Source: Forficula auricularia (lineage: Eukaryota > Arthropoda > Insecta > Dermaptera > Forficulidae). From it: a stretch of DNA of 64,000 nt. The DNA is taken from the NCBI GenBank assembly GCA_024734495.1, contig JALMQS010000844.1, forward strand, positions 525,932 through 589,931. Direction: 5' to 3'. Below the pieces are notes generated by a model. The model saw only the letters and a list, made by a program, of their open reading frames with translations, was not told where the DNA came from and searched no databases. Below, in pieces: positions 1-64,000 of this stretch. The translations under genes were made by a program, and so were the position numbers. Every line of letters begins with the position of its first letter. Positions within the stretch are counted from its first letter, which is position 1.

Positions 1-164
1 AAGTTATTATATTCCATGATTAAGATTTATATTCTTATATTGTTTTCATTGTTGTAAAAGTTTATTATGAATTATTGTTGTTGTTCTTAAGGTCACTCAT
101 GCCTTCTTCCTAAGATTTCATTGTAAGTTAGTTGTGAACTCACGGCCATCTTCGGCAAAATATT

Positions 165-672
165 TTTCATAATAAACTTTGTACAGGAATGAAAACACAA
201 CAATGTACACATCCACAATAAACTTTTACAACAATGGCTTCATTCATAATAAACTTTTTCAACAATGAAAACATTCATAATAAAATTTTACAACAATAAA
301 AACATTCATATTAAACTTTTACAACAATGAAAACACAACAATGTATCGTCCATAATAAACTTTTACAACAATGAAAACATTCATAATAAACTTTTACAAC
401 AATGAAAACATTCATAATAAACTTTTACAACAATGAAAACATTCATAATAAACTTTTACAACAATGAAAACATTCATAATAAACTTTTACAACAATGAAA
501 ACATTCATAATAAACTTTTACAACAATGAAAACATTCATAATAAACTTTTACAACAATGAAAACATTCATATTAAACTTTTACAACAATGAAAACATTCA
601 TAATAAACTTTTACAACAATGTACACATTCATAATAAACTTTAACAACAATGAAAACATTCTTAATAAATAC
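165..672. repeat. 31-bp minisatellite array
   Basis: About 16 head-to-tail copies of a 31-bp A+T-rich monomer (core CATTCATAATAAACTTTTAC then AACAATGAAAA). The central copies are near identical and the edge copies diverge or carry a short insertion (around 190-215 and 330-350). One monomer in the opposite orientation lies at about 33-74 and part of another at 894-923, so the unit exists in both orientations. The last monomer merges into the arm of the foldback at 650-923. It has no coding potential; the short open frames across it are artefacts. Confidence 0.93.
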
Positions 673-923
673 TATTGAAGTGGTTTTTGTAGGCGGATTG
701 ACAAGTGAGTTTAATGGATTTTGAAGAGATAGTCCAAGGTTCAAAAAAGAGAAGTAATTATAACTATCTTTTTTATTCAAAGCCGATGTTTCGGAGATTT
801 ATTCACTCCTTCTTCAGGGTTTTTTTTCAACCTTTGAATGCCTCATCAAAATCCATTAAATTCACTTGTCAATCCGTCTCCAAAACTACTTCAATAGTAT
901 TTATTATGAATGTTTTCATTGTT
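650..923. repeat. Foldback element with a hammerhead-like core in its loop
   Basis: Two arms of about 75 bp (650-730 and 843-923) are inverted copies of each other. They share the stretches around GGCGGATTGACAAGTGAG at 693 and its complement near 861-878, and both outer ends are partial 31-bp minisatellite monomers. The roughly 110-bp loop carries a hammerhead-like core on the minus strand. This looks like a non-autonomous foldback whose arms captured, or seeded, the minisatellite. Confidence 0.7.
780..822 (-). ncRNA. Hammerhead-like ribozyme core, minus strand
   Basis: On the minus strand CTGAAGA (plus 811-817) is followed by a 4-bp stem II (GGAG/CTCC, 9-nt loop) and GAAA (plus 789-792), then ACATC, giving a very short stem III and C at the cleavage position. 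Stem I can form from AAACC and GGCTTT with one bulged base. The core nucleotides all fit the hammerhead consensus. Stem III is weak, as in Penelope-associated minimal hammerheads, so activity is uncertain. Confidence 0.5.
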
Positions 924-934
924 TTATAAAGATT

Positions 935-1376
935 TTATTTATTATAATTTCGATTATTTGGTCATAAGGAGTGGATATTTACGTTAATTCGTCATTGATC
1001 GCCTATCGTCAGAACTTTACCAAACTAATATGGGACCACTCCTAAGGTACCCACTTTCCAATATAAAAATAATCATCAAAATCGGTTCATAAACAAAGAA
1101 GTCATGCCCAAACAAACATATCAAAAAAGGTCCAATACCAATGAAAAAAAAAACGGGACCAATCGGAAACTAGACTGAACCCAATGCAAAAAAAATCATC
1201 AAAATCAATTCACAATTGGCGAAGTTATCAGGTAACATATACACAAAAAAAAATCAGTCGAATTGAGAACCCCCTCCTTTTTTAAAGTCGGTTAAAAAAA
1301 GATTGTCCAAAACCCGTGAATCTTTTATTTATTTTTTAACCGACTTCAAAAAGGAGGAGGTTCTCTATTCGATTTC

Positions 1377-1413
<37 letters not shown>

Positions 1414-1680
1414 TGCCTATGTTACCTCATATCTCCGCCAATTGTCAACCGATTTTGAAAATTTTTTTGCATTGGGTCCAGTCTAGCTTCCGATTGGTCC
1501 CATTTTTTTTTCGATTTTTTTCCATAGGTATTAGACCTTTTTTATTAGGTTTGTTTAGGTTTGTTTAGACCTAACCTCTTTGTTTATGAACCGATTTCGA
1601 TGGTTCTTTTTTTATCCGAAAGGGGGTGTCTTAGGGATGGTGTCATATTAATTTGGTCAAGTTCTGATGATATAATCACT
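935..1680. repeat. Foldback of the ACCGACTTC repeat family
   Basis: Arms at about 1003-1312 and 1328-1676 are inverted copies centred near 1315. Each arm runs outward from AACCGACTTCAAAAAGGAG through a conserved stretch ending near TTTGGTCAAGTTCTGATGAT. The left side continues to 935 with sequence that matches the outer end of the single-arm copy at 22640-23040. A long T run (1381-1412) sits in the right arm. No protein is encoded. The motif AACCGACTTCAAAAAAGG is widespread in insect genomes; no superfamily is assigned here. Confidence 0.75.
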
Positions 1681-1682
1681 AT

Positions 1683-2098
1683 TAATAACATCACTAAAAA
1701 GAGAAAAATAAAAATTTTTAAGAAAAAATAAAAACCGACTTCAAAAATTAAGTGCAACAAATAAAATACACTAAAAGGTATAAAATAATTATTATCTTAT
1801 TTAGTTACAACTAAACGACGAAATATTAACACGAAATTACTTTTTGAAGTTGGTGCCAAACATATACCTTTTATGAATCGCACTCGACGGATCTTACTTA
1901 GTACGTTTGGCGGGTACGCTCGCTTATAGGTATAGTTTGTTTGGCACCGACTTTAAAAAGTAATTTCGTGTTAATATTTCGTCGTTTAGTTGTAACTAAA
2001 TAAGATAATAATTATTTTATACCTTTTAGTGTATTTTATTTGTTGCACTTAATTTTTTGAAGTCGGTTTTTATTTTTTTCTTAAAAAATTTTTTAATA
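1683..2098. repeat. Foldback repeat with long arms
   Basis: Left arm 1683-1868 and right arm 1922-2098 are near-perfect reverse complements, sharing for example CGACGAAATATTAACACGAA near 1814 and its complement near 1964. They are separated by a loop of about 50 bp. Both arms contain the ACCGACTT motif of the neighbouring foldback. The left arm reappears alone near 23180-23320. Confidence 0.8.
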
Positions 2099-2154
2099 AC
2101 ACTTTTGCACTTAGCAGGATAGAAGAACCTTTACACTATGTCGCTTAACTGCAT

Positions 2155-2632
2155 TCGATTAAATAAATTTTATAATTTTTCTCATTGATATATCAAAGAT
2201 AATTGATACGTCAACGAGAATTATTTTGACCGCGCTTATTTGAAAAAATATATTTTTATCTCGCGAGACTACTGTGGATTACGCTATTGGAGTCTGCGGA
2301 GTCTTAAGTCTGGACCAAGAGAGAAAAATGTGATCCACTTTAGGTACAATCCAACGTCATTTCGCGTATAGCCCGCTAGACATTCACTTGGTGATTCATC
2401 CGAATGTATAGCGGTCTATACGCGAAATGACGTTGGATTGTAGCTAAGTGGATCACATCTTTTCTCTCTTGGTCCAGACTTAATACTCCGCAGACTCCAA
2501 TAGCGTAATCCGCAAGTAGTCTCACGAGATAAAAATATCTTATTCAAATAAGCGCGGTCAAAATAATTCTCGTTGACGTATCAACTATTCTTTGATATAT
2601 TAATGAGAAAAATTATAAAATTTATTTAATAT
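2155..2632. repeat. Foldback repeat, about 215-bp arms
   Basis: Arms 2158-2372 and 2411-2632 are inverted copies, including AATCCAACGTCATTTCGCGT at 2349 and its complement near 2424. The loop is under 40 bp. No open frame or ribozyme core was found. Arm divergence is a few percent by eye, so it is a fairly young palindrome. Confidence 0.85.
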
Positions 2633-2913
2633 CATTATTTCAAGTTTAGAAATATATAAGTTCAAATATTATTTTCACTCAATATTTGACAAAATTCCCT
2701 ACATTTGATTCGCGATTGAATCAAATGTAGAAAACATTCGGTGCATTCGATTGCATTAAAACCCATCCTTCGCATTGGTCAAAGTAAAAATATATTATTA
2801 GTTGAATAAAAGATTTCACTGTCGATGGTAACAGAATTGTTTTTATTTTAGGTTAAAAATAAAATAAAATGAGAGAGTCTTCTGTTTTTAAATAAAATAA
2901 TTTTTAATTATTT

Positions 2914-2957
2914 CTAGAGACTATAGTTTCGAAGGCATTGCCTTCATCATCAGTCTA
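2914..2957 (-). ncRNA. Hammerhead ribozyme, left arm of HH-A copy 1
   Basis: Reading the minus strand: TAGA (stem I), CTGATGA (plus 2947-2953), stem II AAGGC/GCCTT, GAAAC, a TATA loop, then GTC and TCTA closing stem I. Stem III is two base pairs (AC/GT) capped by TATA. Every invariant core position is present. It is the mirror of the plus-strand copy at 3161-3204. Confidence 0.75.
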
Positions 2958-3160
2958 TCACAAATATTTCAGTATTTAGTTACAAATTAAGATTTATACA
3001 TAGAAAATTTTGAAAAATATATAATGTCTTTTTCTTCATGTTTCCTCTTGGGACATTAGAATATAACATCAGTTATAGAACATGAAGAAAAAGACATTAT
3101 ATATTTTTCAAAATTTTCTATGTATAAATCTTAATTTGTAACTAATTTGAAATATTTGTG

Positions 3161-3204
3161 ATAGACTGATGATGAAGGCAATGCCTTCGAAACTATAGTC
3201 TCTA
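3161..3204 (+). ncRNA. Hammerhead ribozyme, right arm of HH-A copy 1
   Basis: TAGA at 3162-3165, CTGATGA at 3166-3172, stem II AAGGC/GCCTT, GAAA at 3189-3192, two-pair stem III with TATA loop, and predicted cleavage after C3200, followed by TCTA pairing with TAGA. All conserved core residues are present. Cleavage would leave about 70 nt of 3' element sequence. Confidence 0.78.
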
Positions 3205-3274
3205 GAAATAATTAAAAATTATTTTATTTAAAAAACAGAAGACTCTCTCATTTTATTTTTGACCTAAAATAAAA

Positions 3275-3900
3275 ATATATTGTTGATCCAACAAAGGGAT
3301 GAAACCCCAATCTAATTCTGCCCTTGTTTCCTCCTCCAAAGCCCCCCCCCCTCCCATTTAGGCCTCTCATCTCGACCGACCACTTTTTCTCATTATTCAT
3401 ACCACACCACAGTCAAGACTCAAGAGTTGCCTCATAAATCACTTCAATATTTAACAGTCTACTCAAATGGAGGTTATTAATCAGGAATTACAAATTCTTT
3501 TCTCATAATGTTAATAAATGAGTTCAAGTGCCCTCCCTACCAATCAATTAACAAGCCTCGCTCGCTCGCATAGTTTCATTTTGATTTATACATGGCAATG
3601 AATTCTAGAAATATACTGTAGCGGCTCGCTGTTGCTTTGGCTACGAGCTTTTAGACACGGCCGCTAGATCGTTGCGACACTTTTGCATGACTGATAATAT
3701 TTCAGTCATATTATAAGTGAAGCAATTCGATCTCGACTGACGAATTGAAGGAGGGGCCATCCACCAACTAGTAGCCCCTCGCCCGCTAACTAAGCGCTTT
3801 TTATCAGGGACGAACATCCCCCTGCACAAATTATTGTTAGGACCCCACCAACTAGGTGGGGGCGCGGACACGCACCACAACGCACTCAACCGAGGCCCTA
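3275..3900. other. No gene seen; unique-looking G+C-richer stretch
   Basis: The interval holds a 10-nt C run near 3342 and a stretch of mixed composition (3600-3900) that does not match other repeats in the window. The 112-codon minus-strand open frame across 3641-3979 has no recognisable domain and runs into a Helitron-like end, so it is not called. Confidence 0.5.
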
Positions 3901-3904
3901 ACAA

Positions 3905-4560
3905 TACCATAGTACCTGCAGCCACCGAGCAATACTCGGTAACTTTTTGCTTCAGTTCGTAAAGAGAAGCCAAAGCCAAATATGATTTTTAATTTAAAAT
4001 TCTGATAAAAGTACAAATATATATTGTACACGCCCCCTGGACCCCCCGCCTCCAAAACCCCTCACTTCGCCCCACCCTGGACTCCCCCACTGAACCCCCC
4101 AATTCAACCCTTCACCCCGCCCTACCCCAACCTCGCACATCGCCCCACAAATTAAAAAACACAAATATATATATAGAACACTCCCCCTGGACCCACCCCC
4201 GATCCCGAAACCCCTGACCCCAACATCAACCCCCGCACCCAGTTATTGCATTTCTAGTTTTCTAGTGGCCCACAGATTATGTATATAGGTATATAAATAA
4301 ATTCAGTTAAATTATTTTTTTTAATTAAATAAAAATTTATCATGTTTTATAATATATCAATTAAATTGGCAAATTCTAATATATAATAATACTTGTCATT
4401 AATTCTTTGCGGGATTTAAAACTCGATTTATAATTAATTAATTTTTTTTTATAAATTTTATTAAACCAATTATTTTACATTTATTAATGTATACATTGTA
4501 TTTTAGCTTCGACTCCGGAGATTGTCCTTAATCATCTTTTTAGTCCTTATTTTTAATAAG
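3905..4560. mobile_element. Helitron-like repeat fragment (family HEL)
   Basis: Starts with the family's end hairpin (a palindrome related to CCGAGC-ATC-GCTCGG, here mutated, about 3915-3940), followed by a C-rich stretch (4028-4240). Next comes a conserved block GTGGCCCACAGATTATG (4265-4281) and a partial copy of the 265-bp module found at 6961-7745. On the minus strand the hairpin is followed within about 12 nt by CAGGTACTA. A hairpin close to a CTA-type terminus recalls Helitron/Helentron 3' ends, but no Rep/helicase is present, so the assignment is tentative. Confidence 0.5.
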
Positions 4561-4807
4561 AGAAAAAAAAATTAAATATTAGTTATAGTGTTTTTATGCG
4601 CTCCAAAAGTGTTACATATTTTAATATAAGTGTTACTCAACATTTTGAGTGAAAAAGTTTATTTTTAATTCAAAGATTAATTATTTAAACACTAATCTTG
4701 AGTCCTAACCTCTCAAGAACCTAACTAGCCTAGCTCCTTGGAGCCGCCATTGAATTTCCCGGGAATTTCAAATATTTATTTAAAAACTTTGGGTTTAAAA
4801 TACCAAC

Positions 4808-5812
4808 ATGACCAACTCTATCTGTGACAAGTGTAACGAAAAAATCAATAGACAATCCTTTATTATTTGCAAGTGTCAAAAAGAATTTCACTTGGAATGT
4901 GCAAGCATAAATGAAGCTGATCTTCCACAATTCCTTAACAATAATGGATCATCTAAATACATCTGCCTAGACTGCACACCACCCCGGCAAGTTAAAGAGT
5001 CAGCTCCATTAGAGAATAATGAAGCAACTAAGATCGACCTGGTGCTTGACATTTTAAAAGGCATAAAATCTGAGATGTCAACGTTAAGGGGAGAAATGTC
5101 CTCTCTCAGAGCTGAAAATGTAGAGCTAAAGGCACTCTTAGTCACTATGAAACCAAACAGCTCTACTTCCTATGCCAATTCGTTCTCACCTGCCCCTACT
5201 GTTAATGCTAAATCGAACCCTCGTGAGAATAAGACACAGCCTCCTACAGCTTCTCCCAGTGCCAATAACTCCCGCACTATGAAAATTGGAAAGGGACTTA
5301 CACCTTCACCCTCTAGAAATTCAACCACTTATACTAATACTAAGGAATCTGATGAGGAAGACTTCCAAGTGGTTTCCTACAGAAAGAAAAAAACTATTAA
5401 TAAGCCTTGTTACATAGGAAAAGGAACAAGCACATCGCTCCAGGCTGCCATGAAAAGAATACCTAGAAAATCAATTTTTATTACGAGGCTCGCTCCTAGC
5501 ACTACAGTGGACCAGATCGACAACCATATTAAATCAAATATAAAAATCTCCTCAGACATCTATACCACTAGACTCAAAACAAAATACCAAACATATTCTT
5601 CTTTTCATATATCGGTGGAGGAACAAGAAATTAACAAAATTATGAACGCTGACGAATGGACTGAGGGAGTTTTAATTACTGAATTCTTCGGAAAACTGAA
5701 AGACGATCAAAAATTTATTTCTCACCGGGATGTAGCATCTAGTATTTCCGAAGAACCTAATACTATTTCAAAAAACGGGGCAACAACTCAAATCCAAGGG
5801 AAAAAAAAATAG
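4808..5812 (+). CDS. LINE ORF1: PHD-like zinc finger and coiled-coil protein
   Basis: A 334-residue open frame. Residues 6-56 have a Cys/His array of PHD type (CDKC, CKC, HLEC, CLDC), followed by a heptad-like segment (about 75-112) that should form a coiled coil. A low-complexity Ser/Thr/Pro/Asn linker (115-180) and a basic C-terminal half with no clear motif complete it. PHD-like ORF1 proteins occur in insect CR1/L2/Jockey-group LINEs, where they are thought to bind element RNA. It ends at TAG 5810-5812; ORF2 follows in the -1 frame after an A9 run. The 5' UTR probably begins near 4570-4700. The intact frame suggests a fairly recent insertion. RNA binding is inferred. Confidence 0.82.
   Translation: MTNSICDKCNEKINRQSFIICKCQKEFHLECASINEADLPQFLNNNGSSKYICLDCTPPRQVKESAPLENNEATKIDLVLDILKGIKSEMSTLRGEMSSLRAENVELKALLVTMKPNSSTSYANSFSPAPTVNAKSNPRENKTQPPTASPSANNSRTMKIGKGLTPSPSRNSTTYTNTKESDEEDFQVVSYRKKKTINKPCYIGKGTSTSLQAAMKRIPRKSIFITRLAPSTTVDQIDNHIKSNIKISSDIYTTRLKTKYQTYSSFHISVEEQEINKIMNADEWTEGVLITEFFGKLKDDQKFISHRDVASSISEEPNTISKNGATTQIQGKKK
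5797..5812 (+). promoter_or_regulatory. Possible -1 frameshift site between LINE ORF1 and ORF2
   Basis: ORF1 ends GGG-AAA-AAA-AAA-TAG. Slipping back one base on the A9 run would enter the ORF2 frame and read straight into the conserved endonuclease start (YYQNVRSMRGKL), which begins upstream of the first ATG at 5839. The conserved residues before that ATG make a frameshift or reinitiation mechanism plausible. This is inferred from sequence only. Confidence 0.4.
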
Positions 5813-5838
5813 AAATATATTACCAGAATGTCAGGAGC

Positions 5839-6732
5839 ATGAGGGGTAAGCTAGACCAGATCAGAATATCTGCGGTGTCTCTTTCACTTGATTATGATGT
5901 CATTGTTTTGACAGAAACCTGGCTTAACGATGGCATTCATGATTCAGAAATTGAGATTGGCCCATTCATCATTTACAGAGACGACAGATCGGAAGCAGTC
6001 AGTTCCAGAGGTGGCGGAGTTCTCATCGCCATAAAAAATTCCTTACGTGGAAAAACTCTTCCCTCTTTCGATAATGACCTACTCTCATTTAATCAACTTT
6101 TTGTAATTCTCCCAGACCTAAAAATTATTATCGGATCTATTTATCTACCCCCAGTCTCTAACATCTCATTATTTCAAGAGCACATCATGCACGTTGAAGA
6201 TATCCAAAATACATATTTAGATCACCATCTGATCCTGGTGGGAGACTACAACTTGCCCGAAATCATCTGGAATTATTCCTCTCCTGGTGCATCTCATCGT
6301 TTTAGTGAAAATTCAACCTCTTCTCTACAATCTTGCGCAGCTACATTAATAGACAGTTTTAGCTCCTTGGATCTCCATCAGTTCAATTTGTTCACAAATA
6401 GCAAGGGTAACACCCTTGATTTATGCTTCTCTAACACTAAAGCTGCAGTCAGCCTCAGTAATGACATATTGTCCAAAATGGACGAGTTTCATCCCGTTTT
6501 GAATATATCTGTTCCATTCACTGATAATACTGGCCGCGAATCTCCAATATTTAGACCTCTAAGATCTGAGTGGGATAGATATAATTTTAAAAAATGCAAC
6601 CTCGAAATGTTCAATCAACGACTAAATGAAATTAACTGGAAAGATATCCTGTGTAATTTAAGTTTATTTTCCGCGGTAGAGAATTTTATAATAAAATATA
6701 TATTCTCTTTTAGCATTCCTAATCAATTCTAG
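5839..6732 (+). CDS. LINE ORF2, truncated: AP-type (EEP) endonuclease domain only
   Basis: A 297-residue open frame covering the endonuclease/exonuclease/phosphatase domain of a non-LTR retrotransposon. Visible motifs: LTETWL with the metal-binding Glu at about residue 26, IYLPP (101-105), GDYN (135-138), NTLDL (191-195) and DEFHP (215-219, catalytic His 218). Conserved residues upstream of the ATG (YQNVRS) indicate the true protein starts earlier. The reverse transcriptase is missing: the frame stops after residue 297, exactly where a Helitron-like end hairpin begins (6735). The domain nicks target DNA to prime reverse transcription. Closest in style to CR1/L2/Jockey-group elements; it may be related to the RT fragment at 52499-54254, which starts about where this one stops. 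Confidence 0.85.
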   Translation: MRGKLDQIRISAVSLSLDYDVIVLTETWLNDGIHDSEIEIGPFIIYRDDRSEAVSSRGGGVLIAIKNSLRGKTLPSFDNDLLSFNQLFVILPDLKIIIGSIYLPPVSNISLFQEHIMHVEDIQNTYLDHHLILVGDYNLPEIIWNYSSPGASHRFSENSTSSLQSCAATLIDSFSSLDLHQFNLFTNSKGNTLDLCFSNTKAAVSLSNDILSKMDEFHPVLNISVPFTDNTGRESPIFRPLRSEWDRYNFKKCNLEMFNQRLNEINWKDILCNLSLFSAVENFIIKYIFSFSIPNQF

Positions 6733-8060
6733 TAACCTGGAACACCGAGCGATGCTCGGCAAATTTTTGCTTCAGTTAAAAGCGATATATGCCTTAATAT
6801 TATTATAGGAAACGATTGTAGATGATGGATTATTTTTATTATTTTTTAGCTCGATGAGTTAGTTAAATAATATAACTAATTAAATAAAAAACCTCTTTTC
6901 CGATAATTATTTCAATTCCATCATTTCTCCATCCCCGAATCAATTAAATTTTTTTTTTTATAAATTTTATTAAACCAATTATTTTACATTAATTAATGTA
7001 TACATTGTATTTTTGCTTCGATTCCGGAGATTACTTCTCCACCATCGAGTGTCCTTATTCATCTTTAGTCCTTGTTTTTAATAAGAGGAAAAATCTAATT
7101 AGATAAAAAAACTCTTTTCCGATAATTATTTCAATTCCATTATTCCCCAATCAAGTCGATTGGTTTTTCTCCCTCCCCCATCCTCATTCATCTATTCAAT
7201 CAATTAAATTATTTTTTTTTTTATAAATTTTATTAAATCAATTATTTTACATTAATTAATGTATACATTGTATTTTTGCTTCGATTCCGGAGATTGCTTC
7301 TCCACCATCGAATGTCCTTATTCATCTTTAGTCCTTGTTTTTAATAAGAGGAAAAATCTAATTAGATAAAAAAACCTCTTTTCCGATAATTATTTCAATT
7401 CCATTATTCCCCAATCAAGTCGATTGGTTTCATCCAATGTCCCAATCCCGCTTCAATCAATTAATTAATTAAATTTTTTTTTTTTTTTTATAAATTTTAT
7501 TAAACCAATTATTTTACATTAATTAATGTATACATTGTATTTTTGCTTCGATTCCGGAGATTACTTCTCCACCATCGAGTGTCCTTATTCATCTTTAGTC
7601 CTTGTTTTTAAATAAGAGGAAAAATCTAATTAGATAAAAAAACCTCTTTTTCGATAATTATTTCAATTCCATTATTCCCCAATCAAGTCGATTGGTTAAT
7701 CCAATTCCCAACCCAATCCACCAATTCATCATTAATTAAATTGTTTAATTTTAATATAATATAATAATATTTGGTATAAAGTATTAGTGGGTTTTAAAAT
7801 TAAAAAAAAACAATTAATAAATTAAAGATAAATTGATAAAAATGTAAACAAATTTTTTTATTGAGATTTTCATCTATCAATAATTAATTTAATTAAGAAA
7901 AGATCAATTAAGAAGAATTTTGTCGACGTCCAGACCTAGCCAGATCGCTTTCTCATCCTCAAAACTTGTTAATAGAAATTGTTTCATCAAAATCGGTAGA
8001 GCCGTTTTCGAAATAGAACTAAGATACAAACAAATATATAAACAATTTTTGCTCGTTTAA
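6733..8060. mobile_element. Helitron-like repeat with internal tandem module
   Basis: Begins with the HEL hairpin ACACCGAGCGATGCTCGGC (6742-6760), immediately after the truncated LINE ORF2. It then carries three tandem copies of a 265-bp module and ends with a stretch (7850-8060) containing CGGTAGAGCCGTTTTCGAAA, which recurs near 56430. No Rep or helicase frame was found, so this is at most a non-autonomous copy. Confidence 0.5.
6961..7745. repeat. Three tandem copies of a 265-bp module
   Basis: The marker CTTCGATTCCGGAGATT recurs at 7016, 7279 and 7546, giving periods of about 263 and 267 bp. Each unit includes ATTAATGTATACATTGTAT, an inverted-looking block around AAACCTCTTTTCCGATAATT, and CCCCAATCAAGTCGATTGG. 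Single copies of the module lie at 40150-40400 and, inverted, at 37560-37800. Tandem amplification of an internal Helitron-like module is a known route to satellites. Confidence 0.9.
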
Positions 8061-8269
8061 TAAGAGTAGATATAATAATAATAATAATGATATCCAATTT
8101 TTAAAGATTTAATATTTTCTTAAATTGAACCCCCTGATAAAGATTCAATTTTACAATTAATCGTTTAGAGATTGGAACCTACTCGTATAGAAATACGAGT
8201 GCGCCTGGCTGTTATGCAACCAGAGTTGCAGGATCCGAAAGGCCAGCCTTCATAACTATCCTTTTACTG

Positions 8270-8305
8270 TTACTGCTACTACTACTACTACTACTGCTGC
8301 TCATC
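8270..8305. repeat. (CTA)n/(CTG)n microsatellite
   Basis: Short run of CTA then CTG triplets in a G+C-richer stretch (8180-8390) that otherwise holds nothing recognised. Confidence 0.8.
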
Positions 8306-8619
8306 CTCCAACAACCTCCAATTGACAACAATAATATATCCAGATCCCCCTCCCCCTCCCCACCTTCACTTCCAGAGCAAATCCCAACATTTATTTATTA
8401 TAGAATAAATTTCCAAATATTTATTATTTAAACGAACTTTGCAAAACATTTAAAATTTATGTTTCCTACTTCATTCGTAGTATTTATTTATAACAGGTAT
8501 AGCAGGGAATTGAACAAAATTAAAAACAGAGCTTTTTTTTAAAATGGTCCAAACGTTTCGTCAATTTTATTTTGACTTAATAACTTTTAAGGAGTTCGGT
8601 GTTGGTTCTAGGTGAAACA

Positions 8620-9330
8620 TTTTAATATAATAATAAAACTTGAGTAAGATACGAGGTAGGTTTCACAAAAAAAGAAATAAAACAAAATTGAGTTTTGAAT
8701 TCGATATATTTCGGGGGTTAGCCCATCATCAGGAGTCTAAGAAAACTGATTATATATTGGAAAAATAGTTTTACAAGTAACAATTTTTAAAAAATTTTTA
8801 ACTTTATGTGGTGAGGGGAAAGTAGGGGAAGAGGAGTTGTTCTAAGAATTAATATTTTCTATTGAGATTTGAACTGGCTGAAAGGAAGCTATACCTGCTA
8901 TTATAATAAAGAATGGACAAGTATCTGAGAAGGTACAACTTGAAAGGTACATGAGAGAGTACAATTACCCTAGTATATTCAATGTGCGAACAATGGAAGG
9001 AATGTTTAGTTAATTTATTATAACATATAATCAATAATTGTATTTTTATACACTTCCAATTGATTATTTAAAATATTTGAATTATTAGAGAGGGCTATTT
9101 TTATTTCGGTGGATTCTAAGAGATCCAATTTAAGGCCTTTTCTTTCGAAATGAAAGGGGATAGGGTTATTATTAGAGGTTGAATGGTTGAATTCATGTAA
9201 GTGAATTGCGAAGGCTGAGGTCGAATCTAAATTAATGTTATCGGATTTATTGAGATGATTAAGAGCTCTTACATGCTCGGAGTAACGTATTTTGAATGAG
9301 CGGCCTGTCTGCCCTATATATTTTGACTTC
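8620..9330 (-). pseudogene. Penelope-like element fragment, GIY-YIG end and 3' UTR
   Basis: The minus strand matches the plus-strand Penelope-like copy at 41738-42440 closely over its length: the codons around IGQTG near 9300-9330, the stretch encoding FERKGLKLDL near 9130-9160, the 3' UTR, and the terminal hammerhead at 8701-8745. It begins just inside the GIY-YIG domain, so it lacks the RT and most of the nuclease. Only the last part of the frame is recognisable and it is interrupted. It is a dead 5'-truncated copy. Confidence 0.8.
8701..8745 (-). ncRNA. Hammerhead-like core at the Penelope-like 3' end
   Basis: On the minus strand CTGATGA (plus 8726-8732), a 3-bp stem II (GGG/CCC), GAAA (plus 8709-8712), then ATATATC, giving a loopless three-pair stem III and C at the cleavage position. 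The same core is at 42353-42382. Stem I is poorly paired, so activity is doubtful. Confidence 0.5.
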
Positions 9331-9533
9331 TTCAGTTGCTCATTTTACACACTCTTTGTCAAAGAACGATTTTCCTATAAGACAAAACATCATTAAAATC
9401 TTTCTTTAACATATCACAATAATAATCAACAATTTTGGAAACGACTTTTTCTTTATAAATTAAAATTTATCGTCGATAATTAATTGTTAAAAAAAAATCG
9501 ATTCCAAAATTGTTGATTATTATTGTGATGATA

Positions 9534-9798
9534 TTGAAATAGAGACAATAAAAAGTGTGTCTGTTCTGGTGGAATTATAAATTGTCTTTATAACGAGACT
9601 ATACCTATATAGTTTCCATTCGTACATTAATTCCTGTGAATCAATTGAAATAGACTGATGAAGAGGGCAAAGCTCTCGAAACTTTACTATTCTCGTTATA
9701 AATAAAATTTATAATTCCAGCAGAACAGACACACTCTTTTATTGTCTCCTTCAATTTATAAAAATTCTGCTACCCCCGGCACAAAAACTTTCAATTTA
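9534..9798. mobile_element. Hammerhead foldback of family HH-B, degenerate, 12-bp TSD
   Basis: About 265 bp with inverted ends based on GAGACAATAAAA-GTGTGTCT, plus a one-sided tail ending in CAAAAACTTTC. Flanks ATTGTGATGATA (9522-9533) and ATTGTGATAATA (9799-9810) are a 12-bp duplication with one mismatch. The hammerhead at 9650-9700 keeps CTGATGA, stem II and GAAA, but its stem III region is disrupted. It is inserted in a palindrome whose halves are seen at 9380-9520 and 9800-9850. Confidence 0.7.
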
Positions 9799-9950
9799 AT
9801 TGTGATAATAAAGAAAGATTAATACCTAATGTTTTGTCTTATAGGAAAATTGTTTAAAGAAATTTTAGAAACTTTTTAAAATTTAAAATATAAAATACTA
9901 GGTAGGTTTCACAAAAATAAAAGATAAGATGCTGGTTTAGCACAGCTCTA

Positions 9951-11115
9951 TATACCGGGTGAGCTTTTTTTTATCTTGAGACAGTCTTATAACTCAAAAA
10001 CAATGCATTATATGGAAAAAAGTTTCAAATAAAAGTTTATTTATATTAGGGGGGAAACTAAACTGGGCTATTGTTTGTCGACCTAGAACAAGCTTTCAAG
10101 AGTATTTCAATGTCAAGTTCTGTTTTTTAAATGGAATCCTATATTTTTTGTTACATCTACTTAATCTACAAAAAAAACTGAACAACTTTCATTGGGAATA
10201 TTTTTTTATACGACATCAAATAAACAAAATATTAAATTAATTAGATCTCAAAAGAAAAATTCTTAATAATTATTTTTAACAATTATTCAACTTAATTATC
10301 AAATAATAATTATTAAATATTTAATTATTAAATAAATAATTATTAAATTGAAAAGACACAACAATGAAAATAAGGGTTTAAAATGATATTAAAACTTCAT
10401 TAAATACACAGATTTAAGACATTATTTTATACTTATTAAAAGAACTTAAAATTCCTGAGTTTAAAAAAGTTTATTTCTCGTGTCCATCCAGGAGATAGTT
10501 ATATTGTATTACTATAATAAACAGGGAGCATTTTTTTGTTGAAGACAGAATTAAAATGGTCTTAATTTATGCGGTGAATGTGGAAGAAGTGTTATGGGGC
10601 TGCCATTGAAATGGATGCCGAGCGTTTTCCTGAATACACCCTCACAAGAAACTGAAAAAGGCCATAATAAGGAAATTGGAACTGGAATTCATCCAGAAGA
10701 CTTGCACAATACACTCTGGAATGGCATAGAACAGTGTATAAAAATTATTTACTTAATAATTAAATATTTGATCATTATTATTTGATAATTAAGTTGATTA
10801 ATTGTTAAAAATAATTATTAAAAATTTTTTTGAGATCTAATCGATTCTTGTATTTTGTTTATTTGATGTCGTATAAAAAAATAGTTCTTATGAAAGTTGT
10901 TCAGTTTTTTTTTGTAGATTAAGTAGACGTATAGAAAAATATAGGATTCCATTTAAAAAACAGAACTTGACATTGAATTGTACTAGGTCGACAAACAATA
11001 GCTTAGTTTAGTTTCCCCCTCGATATAAATCAACTTTTATTTGAAACTTTTTTCGATATAATGCACTGTTTTGGAATTATTAGACTGTCTCAAAATAAAA
11101 AACTCTCCCGGTATA
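9951..11115. mobile_element. TA-flanked DNA transposon with long inverted arms (ACCGGGTG ends)
   Basis: Ends TATACCGGGTGAG and its complement near 11105-11115, with arms of about 370 bp each (9951-10330 and 10745-11115). A TA dinucleotide flanks both sides. The central part (10470-10740, plus strand) has an interrupted coding trace: a frame-shifted reading contains AERFPEYT, reminiscent of the N-terminal DUF4817-type helix-turn-helix of some arthropod transposases. A better-conserved copy is at 28956-29798. It interrupts a Penelope-like tail. Confidence 0.65.
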
Positions 11116-11145
11116 TTTCGGGGTATAAGCCCATCTTCAGGAGTT
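11112..11145 (-). ncRNA. Hammerhead-like core in a second Penelope-like tail
   Basis: Minus strand: CTGAAGA (plus 11134-11140), stem II GGG/CCC, GAAA, ATATA. It is a diverged relative of the core at 8701-8745, directly next to the end of the TA transposon. Confidence 0.42.
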
Positions 11146-11261
11146 CAGAGAGAAAACTAATAGTTATATTTAAAATTTTAAAAAGTTTCTAATTTTTTTT
11201 TTACTTTATTTAAAATGTTTCACCAAGAAATCACACCATTCTCCCTAAATTGTGATAATAG

Positions 11262-11312
11262 AATGAGCCACTGAGGAAGTCAAAATAAATTGACGAAACG
11301 TCTGGACCATTT
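11262..11312 (+). ncRNA. Hammerhead ribozyme motif (family HH-C)
   Basis: CTGAGGA at 11271-11277, a perfect 5-bp stem II (GTCAA/TTGAC, 6-nt loop), GAAA at 11295-11298, loopless ACGT stem III and C11302. Stem I begins CCA/TGG. The paired arm at 8520-8590 keeps only the GAAACGT side. Loopless stem III hammerheads usually need dimerisation or special contacts to work. Confidence 0.6.
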
Positions 11313-11587
11313 AATAAAAGCTCTATGTTTTTAATTTTATCCAATTCCCTATCCTATTCCTGTTATAAGTATTATTCAAAATGAACTTTGAGAGTTAGCT
11401 AATAACATAGGTAATTGGCTGGTCATTCATTTGTCTTCTATTGTGCAACTCACAGCTTCACAGCTTCCGTCTGGTCCACAACTGCTTATTGTTTATTGTT
11501 TCTTATAGTTCAGTACCTATAGTAGATCTGGAGCAAAAGTGAAAGGGCACACGCAGACAGACCAGACGAGAGAGAGATTTCCATCCG

Positions 11588-11588
<1 letters not shown>

Positions 11589-11621
<33 letters not shown>
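11589..11621. repeat. (GT)n microsatellite
   Basis: Uninterrupted GT run of about 16 units in unique sequence. Confidence 0.97.
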
Positions 11622-11625
<4 letters not shown>

Positions 11626-11731
11626 ACCCCTTGATCTGAAATAGGCCTGGTCCAGCACAGGCTCTGATTCACGCACGCCTGGCGCCATACAAATCGACTT
11701 CAATGAAGAGACAGATTCCTTTTTACTAAAT

Positions 11732-11830
11732 CAGGGTTTACCCAAACCTTTTAAGAGATAGGGGGCCACATGGGAACATTGAATACTATGGACGGGCCGG
11801 ATATTACGTATTATGTAAAACTGCCTTCTT
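11732..11830 (+). mobile_element. hAT-like left end remnant
   Basis: Starts CAGGGTTTACCCAAACCTTT and continues with GGGGGCCACATGGGAACATT and GGGCCGGATA, the layout of hAT (Charlie-type) 5' ends. No matching right end was found nearby, so it is a fragment. Confidence 0.5.
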
Positions 11831-12119
11831 TAACGATTACGTAGAAATGATTGCTATAAAAATAGAGATTTTTATTATTAAAATAAAATATTTACAATAT
11901 AGTCCAGGGAAATTACGATTTTAACAGGTAATAATTCCCGGTAAAGATTTTATTGCTGGAATACCTTTATTAGTACTCCAATATTACTACCCTAAGTTTC
12001 CCCCCAAATCTGTGTTGTCGAAATTTTTCTACGCGCCTCAAAATGAGAAAATTTCAGAGTTTTGTCAGTTTTTCTTGAATAACTCTAAAACGGCTAATCA
12101 AATCTGGGCTTGAAATGCA

Positions 12120-12305
12120 CAAACAGGGTGAGGGGGCGGGGGCGAGGGAAGTGGTTTCGGGGGTAGGGGCGGTGTATGCGGGGGTGGAGGCGTGCAGGAG
12201 GAGGGATGAAGTCGTGGGGTCCCGGGGGCGAGGGGGGTTCGGAGATTAATATATAGCTTTTAACTGAATCAAAAAGTTACCGAGCATCGCTCGGTGGCCA
12301 GGTAT
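12120..12305 (+). mobile_element. Helitron-like end fragment (G-rich plus hairpin)
   Basis: A G-rich stretch (12127-12240) precedes ATTAATATATAGCTTTTAAC and the hairpin CCGAGCATCGCTCGG (12283-12297, 6-bp stem, 3-nt loop), ending GGCCAGGTA. It matches the right end of the copy at 39783-40797 in the same orientation. Confidence 0.6.
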
Positions 12306-12317
12306 TAAATATTAAAT

Positions 12318-12490
12318 ATAAAAGAGGTGAAGCATAATTAAATTAAATTAATTAATTGTTTAATAATAATTAATTTGTTTTGTTTATTCATTAATTTCTT
12401 TTCTTTTCAATATTTTATTGATTATTTATTTGTATTGTTGAAAAAGTAAATAAAGCTAAATCATTTACACTTTTTATTTTAGTTGTTGTT
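12318..12490 (-). repeat. Repeat family A, copy
   Basis: Family A is the most abundant short repeat here. Its core reads TTTACTTTTTCAACAATACA, then AATAAATAATCAATAAAATA and TTGTAAACAAAACAAATTAA. About 20 copies occur in both orientations: plus at 13070, 13685, 14262, 14990, 15493, 16175, 26778, 47920, 57035, 57945 and 60958; minus at 12318, 30590, 32020, 33345, 35012, 48390, 49800, 60175 and 63535. Longer copies extend on one side into ACTTTATCCAATGCGAAG sequence (13070-13600; 62700-63690). No coding capacity or clear termini; superfamily unknown. Confidence 0.85.
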
Positions 12491-12725
12491 TATTTTACAA
12501 GAGAGGGTCAGGTGTATGGTAAATTAATTGTGGATGGCCACATCAGTTTATTTATTTTCTATGAAAAAACTGCAAAATAAATAATTCAAAAAAATGTCTT
12601 GACTTTTTGTTTTGCATTGACTATAAGGTCAATGAACAACTCACTCGGTATCTTTGTGTCCCAGGTAACGATACAAATCAAACTAAAGAAGACTTTTTGT
12701 CTTGGTGAATAATAAGCTTTGTTGG

Positions 12726-12750
12726 ATGTCTGTCTGTCTGTCTGTCTAGA
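12726..12750. repeat. (TCTG)n microsatellite
   Basis: Run of four-base units TGTC/TCTG inside a small unique block (12600-12950) with no recognisable gene. Confidence 0.85.
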
Positions 12751-13069
12751 GTGTACCCTAGCCCTAGAGTGTACCCTTGTCAAGTCTTCAAATTGGTCGG
12801 CCATTAAAATCTCCGGAGCGAAAGAAAGAGATAGAGATAGAGACCTTCCTTGGTTTGTCCAAATTCAAATCCTCTCTCAACAAAATCGAATCTTCTCGGG
12901 TTCCAACGTTAATGGCCTATCTTTCTTTCTTTTTCGAAATTAATCATATACCTACCTATTTTTAATATGTATCAACATTTTTCTTTACGCCTTCACATAT
13001 AAAAATTTGAAGAATGCATTTTTCATTCTTCTTTTGTGAGATCTTCATATAATTATTCTTATTTTTACT

Positions 13070-13680
13070 TTATCCAATGTTTTATTTACTTTTTCAACAA
13101 TTCAAATGAATAATCAATAAAATAATGTAAACAAAACAAATTAATGATTAAACAATTAATTAATTAGATTTAATTAGGGTTCAAAATTCCATTGGGAAGA
13201 AGGCTTATTAGGAGAGTGTTTTTACCGATATATTTTACTTTATCCAATGCGAAGGAAGCATGGGTAAAAAAGTATTGTAATCTGCATCGCGCCAAGCGGA
13301 CTTCAAAGGGTCCCCTCAGGTAAAGACTACGGAACACATGATCTCAATCAAAGTCAAAAATTGTAGTATTCATTTAGGTTGAATTTTAACTCGTGACCGT
13401 TTTGCCAAAAATTACATGGGGTCTCATTCAGAGCCCCAAAAGTGCGATTTTTTCATTTAATACGTGCGGATTTTTTCTACACGGTTCAACCGATTGAAAA
13501 CCTACCATTTTTTGAACAAAATGAAGCGCTAATTAATTTTTGGTAAATATTGGCCCAAAAACATTAGTACTTTATTCTAGTACTTTTTTAGTTTTTTCTA
13601 TATATTTTGAAAATGGTTTGACCAATTTTTATGATGATGGTGAAAACATCAAAAATGGAATGTAACAAGGCTATTTCTCT
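13070..13680 (+). repeat. Repeat family A, long form
   Basis: Family A core (13070-13175) continues into TTTACTTTATCCAATGCGAA (13228-13247), the GACTTCAAAGGGTCCCC block and the long conserved region to about 13620. The same order, inverted, is seen at 62990-63690, and the second half alone at 21040-21590. This gives a unit of about 1 kb or more. Confidence 0.75.
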
Positions 13681-13684
13681 TGTT

Positions 13685-14000
13685 ATAATAAAGAAGAGCT
13701 AAAATAAATTTAGCTTTATTTACTTTTTCAACAATGCAAATAAATAACCAATAAGATAATGTAAACAAAACAAATTAATAATTAAACAATTAATTAATTA
13801 GATTTAATTAGGATTCAAATTTTCGTTGCGAAGAAGCATTTTTTTTATTTATTAGATAAGAATCGATCGTTATCGTTTTGATTTTAAGTCAACGTGGACT
13901 TTAAATAGCCAGTGATATCTGATTAATAATAAAGGAATAAACATATTAATATTTCAAATGACTTTGGATAAAGTTTAGCAACGATCCGTTGTCGACAGGG
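13685..14000 (+). repeat. Repeat family A core plus distal end
   Basis: Core at 13685-13820 followed, after about 60 bp, by the distal segment containing GGATAAAGTTTAGCAACGAT (13967-13986). That segment is also seen at 21614, inverted at 44840-44880 and inverted at 62710-62740, suggesting it is the other terminus of the family. Confidence 0.7.
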
Positions 14001-14307
14001 GGTGTAGATTTAAATAAATCTCATCTAAATGGTTAAGGGGAAAGAAACTATTTCGATGATTCAGTTTAAAATTTTAGACAAACCTTCTATGATCTTATTT
14101 TTCAAGGAAGTGAAAGTTTTAAAAATCAATGACGTATTACATTCCAAAATTTTATCTAACATTTTAGAAATCGCTTAATTTTGTTGCTTAGGGCTCAAGG
14201 GTGGGTAATTTTTTTTTAAAAAGTCAAAAAGTAATTACGCTATTAATTATATATATATAATTTTCAACAATACAAATAAATAATCAATAAAATAATGTAA
14301 ACAAAAG

Positions 14308-14309
<2 letters not shown>

Positions 14310-14358
<49 letters not shown>
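14310..14358. repeat. (AT)n microsatellite
   Basis: About 24 AT units interrupting a family A copy that starts at 14262. Tyr/Ile-repeat open frames over it are artefacts. Confidence 0.97.
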
Positions 14359-14360
<2 letters not shown>

Positions 14361-14379
14361 ACGTAAAAGTTTTTATTTC

Positions 14380-14980
14380 CAAGTATATGAAAAGGTAAGC
14401 AAAATTATTTCCAAATGAAGGGATAATATTTAGCTTGGCGCCATTTTTTACTCCCCCCTCTACTTGTGAATTGGGTTTTTCTTTTCTTTTTCTTTTTTCT
14501 TCTCCAGCCTCTTCTCTCTTAAGGTGAACCAGAGAAGAAAGAGGAGAGAGGCAACAGGCCAAGTTCAACGTACGCCATTAGTTAGTTCCATGAACAGAGT
14601 GTAGAGGGCGACACTGACTGCAGTGCCCCCCCTGGGGGGAACTACCTTTGCCATTTTATATTTTATTTTATTTTCTCTACTTTACTATTTTCTTTTATAT
14701 ATAATATATCTTTCTCACAATCAACTAAAAGCTAAAATATATATTTTCAAACTTTAAATCCCAATGGTTTAATTTCTACATCATGAAAAAAAACAGCACA
14801 TATATTGAACAAATCGCATAATTAACAAAGGCGATTTTAAACGGTCCTCCCAAGTCCCCTTTTAAGGCAGCTAGTTGGATTATTTAGGTATGAAAATGTT
14901 GACCAAATTAATTCAATTTCTCTTGATATATTTCCAAAAATTTTCAATGCCAATTTTGTTACAATAATAATAATAATAAT
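14380..14980. other. No gene seen; C-rich and pyrimidine-rich unique block
   Basis: Contains a pyrimidine-rich tract (14470-14520), GAGAGAGG stretches, and a C7/G6 inverted pair around 14622-14640. Nothing matches another repeat in the window, and no open frame has a recognisable domain. Confidence 0.4.
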
Positions 14981-14989
14981 AATAAAGGA

Positions 14990-15115
14990 AGAGCTAAAAT
15001 AAACGTGTAGATTTAAGCTTTATTTACTTTTTCAACAATACAAATAAATAATCAATAAAATAATGTAAACAAAATAAATAAATTATTATTAAATTAGATT
15101 TATTTATGCTTCACC
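14990..15115 (+). repeat. Repeat family A, copy
   Basis: Near full core, preceded by AGAGCTAAAATAAACGTG and ending TTATGCTTCACCTC. Confidence 0.8.
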
Positions 15116-15492
15116 TCTTTTTCTATTTAATAAAACAATTTTTAGATATTTACGAAAGTACCCCGCTCCCACACACTTAATTTTGGGCCCATTAGCAATT
15201 TATAATATCTTCTTTTAATTATGTGATTATTCTATTAAAAATATCAGCTTTTTTCGATTTTTCCTTGAAAATATTTTTACCCCCCCCCCCCCTATTTTTT
15301 CAAAATTATTATATTTTGACGAGTAAGTGAGTATAAGCTTAAAAAATCCAAAAAGAGCTGCCCGTCAGCGTACAAATCGAGGCCCTAGGACTTATATTTT
15401 GATATTTTTCTTTTTAATTATTTATTTTACAGTTTTTTCATAAAAAATAAATAAATTGATGTTTCCATCTTACTTACCATACAGTAATATAG

Positions 15493-15714
15493 TAAAATAA
15501 AGAAGAGCTAAATAAAACGTGTGTAGATTTTAGCCTTATTTACTTTTTCAACAATACAAATAAATAATCAATAAAATATTGTAAACAAAATAAATAAATT
15601 ATTATTAAACAATTAATTAATTTAGATTTAATTATGCTTCAAATTTCTATAGGAAATGCCAGATTATGATTTTATTTATTGATCAAAATACACGAATACA
15701 TTAAAAGTATAACA
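15493..15714 (+). repeat. Repeat family A copy, target of the HH-B insertion
   Basis: The core continues into GGAAATGCCAGATTATGAT (15650). The identical continuation recurs at 16175-16380, so the two are direct repeats about 680 bp apart, with the foldback 15730-16037 inserted in the first. Confidence 0.8.
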
Positions 15715-15729
15715 AATTTAATATGTATA

Positions 15730-16037
15730 GTTTATTGAAGGAGACAATAAAAGAGTGTGTCTTCTGCTGGAATTATAAATTTTATTTATTTATAACAAGA
15801 CTATAGTTTCGAGTGCTTTGCCCTCTTCATCAGTCTATTACAATGGATTCATAGGAATTAATTTATGAATTAAATCATTCATCAAATATTATCAAATGTA
15901 ATGACTGTGAAGAAGCAAAGCCTCGAAACTATAGTCTCGTTATAAATAAATAAAATTTATAATTCAGCAGAAGACACACTCTTTTATTGTCTCCTTCAAT
16001 ATATAAAAATTCTGCTACTCTCGGCAAAAAAACTTTC
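15730..16037. mobile_element. Hammerhead foldback of family HH-B, perfect 15-bp TSD
   Basis: A 308-bp element with inverted arms. The left arm runs from GAAGGAGACAATAAAAGAG; the right arm ends in the complement and then a one-sided tail (15997-16037) containing TTCTGCTACTCTCGGC. A perfect 15-bp duplication AATTTAATATGTATA flanks it at 15715-15729 and 16038-16052. Each arm had a hammerhead: the left (minus strand, 15789-15843) has an intact core; the right (15900-15945) has lost CTGATGA. Other copies: 9534-9798 and 28384-28745. The duplication length and one-sided tail point to a retroelement rather than a DNA transposon. Confidence 0.82.
15789..15843 (-). ncRNA. Hammerhead ribozyme, left arm of HH-B
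   Basis: Minus strand: CTGATGA (plus 15826-15832), stem II GAGgGC/GCaCTC with AAA loop and one mismatch, GAAAC, TATA, GTC. Stem I pairs TTGTAA with TTATAA across an internal loop, the position where natural hammerheads make loop-loop contacts. Confidence 0.68.
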
Positions 16038-16039
16038 AA

Positions 16040-16510
16040 TTTAATATGTATAAAAAATTCATCGAATCATACATACGATGATCCGATATCACAAACATTC
16101 ATTCATGTTATCTAATAATTATGTAAATGTTCAATAAATAAATAAATAAAATCAATTTAAAGAAATACTAACGTTAAGTTAGCTTTTTTTACTTTTCAAC
16201 AATACAAATAAATAAACAATAAAATATTGTTAACAAAACAAATTAATTATTATTAAACAATTAATTAATTTAATTTAATTATGCTTCAAATTTCTATAGG
16301 AAATGCCAGATTATGATTTTATTTATTGACCATCGATACACGAATACATTAAAAGTATAATAATAACAAATTTTGTTCACGTTAGTAGGTATTCTTCAAA
16401 TTGATTTGATTTATTTTTGAACATTTACATAATTATTACATAACATGAATGAATCAATGTGATATCTGGTCATAATATGTATGACTCCATGAACTTTTTA
16501 TACATACAAG
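16040..16510. repeat. Foldback around a family A copy
   Basis: The stretch 16053-16165 (with ACATTCATTCATGTTATCTA) is inverted at 16385-16505 (with ATTACATAACATGAATGAAT). The family A core 16175-16290 lies between the arms. Confidence 0.65.
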
Positions 16511-16859
16511 TTTAGGTAGGTATATAATAAAGCTAAAAATTGTCTTGTTGTCTTTAACGTAGGTATATTATTAATATGAAAAACCTATACTTAAAAATTT
16601 AACCCTTGCATCCTCTCCACCACTACCTACAATGTTTTTATGATTTAATTAATATCTATGCAATTAAAAATACCTAGTACATCATATATGTTCTCATGAA
16701 CTAACTTTAATTGTAATTTCAACGAAAGTCCTAATTATTATTTTTCAAGCAAAATTGCATAACTTAAAATTTTAAGTACACTCAACACTGCATTGTTGTC
16801 AAATTGGGTAAGAATTCAAATATCACTTTGGTCCATTGTTTATCCCTATCACTTCTAGA

Positions 16860-17033
16860 GATTCAGGCTGTTATCTAAAGCTCTAACTAAAACCTTCAGA
16901 TGTTCAAAACCAGCATCCACAGGTACTTTCGACTCCATCCCAGCCCATCCTCTTCTTTTCACGATGGATGGAATCCAGGCCAATAGGGTTTGCACCTTCT
17001 TGGTGTAACTCCTTCTTGTATCAATATAATTAA
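16860..17033 (+). mobile_element. SINE fragment, 3' part
   Basis: Shares the 3' region of the tRNA-derived SINE at 37953-38307: TTCTTTTCACGATGGA, a CAGGCC block, then a CACCTTCT-GGTG-AACTCC block and a CATCAATAT-ATTAAAA tail. The tRNA-like head is missing, so this is a 5'-truncated or diverged copy. Confidence 0.65.
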
Positions 17034-17035
17034 AA

Positions 17036-17435
17036 AATCTAATCTATTGGTATTGGGAAACTGAGAATTCCGATATCTGGTGGTCTAAATTGAAACTAAC
17101 CACTGTGGGCCAAAATTAAATTACGCTATTGGAAAACTGAGAATTCCAACAATGGAAAATTCTTATGGAGCGGTGTAGAGATCAGTAAGGGGAGTACTTT
17201 GAAGGGAATACAGTTTCTGGAGTAATTGGTGACAACTCAAAATTGTTATGATACAAGTCCGGTTTTTAAATTGCCTGTCCTCGTATGTTTACCTGCATTT
17301 ATTTATTCCCTTAATGATGAACAGACAATTTTCATCTTTTCAGTAATTATTTTATCAATTTAAAAATAGAAATCAAATCTAACATGAGAAATGAATAAGA
17401 AATTCATCTTTTGTTTCAATTTAGTTCTGTAGTTG
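17036..17435. other. No gene seen
   Basis: A+T-rich sequence with a short direct repeat (GGAAACTGAGAATTCC near 17055 and 17120). Nothing else is recognised. Confidence 0.5.
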
Positions 17436-17439
17436 TTGG

Positions 17440-17700
17440 GTGATCGAGAGGCAAAGCTCTGTGTGGGTGGACAGCTGCAGATCCCCTCCCTGGTCACGTG
17501 CTCAGTGCTTGGTTCTTTCTTCAGCACGCGCTCTCCAGTCTCAGGTCTCCAGCATCAGTAGAGATGGACCCCTCTGTCCCTCTCCAACCCCTAATCCCCC
17601 ATCCAAGATGATCACCATCATCAATATACGCACGTACACAGCAACACTTTAAGCTATAGAAGCGAGCGAGCCCCCCCCCACCCCCCCCCCTCTTCGGCGT
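17440..17700. other. Unassigned G+C-rich island
   Basis: A 70-codon open frame (17440-17652) lies in this block, with balanced base composition unlike its surroundings. The frame has no recognisable domain and ends before a C-rich tract (17672-17690). It might be a host exon or untranslated region. Confidence 0.3.
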
Positions 17701-17904
17701 CGTGACCCTAAATGACCACTCAGCCGTTCAGGCGAGATTACAAATTATCCCAACCATGAAATAATAATATATAGGTGTGGTGACTGGGGGAGGAGGGGGG
17801 GGGGGGGAGAAAACTTGAAATTCAAATTGACTTATTTTATCTTTGAATCAAATTGATTTTTTAATAACCTTCTATTTCCTATTTTTCTCTCTTGTGGACA
17901 TTAA

Positions 17905-18075
17905 GGACCAGTTGTATGTCGGTTTGTTAAGTTGACAGAGGATCAAACCTTAGTATTCACCAAGTGCCGGGCCGAGTGGCCAATCAGATGACACGACCTT
18001 TTCATCTGATTGGCCATCCGTGAATACTAGGGTTTGACCGTCTGTCAACTTAACAAACCGACATACAACTGGCCC
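17905..18075. mobile_element. Palindromic MITE flanked by TTAA
   Basis: A 171-bp element that is almost entirely inverted repeat: left arm from GGACCAGTTGTATGTCGGTT and its complement ending at 18075, with a loop of under 20 bp. TTAA lies on both sides (17901-17904 and 18076-18079). TTAA duplication is the mark of the piggyBac superfamily, though a 3-bp TAA reading cannot be excluded. Confidence 0.78.
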
Positions 18076-18159
18076 TTAATATTCCTGATCTTTATACATT
18101 TCTTAAACTCTTCTTTTCTCTTAATTCCTTCATTTTCAATTTGGATTTTGCTACATTTC

Positions 18160-19022
18160 ATCATCATCATTGAGTATACAGTCCTAAGACTGGTTTGATG
18201 CAACAATCCGTCTCCACTCGACTCTGTCCCCCGCCAGCTGTTTAACCTCTCTAAATGTCTGGCATCCGATATCCCCAATTATTTGGTTGAAATATTCTAA
18301 TCTGGGTCTTCCCCTTCCCCTTTTCTTTCCCACCTCCCCTCCAAGATATCCCCAAGCAGTCCCCCATGTCTCAGTGTGTGCCCCATCATCTGACCTCTTC
18401 TCTTCTTCAGACTCTTCCACAAGGTTCTTCTTTCTCCGATTCTTCCAAGAACTTCTTCATTTGTAATTTTATCCATCCATTTGATATTCATCATTCTTCT
18501 GTAGCACCACATTTCGAAAGCCTCCAATCTCTTTCTCTCCGCTTTTCCAATTGTCCAGGTTTCACACCCGTACATGGCTATGCTCCATACATATGTCTTC
18601 AATAGCAACTTCCTGTTTGCTAAGCTGATTGAGGAGGAGCATAGTAGTTTTTGTTTTGAATTAAACCCCATTTTTGCTTGGGCAATTCTTGATTTAATTT
18701 CGTTTTTGCTCCTCCCATCCCATGTTATTTTACTTCCTAGGTAGCGGAATTCCTTAACTCCTTCTAGGTTTTCTTGGTTAATTTTGATGCATTCCTGTCT
18801 CGTTTGTTCTTTTTTTGTACATACTAGGACCTTGGTTTTATTCTTGTTTATTTTCATTTTGATTTCTTCTATTAGGATTTGGTTAATTCCATTCAAGGCG
18901 TCCTCTAATTCTTTTTATTGCTTCCTAGAAGGGCAATGTCATCGGCAAATCTTAACATAGCGATCTTTTGACCTTGGATTTCTATACCTGTATCAATTTT
19001 GTCTTTACTTTTGACAATAGTT
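18160..19022 (-). pseudogene. RTE-like LINE, reverse transcriptase C-terminal half
   Basis: On the minus strand the reading includes RT motif FADDIALLGSN (plus about 18920-18955), then a long open stretch (18297-18896) with EFRYLGSKIT, the YGCETWT motif and an RRMMNIKW block. It ends after a switch of frame with WRRIVASNQS and a stop at 18184. Two frameshifts are visible: one base lost from an A run near 18918 (before ELEDALNGIN) and one near 18335 (LEG to VGKKRGRGRPR). The 3' tail is a short ATGATGATG run. This is the C-terminal half of proteins often annotated as endonuclease-reverse transcriptase in insects. It is 5'-truncated and dead. Confidence 0.85.
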
Positions 19023-19025
19023 CTA

Positions 19026-19310
19026 ATAGGGGCGACTGTCGGGTTGCTGACTCGAAGTAATCTGGTTCGAGACTGAGTATCGGCAGATCAGATATTTGCA
19101 GTCTCCTCCTCTTGGAAAGCAATGGCAACCTACCAAAAGTATAATTGTGTAGTAACCTCTCCAAACTAGCCGTTCGGAACCGGCGTTAAAAAGTAGGTCC
19201 CGTATATCTGTGTAAAAAACAGCTAAACACACTCAGCACAGGTATATGTGGAGAGGAGACCTGATATGGCACTTAAAAGAAGAGGACATACTTCTAATTA
19301 AACCCTTTTT
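19026..19310 (+). mobile_element. Possible tRNA-derived SINE
   Basis: GGTTCGAGACT at 19065 resembles a pol III B box, preceded at a suitable distance by GGGTTGCTGACTCGAAG. Then come GGAAAGCAATGGCAACC and an end block GAGGAGACCTGATATGGCAC. The GGCAATGGCAA-type segment is seen in several animal SINE and RTE tails. There is only one copy in the window, so it is tentative. Confidence 0.35.
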
Positions 19311-19734
19311 ATTGTTCAAAAGAAACGCAAACTCTGGTAAAGCAGATGTAATAATTAGACCAAGAGTTAGTGAACATTTTGGACGATTATTTCAGAATTC
19401 AAATAACATATCCGATTAAATTCTTACTCGCCGAATTCAGTCGTTTTTTAGGCGAAAATCACCATTGAAAATGTCAAAAATATTGTAAAATCAATTCATT
19501 TTAGAATGATTAAATTTGTTTTCAGGACATTCCCAACGACAATATATTTACTATTTTATACGAGCAGAATGCTAGCTTAGTCGCTAAGGGCCGCCAGAAC
19601 CCCCCCCCCCCCCAATGTGTCAAATTTAGTAAAAAATTCTAGCCTTGTACGCTCCATACGCCTGAATATAGGCAATCTATTTGTCAGCTCTTCTTCAAAG
19701 CTGCGTAGAATTTAGGCTCTACCGTAAAGTAAAT

Positions 19735-20275
19735 AATAACACTGCTCGACAAAAATTAAACAAACATTTCCCTCATACACCTAACAATGGATTTCAGTAG
19801 AGTTTACTACGATGATTTTACAACACTTCAGAGTTTTGAGATATTATCGGCCAAAATGACGAAAAATACTATTTTGACCTATTTTTGAGTCCTATTAAAT
19901 ATTAAACAGCAATATTTTAAATCAAAATATTTTTTTGTCGTAATAGAAAACAGCTTCCTCTTTGATTTTCAAATTACCACTTGTTTGTAGCTCAATTAGA
20001 ACTCGAGTTATAACTAAAAAAAATTAAGACCCTATATTTTTATCTATGATTATTATCCTTTATAATCTTGTAGTTTTAGATTTTTATTTATAACTCGAGT
20101 TCTAATTGAGCTAAAAACAAGTGATATGTAATTTGAAAATCAAAGAGGTAGCTGTTTTCTATTATCGTCAATGAAATATTTTGATTTCAAATATTGGTGT
20201 TTAAGATTTAATGGGACTCGAAAATAAGGTCAAAATATCTCAAAACTCTGACCTAACTATTTATAAAACAAAAAC
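19735..20275. repeat. Foldback with ACACTGCTCGACAAAAATT ends
   Basis: Arms 19738-20040 and 20075-20250 are inverted copies (GCTTCCTCTTTGATTTTCAA and complement; CTCGAGTTATAACTAAA and complement). The outermost part of the right arm is missing. The same arms form the larger foldbacks at 49470-50335 and 59915-61240. Confidence 0.75.
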
Positions 20276-20289
20276 AAACAAGATAGATT

Positions 20290-20995
20290 ATTACTTTGTT
20301 ATTTACTTACTATCATATGCAATATTGAGTTATTTATTTAAATATTCTTCGGCATCTCAATTTTGAAAAATTATCCTCGGGATGATTGATAACTGATGTA
20401 GTTGACCCGAGTAGTTTAGTTATATTTTTGGCCACGAGATTGCGTAGTGCCAAGAACGGATTAATTTGTTAAAGAATATGTTTGGAGGTTTGTATCTTTG
20501 AAACGTCATATTTTAATACAAACAATAAATTGTCCTTAACCCACCTATAAAAATTAGAATACAATCGACCATTCAAATTGATATTTAATCTCGCAATCGT
20601 TAGTGAAAAGATATTTCTCTCGACTCAATCTCTAGAAAAAGAAATTGTATTGTATATAATTTCTTCAATTTCTACACTCAGCTCTGAAATAAGTATATGT
20701 GTATTTAATAGGCTGCATTTTAATGGCTTTAATAGGGCGATAAAGAAGAGATCCATCAAACAGCCTGGATAAGATAATTGAGAAGGAAAAAAAAACCCTG
20801 GCGATTTTTCCGCGCGTTTCTTAACCTTCGGCTCACCTTCAAGACCAACCAAGATGCAATGGCTGCAAAGGCTTCGCGCCAAAAACACTTCTTATCTGGC
20901 CTTCAGACAGACGAGGAGCAACCATCAACATTTGCATCTTGTTCTTTTAATACTCATCTGTCATACTAGATGCAACTCTTACTTAATATTGTTAC
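20290..20995. other. No recognised gene; mixed unique sequence
   Basis: Includes a more balanced block (20780-20960) with short open frames on both strands, none with a known domain. It may be host untranslated sequence. Confidence 0.3.
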
Positions 20996-21000
20996 AGCTT

Positions 21001-21660
21001 TTTAACCGACTTCAAAAAAGGAGAAGATTCTCAATTTGACTGATTTTTTTACTTTATCCAATGCGAAGCATGGAAGAAAGTATTGTAATGGGTCTCGCGG
21101 CAAGCGCGACTTCAAAGGGTCCTCAGGTAAAGACTACGGAACCCATAGACTCAATTAAGGTCACAAATTGAAGTATTCAATGAGATTGAATTTTAGCACG
21201 TGACGGTTTTGCCAAAAATTACCTGGAATCTCGCCGAGAGGCCAAAAAGTGCCATTTTTTTTGGAAGTGCGTGCGGATGGATGGATGGATGGATGGATGT
21301 GTGTTATCGTTTTTTTCGTCCACGAATTTTTCCACACCGTTGCACCGAATGAATTGAAATTGAAAACCTACCAGTATTTTAACAAAATGAAGCGCTGATT
21401 AGTTTTTGGTACATATCGGTCCACAAACATTAGTACTTTATTTCAGTACTTTTTTAGTTTTTTCTAAATATCTTGAAAATGACTTAACCAATTTTGATGA
21501 AATTTAATATCCTAATTAAGTACCTTGGGAACCACAAAAAAGGTTAAATAAAGTTTTTAGTAAAATTATATTTTAAAGTACTTTACTCTAGAACATATTA
21601 ATATTTCAAATGAATTTGGATAAAGTTTAGCAACGATCCGTTGCAGTTTATTTTATCTAT
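21001..21660 (+). repeat. ACCGACTTC and family A-long repeat fragments
   Basis: Starts TTTTTAACCGACTTCAAAA, then switches to the family A-long body (ACTTTATCCAATGCGAAG at 21051), including a (GGAT)n microsatellite at 21274-21299, and ends with the GGATAAAGTTTAGCAACGAT terminus near 21618. Confidence 0.7.
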
Positions 21661-21993
21661 TCTACCTGATATCTTCGCCAATTGTGAATCGATTTTGATG
21701 ATTTTTTTGCATTGGGTCCAGTCTAGTTTCCGATTGGTCTCGTTTTTTTTCATTGGAAATTGACCTTTTTTGCTATATTTGTTCATTCTACATATTTTAA
21801 GTCCGGGTTGATAGTGGTCCTATGATTATTACTATTTTTAATTGATTTTGATTTTCTTTCAACAAACTAAAATACTAATTATTTAGTTGAATAAAAGATT
21901 TCACTGTCGATGGTAACAGAATTGTTTTTATTTTAGGTTAAAAATAAAATGAGAGAGTCTTCTGTTTTTTAAATAAAATAATTTTTAATTATT

Positions 21994-22038
21994 TCTAGAG
22001 ACTATAGTTTCGAAGGCATTGCCTTCATCATCAGTCTA
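21994..22038 (-). ncRNA. Hammerhead ribozyme, left arm of HH-A copy 2
   Basis: Minus strand: TAGA, CTGATGA, AAGGC/GCCTT stem II, GAAAC-TATA-GTC, TCTA. Identical in core to the copy 1 motifs. Confidence 0.75.
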
Positions 22039-22158
22039 TCACAAATATTTCAAATTAGTTACAAATTAAGATTTATACATTGAAAATTTTTAACATTATA
22101 TATTTTCAAAATTTTCAATGTATAAATCTTAATTTGTAACTAATTTGAAATATTTGTG

Positions 22159-22203
22159 ATAGACTGATGATGAAGGCAATGCCTTCGAAACTATAGTCTC
22201 TAG
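22159..22203 (+). ncRNA. Hammerhead ribozyme, right arm of HH-A copy 2
   Basis: CTGATGA at 22164-22170, GAAA at 22187-22190, predicted cleavage after C22198. Stem I TAGA/TCTA. Same sequence as 3161-3204. Confidence 0.78.
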
Positions 22204-22639
22204 AAATAATTAAAAATTATTTTATTTAAAAACAGAAGACTCTCTCATTTTATTTTTAACCTAAAACTAATTATTTATTCTAAAACACCTGTTAACGATA
22301 AAAATTAATTCAAAATAACTAAAAAAAGAGAACTCAATACCATAAAGTGGTTTTAATAATGATTAATAGCGAATAAAATTTTTTTCGAAATTTTCAAAAA
22401 TCGAATAAAAATACTAATTATCTTAGGACTACTATCAACCAAGTCTTAAAATTTGTAGAATGAATAGAAGTTTAAAAGAAAAAAAAATCGAAAAGTAAGT
22501 ACATACATCAGTTTCAAAAACAAGATTAAAATTTTCAAACTCAAAAATCGCATATTAATACAGTTTAAATAATTTTTTGATATTTTTTTCTAAAAAGTAT
22601 GTAAAAAACAAAGATAAAAAAAAAAATTGAATTTGGACT

Positions 22640-23040
22640 ATTTTTAACCGACTTCAAAAAAGGAGAAGGTTCTCAATTCGACTGAATTTTTTTTTTGTGT
22701 CTATGTTACCTATCTCATATCTCCGCCAATTGGGAACCGATTTTGATGATTTTTTTGCATTGGGTTCAGTCTAGCTTTCGATTGGTCCCGTTTTTTGCAT
22801 TGTTATTGGACCTAATTAATAAATTAAAGGGTGTAGATGTTGATATGTTTGTTCAGGCTTAACTTCTTTGTTTATGAACCGATTTCGATGATTCTTTTTA
22901 TATTGGAAAGAGGGTACCTTAGGGGTGGTCCCATATTAATTTGGTCAAGTTCTGATGATATGATCAATGACGAATTAACGTAAATTTCCAATTCTTATGA
23001 GCAAATAATCGAAATTATAATAAATAAAATCTTTTATAAA
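22640..23040 (+). repeat. ACCGACTTC repeat, single arm
   Basis: TTTTTAACCGACTTCAAAAAAGG through TTTGGTCAAGTTCTGATGAT and on to AATAAATAAAATCTTTTATA. This matches, in one orientation, the whole left arm of the foldback at 935-1680. Confidence 0.75.
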
Positions 23041-23329
23041 AAAATCAATCTTAAAACGTTTATTTAAAACCCGCAAACGTTTCTAGAGAATTTCTATATT
23101 TATGAATTTAATTTTATTATCATTTTCTGATTCATTCGCACGACGCTTTCTCTTACGAGATGCAAGCAAGGTATTATCTTAAGTCACTATTAATAACGTC
23201 ACTAAAGAGAGAAAAATAAAAATATTTTTTATAAAAAAAAAAATCGACTTCAAAAAAATTAAATGCAACAAATAAAATAATAAGTAATCAAAAATAAAAT
23301 AAAATACACTAAAAGGTATAAAATAGGAA

Positions 23330-23970
23330 GGTTATTTACGAAAAGTTGATATTTTTCGAGTTATAAGCAAAAAAACCACCTAAAATAAGGTTTTTTAACC
23401 TTTTTTTGCATTCTTTATTTTACCATGATAAAAGTGTTTTTTTGCTATCTCAAAAACGGGTGAATCTATTTTGATTAAACAAATTGGGCTTAACCATGGC
23501 GTTTCGGTCTACAAAAAAGCCATAATAAATGAACATCGAAAAAATTGTATTTTTCGAGATAATAACTGTTTTGTCAAAATGTCTGTTAGTAGGTACGTGC
23601 GTTACCAAATTTTTGTGGACGCTCTAGCTCAAAAACTAGCGTGAATACCAAAACTAAATTTCACATTTAGTTTTATGGCATTGAGATTAAGAGCTGATTA
23701 GATTTTGGTTGAAATCTAACCAAAATTAAGGGGAGGAGGTTAGGTATATAAATTTAAGATTTTTAAACTAAAAAAAAAAAAAAAAAATGAAATAATATAC
23801 TAGTTATATAAAATCAACCTATAATAACGAACAGATAATTAGATTTTTCTAGGGCAAAATTTTTTGCGGGGAAGGGGGGGGGGTCAAAAAATATAAATAT
23901 AGACCCTTTGACCAATCTCAACCAAATTTTGTTTATCTACATAATCCCCAGATAGCACACTCGCTCTAGA
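23330..23970 (+). repeat. Repeat family D, copy 1
   Basis: Family D is marked by ATCTCAAAAACGG, CTACAAAAAAGCC(C)TAATAA, TGAACATCGAAAAAATT, TTTTGTCAAAATGTCTGTTA and, near its 3' side, a variable G run followed by TCAAAAA and a GGCC(C)TTTGA block. Copies: 23400, 32560, 46440 and 58195 in plus orientation; the distal part is inverted at 59160-59400. No protein is encoded. Confidence 0.75.
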
Positions 23971-24037
23971 AGAAGTCTTATCCAGCTCTTATTGTCTTTA
24001 AGATGTCTTTATGATGTCTAGAAAACATCTTTTAGAC

Positions 24038-24635
24038 CAGTGGTTTCCAACCTGGTGGCGATCGCCCCCCAAGTGGGCGATTTGGGTTTTCAGGGGGCGA
24101 TAAATAAGTGAGGGCGATTGGGGGGCGATGAGTATTCTAAGGGGGGTGGATTAAAATAGTACTGTACAGTAGAAGTTGCCGGGTAAAATAAAACAATAAC
24201 AAAGTTTTAAAACTATCATTTATTTTTTCAAACTTTAACTTAGCCCAGTAGAGGGGTTTCAGCTTACATTAATTGCGGGAAAAGATTTTTTTTAGGTATG
24301 GTGTGGGTATGCGAAATCTAAGTTTCTGACCTCGAAAATGTGGGGGACAACTTTTGGTGGCCGAAAAACTTCGAAATTTTCAAACTTTTCCCAGTTTCCC
24401 GCTTATAACTCGAAAACAGTTCATATTTTGCAAATAACCGTCCTATAGTAAATTAAAGAAACCATGTTTGTTTTTATATACGGTAATAAATTTGTTTAAA
24501 ATAATAAAACTGCTTTATTAATTACACTTTACTTCAAAAATAAAATTAGACATACTCTGAAAATGAAAAGGGGGCGATAGGTGTTAGTCAACATCCAGAA
24601 AGTGGCGATGGGCCACAAAAGGTTGTGAACCACTG
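24038..24635. mobile_element. hAT-type MITE with imperfect 8-bp TSD
   Basis: Inverted ends CAGTGGTTTCCAACCT and (reverse complement of the right end) CAGTGGTTCACAACCT. Subterminal GGGGGCGAT repeats occur on both sides. Flanks TTTTAGAC and TTCTAGAG match at 6 of 8 positions. At 598 bp with no transposase it is a non-autonomous hAT. Confidence 0.82.
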
Positions 24636-25194
24636 TTCTAGAGCAAGTGTGCTAGCAGGGATCAGTGGGCCTCCAGAAGTCTAAAAATGCAAAAACTTAC
24701 CTCCCAAAAAAGGGAGGGGGGGGACAATCTAGGCCCTTGGACTGGTTTTGAGAACTAGAAAATGTTTCGCGGTTATATTAATTAATCTGATTACCCCCTT
24801 TAACTAGTTATTATACCCTTATGGGACTACTTACCCCTAGGTTAGTAACCAGGGTTCTAGAGCTTTAGAAGTATATCAAAATTATGTTGAACTTCAAGGC
24901 TCTTCTAGACGTTTTTATCATATTATTCGATATATAAAATCAGGAACTTCATTACAATTTTCAAGATTAGTAAATTATGTGTCTTTCATGTTGATGAAAT
25001 ATTATTTTTAATATATTTTAATTTTTTAGTTATTACCATATATATATATGGTAAAAGTTGAAGCAGCTGGTGGTCCTGATGTGGAGGGAGGTGGGACTCC
25101 TGGGTGGTGAGGAGGACCAGGAGAGAGAGAGGGAACTCCTTTTCTGGAGGCGTACCATAGACCCTAGGGTCGTTGGCTCCTTCTCTCTCATCAA

Positions 25195-25221
25195 CAGAGA
25201 GAGAGAGAGAGAGAGAGAGAC
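25195..25221. repeat. (GA)n microsatellite in a G+C-rich block
   Basis: Pure GA run inside a G+C-richer unique block (25060-25330). Open frames on both strands there are driven by the repeat and have no domain. Confidence 0.9.
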
Positions 25222-25561
25222 CTTAGTGTTTGCTTTCTTTCTCTTTTTATCCAGACCTACTCTTTCTTTCTTTTGTTTACTTCCAGTGCGCGTCCACTCC
25301 AGCTCTCCAGCCAGCCTTCTTCTTAACATTTGGACAATGCTTTCCTTATAGTATTTTAGAATACGAATCATGTTGTTTTATCATCCTGATATTAATTGTA
25401 CAATTACTCGTACAATATATGTATTCTTCTTATTTCTGGCATTGTTCTTCAAAGGATAATAATTCTTTTAATTTTAAATTATATGGATTTAAAAACAATA
25501 TTTTGAGAAAGAGGAACATAATAATATGGGGGTATCCCTTAAAACGTAGAAAGAAAATAGG

Positions 25562-26567
25562 CAGGGATCGGAAATTGCAGAAAAATGGGTTCGGTTTGGG
25601 TTCGGGTTCAGGCTCGGTTCAGGTTCAGAGAAATATTTTTTGGTTGGTTCGGCGGTTCCGGTTCAGTTCCGTTTCGGGTTCGAAAAATGTAAAAATTATA
25701 TATCTGAAAATAGTGCAAAAAAGTATGAATTTTGTAAATGTCGTATAAATATTAACCATAGAGTAATATAGAGTGGAAGGCTCCATACAGAGCCAATGTA
25801 CGATATTTTACCGTATTCGAGTTACAGAGCTCTCTGGCGGGACCAGTGCGACACCATTGGACAATAAAATAGCGGGAATCACTCTTCTCAGTGCAAATTT
25901 TGATGACGTCACTTTAGGCACCTTTAATAATATTTTAATTTAATCTATAAAGTTGTAGGTTAGACAATTTTCTAAATGGAGGTTAAACACTTAATCGGTA
26001 TATATATCTATCATATAGTGTTTAATCTATGACATAGGTTTTGAATGTTCTATGATCTTTGGATAGCTCTTAAGAACTAAGAATTTTAGCCCTGCGGTTG
26101 CTAGAGAGCGCTTTTCGATATACGGTAGCCTTCCACTCTATATTAATCTTATGATATTAACCTTGCACAATTCGTTTATAGTGTATAAATTTTAGTTTTG
26201 AGTTCTCCGTAAGATGGCAAAACTTTAGAAGACAGTTACTTTTACTGTCTTTCTGATCATGTCTTTCACAGCTCGTGGGTAAACAATTCGCATATTGTTG
26301 TCATTTATTATTTGGCGCCAGTAAATCACCAGGAGGCGGAGTACCGCTGAGGCGTGCAACTGATGTTTATATTTACAATATACCATGACATAACACAGAA
26401 GTTGAAAAACTTTGGTTCAGCGAACCCGGTTTTTTGAACCTGAAAATAATGGGTTCAGTTCAGGTTCGGGTTCAACTCGACCAAGTTAAGGGTTTTAAAT
26501 CAGGTTCACAAAAAAGATGGTTTCGGAACAGTTTTCGGTTCGGGTTAGGTTCGGTTTCCGGTCCCTG
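25562..26567. mobile_element. hAT-like MITE with GGTTCGGGTTC subterminal repeats, carrying a nested MITE
   Basis: Ends CAGGGATCGGAAA and (reverse complement of the right end) CAGGGACCGGAAA. Both sides carry many GGTTC(A/G)GGTTC subterminal repeats. Flanks GAAAATAG and AAAAATAG are an 8-bp duplication with one mismatch (one extra G on the left). The Gly/Ser-repeat open frame near the left end is an artefact of these repeats. Confidence 0.7.
25766..26150. mobile_element. Nested MITE with AGAGTGGAAGGCT ends
   Basis: Inverted ends AATATAGAGTGGAAGGCT at the left and its complement AGCCTTCCACTCTATATT at the right, about 380 bp, no open frame. It lies wholly inside the hAT-like element 25562-26567, so it inserted later. 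Confidence 0.75.
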
Positions 26568-26777
26568 AAAAATAGTCATTAAAATGACAAACAAAAATTA
26601 CATTAAAAAACTTACTCTACCAAAATAATAATAATTTCCTATTTAATATTCAAATTATTATAATATTAAAAATGTTTCACTAATAAACTTCAAACCGAGT
26701 TCCCCAAGTTTTATGAAAATTATTATACTTACATGTACCGTGAACTAATTAATTTTTTGAGAATGTATATAATATAG

Positions 26778-26915
26778 TAAAATAGAGGAGAGCTAAAATA
26801 AACATGCTTTATTTATTTACTTTTTCAACAATACAAATAAATAATCAATAAAATATTGTAAACAAAACAAATTAATTATTAAACAATTATTTAATTAGAT
26901 TTAATTATTCTTTAG
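26778..26915 (+). repeat. Repeat family A, copy
   Basis: Near full core, from GAGGAGAGCTAAAATAAACA to the TTAGATTTAATTATTC end. Confidence 0.8.
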
Positions 26916-27189
26916 ACTTTAGAGAATATAATATTATAACATTGAAAGAATCAGCTAAGCAGGATTTTTTAATTGACATTTATCATTTACTATTAAACGT
27001 ATGCCTTACGTAATTTATTCGCATATAAATATTAATTTAATCTCTAATACGTAATACTGATACAATATCTTCTGATGAGGTCATTTATTCGTTTAGTTTA
27101 ACTAGGCTGAACGTTTCAAGCTAATGGTGACTTCAACGTTCATGTTTTCACCTAATTACCCTGATAATGAGAACCCGAAATGCAACCGA

Positions 27190-27500
27190 TTGAATTAGGA
27201 TAGTAGACTATTAAGTGAGTGAATTTCGCTGTTGTTGTTGTTGTTGTTGTTGTCGTGGAGAGTGGTTTGCTTTTTTTGTGAGTCTGTTTCTTTGTTCCTG
27301 TCTCGACGTCTCCTGTCCCTGAACCTTCCTTTCCTACCACTGGTCTGGTGCTGGTGCTGGGTGCTGGGTGCTGGGTGCTGGGTGCTAACAACTGCTGCTG
27401 CTGCTGCTGCTGCTCTCCTCGGAGGTGCACTTGGCAAGATTGCACACCGGAACAAAGAAAACAGAAAGAGCGTGGTCGCGGGCGGTTAACGCCTACCCGA
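27190..27500 (-). other. G+C-rich block with triplet and heptamer repeats; possible host 5' UTR
   Basis: Contains (GTT)n at 27231-27252, four or more GCTGGGT repeats (27356-27386) and (GCT)n at 27394-27414. On the minus strand this gives open frames with Gln and Thr runs, but no domain. Composition and uniqueness differ from the surrounding repeats, as seen in insect promoter/5' UTR regions, though nothing confirms transcription. Confidence 0.3.
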
Positions 27501-27684
27501 AAATTATACTCATTGACACTCACTCGATCCATTTCATTTTCTATACTGACAACTTTCAAATAACTGGACATTTTACAGAAATGAATAAGACAAGGAATAA
27601 AGCTATTAGAGGGACACGATTTTTCCCTTCTATCTTATCCAATTAGACATCTTTATATTCGAATATTTATCATTAACGAGCTTT

Positions 27685-27850
27685 TCGTGTTGCCTTCGGC
27701 ACGCCCTCGAAACTCGGCCCTCCGGGCTGGTGCCCTGGCGGGCGGCGTCTCGGTCCAAAAATGTTATCCCTCTTAAAAAACCACACTCCAAATGTATACC
27801 TGTAAACTCCCGAAAATACATACTCTCTTAAAAGTTTCGCCTCATTTTCG
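27685..27850 (+). repeat. G+C-rich block shared with 43900-44045
   Basis: CTCGGCCCTCCGGGCTGGTG and the following 130 bp match the minus strand of 43900-44045, which lies directly 5' of the R2-type LINE remnant. The block contains small hairpins (GCCTTCGGC, GCCCTCCGGGC). It may belong to an element end; the function is unknown. Confidence 0.6.
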
Positions 27851-28383
27851 TCACTGACACAGCTACAGAAATGAGGCTCTAGATATAAATCTGGGAGTAT
27901 TTCTTATTTCTATAATCTACAGCATTATGATATTTTTTGTGTGGAAATCTGTAGATTTATTTAAATAAGTGGGATCATGTGAGGAGGAGAATTATATTAT
28001 ATCATTTTTTTTTAAATTTGGGATCGATAATCGATATAAGGCTCCAAATATTTAAAAGAGATCAGGTGTTGTTTGTATGAGAGGCTGCTCCAGTATTGCA
28101 ATGAGAAATTCGGGCGTGCGCTCTTTCTGTGCGCAAAGAAAAGCAAATTGAATATTTAATTTTTGAGTGGTGAGGGGGTCGGGGAGGAGGAATATTTAAT
28201 GTTTCTTAATTTAAAATCAATTGGAGTCTTTCATTTCAAAATTCGAGTCCAAATTACGATTATATTTCAAATATGCCGACGGCGCTCCCTGTCGGCGGCA
28301 TTACGTCAGCGTTGCGGCAAATTAATCTTGACTAATCTATATAGTATGATTACTTATAATTATTAGATACTGCCATTATTATT

Positions 28384-28745
28384 GAAGGAGACAATAAAAG
28401 AGTGTGTCTTACTGCTGGAAAAATAAATTTTTAATTTATTTATAACGAGACTATAGATTCGAGGCATTTTGCCCTCTCCATTAATTGATTCACAGGAATT
28501 AATATATGAAAGTGAGATTTAGACGTTATCTGGGCAAATTATGATTTACCATTTGATGGTGTAAATAATCTCACTTTTATATATTAATTCCTGTGAATCA
28601 ATTTTGTAATAGATTGATGAAAAGGGCAAAGTCCTCGAAACTATAGTCTCGTTATAAATAAATTAAAAATTTATAATAATTTCAGCAGAAGACACACTCT
28701 TTCATTGTCTACAAATTCTCCTACTCTCGGACAAAAGAAATTTTC
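28384..28745. mobile_element. Hammerhead foldback of family HH-B, decayed
   Basis: Inverted arms from GAAGGAGACAATAAAAGAG with the same one-sided tail as 15730-16037. The left hammerhead has lost the CTGATGA box and has GAATC for GAAAC. The right one (28608-28660) has TTGATGA in place of CTGATGA, a change at the invariant C3 that should abolish cleavage. Confidence 0.72.
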
Positions 28746-28955
28746 AATTTACTATTATTAGGTATTACTTACTTTAGAATTAGTGATGTAACTTTTAATA
28801 TTCAATATATTCTAAATAAATTATGAATTATATTATTGAGAACGAAGAACATGTTTGTTTATTTATTTTCTATACAATAATATTAAATACATTGTTGTTG
28901 TCATGACAACCTAAAAAGAATCAATTAATTAGTTATAATATATTAATATACTATA

Positions 28956-29798
28956 TACCGGGTGAGTTTTTTATCTTGAGACAGTCTTATAACTCAAAAA
29001 ACAATGCATTATATGAAAAAAGTTTCAAATAAAAGTTTATTTAATCAAGGGAGAAACTCTACTACGTTATTGTTGTTCGAAGTAGAACAAGCTTTCAAGG
29101 GTATTTTGAGGCTCCTGAAGGTTGTATTCCTGTCAGGAAAACGCTCGGCATCTATCAATGACAGCCGCATAACACTTCTTCCATTGCCGCACAAATTAAG
29201 ACCATTTTGATTCTGATCTACAGCAAAAAATGCTCCATTTTTATTATGGAATTACAATATATCTCTACTGGATTGACACGAGAAATAAACTTTTTTAAAT
29301 TCAAAATTTCAAGTATTTGAAAATAATGTCTTAAATCTGAGTATAACGAAGTTTTAATATCATTATAAACACTTATTTTGATTGTTGTGACTCTTCAATT
29401 TAATAATGATTTATTTAATAATTAATTATTTAATTATTTAATCATTTGATAATTAAGTCAAATAATTGTTAAACATAATTTTTAAGACTTTTTTTAGAGA
29501 TCTAATTGATTCATATATTTTTGTTTATTTGATGTCGTATAAAAAAATAGTTCTTATGAAAGTTGTCCAGTTTTTTTTTGTAGTTTAAGTAGACCTATAG
29601 AAAAAATATAGGGTTCCATTTAAAAAACAGAACTTGACATTTGAAATACTCTTGAAAGCTTGTTCTAGGTCGACAAACAATAGCGTCGTTTTAGTTTCCC
29701 CCTCCATATAAATAAACTTTTATTTGAAACTTTTTTTCATATAATCCATTGTTTTTGAGTTATAAGACTGTCTCAAGATAAAAAAACACACCCGGTAT
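28956..29798. mobile_element. TA-flanked DNA transposon, ACCGGGTG ends (second copy)
   Basis: Ends TATACCGGGTGAGTTTTTTA and complement; arms share ATCTTGAGACAGTCTTATAA. The minus strand of 29080-29290 keeps a coding trace with AERFPDR, matching 10590-10640 of the first copy and recalling the DUF4817-type helix-turn-helix of arthropod transposases. Not functional. Confidence 0.7.
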
Positions 29799-29888
29799 AT
29801 ATCAATTAGACTTACCATAATATTTTTTTCTCAAACGGGGACAATTTCGTGAGTTTGCCAGAAAAAAGCTGAGCGACTTTTCTGTAAG

Positions 29889-30172
29889 GGGCCGTCTATA
29901 AATTACGTCAATCAGATTTGTGACATATTGTGTGACAGGGGGCTTGGAGATCCTTAAAAATTGTGATGTCACAAAAAGTCAAATTTAAAAAATTTTCAAA
30001 TATACTATTTTTTTAGATTTCAGATATTAATTGATTATTATTATTCCAACCTGAAAATGTTGTTAAAATAAATCTAGACAAAAAAATTATAAGCAAGCAA
30101 GTGTGACGTCATAATAGTGGGTAGGGGTTCTAAAAATCTTGAAATTTGTGTGACATAATTTATGGACGACCA
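29889..30172. mobile_element. MITE with GGGGCCGTCTATAAATTACG ends
   Basis: Left end GGGGCCGTCTATAAATTACG; right end TGACATAATTTATGGACGAC reads as its near complement. Subterminal TGTGACA and GATCCTTAAAAATTGTGA blocks. Related copies: 45053-45303 and a truncated one at 55200-55350. Confidence 0.75.
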
Positions 30173-30465
30173 CTTATCGTTATCGTGAATTTTCTTGAAA
30201 AATTCCTTGTTATTTTAAATCAAGCCCGCCCGTTTCCGTGTTACCTTAATTGCCATTTTCCGAGATTTCACTTTTTCACTTGGTCTACCATATATTTCGA
30301 ACTTTTTAATTTTTTTCCAAATAATCGGGACAAAATCACACTCTATCCGGGACGCCGACGCCAATTATTATTATAATATAAATTAAAAACAACCAACTTG
30401 GACAACTTATAATTTTGTATAAAAAATATATTAATTAACATCCATTTGTAAAAAAATTTTTTAGC

Positions 30466-30515
30466 CTAATTGACTGAAGATGGTCAAATAAAATTCAGGC
30501 CGAAACGTCTTATTA
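30466..30515 (+). ncRNA. Hammerhead-like motif
   Basis: CTGAAGA at 30474-30480, stem II GGTC/GGCC (one wobble), GAAA at 30502-30505, loopless ACGT and C30509. Stem I pairs CCTAA-TGA with TTA-TTA-GG with bulges. It lies just upstream of a family A copy; no foldback arm was found here. Confidence 0.5.
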
Positions 30516-30589
30516 AAGGTGTTTTATTGAACCCAGTGATTCCATCTTTGGCTGATACCTCCTCCTTCATCTAGTATAAATTAATTACT

Positions 30590-30725
30590 TTCTCATTAAT
30601 TTGTTTTGTTTACAATATGTTATTGATTATTTATTTGTATTGTTGAAAAAGTGAACAAAAAGCAAAATCAACAATTTTCTTTATTTTTAATCAATTGTTG
30701 ATCATTTTTAGTGAGTTTTGCTTAT
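30590..30725 (-). repeat. Repeat family A, copy
   Basis: Minus-orientation core followed by a variant arm ending near TTGCTTATTTATTATTACTA, also seen near 32130. Confidence 0.78.
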
Positions 30726-30829
30726 TTATTATTACTATTATATCTTGACCAAGATAAGAACAGCGCCCCCAGGGCTTCGCCCCGGGCAACACCTAAACTA
30801 GTGATACTATATATAAATTTCTATATCTT

Positions 30830-31320
30830 TATTGGTTCTACCACATATATCTACGTATACGTGAAGGCGCATAAATAACTAAGTAAGTTAAGTAAGTAAG
30901 TATGTTTCTTTTCGTCTGGAAGTGATTCTTGATTTTTGATTCTTTTGGTCTGTGTGTTGGTTGTTTTGCCGGCGTGGTCATTTCCCTTACCTGATCCCTC
31001 CTCCCCCTCCCCTCTCCTGCCCAGGTAGAGAGAGAGAGAGAGATGTTGTCTCCTATTGGTTGATTTTTTAGTTCCTTGATCATCCGCATGGAACGGGGCC
31101 AGGATCGGCGCTGTTGTCGCAACCCAATGCATCGCTCATTGCATAACCTGTACTTGTGTGGGAGACCATCCATCGCACCCCTTCGGATTGTTTTGATTTT
31201 TTACACATCCACCCCCATGTTTTTGTTAATTAGTGACCACCACTTATTTGAATTATCTTTGAACTTACTAATAATAAGAAAGTAACTCTATGTGATGGTC
31301 AAGTGTTCTGTCTAATAGCT
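30830..31320. other. Unassigned G+C-richer unique block
   Basis: Includes C-rich and (GA)n stretches (30990-31045) and balanced-composition sequence to 31200. Open frames on both strands lack known domains. Confidence 0.3.
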
Positions 31321-31462
31321 GCCATACAATGAAAGACCGTAGTCGTCTGGGCGGTAGTCGTCGGGCCTGGTTTCAGATTTCCAAGGTAACTAACCAAGTG
31401 AGCCACGCACCTTCTTCTTCCAACGCCAGCCATATTTGTTTCCCTGTCAAAAACAACTACCT

Positions 31463-31464
31463 GT

Positions 31465-31499
<35 letters not shown>

Positions 31500-31516
31500 C
31501 CTTCCTTCCTTCCTTA
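31463..31516. repeat. (TTTA)n then (CTTC)n microsatellites
   Basis: About nine TTTA units followed by four CTTC units. Confidence 0.95.
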
Positions 31517-31619
31517 TTCCTATCATCACACCAGCATTAAAATCTCCACTTGCTATTTCCTGTCTCTTCAATAATCTCTATATCTTATTTATCAATATGC
31601 TTTAATGCAAAAGAATTAA

Positions 31620-32020
31620 GAATTAAGAATTATCGATATTAGCACATAACTAACTCACTAAATGAAATATAATCTTAAATATTGATACAAGTATATAGGT
31701 AGTGCAGAAACAATATATTTATTCCAGGAGTAAAACCTAAAGATTTTTTAAACCTCGGTACGCTCAATACAAATTTTTTGGTGATTTAACAATGTTTTCG
31801 TCATTCTCTAATATTGTTTCAGCTGGAATCCTGAAAATTAGAAAAGTTCAGCTTATCAATAGAAAATTGTTTGCGAAATTTCAGCGCATTAACCATTTAT
31901 AAATTTATTTTTCTCTCTTTTCTTTTATTATACTAATAATTAATTAGCTTTTTAACTTTAAATTCCACTAATACTTCATTACAAATATATTATTATATAT
32001 ATTAATTGTTTTCTAATTAT
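31620..32020. other. No gene seen
   Basis: A+T-rich sequence with a short tandem AAGAATTAAGAATT near 31613; nothing else recognised. Confidence 0.5.
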
Positions 32021-32150
32021 AACTTGTTTTGTTTACAATATTTTATTGATTATTTATTTGTATTGTTGAAAAAGTAAATAAAAAGCAAAATCAACACGTT
32101 TATTTTACTAATTGTTGATAATATTTAGTAAACTTTGCTTGTTTATTATT
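32020..32150 (-). repeat. Repeat family A, copy
   Basis: Core in minus orientation, ending with the same variant arm as 30590-30725. Confidence 0.78.
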
Positions 32151-32509
32151 ATTATATTTTAATACTTTGGGTGATGTGAAATGAAGCTCCATGTGTCTGT
32201 TTTGGCATAATACAGCCGTTATAATTACAGTCGTGTTTTTGCATCCTTGCAATTCTTTGCAAAGCTCTAAAGGGGATACTCTGAATTGCAAATCACAGGA
32301 AACTAGCTTTTACCCTTTTAGTGGTATATGCTACATATTCCAGTACATAGGTACAGAAAACCTGTCCGATATAATTATAATTAAAACAAACACACAAACC
32401 TACCTAAATAATTTTGCTTTATAATAAATACCCAGTAATCATTTATTTGCATAAATATTTTAATTACTAACTATCTCAAACATATTAATAATAAACTTAA
32501 TTTTGTCTG

Positions 32510-33300
32510 TACCATACAGGTCAAAGTATTGTAATCGTGTATGGAAAAAGTGTTTTTTTTTTTTTTGGCTTCGTTTTTTCAAAATATCTCAAAAACGGCT
32601 GAAATTATTTTGATTAAAAAAATTGGGCAAAAACCATGGCGTTTTGCTCTACAAAAAAAGCCTAATAAGTGAACATCGAAAAAAATTATATTTTTATTAT
32701 TGTTTTGTCAAAATGTCTGTTTTACCAAATTTTGTGTACATTTTAGGTCAAAAACTAGTGTGAATATCAAAACGAAATTTCACATGTAGGTAAACTTTAA
32801 ATTATTTATAATGAGAATTAAGAACTGATTAGATTTTTGTTTCAATATTGAAACAATGTGATTAAATGGGGGGGGGGGGGGGGGTTAAAATATTAAGAAT
32901 GTAAGATTTTTCAAACTAAAAAACAAAACAAAACAAGAAAAATAAAAAATACCATAAAATAAACTTATATTTAATAAGAAAAGAGAGTCATAACTTTTAC
33001 CAGGAAACAAAATTGAGGGGGGGGTTCCTCAAAAAATAGATCTATCAAAAATAATAGGCCCAGAAGCCCTCTTAATGGAAGACGAAATTTCGCACATCCA
33101 CGCATCCTCCTTATGAAAATGACCTCACTGTGCGAAATTAATAGTGGCCCAAAAGAGGGGGGGGGGGGGGGGGTCAAAAATATATATTTTCAAAGAAACA
33201 TAATAAAATAGTTTCATATTTAAAAGGAGATGTTATATTAATTGCTGCTTGGGCCCAAAATTAAGACGGGGGGGGGGGGGACTTTCGTAAATATCGATAA
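32510..33300 (+). repeat. Repeat family D, copy 2, with three G runs
   Basis: Family D body at 32515-32850 followed by G tracts of about 18 nt (32867), 17 nt (33158) and 12 nt (33268), in contexts resembling the G-run position of other copies. The body repeats partly (33000-33180). Confidence 0.7.
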
Positions 33301-33344
33301 TTATAAATTATTTAATTAAATATTAAATAGAAAAACTAGATGAA

Positions 33345-33500
33345 TTATAATTAAATTAAATTAATTAAATGTTTAATAATAATTAGGTAATTTGTTTTGT
33401 TTACAATATTTTATTGATTATTTATTTGTATTGTTGAAAAAGTAAATAAAGTTAAATAATCTACACTTTTTATTTTAGTTGTTGTTTATTTTAATATATT
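33345..33500 (-). repeat. Repeat family A, copy
   Basis: Core in minus orientation, close to 12318-12490 in its flanks (TTGTTTATTTTA, then AGGGGTCAG-TGTAT). Confidence 0.78.
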
Positions 33501-33881
33501 ATAACTAGAAAGGGGTCAGATGTATAACTGGCCAGTCACTTTATTTTAATTTCTATTGTTTTGTTAAAGAAAGCTAATATTGCATTATATTTATTTATTT
33601 TGGAATTTATTATTCCTATTTTAAATTGATTTATGTACATGATTGGAGATTTTTTTTATTCAAAATGCAACAGGTTCAATTCCTAGATTTTATTAAAGTG
33701 TTCCTTTTAAAAAATGATTGTCACTAGAAAGAATAGTTATAGTTAGTTAGTTAGGGTCGTCGGAAGAGCGTGACCATCAGGTTCCTCCATGCGTGATTTA
33801 TATATAGCTATAGCTATACATGAAAATGAACAAGTTTTGTGTTCTCAAATGTATATAATAACTATTCTGTTTTTGTTTCAG

Positions 33882-33974
33882 GTTCTTTGGCATTTGGACA
33901 TTTTCCGAAGAAGTTTTCGAGAACTTTCTGGTCATGCCTGTACCGGAGATTCTTGTATTTTTTGTGCTCTTAAG
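33882..33974 (+). CDS. ec: Internal exon of a USP53/USP54-type ubiquitin hydrolase (echinus-like)
   Basis: A 93-nt phase-0 exon between TTTTGTTTCAG and GTAAGG, both consensus splice sites. It encodes 31 residues starting [12 protein letters not shown] and ending DSCIFCALK, a signature of the N-terminal catalytic region of USP53/USP54 and Drosophila echinus, directly after the catalytic-Cys exon (which would encode the NSCFLNS-type box). HAC...DSCIFC supplies clustered Cys/His residues. The family belongs to peptidase C19; echinus acts in Drosophila eye cell sorting and death. Neighbouring exons were not found in the window, so the flanking introns would be long and repeat-filled. A processed pseudogene is unlikely because splice sites are intact. 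The symbol is by family resemblance only. Confidence 0.82.
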
Positions 33975-34109
33975 GTAAGGATGACGTCATTTCAATTGGT
34001 TTCTCTACACATATAATTATTCCTATATTCTCACAAAAACTATAACATTTTTTGTTTAATTTTTTAATGAAATCTTAAAAAGAATACAAATCTTCAAAAA
34101 AACAATTTT

Positions 34110-34150
34110 CAAAACTCAGACGTTTCAGAAGAATGTCTTCTCCCTTTATC
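34110..34150 (-). ncRNA. Degenerate hammerhead-like motif
   Basis: Minus strand: TTGATAA in place of CTGANGA, stem II AGAAGA/TCTTCT, GAAACGTC. The core is mutated at two invariant positions and is probably inactive. Confidence 0.35.
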
Positions 34151-34234
34151 AATGCAATTTTTCAAGGTTCAACATTAAATTTAATTTGTTTACAAGATCG
34201 TAAGAAATTGAATAAATCAATCAATCACATTAAA

Positions 34235-34280
34235 TAAGACGTACGTTTCGTCACTTTATTTGTGACTTCCTCAGCGTATT
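34235..34280 (-). ncRNA. Hammerhead ribozyme motif (HH-C type)
   Basis: Minus strand: CTGAGGA, perfect 5-bp stem II GTCAC/GTGAC, GAAA, ACGT, then A at the cleavage position (allowed H). Stem I starts ACG/CGT. It stands alone without a clear foldback partner. Confidence 0.55.
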
Positions 34281-34551
34281 TTAAATTAATTAGTATCAAA
34301 AACTGTCACATGCTAAAATTCAACCTAAATGAATACTACAATATTTAATTAAGACCATGGGTTATGAATGTAGTCTTTACCTGAGGACCCTTTGAAGTCG
34401 CGCTTCTCATTGGATAAAGTAAAACCCCTTCTTCCTATTCAAAATTTGAAATATAATAAAATCTATAATTAAAGTTTTGAGCATCTTTTTTTTTGAAAAT
34501 AGTTGGTAGTTTTTTCAAAAAATCAGCTCGGGTTCAGATTAACCAAGATGT

Positions 34552-35008
34552 ATTTTAAAAGAGAAAGAATTCAATCAATCTTTTTCGGACAAATTCTAAG
34601 ATTTTAGTAGAAATATTATTAAATTGCGATATCAGAGGGGATTCATCCCTCCAGGAGTCGAACCTGAGAACTAACACGCTATCCGGGCAGTCAGCTCACA
34701 CCCTCGAGACAAAAACCTCTCACTGATAAGAGGACTTGTATGAAAAACTTTTTTTCATTTTAAGCTAAATTTTTTAATTTCCGTTCTAGAAGAATGGAGT
34801 AAAAAATTTCTGTGCTTATATCATATATTGCGATTCAGAGAGAAGTTTTGTCTCGAGGGTGTGAGCTGACTGCCCGGATAGCGTGTTAGTTCTCAGGTTC
34901 GACTCCTGAGGGGATGAATCCCCTCTGATATCGCAATTTAATAATATTTCTACTAAAATCTTAGAATTTGTCCGAAAATGATTGATTGAATTCTTTCTCT
35001 TTTAAAAT
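34552..35008. mobile_element. Foldback with a tRNA-like module in each arm
   Basis: Arms 34552-34720 and 34835-35008 are near-perfect inverted copies; the loop is about 115 bp. Each arm contains the same tRNA-like module (minus strand near 34640-34712, plus strand near 34846-34920), bounded by CAGAGGGG/CCCCTCTG. The module resembles that at 61785-61875 in T-arm, spacing and bounding box. No TSD was established. Confidence 0.75.
34846..34920 (+). ncRNA. tRNA-like module, right arm
   Basis: GTGTGAGCTGACTGCCCGG (A-box region) and CAGGTTCGACTCCTG. The B box GGTTCGACTCC fits consensus exactly, and the T-arm TCAGG-TTCGACT-CCTGA has a perfect 5-bp stem and 7-nt loop. A canonical anticodon arm and acceptor stem are not evident, so it is a tRNA-derived pol III unit rather than a tRNA gene. 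The mirror copy is at 34640-34712 on the minus strand. Confidence 0.6.
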
Positions 35009-35011
35009 AAT

Positions 35012-35140
35012 AAAATCTAATTAATTACTTGTTTAATAATTAATTTGTTTTGTTTACAATGTATTATTGATTATTTATTTATATTGTTGAAAAAGTAAAT
35101 AAAACTAAAATCTACACGTTTATCTTTTCTTTATTTTAAC
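35012..35140 (-). repeat. Repeat family A, copy
   Basis: Core in minus orientation, directly abutting the tRNA-like foldback. Confidence 0.78.
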
Positions 35141-36400
35141 AAAATTGGCATTGCAAATTATTATTGGAAATCCACCAAGAGAAATTGAATTACTTTTAAA
35201 GTGAACATTTTGATTGTTAATCAGGTTACCTAGATAACCCATCCACTTAGGTGCCTTAAAAGGTGAATTTGCTTAGCCCACATAATCGTCATTCAAGAAA
35301 GATTATTCTTACTTTGTTCTTTCGAACTCAGAAGTTAATAGAAAGAAGTTGCAACTGGCAATTGGCAACTAATATAAGTTCCCTTCGGAATCTAGTAAAT
35401 AAACCTTCCATTCTGTTGTCTAATTCTCCAAGTTAATTATGAACAAACGTGAGAATTTTGTCTGGTGTAATCGTTCTTGAAATCTATGCAAATCCAAGTT
35501 CTGTTCCCATACCTACCTACCTACGAGATAATACTTAGCTAGTACTTTTGCGCCATCATGGCAGACAGACAGACAAACATCTTTTTTTTTTTCAGGTCGA
35601 AAAAGGCAAAATGGCTGAAATTCTATAATAGTTAATTAAATTATTTCATGCGTGAATCAAACAGACTAGAAATATCCGTGTGCATATTATTTTTGCTGAC
35701 TTCCGTTTCGAACCTTCTAAATTACTTGTTATGACAGGATATGATCCGATTACTCAAAAGTGTCATTGAAAATGCTGGATATCTATAAATCTAAGAGTTT
35801 TAACAAAAAAGTGGTCCAAATAAACGTTCAAGTAAATAAAATTTCTTACAGAATGAGATAGGAATCAAATTTCTACAATGAGTGGTTTTCATTTTATGAT
35901 GGAAAAACTGTGATTTTTTTGCAAAAATTGCTGTTTTTCAAAACTTCAACCTCATTGCGGCACGGATTAGCATTATTTAATTAAGATAAAACTCTGTTTG
36001 AATTGTAGCAAATTTAATCTAGTTTAAAAATGTATAGAATGGTCTTTGTCGAAAACGTACTTCTTCATGGTCAAAATGGAAAAAGTGCGAGTTTTTGGGG
36101 CTGCCAAGGCCAAAACCTTCAATTTTGCGCTTGAGTCGGAACGGTTGGTCGGAGAAAAAAACTTAAAAAAAGAAATTTGTAGAAAATTTTATGAACTTAC
36201 ATTTTGAATTTACGAAAAATCGATAGATTTCGAGTTATAAGCGAAAAACCGCCAAAAATGGAATTTTTAACATTTTTTTGCATTTTCTACAATGTTGCGT
36301 CACGAAATTTAGGTGGGAGTCCTCAGATTTGGATTCATCGCCCCAAAAAATTAGAACTACCCCAAAAACGTTCCTGTTAAAAACACAATTTGACTCGACT
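35140..36400. other. No gene seen; one AT-rich repeat-like stretch
   Basis: 35870-36330 contains CGATAGATTTCGAGTTATAA and related phrases resembling family D, but diverged. The rest is unique and has no open frame of note. Confidence 0.4.
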
Positions 36401-36403
36401 AAA

Positions 36404-36615
36404 TAGTAATAGGTATCGTGGATAAGACTTTTTAAATTAAACGCAGAGTTTGTTTTTTTAAATTAAATGTCAAACGTTTCGTCACTGATTTCTGACATCT
36501 TATGAAATGAGCCACTGAAGAAGTCAGAAATCAGTGACGAAACGTTTGGCACATTTAATTTAAAAAATAAACTCTGCGTTTAATTTAAAAGTCTTATCCA
36601 CGATACCTATTACAA
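36404..36615. mobile_element. Compact hammerhead foldback
   Basis: About 210 bp, nearly a perfect palindrome: AATAGGTATCGTGGATAAGA and its complement form the outer ends. The right arm carries a complete hammerhead; the left arm keeps the complement of stem II and GAAACGTT but lacks the CTGAAGA box. Confidence 0.75.
36505..36556 (+). ncRNA. Hammerhead ribozyme with strong stem I (HH-C type)
   Basis: Stem I AAATG-a-GCCA (36505-36514) pairs with TGGC-a-CATTT (36547-36556), nine pairs with a 1x1 mismatch. CTGAAGA at 36515-36521, stem II GTCA/TGAC with an 8-nt loop, GAAA 36539-36542, loopless ACGT, cleavage after T36546. Confidence 0.72.
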
Positions 36616-36619
36616 ATTT

Positions 36620-37555
36620 GATTGTGGATACGAACAAAAAACAATAGTAGTAGTACCAATTTGAATCTAAATTCTAGATTAAAATATTAAAAGTAATCAC
36701 CTTTTTAGTATTTCTATCATTTTAAATTTAAATTAGATACCTACATTTGTTTAATACGTTTAGCATATTCATGTTTTTAAATTATTTAAACGTTTAATAA
36801 GAATAATAATTTGTTGTTTTTTGAAGATTTTCATGCATTAAATAAACATAACTAACACTGACATGCTGGAGAAAACTTAGGAATCCTATATGTTGTTGAA
36901 ATTTATTCAAAAACAGACCTGTATAATTTTTCTATTAATATTTTTAAAATGCTACTTGTATATATCCAATCGGTTTCTCGAAAACGGCTCTAACGATTTG
37001 GATGAAATTCACGGGTTAGGAGGGTTTTGTGTTGGACATTCGATCTGTCACGGTCTCATCTTCGGCTAATTTGTTTTTGATGGGTTTTTTGTTAATTGAA
37101 ATAATTATTCACAGGTGGTTGTCTCGATAAAAATGTATATTTACATTTTTATTTAATTTCCTTTTAATAATTAATTGGTTTTTTAATTTTAAATTCCACA
37201 ATAGGATTATTACAATTATTATTATATATATTCTAATTTGCCAATTTGTTTAATCCCCTAATACTGGAACTCTACAGGACCTAACGCTCATCTTTCATCA
37301 TAGCATCATCATTTTCCACTGATTCTTTCCTTTCTTTTATAAATAACGACAAAGAGGTTTTTTATTTCGTAAAATTTTTCCTCTTACTACAAACACGGAC
37401 TAAAAACATTATCGCAATCACGAGAAGATCAAGAACAGTCGATGGTGGGGATGTAATCTCCGAAGTCGAAGCTCAAATAAAATGTATACGCTAATGCATG
37501 TAAAATAATTGGTTCAATAAAATTTATTATTATTATTATTAATTTGTTTAATTGG
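36620..37555. other. No gene seen; Helitron-like phrases at the right
   Basis: 37000-37140 shares CACGGGTTAGGAGGGTTTTG and AAACGGCTCTAACGATTTGG-type phrases with 40600-40690 in inverted orientation, so it probably belongs to a HEL copy that includes 37560-37810. Confidence 0.45.
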
Positions 37556-37559
37556 GATA

Positions 37560-37810
37560 AGGATGGGGAGTGGATTGAGGGATGACCAATCGACTTGATT
37601 GGGGAATAATGGAATTGAAATAATTATCGGAAAAGAGGTTTTTTTATCTAATTAGATTTTTCCTCTTATTAAAAACAAGGACTAAAGATGAATAAGGACA
37701 CTCGATGGTGGAGAACTAATCTCCGGAATCGAAGCAAAAATACAATGTATACATTAATTAATGTAAAATAATTGGTTTAATAAAATTTATTAAAAAAAAA
37801 AAAAAAATTG
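37560..37810 (-). repeat. 265-bp HEL module, inverted single copy
   Basis: Reverse complement of the unit tandemly repeated at 6961-7745, including CCAATCGACTTGATTGGGGA and ATACAATGTATACATTAATT. Confidence 0.88.
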
Positions 37811-37952
37811 TTTAATTGGAGGTATTTTTTTATTGAATATTAAATTATTAAAAATAATATTATATATCACTTTGAACTAAAGCAGTTAGTTCCAGGTACT
37901 ATGTTAAGTGATGAGAGCTTATTGAAAATTAATTAACATTAATCAACATGTC

Positions 37953-38307
37953 CGCCTCCGTGGTGTAATGGTCAGAGTAACTGACTGGCAACCCGGAGGT
38001 CTCGGGTTCGATTCCCGGCTATACCCAGACATTTTTTCTGTAAGTATAGGGTCTGGTAATAAAAATTAAGTGGGAGATAAATTTAACCGAATTTATCACG
38101 CGGAGAATTTACCACTGCTCGAAGCCCCTAAAACCTTAGTAAATTGGATATTGAATTGTATCTAAGTTTCTGAGATTGGCTCGTGATCCCGGCTTCTTTT
38201 CCTTCTACTCTGTTCTTTTCACGATGGAGGGGCCAGCCTATACAGGCCTTTAGGGGATCCACCTTCTGGTGCATCTCCTTCTCACATCAATATCATTAAA
38301 AAAAAAA
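37953..38307 (+). mobile_element. tRNA-derived SINE
   Basis: The head has pol III boxes: A box TGGTGTAATGG (37961-37971) and a consensus B box GGTTCGATTCC (38005-38015) with tRNA-like spacing. The T-arm CGGG-TTCGATT-CCCG is intact. A unique body of about 280 bp follows, then a CATCAATATCATTAAAAAAA tail. The 3' part recurs at 16860-17033. No open frame. Its tail abuts the foldback at 38309. Confidence 0.82.
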
Positions 38308-38351
38308 GGAATAGCAGAGAATGGACCAAAATTAAAAACAGAGTTTTTATT

Positions 38352-38403
38352 GAATGGGCCAGACGTTTCGTCGATTAATTTCTACTTCCTCAGTGGCTCA
38401 TTC
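38352..38403 (-). ncRNA. Hammerhead ribozyme, left arm of HH-C
   Basis: Minus strand: stem I GAATG-a-GCCA/TGGC-c-CATTC, CTGAGGA, stem II GTAGA/TCGAC with one mismatch, GAAA, ACGT, C. The invariant core is intact. Confidence 0.7.
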
Positions 38404-38761
38404 TATCACTCTTTGTCAAAAGACAATTCCACTACGCCACGAAACATCCTTTAATCTTTTTTATTATTTTAACTACAATAAATTGTTGGTTTAGGCCTCA
38501 ATTGCTCAACAATCTTGAACTTTTTACACTTGAACAATTAAAAAACTTTAAATCAAAATTCTCACATTTTTACAAGTAAAAACAACATATTTTTTTGTGA
38601 GAATTTTGATTTAAAGTTTTTAATTGTTCAAGTGTAAAAAAGTTCAAGATTGTTGAGCAATTGAGGCCTAAACCAACAATGTATTATAGTTAATATAATA
38701 AAAGGATTAAAGGATGTTTCGTCGCGTAGTGAGTGGAATTGTCTTTTGACAAAGAGTGATA

Positions 38762-38813
38762 GAATGAGCCACTGAGGAGGTCGAAATTAATCGACGAAAC
38801 GTCTGGCCCATTC
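38762..38813 (+). ncRNA. Hammerhead ribozyme, right arm of HH-C, best motif in the window
   Basis: Stem I GAATG-a-GCCA (38762-38771) pairs with TGGC-c-CATTC (38804-38813); CTGAGGA 38772-38778; perfect 5-bp stem II GTCGA/TCGAC with a 6-nt loop; GAAA 38796-38799; loopless ACGT; predicted cleavage after C38803. Loopless stem III is typical of Penelope-linked minimal hammerheads, which tend to act as dimers. Confidence 0.8.
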
Positions 38814-39059
38814 AATAAAAACTCTGTTTTTAATTTTTGTCCAATTCCCTGCTATTCCTGTTAATTAATGCTTATTATGGACACGAGTGATTTACCCTTA
38901 TTGAAAATGTTGGGCGAAAAAACCGGACACACTTAGGAAAATAGTATTACTTATATTTATACTACTACTTACTACTTACTACTTGTCGATTAGCAATAGT
39001 AGTAGTATTATATACAACAATACAAAACCAGAGTTTTTTGATTATATAGGTATCTTATA

Positions 39060-39420
39060 CCAGACCTAAACGTGTTTGCCTTTTAAATACTATATATTTT
39101 TGGTCCTCTTCGGGGATAGAGTTCTCTCTCTCTCTCTTAGGGGGGCCAATGAGCGTGTATCCCGCCATAAGGATCTCTTGACCTCGCTTCCCATTGGCTC
39201 CCACCAATCACATTCTCTCTCTCTTTCTCTTTCTCTCTCTCTGCTCAGCCTCTTTCTAATTTTTCTTCCTTGTCTTCTTCTTCTAAGTTCGTCATCTACT
39301 CCAGCTTGAAAGTAAACATTACTTTTTCTTATGTTACCTACTACGTCATTCCAAATATTATTATTCACTTTTGGAGTTGCACACTCGAATAACCACCCAT
39401 TTAACAAAAAACCCTCCTTC
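39060..39420. other. Unassigned pyrimidine-rich block
   Basis: (CT)n runs at 39123-39138 and 39214-39241 inside balanced sequence. No domain in any frame. Resembles a promoter-type unique island, unproven. Confidence 0.3.
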
Positions 39421-39618
39421 TTTTGGATTTTCCTTATTTGTCCTTATTATATTTTTAATTAACAACTTTTAGATTTCATATAGGTACCTAAACTCTTACA
39501 ACTATAGTTCTGAAATAATTTCAAAAAATCTATGATATTAACAAATTAAATAAGTGACATATTATTATTAGTACCTAATTAGTAGAGATTGTGGTGTTGG
39601 TGCAAGGTGAAACATCTT

Positions 39619-39786
39619 TAATAAAGATAAGAGTAAATAAATATTTTATTTAATATGGATTTAATATGAGTTGAGGATTCTTGGATTCTTGGTCACTTTT
39701 AATGTGAAACAAGTGACCAAGAATCCTTAACTCATAGTAAATCAATATTAAATATAATATTTATTTACTCTTATCTTTATTATTAG
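39619..39786. repeat. Small foldback ending at a Helitron-like end
   Basis: Arms 39619-39695 and 39710-39786: TAATAAAGATAAGAGTAAAT and complement, TTCTTGGTCACTT in the loop region. It immediately precedes the HEL element and follows GGTGAAACATC, a phrase shared with the foldback ends at 52010. Confidence 0.7.
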
Positions 39787-40797
39787 TACCTGGCCACCGA
39801 GCGATGCTCGGCAAATTTTTGTTTCAGTTAAAAGCTATATATTAATCCCCGAACCCCCCTAGCTCCCGGACCCACCCCCACTTCACCCCACTTCACCCCC
39901 CCCTCCACCACCGCACCCTCCACATCTCTCCCACCGCCATCGTCACCTCCACCCTCGCCCCCGCCCCCTCACCCAGTTTTTGCATTTAAAGTCTTTTGTA
40001 GTGGCCCACAGATTATGTGTATATATGTATAGGTATATAAATAAATACCGTATAATAATTTTTTTTAATTAAATAACAATTTTTGAGTTCATCAATTAAA
40101 TTGCCAAATTCTAATACAGAAAAAATACGCTTGTGGGATTTAAAATTCGATTTTTAAATCAATTAAATTTTTTTTTATAAATTTTATTAAACCAATTATT
40201 TTACATTAATTAATGTATACCTTGTATTTTTAGCTTCGATTCCGGAGATTACTTCTCCACCATCGAGTGTCCTTATTCATCTTTAGTCCTTGTTTTTAAT
40301 AAGAGGAAAAATCTAATTAGATAAAAAAACCTCTTTTCCGATAATTATTTCAATTCCATTATTCCCCAATCAAGTCGATTGGATCATTCATTCTCCCTCC
40401 AGTCTCTCCTCAATCAATTAAATTTTCAAACTTTTAATATATATAATAATAATTATAATGATCTTATTGTGGGATATAAAATTAAAAAACCAATTATTTA
40501 TTAAAAGGAAATTGAATAAAAATGTAAATAAACATTTTTATCGAGACAACCACCTGTGAATATAGTGTTAAAATTAACAAAAAACCCATCAAAAACAACT
40601 TAGCCGAAGATGAGACCGTGAGAGATCGAATGTCCAACACAAAACCCTCCTAACCCGTGAATTTCATCCAAATCGTTAGAGCTGTTTTCGAGAAACCGAC
40701 CGGATATATATACTAAGGTGGGGGTTCGGGGATTAATATATAGCTTTTAACTGAAGCAAAAAGTTACCGAGAATCGCTTGGTGGCTCCAGGTACTAA
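39783..40797. mobile_element. Helitron-like element with inverted hairpin ends (family HEL), complete-looking copy
   Basis: Left end ATTAGTACCTGGCCACCGAG and right end matching its complement (40770-40797). Both carry the CCGAGC-ATC-GCTCGG hairpin (right copy mutated) and TTAAAAGCTATATATTAATC. Inside are a C-rich tract (39850-39970), the GTGGCCCACAGATTATGTG block, one 265-bp module (40150-40400) and the CCCGTGAATTTCATCCAAAT block. No open frame. One end reads hairpin then GGTACTAAT, compatible with a Helitron CTRR-T terminus, but inverted ends are atypical, so Helentron/HINE-like or another class is possible. Confidence 0.6.
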
Positions 40798-40819
40798 TAA
40801 TTAATGTATGAAAATTATG

Positions 40820-40893
40820 ATAGTGGTCCGCGAAATTTTAAATTATGAATTTAGTGGTCCTCAATATCTAAAAGGTTGCCATTCGCTGAACTA
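40820..40893. mobile_element. Right-end fragment of the 45832 hAT MITE family
   Basis: AGTGGTCCGCGAAATTTTAA-type sequence followed by AAGGTTGCCATTCGCTG, matching the right third of 45832-46174. No left end. Confidence 0.6.
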
Positions 40894-41514
40894 GATAACT
40901 AATAATATGGAGGTACACTTTTCTTACAGGAGTTGTATGCATGCATGCATGAATAGCTCACCTTTTTTCCCCGAGCGCGCCTGCAAGTTAGACAGCCATT
41001 TGGACAGCCCTGTTCACCCAATGCCTATCCTACAGGCGTCCCCGTCGTCCAGCATTACATAAAAATAATTCAATTTCTTCTACAATACTACTCGTTAACC
41101 AATCTCTCCATCAATAAATGGCAAGGTGTTGTTTCCTTTATTTCACTTTCTTATTCAGATCCTTATTTCTTCATTTTTAAATTTCTCTAATTCTTGGAGA
41201 GAAATGAGTTCATTTCTGCTCACACATACCTTTGGTTAAACCAACGACGGCTGACTCATATGGGCATATTCTAAGAAACCTAATAATCATCATTCTCCAA
41301 TGATTAATCCTGGAATCTTTTGCATTTCACATGACCAACCCTTTTTATATATTAGCACCTGGAGGACCTCGGTAATTTTTTTGTTTGTTATTTAATCAAC
41401 CACTTGTTTTATTTTGATTCAACCATCTGTTAATTTAGTAAGGGTTTAAATAAGGGACGTGCAGCTTTAATTTATTTCTTTTTATTTATAAACTCGAACA
41501 AGGCCGATTTAATA

Positions 41515-42045
41515 TTGTTATCATTAGAATCTGGAACCGAAAAAATATATAGAAGAATACCCTTCATTTCTAATCATCTGACATCTCCATTAGCTTATAC
41601 CCTTAGATCATATGGAATCACTCCTGCTTTATACAACAACAACAATTTAGGCTCTCAATTAATTAACAATAAAATAGACAAAATAGATAAATTAGACAAA
41701 TCAGGAGTGTATAAATTAACTTGTCAAGATTGCGACGCTTTTTATATTGGGCAGACAGGTCGCGCTTTCAAAATACGTTACTCCGAGCATGTAAGAGCCC
41801 TTAACCACCTCAACAAATCCGATAACATTAATTTAGATTCGACCTCAGCCTTCGCAATTCACTTACATGAATCTAACCATTCACCCTCTAATAATAACCC
41901 TATCCCCATTCATTTCGAAAGAAAAGGCCTTAAATTGGACCTCCTGGAATCCACCGAGATAAAAATAGCCCTCTCTAATAATTCAAATATTTTAAATAAT
42001 CAATTGGAAGTGTATAAAAATACAATTATTGATTATATGTTATAA
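41515..42045 (+). CDS. Penelope-like element GIY-YIG endonuclease, C-terminal fragment
   Basis: A 176-residue frame. GVY (64-66) and YIG (77-79) form the GIY-YIG pair. A CQDC pair (C70, C73) and HLHESNH supply the Cys/His residues typical of Penelope nucleases. Downstream are R83, the YSEHVRALNH helix (89-98) with H92, an LLESTEI segment with the probable catalytic Glu (about 145-148), and the NNQLE end motif. In this family the nuclease nicks the target for priming. The RT that should precede it is absent; the first ATG lies within about 80 bp of the left terminal repeat. A diverged minus-strand copy is at 8620-9330. Confidence 0.88.
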   Translation: MLSLESGTEKIYRRIPFISNHLTSPLAYTLRSYGITPALYNNNNLGSQLINNKIDKIDKLDKSGVYKLTCQDCDAFYIGQTGRAFKIRYSEHVRALNHLNKSDNINLDSTSAFAIHLHESNHSPSNNNPIPIHFERKGLKLDLLESTEIKIALSNNSNILNNQLEVYKNTIIDYML

Positions 42046-42345
42046 TAAATTAAATAAACATTCCTTTCATTGTTTGCACATTATATTAGGGTAATTGCAC
42101 TCTCTTATATACCTTTTAAGTTGTACCTTCTCAGGTACCTGTCCATTCGCTATTATAATATCAGGTATAGATAGATCCCTTTCACCCAGCTCAAATCTCA
42201 ATAGAAAATATTAATCCTTAGAACAACAACTACCCCCCCCTCTTCCCCTACATTCCCCCCACCATATACATTTAAAAAAAAAAAAAAAAAATTTTTAAAA
42301 ATTCTTACTTGTAAAACTATTTTTCCAATATGTAATCAGTTTTCT

Positions 42346-42395
42346 TAGACTCCTGATGATGGGCTAACCCCCGAAATATATCGAACTCAAAACTC
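42346..42395 (+). ncRNA. Hammerhead-like core, Penelope-like 3' UTR
   Basis: CTGATGA 42353-42359, stem II GGG/CCC, GAAA 42373-42376, ATATAT and C42382. Same as 8701-8745. Stem I is weak. Confidence 0.52.
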
Positions 42396-42475
42396 AATTT
42401 TGTTTTATTTCTTTTTTGTGAAACCTACCTCGTATCTTAGTTTTATTATTATATTGTTATCATTGTTTGTCATTG

Positions 42476-42530
42476 TTCAACTCTGAAGATGGCTACAACC
42501 AATAGCCGAAACGTTAGCGGGAGTTCATAA
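42476..42530 (+). ncRNA. Second hammerhead-like core, Penelope-like right end
   Basis: CTGAAGA 42483-42489, perfect 5-bp stem II GGCTA/TAGCC, GAAA 42508-42511, ACGTT. It lies about 20 bp before the right terminal inverted repeat. Confidence 0.55.
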
Positions 42531-42659
42531 ATAAAAATAAATAAATGAAAGCTGCAGGGCTCTTATTTAAACCCTTACTAAATTAATACAACTACAGCTA
42601 TAAAGAATTCCTAAAATAAATAAAATCATAAACTATATATGTTTGTCTAGATTAATTTG

Positions 42660-42775
42660 TAACAACGCTTAGAGAAATTTCTCTAAAAAAATTACCCTCT
42701 TGCCTAGAATCGAACCGACGAACTCTTGAACTATGGTCATCAGCTCTAACCACTAGACCAATGTCACATTAATAT
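42660..42775 (-). mobile_element. tRNA-derived SINE head, minus strand
   Basis: Minus strand: A box TGGTCTAGTGGTTAG (plus 42746-42760) and B box GGTTCGATTCT (plus 42706-42716), tRNA-like spacing of about 30 nt. The 3' side continues into GGGTAATTTTTTTAGAGAAA. No tRNA secondary structure is complete. A different family from 37953-38307. Confidence 0.6.
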
Positions 42776-43112
42776 TTATATCTTGATTTCTTTTACTAAA
42801 ACTATATATTTTTGATTTAGACTTTGTGTCTAGATAATATTGTATTCATTTGAACTCGAATGAAAATGAAATAACACCAATAGATTTTAAATTAAGAAAC
42901 ATTAAATATATATTAATTAACGAGGCAAATTTGAAATATATATATTCGAATTTTGAAATGAAAGACTCCAATTCATTTTACAAGATACTTATTTTATTTA
43001 TTGGGCCTCCGAGGAGCGGGCCGCCTCTTACAAGAAAATTTAAGATTATTACACAAATTTACCCACAAATCTTTCACACTTTCGGCTTCAGAACAAATTA
43101 ATTCAGATTCAG

Positions 43113-43208
43113 AGCGGGTGGCTGAGAGAGCCAGGATTAATCCTGGCTCACATTTCATTTTTTTTTTTTTTTTTTATTCACAAAAAATAATCATACGCCA
43201 CCCGCTCT
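43113..43208. repeat. Inverted repeat flanking the R2-type LINE tail
   Basis: GAGCGGGTGGC at 43113 is inverted as GCCACCCGCTC near 43198, and GAGCCAGGATTAATCCTGGCTC at 43127 is itself a perfect 22-bp palindrome. The poly-T/A tail of the LINE lies between. Confidence 0.7.
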
Positions 43209-43898
43209 CCATGTTCTTCTGCCGAAAGTGTAAAAATTAAGAAGAGATCCCCTCATCGCCCTATATGTCAAATCGTTTATTGTTTTTTGGGATATACCCA
43301 GGGCGATGAGGGACTCCACCGCTTTATGCCACCACACTCCCTTCCACGAGAGTGTGATGGCCTCGACCCTGACCGAGCCCGCCCCGACGCCAAATCGCTC
43401 CGCAATATTATCCACCAGACTGGAGTTGCCCCTATATTTTTCTATTTTGTTTCGGTGGGCAACACCCAGTCCTGCAAGCGCGGAGACGATCTGGACGTCC
43501 AAAACCCACACCACCCCCGCCGCATCCTTTGCCACGATGTCTGGCTTTCTATTGCCCGCCGAGCTGGAGTACAAGTACTCCAACTCGACACGCATTCCCT
43601 TTTTGATCAAATCGTCGGCCAGACATCGTACCACAGCGTCATGCCTCTTAACCCGCCCATCCGCGGTCCTATCACAACATTGGATAATGTGCGCGGTTGT
43701 CTCAGTTCGTCTGCACCCAGCCCGGCACATCGGGGGCCTCTCCGGCCGTCTTCCCCTGCTGGTTCTTACGGCTGAAGGAAGGGACCCCGATCTAAGCCTA
43801 CAAAATTCGATAAATATGTTGTTCTTCATAACTCCTGAAACACTAAGAAACATTAAATATATTGATAATTGTTCCTCCCCCCCCCCCCCCCTCGCCAC
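43149..43898 (-). CDS. R2-type LINE fragment: zinc knuckle and restriction-like endonuclease
   Basis: The open frame 43191-43898 (235 residues) matches the R2 lineage C-terminus from about residue 26. A CCHC knuckle is present (C58, C62, H70, C74). The restriction-like endonuclease core K118-P119-D120, with D134 in LDVQIV, is followed by a K-rich KIEKY segment and the GVWW region, ending FYTFGRRTW. The 3' UTR is about 20 nt, then a poly-A tail (plus T run 43149-43171). No RT domain: 5'-truncated. R2 elements normally insert in 28S rDNA, and no rDNA flanks it here. The first 25 residues come from 5' flanking sequence. G+C content is much higher than the surroundings. Confidence 0.86.
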
Positions 43899-43899
43899 T

Positions 43900-44045
43900 C
43901 ATAAATTAAAGATGCGAAACTTTTAAGAGACGATGTATTTTCGGTAGTTTGCGGGTATACATTTGGAGTGTGGTTTTTTAAGAGGAATACAATTTTTGGA
44001 CCGAGACGCTGCCCGCCAAGGCACCAGCCCGGAGGGCCTCGTCTG
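43900..44045 (-). repeat. G+C-rich block shared with 27685-27850
   Basis: Minus strand carries CTCCGGGCTGGTGCC, GCGTCTCGGTCCAAAAAT and CCACACTCCAAATGTATACC in the same order as 27705-27830. It lies directly upstream (5') of the R2-type frame, possibly the sequence the LINE inserted into. Confidence 0.6.
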
Positions 44046-44060
44046 TTAATAGTTAAGTTT

Positions 44061-44475
44061 CATTAAAAAACCTATCAAAATATATTTTCCCAAAGGTGAG
44101 ACCTCTGGTGCCTTCCACAATGGTTACCAATAATAATCAAAACGTTAAAAATTCTATAATTATTATTATTATTTTTTTTTAATTACTTATATAACAATTT
44201 CCTGAAAGCAGTTATCAAATTAATTAAATTGCCTAATTTTAATATATAATAATATTTGTAATGATGTATTTGTGGGATATAAAATTAAAAAAAAAACAAT
44301 TAGTTATTAAAATGAAATTGAAAAATAAAATGTTTTTAATGAATTTTTATTGACAGAGCCACCTGTGAATAATTATTTCAATTAACAAAATAACTAGTAA
44401 ATTAAACTTTTAGTCGAAGATGAGACTTTGGTAATCAGTGCTAAAGGCAATATTTTGATAGGCTTTTTAATTAAA
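44061..44475. repeat. Loose foldback
   Basis: CATTAAAAAACCTATCAAAA at 44061 is inverted near 44450-44475, and the interval has phrases shared with the HEL family (TCGAAGATGAGAC, GAATAATTATTTCAATTAAC). The exact class is unclear. Confidence 0.45.
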
Positions 44476-44829
44476 TAACTAATTATTATTAACAGGCGTG
44501 GTTAAATAAAAATAACTTGGGTGGTTGAATCAAAATAAAACAAGTGGTTGATTAAATATACAATAATTAAAAACAAACAAATTTCCAAACGAAGCTCCTC
44601 CGAATACTATACTTGAAAAAGCATTTTTTTTCCTTTTTAAAACTGCTATTATAGGATATTATTCTAAAAAAATATATAAATTATCGAGTTCTTTAACCTT
44701 GTGAGAAATTATTGTTCTCACATTTAAATAAAACATAAGTTTAAAAACTAATTTATATGGATATTTCTCAGTTAAAGTATTCCTCTTATTTGAATAGTAA
44801 TCGTCATTAAATAGGTATATACAAATTAA

Positions 44830-45050
44830 ATAAACTGCAACGGATCGTTGCTAAACTTTATCCAAATTCATTTGAAATATTAATATGTTTATTCTCTTTA
44901 TTATTAATCAGATATCACTTGCAATTTGCAGTTCATGTTGACTTTAATTCAAAAATAATGATCGATTCTTATTTAAAAGTCGAGGAATAACCGTCAAAAA
45001 TCCAATGTAGAATAGTTATTCCTCAAGTATTAATTAGATCGGAATCGATG
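44830..45050 (-). repeat. Family A-long distal end, inverted
   Basis: ATCGTTGCTAAACTTTATCC at 44846-44865 and the following TTGAAATATTAATATGTTTA match the reverse complement of 13930-13990, and 62710-62780 in orientation. Confidence 0.7.
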
Positions 45051-45052
45051 AT

Positions 45053-45303
45053 TAGGGGCCGTCCATAAATGACGTCACACAGTAAGGGGGCATCTCAGAT
45101 TTGTGACAGGGGGGGCCCAGGGATCTTAAAAATTGTGATGCCACAGTCAAATTAAATTTTTTTTCAAATATAAATAAAAATTATAAAAGTAATAGTGTGA
45201 CGTCACAATACAGGAGGGGCTCAATGAAAATGTGACAAAATGTGAACCAGGAGGGGGGGGGGTGTAAATATCTTAAAATTCGTGTGATTTATGAACGCCT
45301 GAG
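45053..45303. mobile_element. MITE of the GGGGCCGTCCATAAATGACG family
   Basis: Left end AGGGGCCGTCCATAAATGAC; right end with GTGTGATTTATGAACGCC as degenerate complement. Internal TGTGACGTCACAATA. A G run (45253-45262) has grown near the right end. Confidence 0.72.
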
Positions 45304-45831
45304 TTATTTTGTATTTCAAGTCAACATGGACTTCAAATAGCCTGATTAATTATAAGTCAACATGGACTTCAAATAGCCTGATTAATTATAAAAGAATAAA
45401 CATATTCACATTTCAAACGACTTTTGATAAAGATAATGATCTGCTTCAGTTTATCTATTTTAAGATAATAAAATACTGATGATGTTTTTTTTTTTTTTAT
45501 GAAACTGTACATAGCTCGACCTCTGTTCTTCTGGTCACTTAGGTATATAATAGGATCCGTGGGGAAATAAACGACAAAAGAAAGAACAATTGTGAAGAAA
45601 CAAAACAGATATTAATTTTTCTCTTTAAAACGGTATCTCATATTCCCTAACATTTACTTTATATACCTATACAGTATACATATATGTTATTTACTTCAAT
45701 TTTTGTTTAGTTTAGAATTTTCCTCCATATAAGTATCCCCTTGGCAAGTTATGAATTTAATATCAAAGTATGTAACAAATTTTTTTTAAAATCAATTGAA
45801 CGTTGTTCATCCCTATAGCTATGATTTAAGC

Positions 45832-46174
45832 CAGCGGTTGCCAAAGTGGTGGTCCGCCGACCACTAGTGGTCCGCGAGAAAATTTCGCTGGTCCGCAGAA
45901 AAACGTGGAATATACTTTCTTTTCTATCTTTTATTTGTTTTGTTTGTACAATTTTTGTTTATTTTGTTTATTTTATTATGTTTTATTAATAAAGCTTTCA
46001 TAACTTGGTTACTATTAATAGTTTCATTTTATTAACTAGGTACATTTTATGTGTTCTTTGATCACAATTTTTTTTTATAAATATATTTAACAATTAAAAA
46101 ATCCTATTAGTGGTCCGCGGGATTTAAATTATGATTTAACTGGTCCGTGAGGTCAAAAAGTTTGGCGACCGCTG
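45832..46174. mobile_element. hAT-type MITE with perfect 8-bp TSD
   Basis: Inverted ends CAGCGGTTGCCAAA and (right, complemented) CAGCGGTCGCCAAA. Perfect duplication ATTTAAGC at 45824-45831 and 46175-46182. Subterminal GGTCCGC repeats on both sides. 343 bp, no open frame. Confidence 0.9.
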
Positions 46175-46424
46175 ATTTAAGCAACTGCTATGCAACTTGG
46201 TACCCGCTTAGATCTCAACTCTTCTGTCGTTTGTACCGAACTTGGGCCCCATTTTCATATTTATGTTTTTGGTCAGATATCATTAATTTTTGAAAAGTTT
46301 TATCCTTTAATTTTTCTAAATAAAATTTATTTAATGCATCCAAATATATTTAATACAAGGCAGTTAAATTTCATCTCTTCATTTTATGTCCAGAAGAAGG
46401 GAAAGTTTTGCTTTTTGCAGGGTA

Positions 46425-46990
46425 TGGTCAAGTATTGTAATCGTGCTTAAAAAAAAGTGTTTTTTTTTCCTTCTTTTTTTTTCGAAATATCTCAAAAACG
46501 GCTGAAACTATTTCGATTAAAAAAATTGAGCTAAGCCATGGCATTTCGCTCTACAAAAAAGCCCTAATAAATGAACATCGAATAAATTATATTTTTTGAG
46601 ATAATAATTTTTTGTCAAAATGTCTGTTAGTTAGTTAGTCTGTGCGTTACCAAATTTTGTGGACGAGCTAGAAAATGGAAAAACTAACCGCTCAAAATGG
46701 GGGGGGGGGGTAAAAAATTAAAAGTCTAGGCCGTTTGAGCAAACTCAACCAAATTTTGTATACATAATCAGGGGACACCCAGAAGTCTAAAAATGCAAAA
46801 ACTAACCTCCCAAAATGGGGGGGGGGGTATGGTCAAAAAATTAAAATCTTGGCCATTTGACCAAACTCAACCAAATTTTGTATACATAATCAGTGAGATC
46901 CCAGAAGTCTAAAAGCAAAAACTAACCCCCCCTCCACTACATGATTATAAATAATTTTATTAAATATTAAATATAAGTGAGGGGGGCCAG
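46425..46990 (+). repeat. Repeat family D, copy 3, with duplicated G-run segment
   Basis: Body from TATTGTAATCGTGC to GACGAGCTAG. The segment CAAAATGGGGG...TTGACCAAACTCAACCAAAT is then repeated twice in tandem (46690-46790 and 46805-46910), each with a G run of about 11 nt. Ends AATATAAGTGAGGGG, GGATGGCCACATCA as in 58680-58730. Confidence 0.78.
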
Positions 46991-47329
46991 GTTGTTTGGT
47001 AAAGTCAAGTGGATGGCCACATCAAAACACGTCAGCTTATTTGGTATTTGCAAGTGAAAAAACATTCTGATATATAATATATATATCGCAAGACAGATAT
47101 TCGATATATACCGCAAGGAGTATATCGATATAAAAAAATAATCAATAAATCATTGTCATCCCTATTGTTGAGAGTGAACTAGATTACAATATTTTTTGTT
47201 GTGACGAAATAGTCTTTGTGCAACTATTATAGAAAAGAGACCATATTTTTAGATGGAAATGATAGAAATTTTATTGGTCGTGAATTAAGGATGGTACGGA
47301 AATGGAAGTTGGTTTATTTTTTTCGCCCT

Positions 47330-47629
47330 CCCCCTAATAGAGGTGAGTGCAATTCTGCGGATTGGCAAATTGGACCAGGTAGTCGGCTGGCTGGCTGGCT
47401 GGCTGATGGCCATGCAGCCCAGTGCTTTGCTTTGCTTTGCTTTGCATATAACAGTACTCTGAGTTAGAGGTAGGTAGGAAGGTAGGAAGGTAGGCCTGCC
47501 CCGCGTCAAGTAGCCATAGTATATTAGATGGAGCAGTTCTCGTAGCGTAGAGGGAGGGCCGCCCACGGGTGCTGCCCCCGTGGCCCCTGCCTTCGACATT
47601 TCACTTTACCTGGGAGCGAAGGCTAAACC

Positions 47630-47661
<32 letters not shown>

Positions 47662-47810
47662 CTGGAGTGCGAGTGCAGCGCGTGCGTTTGCGTTTAAGTC
47701 AGTCTGCGCGAAACCCCCTGTACTGTATGTGTGGGCAGGTCCCCCTCTTATTCACCCACGTGGGAGACTCCCTGTGTAGTGACCCAAAGTGACCCTCAAT
47801 TTATAACAAA
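47330..47810 (+). promoter_or_regulatory. G+C-rich, promoter-like block
   Basis: Composition is sharply higher in G+C than on either side, with (GGCT)n at 47385-47405, (CTTTG)n at 47424-47444 and (TTAG)n at 47630-47660. An arthropod-type initiator TCAGTC lies at 47699-47704, about 110 bp before an ATG with a clean splice donor. No TATA box is obvious and there are no repeat-family matches. Plausibly a host promoter and 5' UTR; unproven. Confidence 0.4.
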
Positions 47811-47840
47811 ATGAAGAAATTCTGGAAAAGGAGGAAATCT
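47811..47840 (+). CDS. Possible short first coding exon (10 codons)
   Basis: ATG at 47811 preceded by AACAAA (insect-type start context), then MKKFWKRRKS, then a perfect GTGAGT donor at 47841. The basic decapeptide gives no family identity. If real, it is the start of an unidentified + strand gene or of an alternative isoform. It could equally be chance, since the peptide is very short; the case rests on composition, start context and donor. Confidence 0.35.
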
Positions 47841-47919
47841 GTGAGTCAATTTTATCCGTGTCCCATTTTCTTCTTCTTTTACATCAAAATTAATATCTGA
47901 TTTACCTTTATTTATTTAT

Positions 47920-48005
47920 TTACTTTTTCAACAATACAAATAAATAATCAATTAAATATATTGTAAACAAAACAAATTAATTATGAGAAAACAATTAATT
48001 ATATA
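47920..48005 (+). repeat. Repeat family A, copy
   Basis: Core with a small insertion (AATCAATTAAATATATTG), directly downstream of the possible first exon. Confidence 0.75.
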
Positions 48006-48389
48006 TATATAATAATAGGGCATACTGCGGGCTCTCTTCTTATCTTTCTTATATATGTCTGTCTGTCTGTCTGTTCTTTTTTTTTATACGTTCGCATATA
48101 TCGTTTATCCCATTGAGTTTATATGTACTTTGTACAGTTGTTGGCACTTGCATAAAGGTTTCTGGCATATAGTTCTGTACAATAAGTGTCTGTCTGTATG
48201 TGTGTGTGAGGGGGGGGAGGGAGGCAAAAATGAAAATCTAGGCCCTTTGAAAAAATATATAAATTAATACATTTTTCTCAATTTCCTTTTAATAATAATT
48301 ATTATTAATTTTTTAATTTAAATCCCCTAATAGTTCATAACATATTTAATTTGAATAAATCCTACTAATAGTTCATTACAAACATATGA

Positions 48390-48530
48390 ATTGTTTTCTC
48401 ATTATTAATTTGTTTTGTTTACAATATATTTTATTGATTATTTATTTGTATTGTTGAAAAAGTAAATAAAAAATAAAAATGAACACTTTTATTTTAGCTC
48501 TTCTTTATTTTACTAATTGTTTATTTTAAT
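48390..48530 (-). repeat. Repeat family A, copy, inverted partner
   Basis: Faces the copy at 47920-48005, so the pair forms a loose foldback around 48010-48380, which holds a (GTCT)n run (48057-48073) and a 9-nt G run (48209). Confidence 0.75.
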
Positions 48531-48559
48531 TATATTTTGATGAAGATAAGAAGAGCGCT

Positions 48560-49094
48560 CAGGGCTTAGGTGTTGCCCGGAGCTAAGAGCCGGTGAACAG
48601 CTAGTATAGAAGGGGGTTACTCAAAAAGATGGATTTTTTTTGGCTTAGTAGATGTTTGTTGTGCAGCAAATGGGGGGGGGGGGGGGGGGCATATTGAATG
48701 AACATTTACGGTATAACCTGTGTGTTTCAAAATAACTTTAAAACTTGCTCTTTTCATTATTGGTACCTATATAGATTGTTCATGTCTAATTTGTATTTCA
48801 TTAAATACAAATTAATTAAATTGGGTCCATTTTTTTTAATAACCCAGTGTATTAAATTCTATAAAATTTTCTAAATAAAAACGCGACAATAAAATAAATC
48901 ATTGAATTGACCTCTCATATTTCTTCTACTCTAATACAGTATAATACATATATTCTTTAATCATATATAATTTTTGTGTATTATATTCTCGTTATTACTT
49001 TTAATTATTCTCTATTTAATCCATTTTCAAATTAAGTAGACTTGAAACATATTAATCTACTTATACTTGCGGTGAATCATTTAACCTTTTAAAA

Positions 49095-49125
<31 letters not shown>

Positions 49126-49370
49126 TTTCATAATCCGTATTAGATATAATAATTCATAGGGAAAAAAAGGAAACAATGCAACTTTATTGATGCGTATTGT
49201 TGTTCTATTGTATCTGTTTCAGTATTTTTGTCCATTTTTGGGTTGTATTTTTGCCTGTCTACTTGTCAGTATTTGCCCTACCAATTGTAATTATTGATAA
49301 GTAAATCTATTCTGATTGTTATATAAATTGGAAGTTACAAAGTGTTTTAAAATAATTTGACGAAGCTACA
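48560..49370. other. No gene seen; long G run and A+T-rich DNA
   Basis: A G run of about 18 nt sits at 48672. A (TTA)n run lies at 49100-49122. The phrase ACTTGAAACATATTAATCTA (49038) recurs at 50645. No coding feature. Confidence 0.45.
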
Positions 49371-49395
49371 ATAAATTAGCGAAACGTTGCGATTA
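49350..49395 (+). ncRNA. Degenerate hammerhead-like motif
   Basis: TTGACGA in place of CTGANGA, stem II GCTA/TAGC, GAAACGTT. The invariant C3 is mutated, so it is probably inactive. Confidence 0.35.
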
Positions 49396-49469
49396 GTCAT
49401 AGGTATAATTTAATCACGGAATTTGTTTCTTTTTTTCCCCCTCTGATTTGTTATATTTAATCATTTAAA

Positions 49470-50335
49470 AATAACACTGATCGACAAAAATTAAACCAAG
49501 ATTTCTACCCGTAAACGTAACAATGGATTCCAGTAGAGTTATATCTGCTGATTATTATGGAATTTCCCGATTTTTTACAACAGGTCAGAGTTTTGAGATA
49601 TTATCGATCAAAAGGACAAAAAAAGCCCATTTTGACCTTATTTTCGAGTCCCATTAAATATTATAACAGCAATATTTGAATTCAAAATGTTTTATTGATG
49701 TAATAGAGAACAGTTTCCTCTTTGATTTTCAAATTATCATTAGAATTCGAGTTATAACTAAAAAACTAGAACTACATTATTATAAAGGATAATAAACAAT
49801 AAATAAATAAAATATAATTAATTAATTAATTGTTTAATGATTAATTTGTTTTGTTTACAATATTTTATTGATTATTTATTGTTTGTATTGTTGAAAAAGT
49901 AAATAAAGCTAAAATCTATATACGTTTATTTTAGCTCTTCTTTATTTTACTCTATTATAACAAAATTGGCGTTGAAAATTATTGGAAATACCATATATAC
50001 CAAGAGAAATTGAATTACTTTTAATATGGTCTTAGTTTTTTTAATTATAACTCGAGTTTTAATTGAGCTACAAACAAGTGGTAATTTGAAAATCAAAGAG
50101 GAAGCTGTTCTCTATTACGTCAATAAAACATTTTGATTTCAAATATTGCTGTTTAATATTTAATGAGACTCGAAAATAAGGTCAAAATGACATTTTTCGT
50201 TGTTTTGACCGATAATATCTCAAAACTCTGACGTGTTGTAAAATATCGGGAAATTCCATGATAATCAGAGTAGAAAACTCGACTGGAATTCATTGTTACG
50301 TTTACCGGGAGAAATTTTTGTTGAATAGTGTAATT
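49470..50335. repeat. Large foldback with ACACTGATCGACAAAAATT ends, family A inside
   Basis: Arms 49470-49775 and 50030-50335 are inverted copies (TCAGAGTTTTGAGATATTAT and complement; GAGAACAG-TTCCTCTTTGATT and complement). The middle holds a family A copy (49800-49970) and its continuation to TGGTCTTAG. The same composite recurs at 59915-61240 and the arms alone at 19735-20275. Confidence 0.8.
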
Positions 50336-50424
50336 AAAATATACTCCATTTTTTTGAGAGGGTTATTTTGTTAATAAAAAAGGGTCTTCATGGTTTTTTG
50401 AGAGAAATTTCAAAATTGGGATTT

Positions 50425-50645
50425 TTATAAGGAACAAGACAATCCATCTAATAGAAATCAATATTGATGAATTTAATAAGTTTTTTGTATCCTATGGTAC
50501 AAACACGGATAGCGCATCTTCAGCTATAGGTACTTCCTGAGACCTTCTCTTCACAGTATGATTCTTTTTTTCCATTAATTGACCCTAAAATTGCTCTTAG
50601 TGGCATTAAAATATCAACTGCTCCGGGGGCAGATCAAATTAACTA
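50425..50645 (+). pseudogene. LINE reverse transcriptase fragment, N-terminal side
   Basis: An interrupted reading gives EINIDEFNKFFVSYG and, after a stop and frame change, IDPKIALSGIKISTAPGADQ. The last part is the conserved segment that precedes RT motif 1 in non-LTR RTs. It ends in ATCAAATTAACTAG. This piece should lie just upstream of the RT portion at 52544, but it is a separate truncated fragment. Confidence 0.6.
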
Positions 50646-50649
50646 GACT

Positions 50650-52000
50650 TGAAACATATTAATCTACTTATACTTGCGGTTAATTATTTAACCATTTATA
50701 AAAATAATTAACCAATTTTTTGAGAGGGTCATTGTTAATAAAAAGAAGTCTTCATGGGTCTGTAGAGAAATGTCAAAAATTGGGATTTATACGGAATAAG
50801 ACAACCCCCTTTTTTTCCAAATAGTGATATCTTAATAATTAAGATATTAAAAAAAAACATTGTTTACATTATTAATTGTTTTTTTTTGTTTTTTTATTAA
50901 AACCCACTATAAGATTATAAGAAATTAAAATATATATTAAAATTAGATTACCTTGTACCTTAAATCAAATATAATAATTAATTCAAATTTTTATCTAATT
51001 AATTTAATCAAATGATTAATTAAAATAAATATTTATATAATTATAAATTCTACATTAAATGAATATACTCATCTTCTAGTCAGAAATACAATTTCTTGTC
51101 GTAATTACCTATTATTCCATTTAAATACCCAACTATTAAATTTACCTATTCCACTATTTTACTCAAATAACAATATTTTAATAATTTACTTATTGGTGCT
51201 TGGTTCAAATAGAGGCATCTTAACTATTAATATATCTAGAGTTTTTCCGAAAATATGAGAATACTTAAAATACGTATATCATTTATTCATATTGAACAGA
51301 GATCAATTCCGGCATAATTAACTTCAGCATCTATCCATATCAAATATAATTTCTTAACTATAAATATATCGTTTTTTCATTGTAGTAGCGTTAAAAAATG
51401 AACTACTCAGGAGGCAGATCTTGAAAGATACTTGCGGTGAATCATTTAACCTTTTATAAAAATAATTAAAATTCCTTAAAAACATTTCCAAGAATGTTAA
51501 TAATGTTAAAGTAGGTACATAGAGAGAAATTATGAGGCATTGATTTTACTTTAATTAAATCACACACATGGCATATAATATAATATCAAGCCATGAAGAA
51601 AGTGAATGTTAAATGTATACGTAGTATAAAGGCCACGGGTATAGAACTGGAAAGGTGGGATGGTGACCATTATTCTATTCTCTTCTGATCCCAAGGACTA
51701 TTACTGACTTTTAAAACCTACGCCTTTATTGATTTAATAGATACCATCGGGGGGGGGGGGGGCTTTTTGTTCTCCATAATCCTTATCTTTCACAGATAAG
51801 ATTGCTTTGTTCTAGACAGAAAACTTTACTGTTGAACGGAAAGTACTAATTAGTGTGTTTCTAAAAATTTACAACTAGATATTAAAACTTTCATAGGCTG
51901 CTAATATTTTTATGGTAAAAGCTAAAGCTTATAGTTTATTAGTTTAGTCATTTTATAGATTTTTTAATGTTTTAAAGAAATAAATGATTTTACTTATGGA
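50650..52000. other. No gene seen; short repeats
   Basis: A partial second copy of 50350-50430 lies at 50720-50810 (GAGAGGGTCATTGTTAATAA). A 12-nt G run sits at 51750. The rest is A+T-rich without open frames. Confidence 0.45.
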
Positions 52001-52097
52001 AAGTGGTGTAGGTTTTAGGTGAAACATGATGTTAGTTAATAGAGTAAAGGGTGTGTAGTTTCACAGTGAATGAAATAAAACTCAAAGAGGTTTATAC

Positions 52098-52140
52098 AAA
52101 CTCAATATATTTCGGATTATTGGTCCATCATCAGGAGTTT
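52098..52140 (-). ncRNA. Hammerhead ribozyme, left end of HH-D
   Basis: Minus strand: stem I AAACTC/GAGTTT (6 bp), CTGATGA (plus 52128-52134), stem II GGA/TCC with 7-nt loop, GAAA, loopless three-pair ATATAT stem III, T at the cleavage position. Confidence 0.68.
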
Positions 52141-52543
52141 ACAGGTTAAAAACTAATAATAATTGAACGAGTGGTCGCCATTCTTGACATTCAAATCATG
52201 GTTACCAATATAACAAAATATAACATTCAAATCTTACACAAGAAAAACACCAATGAAAATTTGAAATTTAAAAAATTTAAAAAATTGTTTTACAAAGATT
52301 TTTCTTTTTTAATTATAAAATATATAAATGTAAATATAAGAAATCTAAGTAAATATGAATATTAATATAAACAAAAATTACAAGTATAAATATAAAGTCT
52401 TTTTAGAATTGAATTAGAAAGTAGAATTACAAATTTAAGTCATAGACACAAAATTAATTATAAATGTCAGTTTACAAATAAGCCTAAATAACATATAATA
52501 TAAATAATAATATAACGGAATAACTAATAGAATACTGATCAAC

Positions 52544-53988
52544 ATGAAAGATTATATTAAGATCCCGATAGTGCATATTTTTAATCTGAGTTTTCTTCAT
52601 GGTAAATACCCTTCAGGATTCAAAAGTGCAATTGTTCTACCACTTTTTAAAAGTGGAGACAAAAAGTCCTTAGGAAACTATAGACCTATTTCTCTTACAC
52701 TATCTCTGTCAAAAATACTGGAAAAATGTATCAAGGTCCGATTGATGTCCTTTATACATAAACATGCTATAATATCCAAAAGACAATATGGGTTCCAGCC
52801 TGATATATCTACATCTCATGCTCTTTTTGATGTTTCAAAACACATCTGTCAAAGTCTTGATAGGGGGATTATGTCTTTGGTTTGTTTTTGGATATAGAAA
52901 AAGCATTTGACTCCATTAGTCATAAATTATTAATAAAAAAGATTGAAAATTATGGTATTCGTGGAATCGCTCTTGATTTGATAAAGTCTTACATCAGTAA
53001 TAGAACCCAAATTGTGAAGATTGATGAAATCAAGAGTAACCTAACAACTGTGAACTCTGGTATTCCTCAGGGAACTGTATTAGGCCCTTTGCTATTCATT
53101 TTATATATAAATAATATTTTTTCTATTAAGACTAATGGATTACCCTTTTGTTTTGCAGATGACACTGCCTTTATCTTTTCGGGCGACTGTTTTAATAACT
53201 TGACAAAAACTGTTTCTGATGATTTTAGATTGGTTAAGAAATATCTTAATACCAATTTTCTTTCTATAAACATTCAAAAAACTTCATTGGTTTCCTTCTC
53301 GAATGGTGAGAGAAAGTGCTCCTCCAAGAGCACACCTCACATCACTCTCCACTCTATCAATTGTACTGTCTCTCAGGAATGTTCATGTCAAGTCTTGAAG
53401 TTTGTAAATGAATGTAAATATCTGGGAATTATTTTCGATTCCAAAATGAGCTTCAAGACACATATTTTGAAATTGACTAGCAGTATCAGAAAACTCTTTT
53501 ATAAATTTAAGATTCTGAGAGGCATTCTTAGTTATGAAGTTCTAAGAATGGTCTACTTCTCCTTGTGTCAGTCTTTGCTGTTGTATGGGATTTTGGTCTG
53601 GGGGAATACAAGTGAATTCATTTTAAGGGGTCTTTCTGTTGCTCAGAATATTGTTATTAAGATTATACTAAAAAAGCATCCAAGATTTGCCACGCTGGCG
53701 TTATATGATGAGTTTAGGGTACTGAATTTAAAACAATTATTCCTATTGAATGCTTGTATTCATTTATATAGAATAAATTGTACAAATTACAATTTGCATT
53801 ATTACCCCACACGTATATCTAGCAGAACAAATATAATTTTGCCCAGGATTAAAACTGAATTATACTCGAGACATGCTCAAATTGTTGGCCTGAGAATGGC
53901 AATAAAGTATAGATATAATTATGATCAATTTAGAAATGTTAGACATATAAAGAGTTTTTTAATTAATTCTGGCTTTCTAAGAATGTGA
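52544..53988 (+). pseudogene. LINE reverse transcriptase, one frameshift from intact
   Basis: Two overlapping frames (52544-52897 and 52882-53988) form one RT when a single missing T in the run near 52885 is allowed for. Motifs in order: LFKSGDK and NYRPISL (first frame); LDIEKAFDS with catalytic Asp 4 of the second frame; GIPQGTVLGPLLF (60-72); FADDTAF with the Asp pair at 93-94; a KYLGI segment of the thumb region; and a C-terminal tail ending SGFLRM. The domain matches non-LTR RTs of the CR1/L2/Jockey group. The endonuclease and ORF1 are missing by 5' truncation. It could be the same family as 4808-6732, which lacks exactly this part, but there is no overlap to test it. Confidence 0.88.
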
Positions 53989-54224
53989 ATTTGTATGACG
54001 ATTTTATTTTATTTTGATTTACTTTACTTTATGTTGTTTTACTTTTTATTTTGTACTTTTTATTTTGTCTTTGTTCTTTTATATCTTTAATTTAAAGTAA
54101 TTTATTAAATTTATGTTTTTGAATTTCTCTGTTAATTTATCTTAAAATTTAACCCTCGACTCAAGATTAATCTTACAGAGGGTTAAATTTTATTATATAT
54201 GTAAACTGTGCATGTAAACTGAAC

Positions 54225-54254
54225 CAAATAAATAAATAAATAAATAAATAAATA
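54225..54254. repeat. (AAAT)n LINE tail
   Basis: About seven AAAT units ending the LINE at the foldback junction. Confidence 0.9.
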
Positions 54255-55004
54255 TAGAGATGAAGAATTAAGATAAAATATAATAGGGATAAATTAGATG
54301 AGATAAATTACAATATACAACAATTTTTGTGGTTATCTCATATATCAAAATGTCATTTATTTCAAAGACTGAAGGCGCGTGATTTGAATTTAATTTTGAT
54401 TGTAATTTGGGAAATAGTATATATTTGAGAGAGACTGAGGTTAAGTTTTTTAATTTTTGTTAATTAGTAGATCTATTATTGTGGAATTTCTAATGTCCTG
54501 CTGGTTATTGAGAATTTTATCTTCAAATCACGCGCCTTCAGTCTTTGAAATAAATGACATTTTGATATATGAGATAACCACAAAAATTGTTGTATATTGT
54601 AATTTATCTCATCTAATTTATCCCTATTATATTTTATCTTAATTCTTCATCTCTATATGTTATTTAGGCTTATTTGTAAACTGATATTTATAATTAATTT
54701 TGTGTCTATGACTTGAATTTGTAATTTTGCTTTCTAATTTAATTCTAAAAAGACTTTATATTTATACTTGTAATTTTTGTTTATATTAATATTCATATTT
54801 ACTTGGATTTCTTATATTTACATTTATATATTTTATAATTAAAAAAGAAAAATCTTTGTAAAACAATTTTTTAAATTTTTTAAATTTTAAATTTTCATTG
54901 GTGTTTTTCTTGTGTAAGATTTGAATGTTATATTTTGTTATATTGGTAACCATGATTTGAATGTCAAGAATGGCGACCACTCGTTCAATTATTATTAGTT
55001 TTTA

Positions 55005-55056
55005 ACCTGTAAACTCCTGATGATGGACCAATAATCCGAAATATATTGAGTTTGTA
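55005..55056 (+). ncRNA. Hammerhead ribozyme, right end of HH-D
   Basis: AAACTC 55011-55016, CTGATGA 55017-55023, stem II GGA/TCC, GAAA 55038-55041, ATATAT, T55047, GAGTTT 55048-55053 closing a 6-bp stem I. The core is intact. Confidence 0.7.
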
Positions 55057-55199
55057 TAAACCTCTTTGAGTTTTATTTCATTCACTGTGAAACTACACAC
55101 CCTTTACTCTATTAACCAAATAAATGATTGAGAGAGAAGAAGAAAGAAAATCAACTGGTGTGTGCACACCACACGACTTTCACATTAGTTTCTCCTTTT

Positions 55200-55350
55200 T
55201 AGGGGCCCTCCATAAATTACGTCACACAGTAATGGGGGGAGGGGGGTGCATCTCAGATTTGTGACAAAATGTGATAGGGTGGCCCGGGGATCTTGAAAAT
55301 TGTCATGTCACAAAAGTCAAAGTTTTTTAAAAATTTTCAAAAATATTTCT
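55200..55350. mobile_element. Truncated MITE of the GGGGCCCTCCATAAATTACG family
   Basis: Left end AGGGGCCCTCCATAAATTAC and TCTCAGATTTGTGACA block as in 45053-45303; the right end is missing where a HEL end begins nearby (55392). Confidence 0.65.
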
Positions 55351-55391
55351 TCGACTTCATGATATGAATAAAAATAGCGTTAAACTTATAA

Positions 55392-55500
55392 AAATAGTAC
55401 CTGGAGCCACCGAGCGATGCACGGTAACCTCTGAACCCTCCCCCCTGAATCCACACACCTCGCCCCCACCACTGCACCCCCACACCGCCCACCCCCAGTA
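55392..55500. mobile_element. HEL end fragment
   Basis: GTACCTGGAGCCACCGAGCG at 55398 with a mutated hairpin (GAGCGATGCACGG), then a C-rich tract. A near duplicate starts at 55684. Confidence 0.6.
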
Positions 55501-55683
55501 CCATCATGATATAGAATTTATATGTGAAAGTACAAAGGTCCAAAAAACCCTATTCTATTTTATAATAAACATATCCAAGTAAAACTTTCGTAAAAATAAA
55601 GTAAAAGTCACAAGATCCAAAAGTCAAAATTGGATTTTGGATTTAAGAAAGAAAGAAAGATTCTTTAAGTTATAATAATATAG

Positions 55684-56463
55684 TGCCTGGAGCCACCGAG
55701 CGATGCACGGTAACCAAATTAAACAAAATACAAATATATAGTAAACGCCCCCTGGACCCCCCGAAATCACGCACCTCTACCCTACCACTGCACCCCCACC
55801 CCCACTCAGCTCCATCCCTCCCTTAACCCCGCACCTCGCTTCACCCCCGGATTCCCCACAACTGTACCTCCCACCTCCTTTACCCCCACATCCATCCCCA
55901 CCCCGCACGCAGTTTTGCATTTCTAGCTTTCTAGTGGTCCATAGATTATGTGTATATATAGGTATATAAATAAATTCCGTATAATTATTTTTTTTAATTA
56001 AATAACAATTTATCGAATTTTTTAATCAATTAAATAAATAATAATTTTATTGAAGCAATTTTTTAGATGAAATAGGCTTCGATTTCGGAGATTACTTCCC
56101 CACCATCGACTGTACTTGATCTTCTAGCTTGAGATAATATTTTTAGTTAGTGTTTTTAATAAGAGGAATTTTAATCAATTAAATTGGCAAATAATAATAT
56201 ATAACAATATTTGGTATAAAGTATTAGTGGGTATTAAAATTAAAAAAACCAATTAATAAATAAAAGATAATTGGAAAAAATGTAAAAAAACTTTTTTATT
56301 GAGATTTTCATCTATCAATAATTACTTTAATTAAGACAAGATCAATTAAGATGAAATTTATCGAGGTCCAGACCTAGCCAGATCGCTTTCTCATCCTCAA
56401 AACTTGTTAATAGAATTTGTTTCATCAAAATCGGTAGAGCCGTTTTCAAAATAGAACTCAGAT

Positions 56464-56465
<2 letters not shown>
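55684..56465. mobile_element. HEL copy
   Basis: Starts GTGCCTGGAGCCACCGAGCG, then the C-rich tract (55750-55915), GTGGTCCATAGATTATGTGT, a diverged module (56040-56170) and the CGGTAGAGCCGTTTTCAAAA block, stopping at a long TA microsatellite. Confidence 0.6.

Positions 56466-56467
<2 letters not shown>

Positions 56468-56540
<73 letters not shown>
56468..56540. repeat. (TA)n microsatellite
   Basis: About 36 uninterrupted TA units, at the boundary of a HEL copy. Confidence 0.97.
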
Positions 56541-56543
<3 letters not shown>

Positions 56544-56544
56544 A

Positions 56545-57030
56545 ATATGAAAAAAGACCTAGAGAAAAATGAATAAATCAATATAATACCTATAATTGGT
56601 TAACAATCTTCGAAAATAAATTTATAATCACCCTATAATAAGATATTGTTAATTAATTAAACAAATTGAATATTATTAATAAAGGAAGATAAAAAAACTC
56701 GTTATTGTATAGTTTCTTTTCACATATTATGGGAAATTTAATTTAATTTTTTCCCCAATAATAATAATAATAATAATAATACTATGTATAAAGCCGTGAG
56801 AAAAGTGTGTGTTTAAATGAAGATAAAAGATCAAAATTACACTTTAGATTAAATTAAAAGAGAGACTTACGAATCCGGTCTTTTACAAACTTTTGTTTGT
56901 TTTTTTATTCACTTCCTTCATAAGTAAAAAGCCTTTGTTTTTTTATTTATTAGTCAATTCGCTCAGGGCAACATCTAGGCTCTAGGCTCTGGTCAAAATA
57001 TAATAAATAATCACAAAAATGAAGGACAAT
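56545..57030. other. No gene seen
   Basis: A+T-rich, with an (AAT)n run at 56758-56781; no repeat family or coding feature recognised. Confidence 0.5.
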
Positions 57031-57034
57031 TAGT

Positions 57035-57150
57035 AAACTAAAGGAGAGCTTAAAATAAACGTGTGTAGATTTTGATTTATTTACTTTTACAACAATACAA
57101 ATAAATAATCAATAATACATTGTAAACAAAACAAATTAATGAGAAAACAA
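57035..57150 (+). repeat. Repeat family A, copy
   Basis: Core preceded by GGAGAGCTTAAAATAAACGT. Confidence 0.78.
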
Positions 57151-57159
57151 TTAATATCT

Positions 57160-57940
57160 ATATATAATAATAATATATATAGTATATATTTGAAGATAAA
57201 ATAGTAAATGTATATATCATTTTAAAGGAAATTGAATACTCTACAACCTCTTTTCGGTGAACTTTTACTGAAAAACAAAAGGCTGAGGTGCTAGAGACAA
57301 AAGTTTGATGAAAAATGTAGAAAAACCATAAGAAATAGAGAAAAATTAAATAGAAGCAATCTTGTAGTAAATGTTATAAGCTTTCATTTTGCTAAGAGTA
57401 ATTTTTTCCCTGCGACTAACCGTTTTTGAGATATAAGCAAAAATCCAAAAAACGGGACATTCCCCCCCCCCCCGCCCCGGTAGCTAGGACTGGGGACTTT
57501 TAGTATTAATACTTTCTAGAGAGAGAGAGAAGAAATTTCTACCTCCTAACTACCCCAAACACATCCCATAAGAAAAAAATTCTATATTCTTCAATGTTTT
57601 CTATAACCCATTCTTTGACTGGACTATTAGCGGGATTTAAAATAAAAAAAAAACAATGAATTTATTAAAAGGAAATTGAGAAAAATGTAAATATTTATAA
57701 ATTTTCTCTAAGGGATTAATTTTTTATTTTTTGACCCCCCCCCCCCCCCCCTCTATTTTAGCGAACGCATAAAAGACAGACAGACAGACACACATTAATT
57801 TTTATAAGATAAAAATTTTGTTTCCCTATTTAAGTTTTTTTTTTCCTAGAAATATAGATACCTATTTACCGAAATTTATAGAATAAATATTATTAAGTTA
57901 GGTAAAAATTTTAATTCCTGAATTAGTATTATTTTGAATA
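57160..57940. other. No gene seen; C runs
   Basis: C runs at 57463 (10 nt) and 57737 (14 nt) occur in family D-like contexts (TTTTTGAC before the C run). Also a (CAGA)n run near 57776. No open frame. Confidence 0.45.
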
Positions 57941-57944
57941 GTAA

Positions 57945-58065
57945 ATTAAAAAAGAGCTAAAATAAATGGTTAGATTTTGATTTATTTACTTTTTCAACAA
58001 TACAAATAAAAAATATCAATAATACATTGTAAACAAAACAAATTAATGAGAAAATAATTAATATA
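57945..58065 (+). repeat. Repeat family A, copy
   Basis: Core with a small insertion (AAAAAATATCAATAATAC). Confidence 0.76.
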
Positions 58066-58185
58066 TGTAATAATTCATTTGTAAGGAACTGTTAGCGGGA
58101 TTTAAAATTAAAAAAAATATATTAATAGGAAATTGAGAAAAATATAAATATTTAAACATTTTTTCCATTTTTACTTTACCATACA

Positions 58186-59405
58186 GGGTATTGTAATCGT
58201 GCATGAAAAAAAGTGGGTTTTTTCCTTCTTTTTTTGAAATATCTCAAAAACGTCTGAAACTATTTCGATTAAAAAAATTGGGCAAAACCAGGGCATTTCG
58301 CTCTACAAAAAAGCCCTAATAAGTGAACATCGAAAAAATTATATTTTTCGAGATAATAATTGTTTTGTCAAAATGTCTGTTAGTTTGTCTGTGCGTTACC
58401 AAATTTTTGTGGACGAGCTAGCTCAAAAACTAGTTTGAATATCGAAACCAAATTTCACACGTAGTTTTGGTCCAGTGAGATTAAGAGCTGATTAGATTTT
58501 GGTGCATATCGACCCAAAATTAAGGGGGGGATTAAAAATTAAAAATCTAGGCCATTTGAGAAAAGTCAACCAAATTTTGTATACATAATTAGTGGACCCA
58601 CAGAAGACTAAAAATTTCAAAAACTAACCCCCCTCCCCTACATGATTATAAATAATTTTATTAAATATTAAATACAAGTGAGGGGACCAGGTTGTATGGT
58701 AAAGTCAAGTGGATGGCCACATCAGAACACGTCAGCTTATTTCATTGAATTTCCATTTCGTTTAATTCCTAATTAAAATTGAATGTTCTTGGTTGAGTAT
58801 ATCCTGAGAGATCGTTCCTTTTGGTTCTTATAAAGAACCCAGATCATAGAGTAGGTATATAAGTTAACGGGGACCGTTCGTTAAGTTGTTAGGTAACCCA
58901 ATCTGGCCAGGCTGATGAATCGGGTCACCAATCAGTCAGCCTCCTTTCTCAGGTCACCATGCAAATTGCCAACAATCCTCTTTTTTTCTACTTTTATATT
59001 TTTGACCCACACTTTTCTGGCTCCAATTTTCATAATAACAATACTAATATCATTATTATTATTATTATTTTATCAAGGTTTAACTTCGAGGTTATACCAA
59101 CTAGATAGAGTAAATACATAAATATTAAATACATGAGAAATTACATTAGAAATAAGCTGACATGTTCTGATGTGGCCATACACTTGACTTTACCATACAA
59201 CCTGGCCCCTAAAATTATTTAAAATCTTGTAGGGGAGGGGGGGTTAGTTTTTACATTTTTAGACTTCTGGGTCCCACTGATTATGTATACTAAATTTGGT
59301 TGAGTTTGGTCAAATGGCCTAGATTTTTAATTTTTACCCCCCCCCCCCCCCTCCACCTCCCCTTAATTTTGGGTCGATATGCACCAAAAAATTCAAAGTA
59401 TTGTA
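58186..59405. repeat. Family D foldback
   Basis: Family D body on the left (58186-58560). The inner arms 58555-58745 and 59145-59345 are inverted copies (GTGGATGGCCACATCAGAAC near 58709 and complement near 59168). A 400-bp loop contains a moderately G+C-rich unique part (58880-58990). A C run of 14 nt at 59338 mirrors the G runs of the plus copies. Confidence 0.75.
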
Positions 59406-60472
59406 CTTATATGGATTCTTGGTTCAACCTTTTTAAGGAAGGCTAGTTTTTCCCAAAACATTTCCTCAACATTTAACACTGTATTAATAATAATAATTAG
59501 GTACTCACTATTCGTAGTAATAGTATATGCTCACTTTCTGTGATTGACCTTTTGGTTCCTAGCTAGCTAGCCAGCCAACATGAAGACACACTTGATTGTG
59601 TATTCTCATCTTAATCATTTCGAAAAATCCTTCCTGTCCATTGATCTTTTAACAATTTCATCATATATTACGGCTTTATCTTTAGACAATAATAATTGTC
59701 TTTATTTGCAAAAAGTTTCTTTCAAATATTTATTATGGAAGATATATGAAAAATTTTAAGATAGAGTGAATTTCCTTTCTTTCGTCATCATATAGGTACA
59801 TATACGTATACTTTTTCTTCTTTTATCAAACAATACATTATTTACTGATCGTTTTTCTACTAATATATGCTCAACAATGGAAATGTTTCGGGCTCAAAAA
59901 TAGCCACCTGCTGAATTCAAAAATTACCGATTAGCTCTTGTTTTGGAGATATTATCGATCAAAACGTCGAAAAAGGCCATTTTGACCGTATTTTCGAGTC
60001 TCATTACATATTAAACATCAATATTTGAAATCAAAATATTTTGTTGACGTAATAGAAGACAGCTTCCTCTTTGATTTTCAGTTCACTGCTTGTTTTTAGC
60101 ACAATTAGAACTCACTTTATAACTAAAAAACTAGAACTACGTGATTATAAATGATAATAAACAAAAAATAAATAAAATCTAATGAATTAATTGTTTAATC
60201 ATTAATTTGTTTTGTTTACAATATTTTATTGATTATTTATTTGTATTGTTGAAAAAGTAAATAAAACTAAAATCTACACTTTTTATTTAGCGCTCTTTTT
60301 ATTTTACTCTATTATAGCAAAATTGGCATTGAAAAATTATTGGAAATATCATATATACCAAGAGAAATTGAATTACTTTTATGGTCTTAGTTTTTTAGTT
60401 ATAACACGAGTTTTAATTGAGCTAAAAACAAGTGGTAATTTGAAAATCAAAGAGGAAGCTGTTCTCTATTAT

Positions 60473-60785
60473 TAATTTTACTTATGGAAAGTGGTGTAGG
60501 TTTTAGGTGAAACATTGATGTTAATTAATAGAGTAAAGGGTGTGTAGTTTCACAGTGAATGAAATAAAACTCAAAGAGGTTTATACAAACTCAATATATT
60601 TCGGATTATTAGTATTAACTTGTAAACCCCTGATGATGGACTAATAATCCGAAATATATTGAGTTTGTATAAACCTCTTTGAGTTTTATTTCATTCACTG
60701 TGAAACTACACACCCTTTACTCTATTAATTAACATCATGTTTCACCTAAAACCTACACCACTTTCCATAAGTAAAATTAATAATA
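60473..60785. mobile_element. Short HH-D foldback
   Basis: Arms 60473-60608 and 60650-60785 run from TTACTTATGGAAAGTGGTGT through TAAAGGGTGTGTAGTTTCAC to TCAATATATTTCGG. These are the same ends as 52010-55118 without its interior, so it is an internally deleted derivative. One full hammerhead is in the right half. Confidence 0.78.
60624..60666 (+). ncRNA. Hammerhead ribozyme in the short HH-D foldback
   Basis: CTGATGA 60630-60636, stem II GGA/TCC, GAAA 60651-60654, ATATAT, then GAGTTT. Stem I AAACCC/GAGTTT has one mismatch compared with 55011-55053. Confidence 0.62.
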
Positions 60786-61447
60786 GAGAACAGCTTCCTC
60801 TTTGATTTTCAAATTACCACTTGTTTTTAGCTCAATTAAAACTCGTGTTATAACTAAAAAACTAAGACCATAAAAGTAATTCAATTTCTCTTGGTATATA
60901 CTATATAGATATTTCCAATAATTTTCAATGTCAATTTTGCTATAATAGAGTAAAATAAAAAAGAGCGCTAAATAAAAAGTGTAGATTTTGGTTTTATTTA
61001 CTTTTTCAACAATACAAATAAATAATCAATAAAATATTGTTATCTATTATTACGTGAATAAAATATTTTGATTTCAAATATTGCTGTTTAATATCTAATG
61101 GGACTCGAAAATAAGGTCAAAATGGTATTTTTCGTCGTTTTGACTGATAATATCTCAAAACTCTGACCTGTTGTAAAAAATCGGGAAATTGCATGAGAAT
61201 CAGCGTATAAAACTACTGGAATTCATTGTTACGTTTACGGGGTATAATTTTTTTCAATTTCATCGAAAACGTTTTTTCTTTCTAATTTACATTGACCTTA
61301 AAATATTACAAATATTTATTAGTATAGGTACTATTTTTAGCTGAATGTAATTTAGGATGTTCTTTATTTGAAATACCAGTGAATTATATAAATACCTAAA
61401 TATTTTCCTCTCTCAAGCGAATCAGCTATACTATAATATGAAGAGAG

Positions 61448-61453
61448 TAGTAA

Positions 61454-61486
<33 letters not shown>

Positions 61487-61488
61487 AC
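61448..61488. repeat. (GTA)n microsatellite
   Basis: About 12 GTA units followed by a balanced unique stretch to 61615 with (GGCAT)n and CTGGGCTGGG runs; no domain. Confidence 0.95.
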
Positions 61489-61733
61489 TTGCATGATTTG
61501 GGGAAGTAGGTCAGGTTGGTTGGTGCTGGATCAGCTTGAGCTTGAGATACGTGAGAGGCCCTGGCATGGCATGGCCTGGCCAGGGCTGGGCTGGGTCAGC
61601 CAGATTCAGTTGAAGAAAAATAATACCTACACTAATACTGATATATTATATTAACAATTCATTCTATGAAAGATATTAATTTGCCGATGGTAATAGATTC
61701 AAATTTACTAGAAAAATCTTAAGATGGTGTCAT

Positions 61734-61911
61734 CTATTAAATCCGATGGAATGGAATATTTTGTCATATTATGTCAGAGAGGTTCGCATCACGCAGGTGA
61801 GCCAGATGGCCCGGATTGCTGTTACTGGCACTCGGGTTCGATTCCCGATGGGGTGAAAAACAACCCCTCTGACATATAATTAAAAATATTCCATTCCATC
61901 GGATTTAATTG
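61734..61911. mobile_element. Foldback enclosing a tRNA-like module
   Basis: Arms 61734-61784 and 61861-61911: AAATCCGATGGAATGGAATA and its complement, ending inward in GTCAGAG(A/G)GG / CCCCTCTGAC. The 76-bp centre is a tRNA-like unit. The inner box and T-arm match the module of 34552-35008, but the arms are unrelated in sequence. Confidence 0.75.
61785..61860 (+). ncRNA. tRNA-like module
   Basis: A-box-like GTGAGCCAGATGGCCCGG (61797-61814), consensus B box GGTTCGATTCC (61835-61845), and a T-arm TCGGG-TTCGATT-CCCGA with perfect 5-bp stem and 7-nt loop. The GTCAGAGAGGTT/AACCCCTCTGAC pairing of the flanking arms could act as an extended acceptor-like stem. Confidence 0.6.
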
Positions 61912-62022
61912 ATTCTAATTAAGTTGCCATGGCAATAACAATGTATTTATTATTTATTATTGATATAGTAAATAAACACATAATTGTTGCCATGGGAACC
62001 TAATTAGAATCAATTAAAAAGT
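61911..62022. repeat. Small palindrome
   Basis: GATTCTAATTAAGTTGCCAT and GGGAACCTAATTAGAATC are inverted across a 60-bp loop. Part of it recurs near 28885-28935 (CATTGTTGTTGTCATGACAA). Confidence 0.7.
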
Positions 62023-62039
62023 AAATATAATATATCAGA

Positions 62040-62700
62040 TTGATGTTTAGTTTAAATTTTTAATATCAAATCATAATAATTTTATTGATTATAATAATCC
62101 CCTAGATAGAATTATTTCACCAACTTTGTTTCAACCATTTAATATTGTATTAGGAAATTTTTTAAAGCTTATTCTCCGAGAGAATGATTATCTTGGTTTT
62201 TTTAAACTCTCTCTTTGACTCGGATTTAGGCCTCGAATGGTATTAGCTAATACTACAGTTGGATGATGTAATGGAGAACCAGCCTGTCTCCATCTGAAGC
62301 CTTTAATAATAAATAAATAGTTGGCAACCATGATAGGTTAAACAAAATCCTAATAACTATTCTCACTGTAATATAATTATTTATTTATCTTAAATAATAA
62401 TAATTAATCAATGCAATACAATGCATTCAAGTCTCCAGGCTTTTTTAAAAATAATTCTTCTAACAATTAATTTATAATAATATATTTAATTGTTAGAATT
62501 GTATATCTGAACAAATATTATTGTATGATGTAATTACTAAGTATTTCCTCATTTTTTTTAATTAAATCCCGATGGAAATCGTTGAATAATATCCTTATTA
62601 GTTTTTTATTAGTTTTTTTTTTTTATTAAATAAATAACCATTCAATGAATCACGAGTACATGGAAAATAATTGAAAAGTTTTTAAACAAGGAAAATAAAT
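62040..62700. other. No gene seen
   Basis: A+T-rich unique sequence; no open frame, repeat family or ribozyme core recognised. Confidence 0.5.
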
Positions 62701-63690
62701 TGTTACGGCGGACGGATCGTTGCTAGACTTTATCCATAGTCATTTGAAATATTAATACGTGTTTATTCCTTTATTATTATTATCAGATATCACTGGCTAT
62801 TTGAAGTCCATGTTGATTTAAAATCAAAAAAAGCTTGTAAATATGGATCGATTCTTAACTATTACCAGAGAACTAGAGGAATATCATTCTATTTTTGCTG
62901 TTTTGGCCATATTAAACCGATCAAATGAATAAATTTTAAAGAATTTATAAAATATCTTATGGCAGGCTAAAAGTACTTTAAAATATAATTTTACTAAAAC
63001 TTTATATAATCTTTTTTGTGGTCCCCAGGGTACTTAATTATAATATTAAATTTCAGAAAAATTAGTTAAGCCATTTTCAAGATATTCAGAAAAAATTAAA
63101 AAAGTACTGAAATAAAGTACTAATGTTATAGGCCGATATATACTAAAAACTAATTAGCGCTTCATTTTGTTAAAGTAATGGTAGATTTTCAATTTCATTT
63201 CAATCGGTTGTACGGTGTGGAAAAAATCGTGGATTAAATAAAATGGTTACATACATACATACGCACAGACTAAATTAATAAATCGCACTTTTTGGCCTCT
63301 GGACGAGACCCCATACAATTTTTGGCAAGACCGTCACGTGCTAAAATTCAACCTAAATGAATATTACAACTTGTGACTTTGATTTAGACCATGGGTTCCG
63401 TAGTCTTTTCCAGAGGATCCTTTGAAGTCGTGCTTGCCGCGAGATCGATCCCAATACTTTACTCATGCTTCCTTCGTATTGGATAAAGTAAAAACGCTCT
63501 CATAATAAGCCTTCTTCCCACTGGAAATTTGAAGCATAATTAAATCTAATTAATTAATTGTTTAATAATTAATTTGTTTTGTTTACAATATTTTATTGAT
63601 TATTTATTTGTATTGTTGAAAAAGTAAATAAAGCTAAAATCTACACGTTTATTTTAGCGCTCTTCTTTATTTTACTAGATTCTAACAAAA
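62700..63690 (-). repeat. Repeat family A, longest copy
   Basis: From the ATCGTTGCTAGACTTTATCC terminus (62719) through the body (63000-63480) to the core (63535-63690), all in minus orientation. This gives the full order of the family seen only in parts elsewhere. A (CATA)n run lies at 63250. No coding trace. Confidence 0.78.
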
Positions 63691-63699
63691 TTGACCGAT

Positions 63700-64000
63700 T
63701 CCAATACTTTACTTATGTTTATTCGCAATGGGATAAAGTGGTGAAAAAAAGAACGATTAAAATAACTTTTTAGATTATCAAATAGTAATTTTTATATATG
63801 TATTAATTCAAAAATTATAAATGTAAATAATTTGTCCCTAAAATGTGGCCATTCTAAGTAGAAGTTAAGTGTGGTCCTGGTTTATTTCATCCATCCATTA
63901 TTTAATCTGTGAATCAGTGGAACGGAAATACCAAAATGATCACGATACTTTGAAGCGAGCACAAAACACAAAGAGTGAGTGTTCTGACTGAAATAAAAGT
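63700..64000. other. No gene seen at right edge
   Basis: A+T-rich sequence; the last 100 bp is a little more balanced and runs off the window. Confidence 0.4.

Follow-up and report, generated by a model that had tools for sequence, protein, structure and literature searches.

The palindromic element at 2797-3269 of the window (the whole 64,000-nt stretch of Forficula auricularia DNA that was analysed) is probably a non-autonomous, ORF-less Penelope-like insertion, composed of two head-to-head pseudo-LTR (pLTR) cDNAs with one tail and made by an enzyme acting in trans. This element is copy A of a family, F1, of which a second copy, copy B, lies elsewhere in the window. The anatomy of F1 suggests how Penelope elements insert. 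The parts of the two copies are as follows.

2785-2796: left target-site duplication of copy A, a perfect 12-mer, TAAAAATATATT
2797-3269: whole element, copy A of family F1, with its ends as given in the first-pass annotation
2798-2843, sense on the minus strand: one-sided tail of 46 nt, outside the arms
2844-3043 (inner end approximate), minus strand: left arm, one pseudo-LTR cDNA, sense outward to the left, from the inverted repeat and the arm alignment
2915-2957, minus strand: left-arm hammerhead-like motif, with a putative cleavage site following 2919
3044-3082: centre where the arms meet, approximate, the arms being unequal in copy A
3083-3269 (inner end approximate), plus strand: right arm, second pseudo-LTR cDNA, tail-less, sense outward to the right
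3162-3204, plus strand: right-arm hammerhead-like motif, with a putative cleavage site following C3200
3270-3281: right target-site duplication of copy A, a perfect 12-mer, TAAAAATATATT
21874-21885 and 22266-22277: duplication of copy B, perfect 12-mers, ACTAATTATTTA
21886-22265: copy B of F1, same plan as copy A, centre deleted

Copy A is self-complementary over 2840-3275 (91% over 447 aligned columns) and copy B over 21931-22266 (98% over 338 columns). Self-alignment and the identical 43-letter motifs confirm the palindrome with a core in each arm, in opposite orientation, that the first-pass annotation had described at 2797-3269. The perfect 12-bp duplications that it reported around both copies hold letter for letter, and the putative cleavage position at C3200 and its minus-strand mirror at 2919 lie where it had placed them. 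It did not include the tail at 2798-2843, outside the arms. In F1 this tail is TTAGTTGAATAAAAGATTTCACTGTCGATGGTAACAGAATTGTTTT, 46 nt long, and flanks one arm only, and the duplication is outermost, beyond tail and arm alike. By analogy with characterized Penelope-like elements (PLEs), we interpret the tail of copy A as the stretch between two reverse-transcription start sites. The window frame list contains no ORF of at least 120 aa that overlaps an F1 element.

A search of the genome (1.06 Gb) with the F1 element returned 1268 first-look candidates, of which 40 were scored; these 40 places gave 80 matches, one per orientation, with 90-100% identity in the better orientation. Together with copy B they make up a set of 41 copies. 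A fuzzy search of both strands (up to 400 bp from the middle, with at most 6 errors) found exactly one tail in 41/41, a set in which 40 copies had come from a tail-containing query. An arm-only, and so tail-blind, query gave 5 candidates, and the copies beyond the window's own (L042-L045) also have one tail in 4/4 cases, scoring 70-92 of 92 on one strand and 17-20 on the other. One of them, L045 at ~1386-1570, is an F1 insertion with one tail, ~65-bp arms without a hammerhead, and ATATAAAAATAAT on both sides.

One copy (L023, a segmental duplicate of L014) was left out of the F1 flank, arm, inner-end, core and marker analyses, leaving 40 copies. The best flank match averages 11.1 nt over these 40, against 5.2 nt for mismatched flanks, and reaches at least 11 nt in 27/40 copies compared with 7/1560 mismatched pairs; in the remaining 13 it is 3 to 9 nt long. 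The earlier proposal of a mobile element, most likely a retroelement, with a hammerhead-type motif in each arm and duplications of ~12 bp is supported. The duplication tends to have TA at either end (at the start T in 30/40 and A in 29/40 copies, at the end T in 31/40 and A in 34/40), as if one enzyme preference acted on both strands, with microhomology to the element ends another possible source of the TA at both ends. Structurally, F1 has the marks of a non-autonomous PLE: head-to-head inverted pLTR arms, a tail in the 30-46-bp range on one arm, and duplications of ~8-15 bp at AT-rich sites, with a flank match below 10 in 13/40 F1 copies and in 3/30 copies of the F2 family described below.

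Five foldbacks in the window (2840-3275, 15733-16001, 21931-22266, 39619-39782 and 52032-55119) are tailed on one side only, over 36-46 bp, and have flanks that match over 11-15 nt. Those outside F1 are listed here together with one coding frame.

15730-16037: F2 foldback, arms 15733-16001, tail on the right at ~16002-16037, hammerhead-like core at 15833 on the minus strand, 15-nt flank match AATTTAATATGTATA at 15715 and 16038
39577-39777: foldback (39619-39782), flanked by the 14-nt match TATTATTAGTACCT at 39563 and 39778; its one tail reads, in sense, MFHLAPTPQSLL
41434-42045, plus strand: GIY-YIG-like endonuclease frame, followed by hammerhead-like motifs at 42353 and 42483
51990-55117: foldback with arms 52032-52515 and 54634-55119, both of which contain a hammerhead-like motif; one tail, which reads MFHLKPTPLS; flanks matching over 12 nt (AAATAAATGATT, at 51978 and 55118)

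No hammerhead-like motif was found within the arms of the foldback at 39577-39777. For F2 a genome search gave 2635 first-look candidates, of which 40 were scored, with 80 matches, one per orientation, and 30 were fetched; the duplicates L052/L053 and L077/L078 were kept, so that these 30 represent 28 distinct insertions. One tail is present in 30/30, and the flank match averages 12.3 compared with 5.3 for mismatched flanks.

We surveyed foldbacks in 226 kb from 48 sources, comprising the window, the F1 loci plus flanking DNA, and 40 kb taken from arbitrary places (L001, L041 and L046, which are repeat reads of the window or of L045, were omitted, and L014 and L023 were both kept). The survey yielded 176 foldbacks, some of them nested, of which 47 carry the F1 tail and 129 do not. 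One-tail foldbacks have a stretch of ~34-53 bp outside one arm only. A flank match of at least 10 nt occurs in 35/47 of the F1-tail foldbacks (33 one-tail, 0 no-tail, 0 two-tail and 2 of other geometry) and in 16/129 of the others (12 one-tail, one of which, L050:1665, has only a 10-nt AT-rich match, 0 no-tail, 1 two-tail and 3 of other geometry). The mismatched-flank control gave 60 one-tail, 18 no-tail and 91 two-tail cases per 6000, placing the non-F1 one-tail geometry at ~9 times chance and the lone two-tail case within chance. Were start sites picked independently at the two ends, no more than half of all insertions should carry a single tail, and a count of 12/13 would then have a probability of 0.0017.

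The tails of four families read in sense as MFH[LY]-x-PTP-x-S (window 52032, window 39619, L049:3240 and L050:7996), and, to judge by sequence, they resemble the beginning of a Penelope-like ORF. Similar ORF-like starts are found at window positions 8620 (minus strand) and 11215 (plus strand) and in the flank of L042. The F1 and F2 tails have no MFH-type ORF start and by eye are alike, sharing AATTCTGYTAC...TCGRCA. The frame at 41434-42045 probably belongs to a Penelope-like ORF, judging by its GIY-YIG domain and the hammerhead-like motifs behind it; its own Pfam match falls below the curated cut-off (E 0.0036), and its homologue P0023 scores above it. F1 does not contain the ORF of an autonomous PLE, with telomerase-like RT and GIY-YIG, and the GIY-YIG-like frame lies separately. 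Among the sequences examined, none proved to be an autonomous element bearing the F1 tail, so the enzyme that serves F1 is one that we infer.

We propose that the unit of F1 would be one sense RNA consisting of a 5' end at AGTTATATTC, the hammerhead-bearing pseudo-LTR, a first reverse-transcription start site that ends CCTAAAA, the 46-nt tail, and a second start site that ends TTCAACTAA. Supplied in trans, a Penelope RT/GIY-YIG enzyme would cut both target strands ~12 bp apart at an AT-rich, TA-symmetric site, and each cut strand would prime one cDNA, one from the first and one from the second start site. Synthesis of either cDNA would continue as far as the RNA 5' end or terminate before it, and the two cDNA ends would be joined in the middle. 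Such a reaction should yield a palindrome of two head-to-head arms, a single tail and a 12-bp duplication, with the hammerhead on each strand as a by-product. The strand symmetry of the element would then follow from the head-to-head insertion of pseudo-LTRs, each arm being one outward-reading sense copy (PMC3846280).

Several of these steps have counterparts in PLE biochemistry. In vitro, the Poseidon PAc element of Anolis has both strands of an AT-rich target cut and extended, and the PLE tail is the stretch between two RT start sites just inside the ORF (PMC11167929). In vitro the two strands did not differ in the start site used by the Anolis enzyme (PMC11167929), a behaviour that does not by itself predict one of each and so counts against our model; here nearly every insertion examined has one of each. 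The same work describes the later insertion steps of PLEs as yet to be validated (PMC11167929). A stricter form of the model, which we think unlikely, makes two RNAs and two start sites obligatory for Penelope-type insertion: a dimeric enzyme would hold two sense RNAs, prime one on either cut strand of the target and, owing to some property of the complex, always use the inner site on one strand and the outer site on the other. Helix III (ACUAUAGU in F1 and F2) would mainly pair the two RNAs, and cleavage would be secondary. If this were true, a short foldback carrying hammerheads on both strands would be what the reaction normally yields and no accident.

Comparison of arms indicates how copies arise. 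Between F1 copies, mean arm distances are 0.0364 for left-left, 0.0526 for right-right and 0.0445 for left-right pairs; the last equals the mean of the first two, which implies that left and right arms form one pool. The left-right distance within copies is 0.0359, below all 2000 permutations. In F2 the between-copy left-right distance slightly exceeds the mean of left-left and right-right (0.108 vs 0.103), and the within-copy distance is 0.094, below all 1000 permutations. The two arms of an F1 copy agree at a 5-bp indel in 37/40 cases, at an A/T marker in 34/38 and at a C/T marker in 17/18, against permutation maxima of 33, 30 and 17, and the observed values were reached in 0, 0 and 8 of 10000 permutations (a fourth marker, GAG/GAC, gave no usable calls). 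Private variants in the 40 copies are found in one arm in 191 cases and in both in 11, counts that include alignment noise near the centre. From these sequence comparisons, every F1 insertion probably makes its palindrome anew, in most cases from a single source locus, and does not inherit it as a unit.

Arms disagree at two markers each in L033 and L039 and at one marker each in L001, L026, L032 and L037, an indication of two templates or of later change or exchange. It is above all L033 and L039 that suggest the use of two RNA molecules, which, like the order of events and the start sites, we infer. The inner end lies at most 2 nt from AGTTATATTC in 22/40 tail arms and in 22/40 other arms; counted per copy, both arms end there in 13, one arm only in 18 and neither in 9. 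We take AGTTATATTC to be a putative RNA 5' end that is common to the arms and to which each extended on its own, with later trimming as the other possibility. If one strand were always copied first, tail and tail-less arms should differ in completeness; the equal counts show no such difference. A T5/T6 run is shorter in the tail arm in 14 and in the other arm in 3 of the 40 F1 copies, an unexplained directional difference that a single arm pool does not predict and that stands against it.

The same observations bear on self-priming, which has been proposed for Penelope palindromes (PMC3846280). Here a single cDNA would fold back at its 3' end and copy itself, and the resulting perfect palindrome would then be integrated. 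Agreement of the arms at subfamily markers, near-perfect palindromic centres in several copies and the 11 private variants common to both arms are all to be expected of such a snap-back, and those variants also fit hairpin self-priming or gene conversion. It does not account for the discordant arms, however, and it predicts a tail at both ends or at neither, so that one tail requires an extra step. The apparent independence of the inner ends, of which in 18/40 copies only one comes to within 2 nt of the common end and its partner falls short, also argues against it, although later deletion within a palindrome could mimic this. We consider self-primed snap-back rather unlikely.

The plus-strand core at 3162-3204 reads TAGA-CTGATGA-T-GAAGGC/AAT/GCCTTC-GAAA-CTATAGTC-TCTA, and the identical 43 letters occur on the minus strand at 2957-2915. 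The regular expression CTGAWGA...CGAAA matches the window 16 times, compared with a mean of 0.18 (maximum 2) in 50 Markov-1 controls. Across 186 kb of window and loci (L001, L041 and L046 omitted, L014 and L023 both kept) there are 100 core-like motifs, 69 of them in the F1 cluster. The covariation set took one row each from 17/24 motif clusters; the seven left out by eye as likely variants resembled F1 (five), F4 (one) and the L007:2334 family (one). In these 17 families stem I averages 2.65 bp compared with 1.40 bp when 3' partners are shuffled, and stem II 4.41 bp compared with 2.07 bp, values that 0/5000 shuffles reach in either case; stem I has 0 bp in 3/17 families and only 2 bp in several others. 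The motif also has the type I core, CUGANGA ... GAAA ... NUH, with stems I and II. Stem covariation and the core across 17 families together make the motif a hammerhead by descent and topology. Judged on sequence, it is the minimal type I hammerhead known from PLEs, with putative self-cleavage.

The first-pass annotation had called these hammerheads complete. A core is indeed present in each arm, but an extra nucleotide follows A9, helix III has only 2 bp in the copy A motif, and a covariance search with the Rfam hammerhead models, which that annotation had proposed as a check, found no match at the gathering score in the window and none at E<=10 on 2700-3400. Genome-wide, RF00008 had 0 matches at E<=0.001, likewise 0 in control genomes. 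Matches below the gathering score to Rfam microRNA, snoRNA and other models were taken as chance on an AT-rich hairpin. The extra nucleotide, between A9 and stem II, is present in 17/17 family rows and may set them apart from the published PLE and axolotl motifs. A viroid hammerhead with an extra core nucleotide was reportedly described by De la Pena and Flores in 2001.

The helix III strand ACUAUAGU is self-complementary in F1 and F2 and is AUAUAU in others, which by analogy would fit a ribozyme that acts as a dimer. Minimal type I hammerheads of PLEs and Terminons have a very short or absent helix III (PMC7761336), and those of axolotl retrozymes have a palindromic loop and may act as dimers (PMC7229834); the motifs described here share the very short helix III and the self-complementary loop (PMC7761336, PMC7229834). 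In energy calculations without tertiary contacts, the ribozyme fold of the monomer has -5.7 kcal/mol against a minimum of -13.9 kcal/mol. The paired ribozyme dimer has -24.4 kcal/mol against -27.8 kcal/mol for two monomers and a dimer minimum of -36.8 kcal/mol, again without tertiary contacts. Dimer folding narrows the gap, and the ribozyme fold is still not the minimum.

The hammerhead of the Anolis PLE, near the pLTR/ORF junction, cut only with protein and was dispensable for insertion in vitro (PMC11167929). It overlaps the ORF start, unlike that of the ORF-less F1 (PMC11167929), and a review calls the role of PLE hammerheads a mystery (PMC7761336). A hammerhead in the cDNA is dispensable here as well, because L045 and the foldback at 39577-39777 have none, yet each has one tail and a duplication.

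These results bear on the view of the first-pass annotation that what replicates is the strand-symmetric palindrome as such, with transcripts of both strands cleaving themselves in their 3' halves. Both arms have an intact core in 28 of the 40 F1 copies (one arm in 11, neither in 1), as this view would have it. In a read-through RNA of either strand, however, the ribozyme lies next to its own complement, and the + strand read-through RNA is predicted to fold at ~-282 kcal/mol with the ribozyme buried, the probability of stem I falling from 6e-4 in single-arm RNA to ~3e-46. By mean distance the F1 arms form one pool, insertions without a hammerhead exist, and the core is no better conserved than the rest of the arm (0.018 non-consensus per site at 13 core sites vs 0.015 at 57 others, P = 0.77). 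The claim of a functional palindromic unit therefore fares poorly, and we regard it as very unlikely.

A metazoan non-LTR retrozyme inserted as an inverted dimer would match F1 in size, low GC, type I core and duplications of more than 4 bp, as described for such elements (PMC7229834). In the accounts drawn on here, however, retrozymes are direct tandem repeats with canonical hammerheads, whereas the F1 and F2 copies examined are inverted pairs, and the F1 arms extend beyond the cleavage site to fixed ends instead of running from cleavage site to cleavage site; a retrozyme origin is highly improbable. Least credible of all is a foldback or MITE-type DNA transposon mobilized by a transposase acting on terminal inverted repeats, which would suit the inverted arms, near-constant duplications of ~12 bp and non-coding sequence, because the inverted repeats are not terminal (~34-53 bp lie outside one arm only), in 0/176 foldbacks do matching flanks of 10 or more directly abut both arms, and tails in four families resemble PLE ORF starts.

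The two-cDNA Penelope-type insertion that we favour has close published relatives. Pen2a and related elements of Adineta vaga have ~200-bp head-to-head arms and a 31-bp tail on one inverted pLTR, together with palindromic junctions, duplications of 8-10 bp and unrelated DNA captured between pLTRs (PMC3846280). F1 shares with Pen2a the inverted pLTR arms of ~200 bp, the one-sided tail, the palindromic junctions and the duplications (PMC3846280). The Pen2a cases, as described, include an ORF and their tail is called optional, whereas in F1 and F2 the whole element is a pLTR pair with one tail. Short, nonautonomous, ORF-less Penelope copies have recently become prominent in Heliconius (PMC6685494); F1 is similarly short and ORF-less, and structure, tails and hammerheads do not feature in the account of the Heliconius copies drawn on here (PMC6685494).

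The first-pass annotation had suggested that a foldback of this kind is undescribed. Since hammerheads and inverted pLTRs in PLEs are published, this holds at most for the short ORF-less family. Neither a short ORF-less family with a tailed pLTR pair as the whole element nor a near-strict rule of one tail per insertion was found in the open-licence literature, and these two features appear to be what is new relative to the inverted pLTRs, tails and hammerheads already known. F1-type copies come close to a frozen record of the reaction, each copy allowing one to read off which start sites and strands were used, how many templates took part and where the RNA 5' end lay. The near-strict one-tail rule is a quantitative constraint on models of PLE insertion that biochemists can test directly.

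The window holds further repeats. Between the arms of the foldback at 51990-55117 lies a LINE-type RVT_1 frame (E 3.7e-20), which resembles host DNA captured between Penelope pLTRs. The sole foldback with apparent tails at both ends (46 + 46) is at 9856-11201, where the 13-nt flank match AATTGTGATAATA is within the chance rate. A 208-bp foldback at 36406-36613 surrounds a different hammerhead-like motif, CTGAAGAAGTCAGAAATCAGTGACGAAACG, with a best flank match of 8 nt. Further long foldbacks, 89-95% self-complementary, are at 1710-2092, 2158-2630, 38304-38862 and 60218-61040, the last with a hammerhead-like motif at 60630. A tandem array of a 31-bp repeat occupies 152-722, and some windows within it are 97-100% identical.
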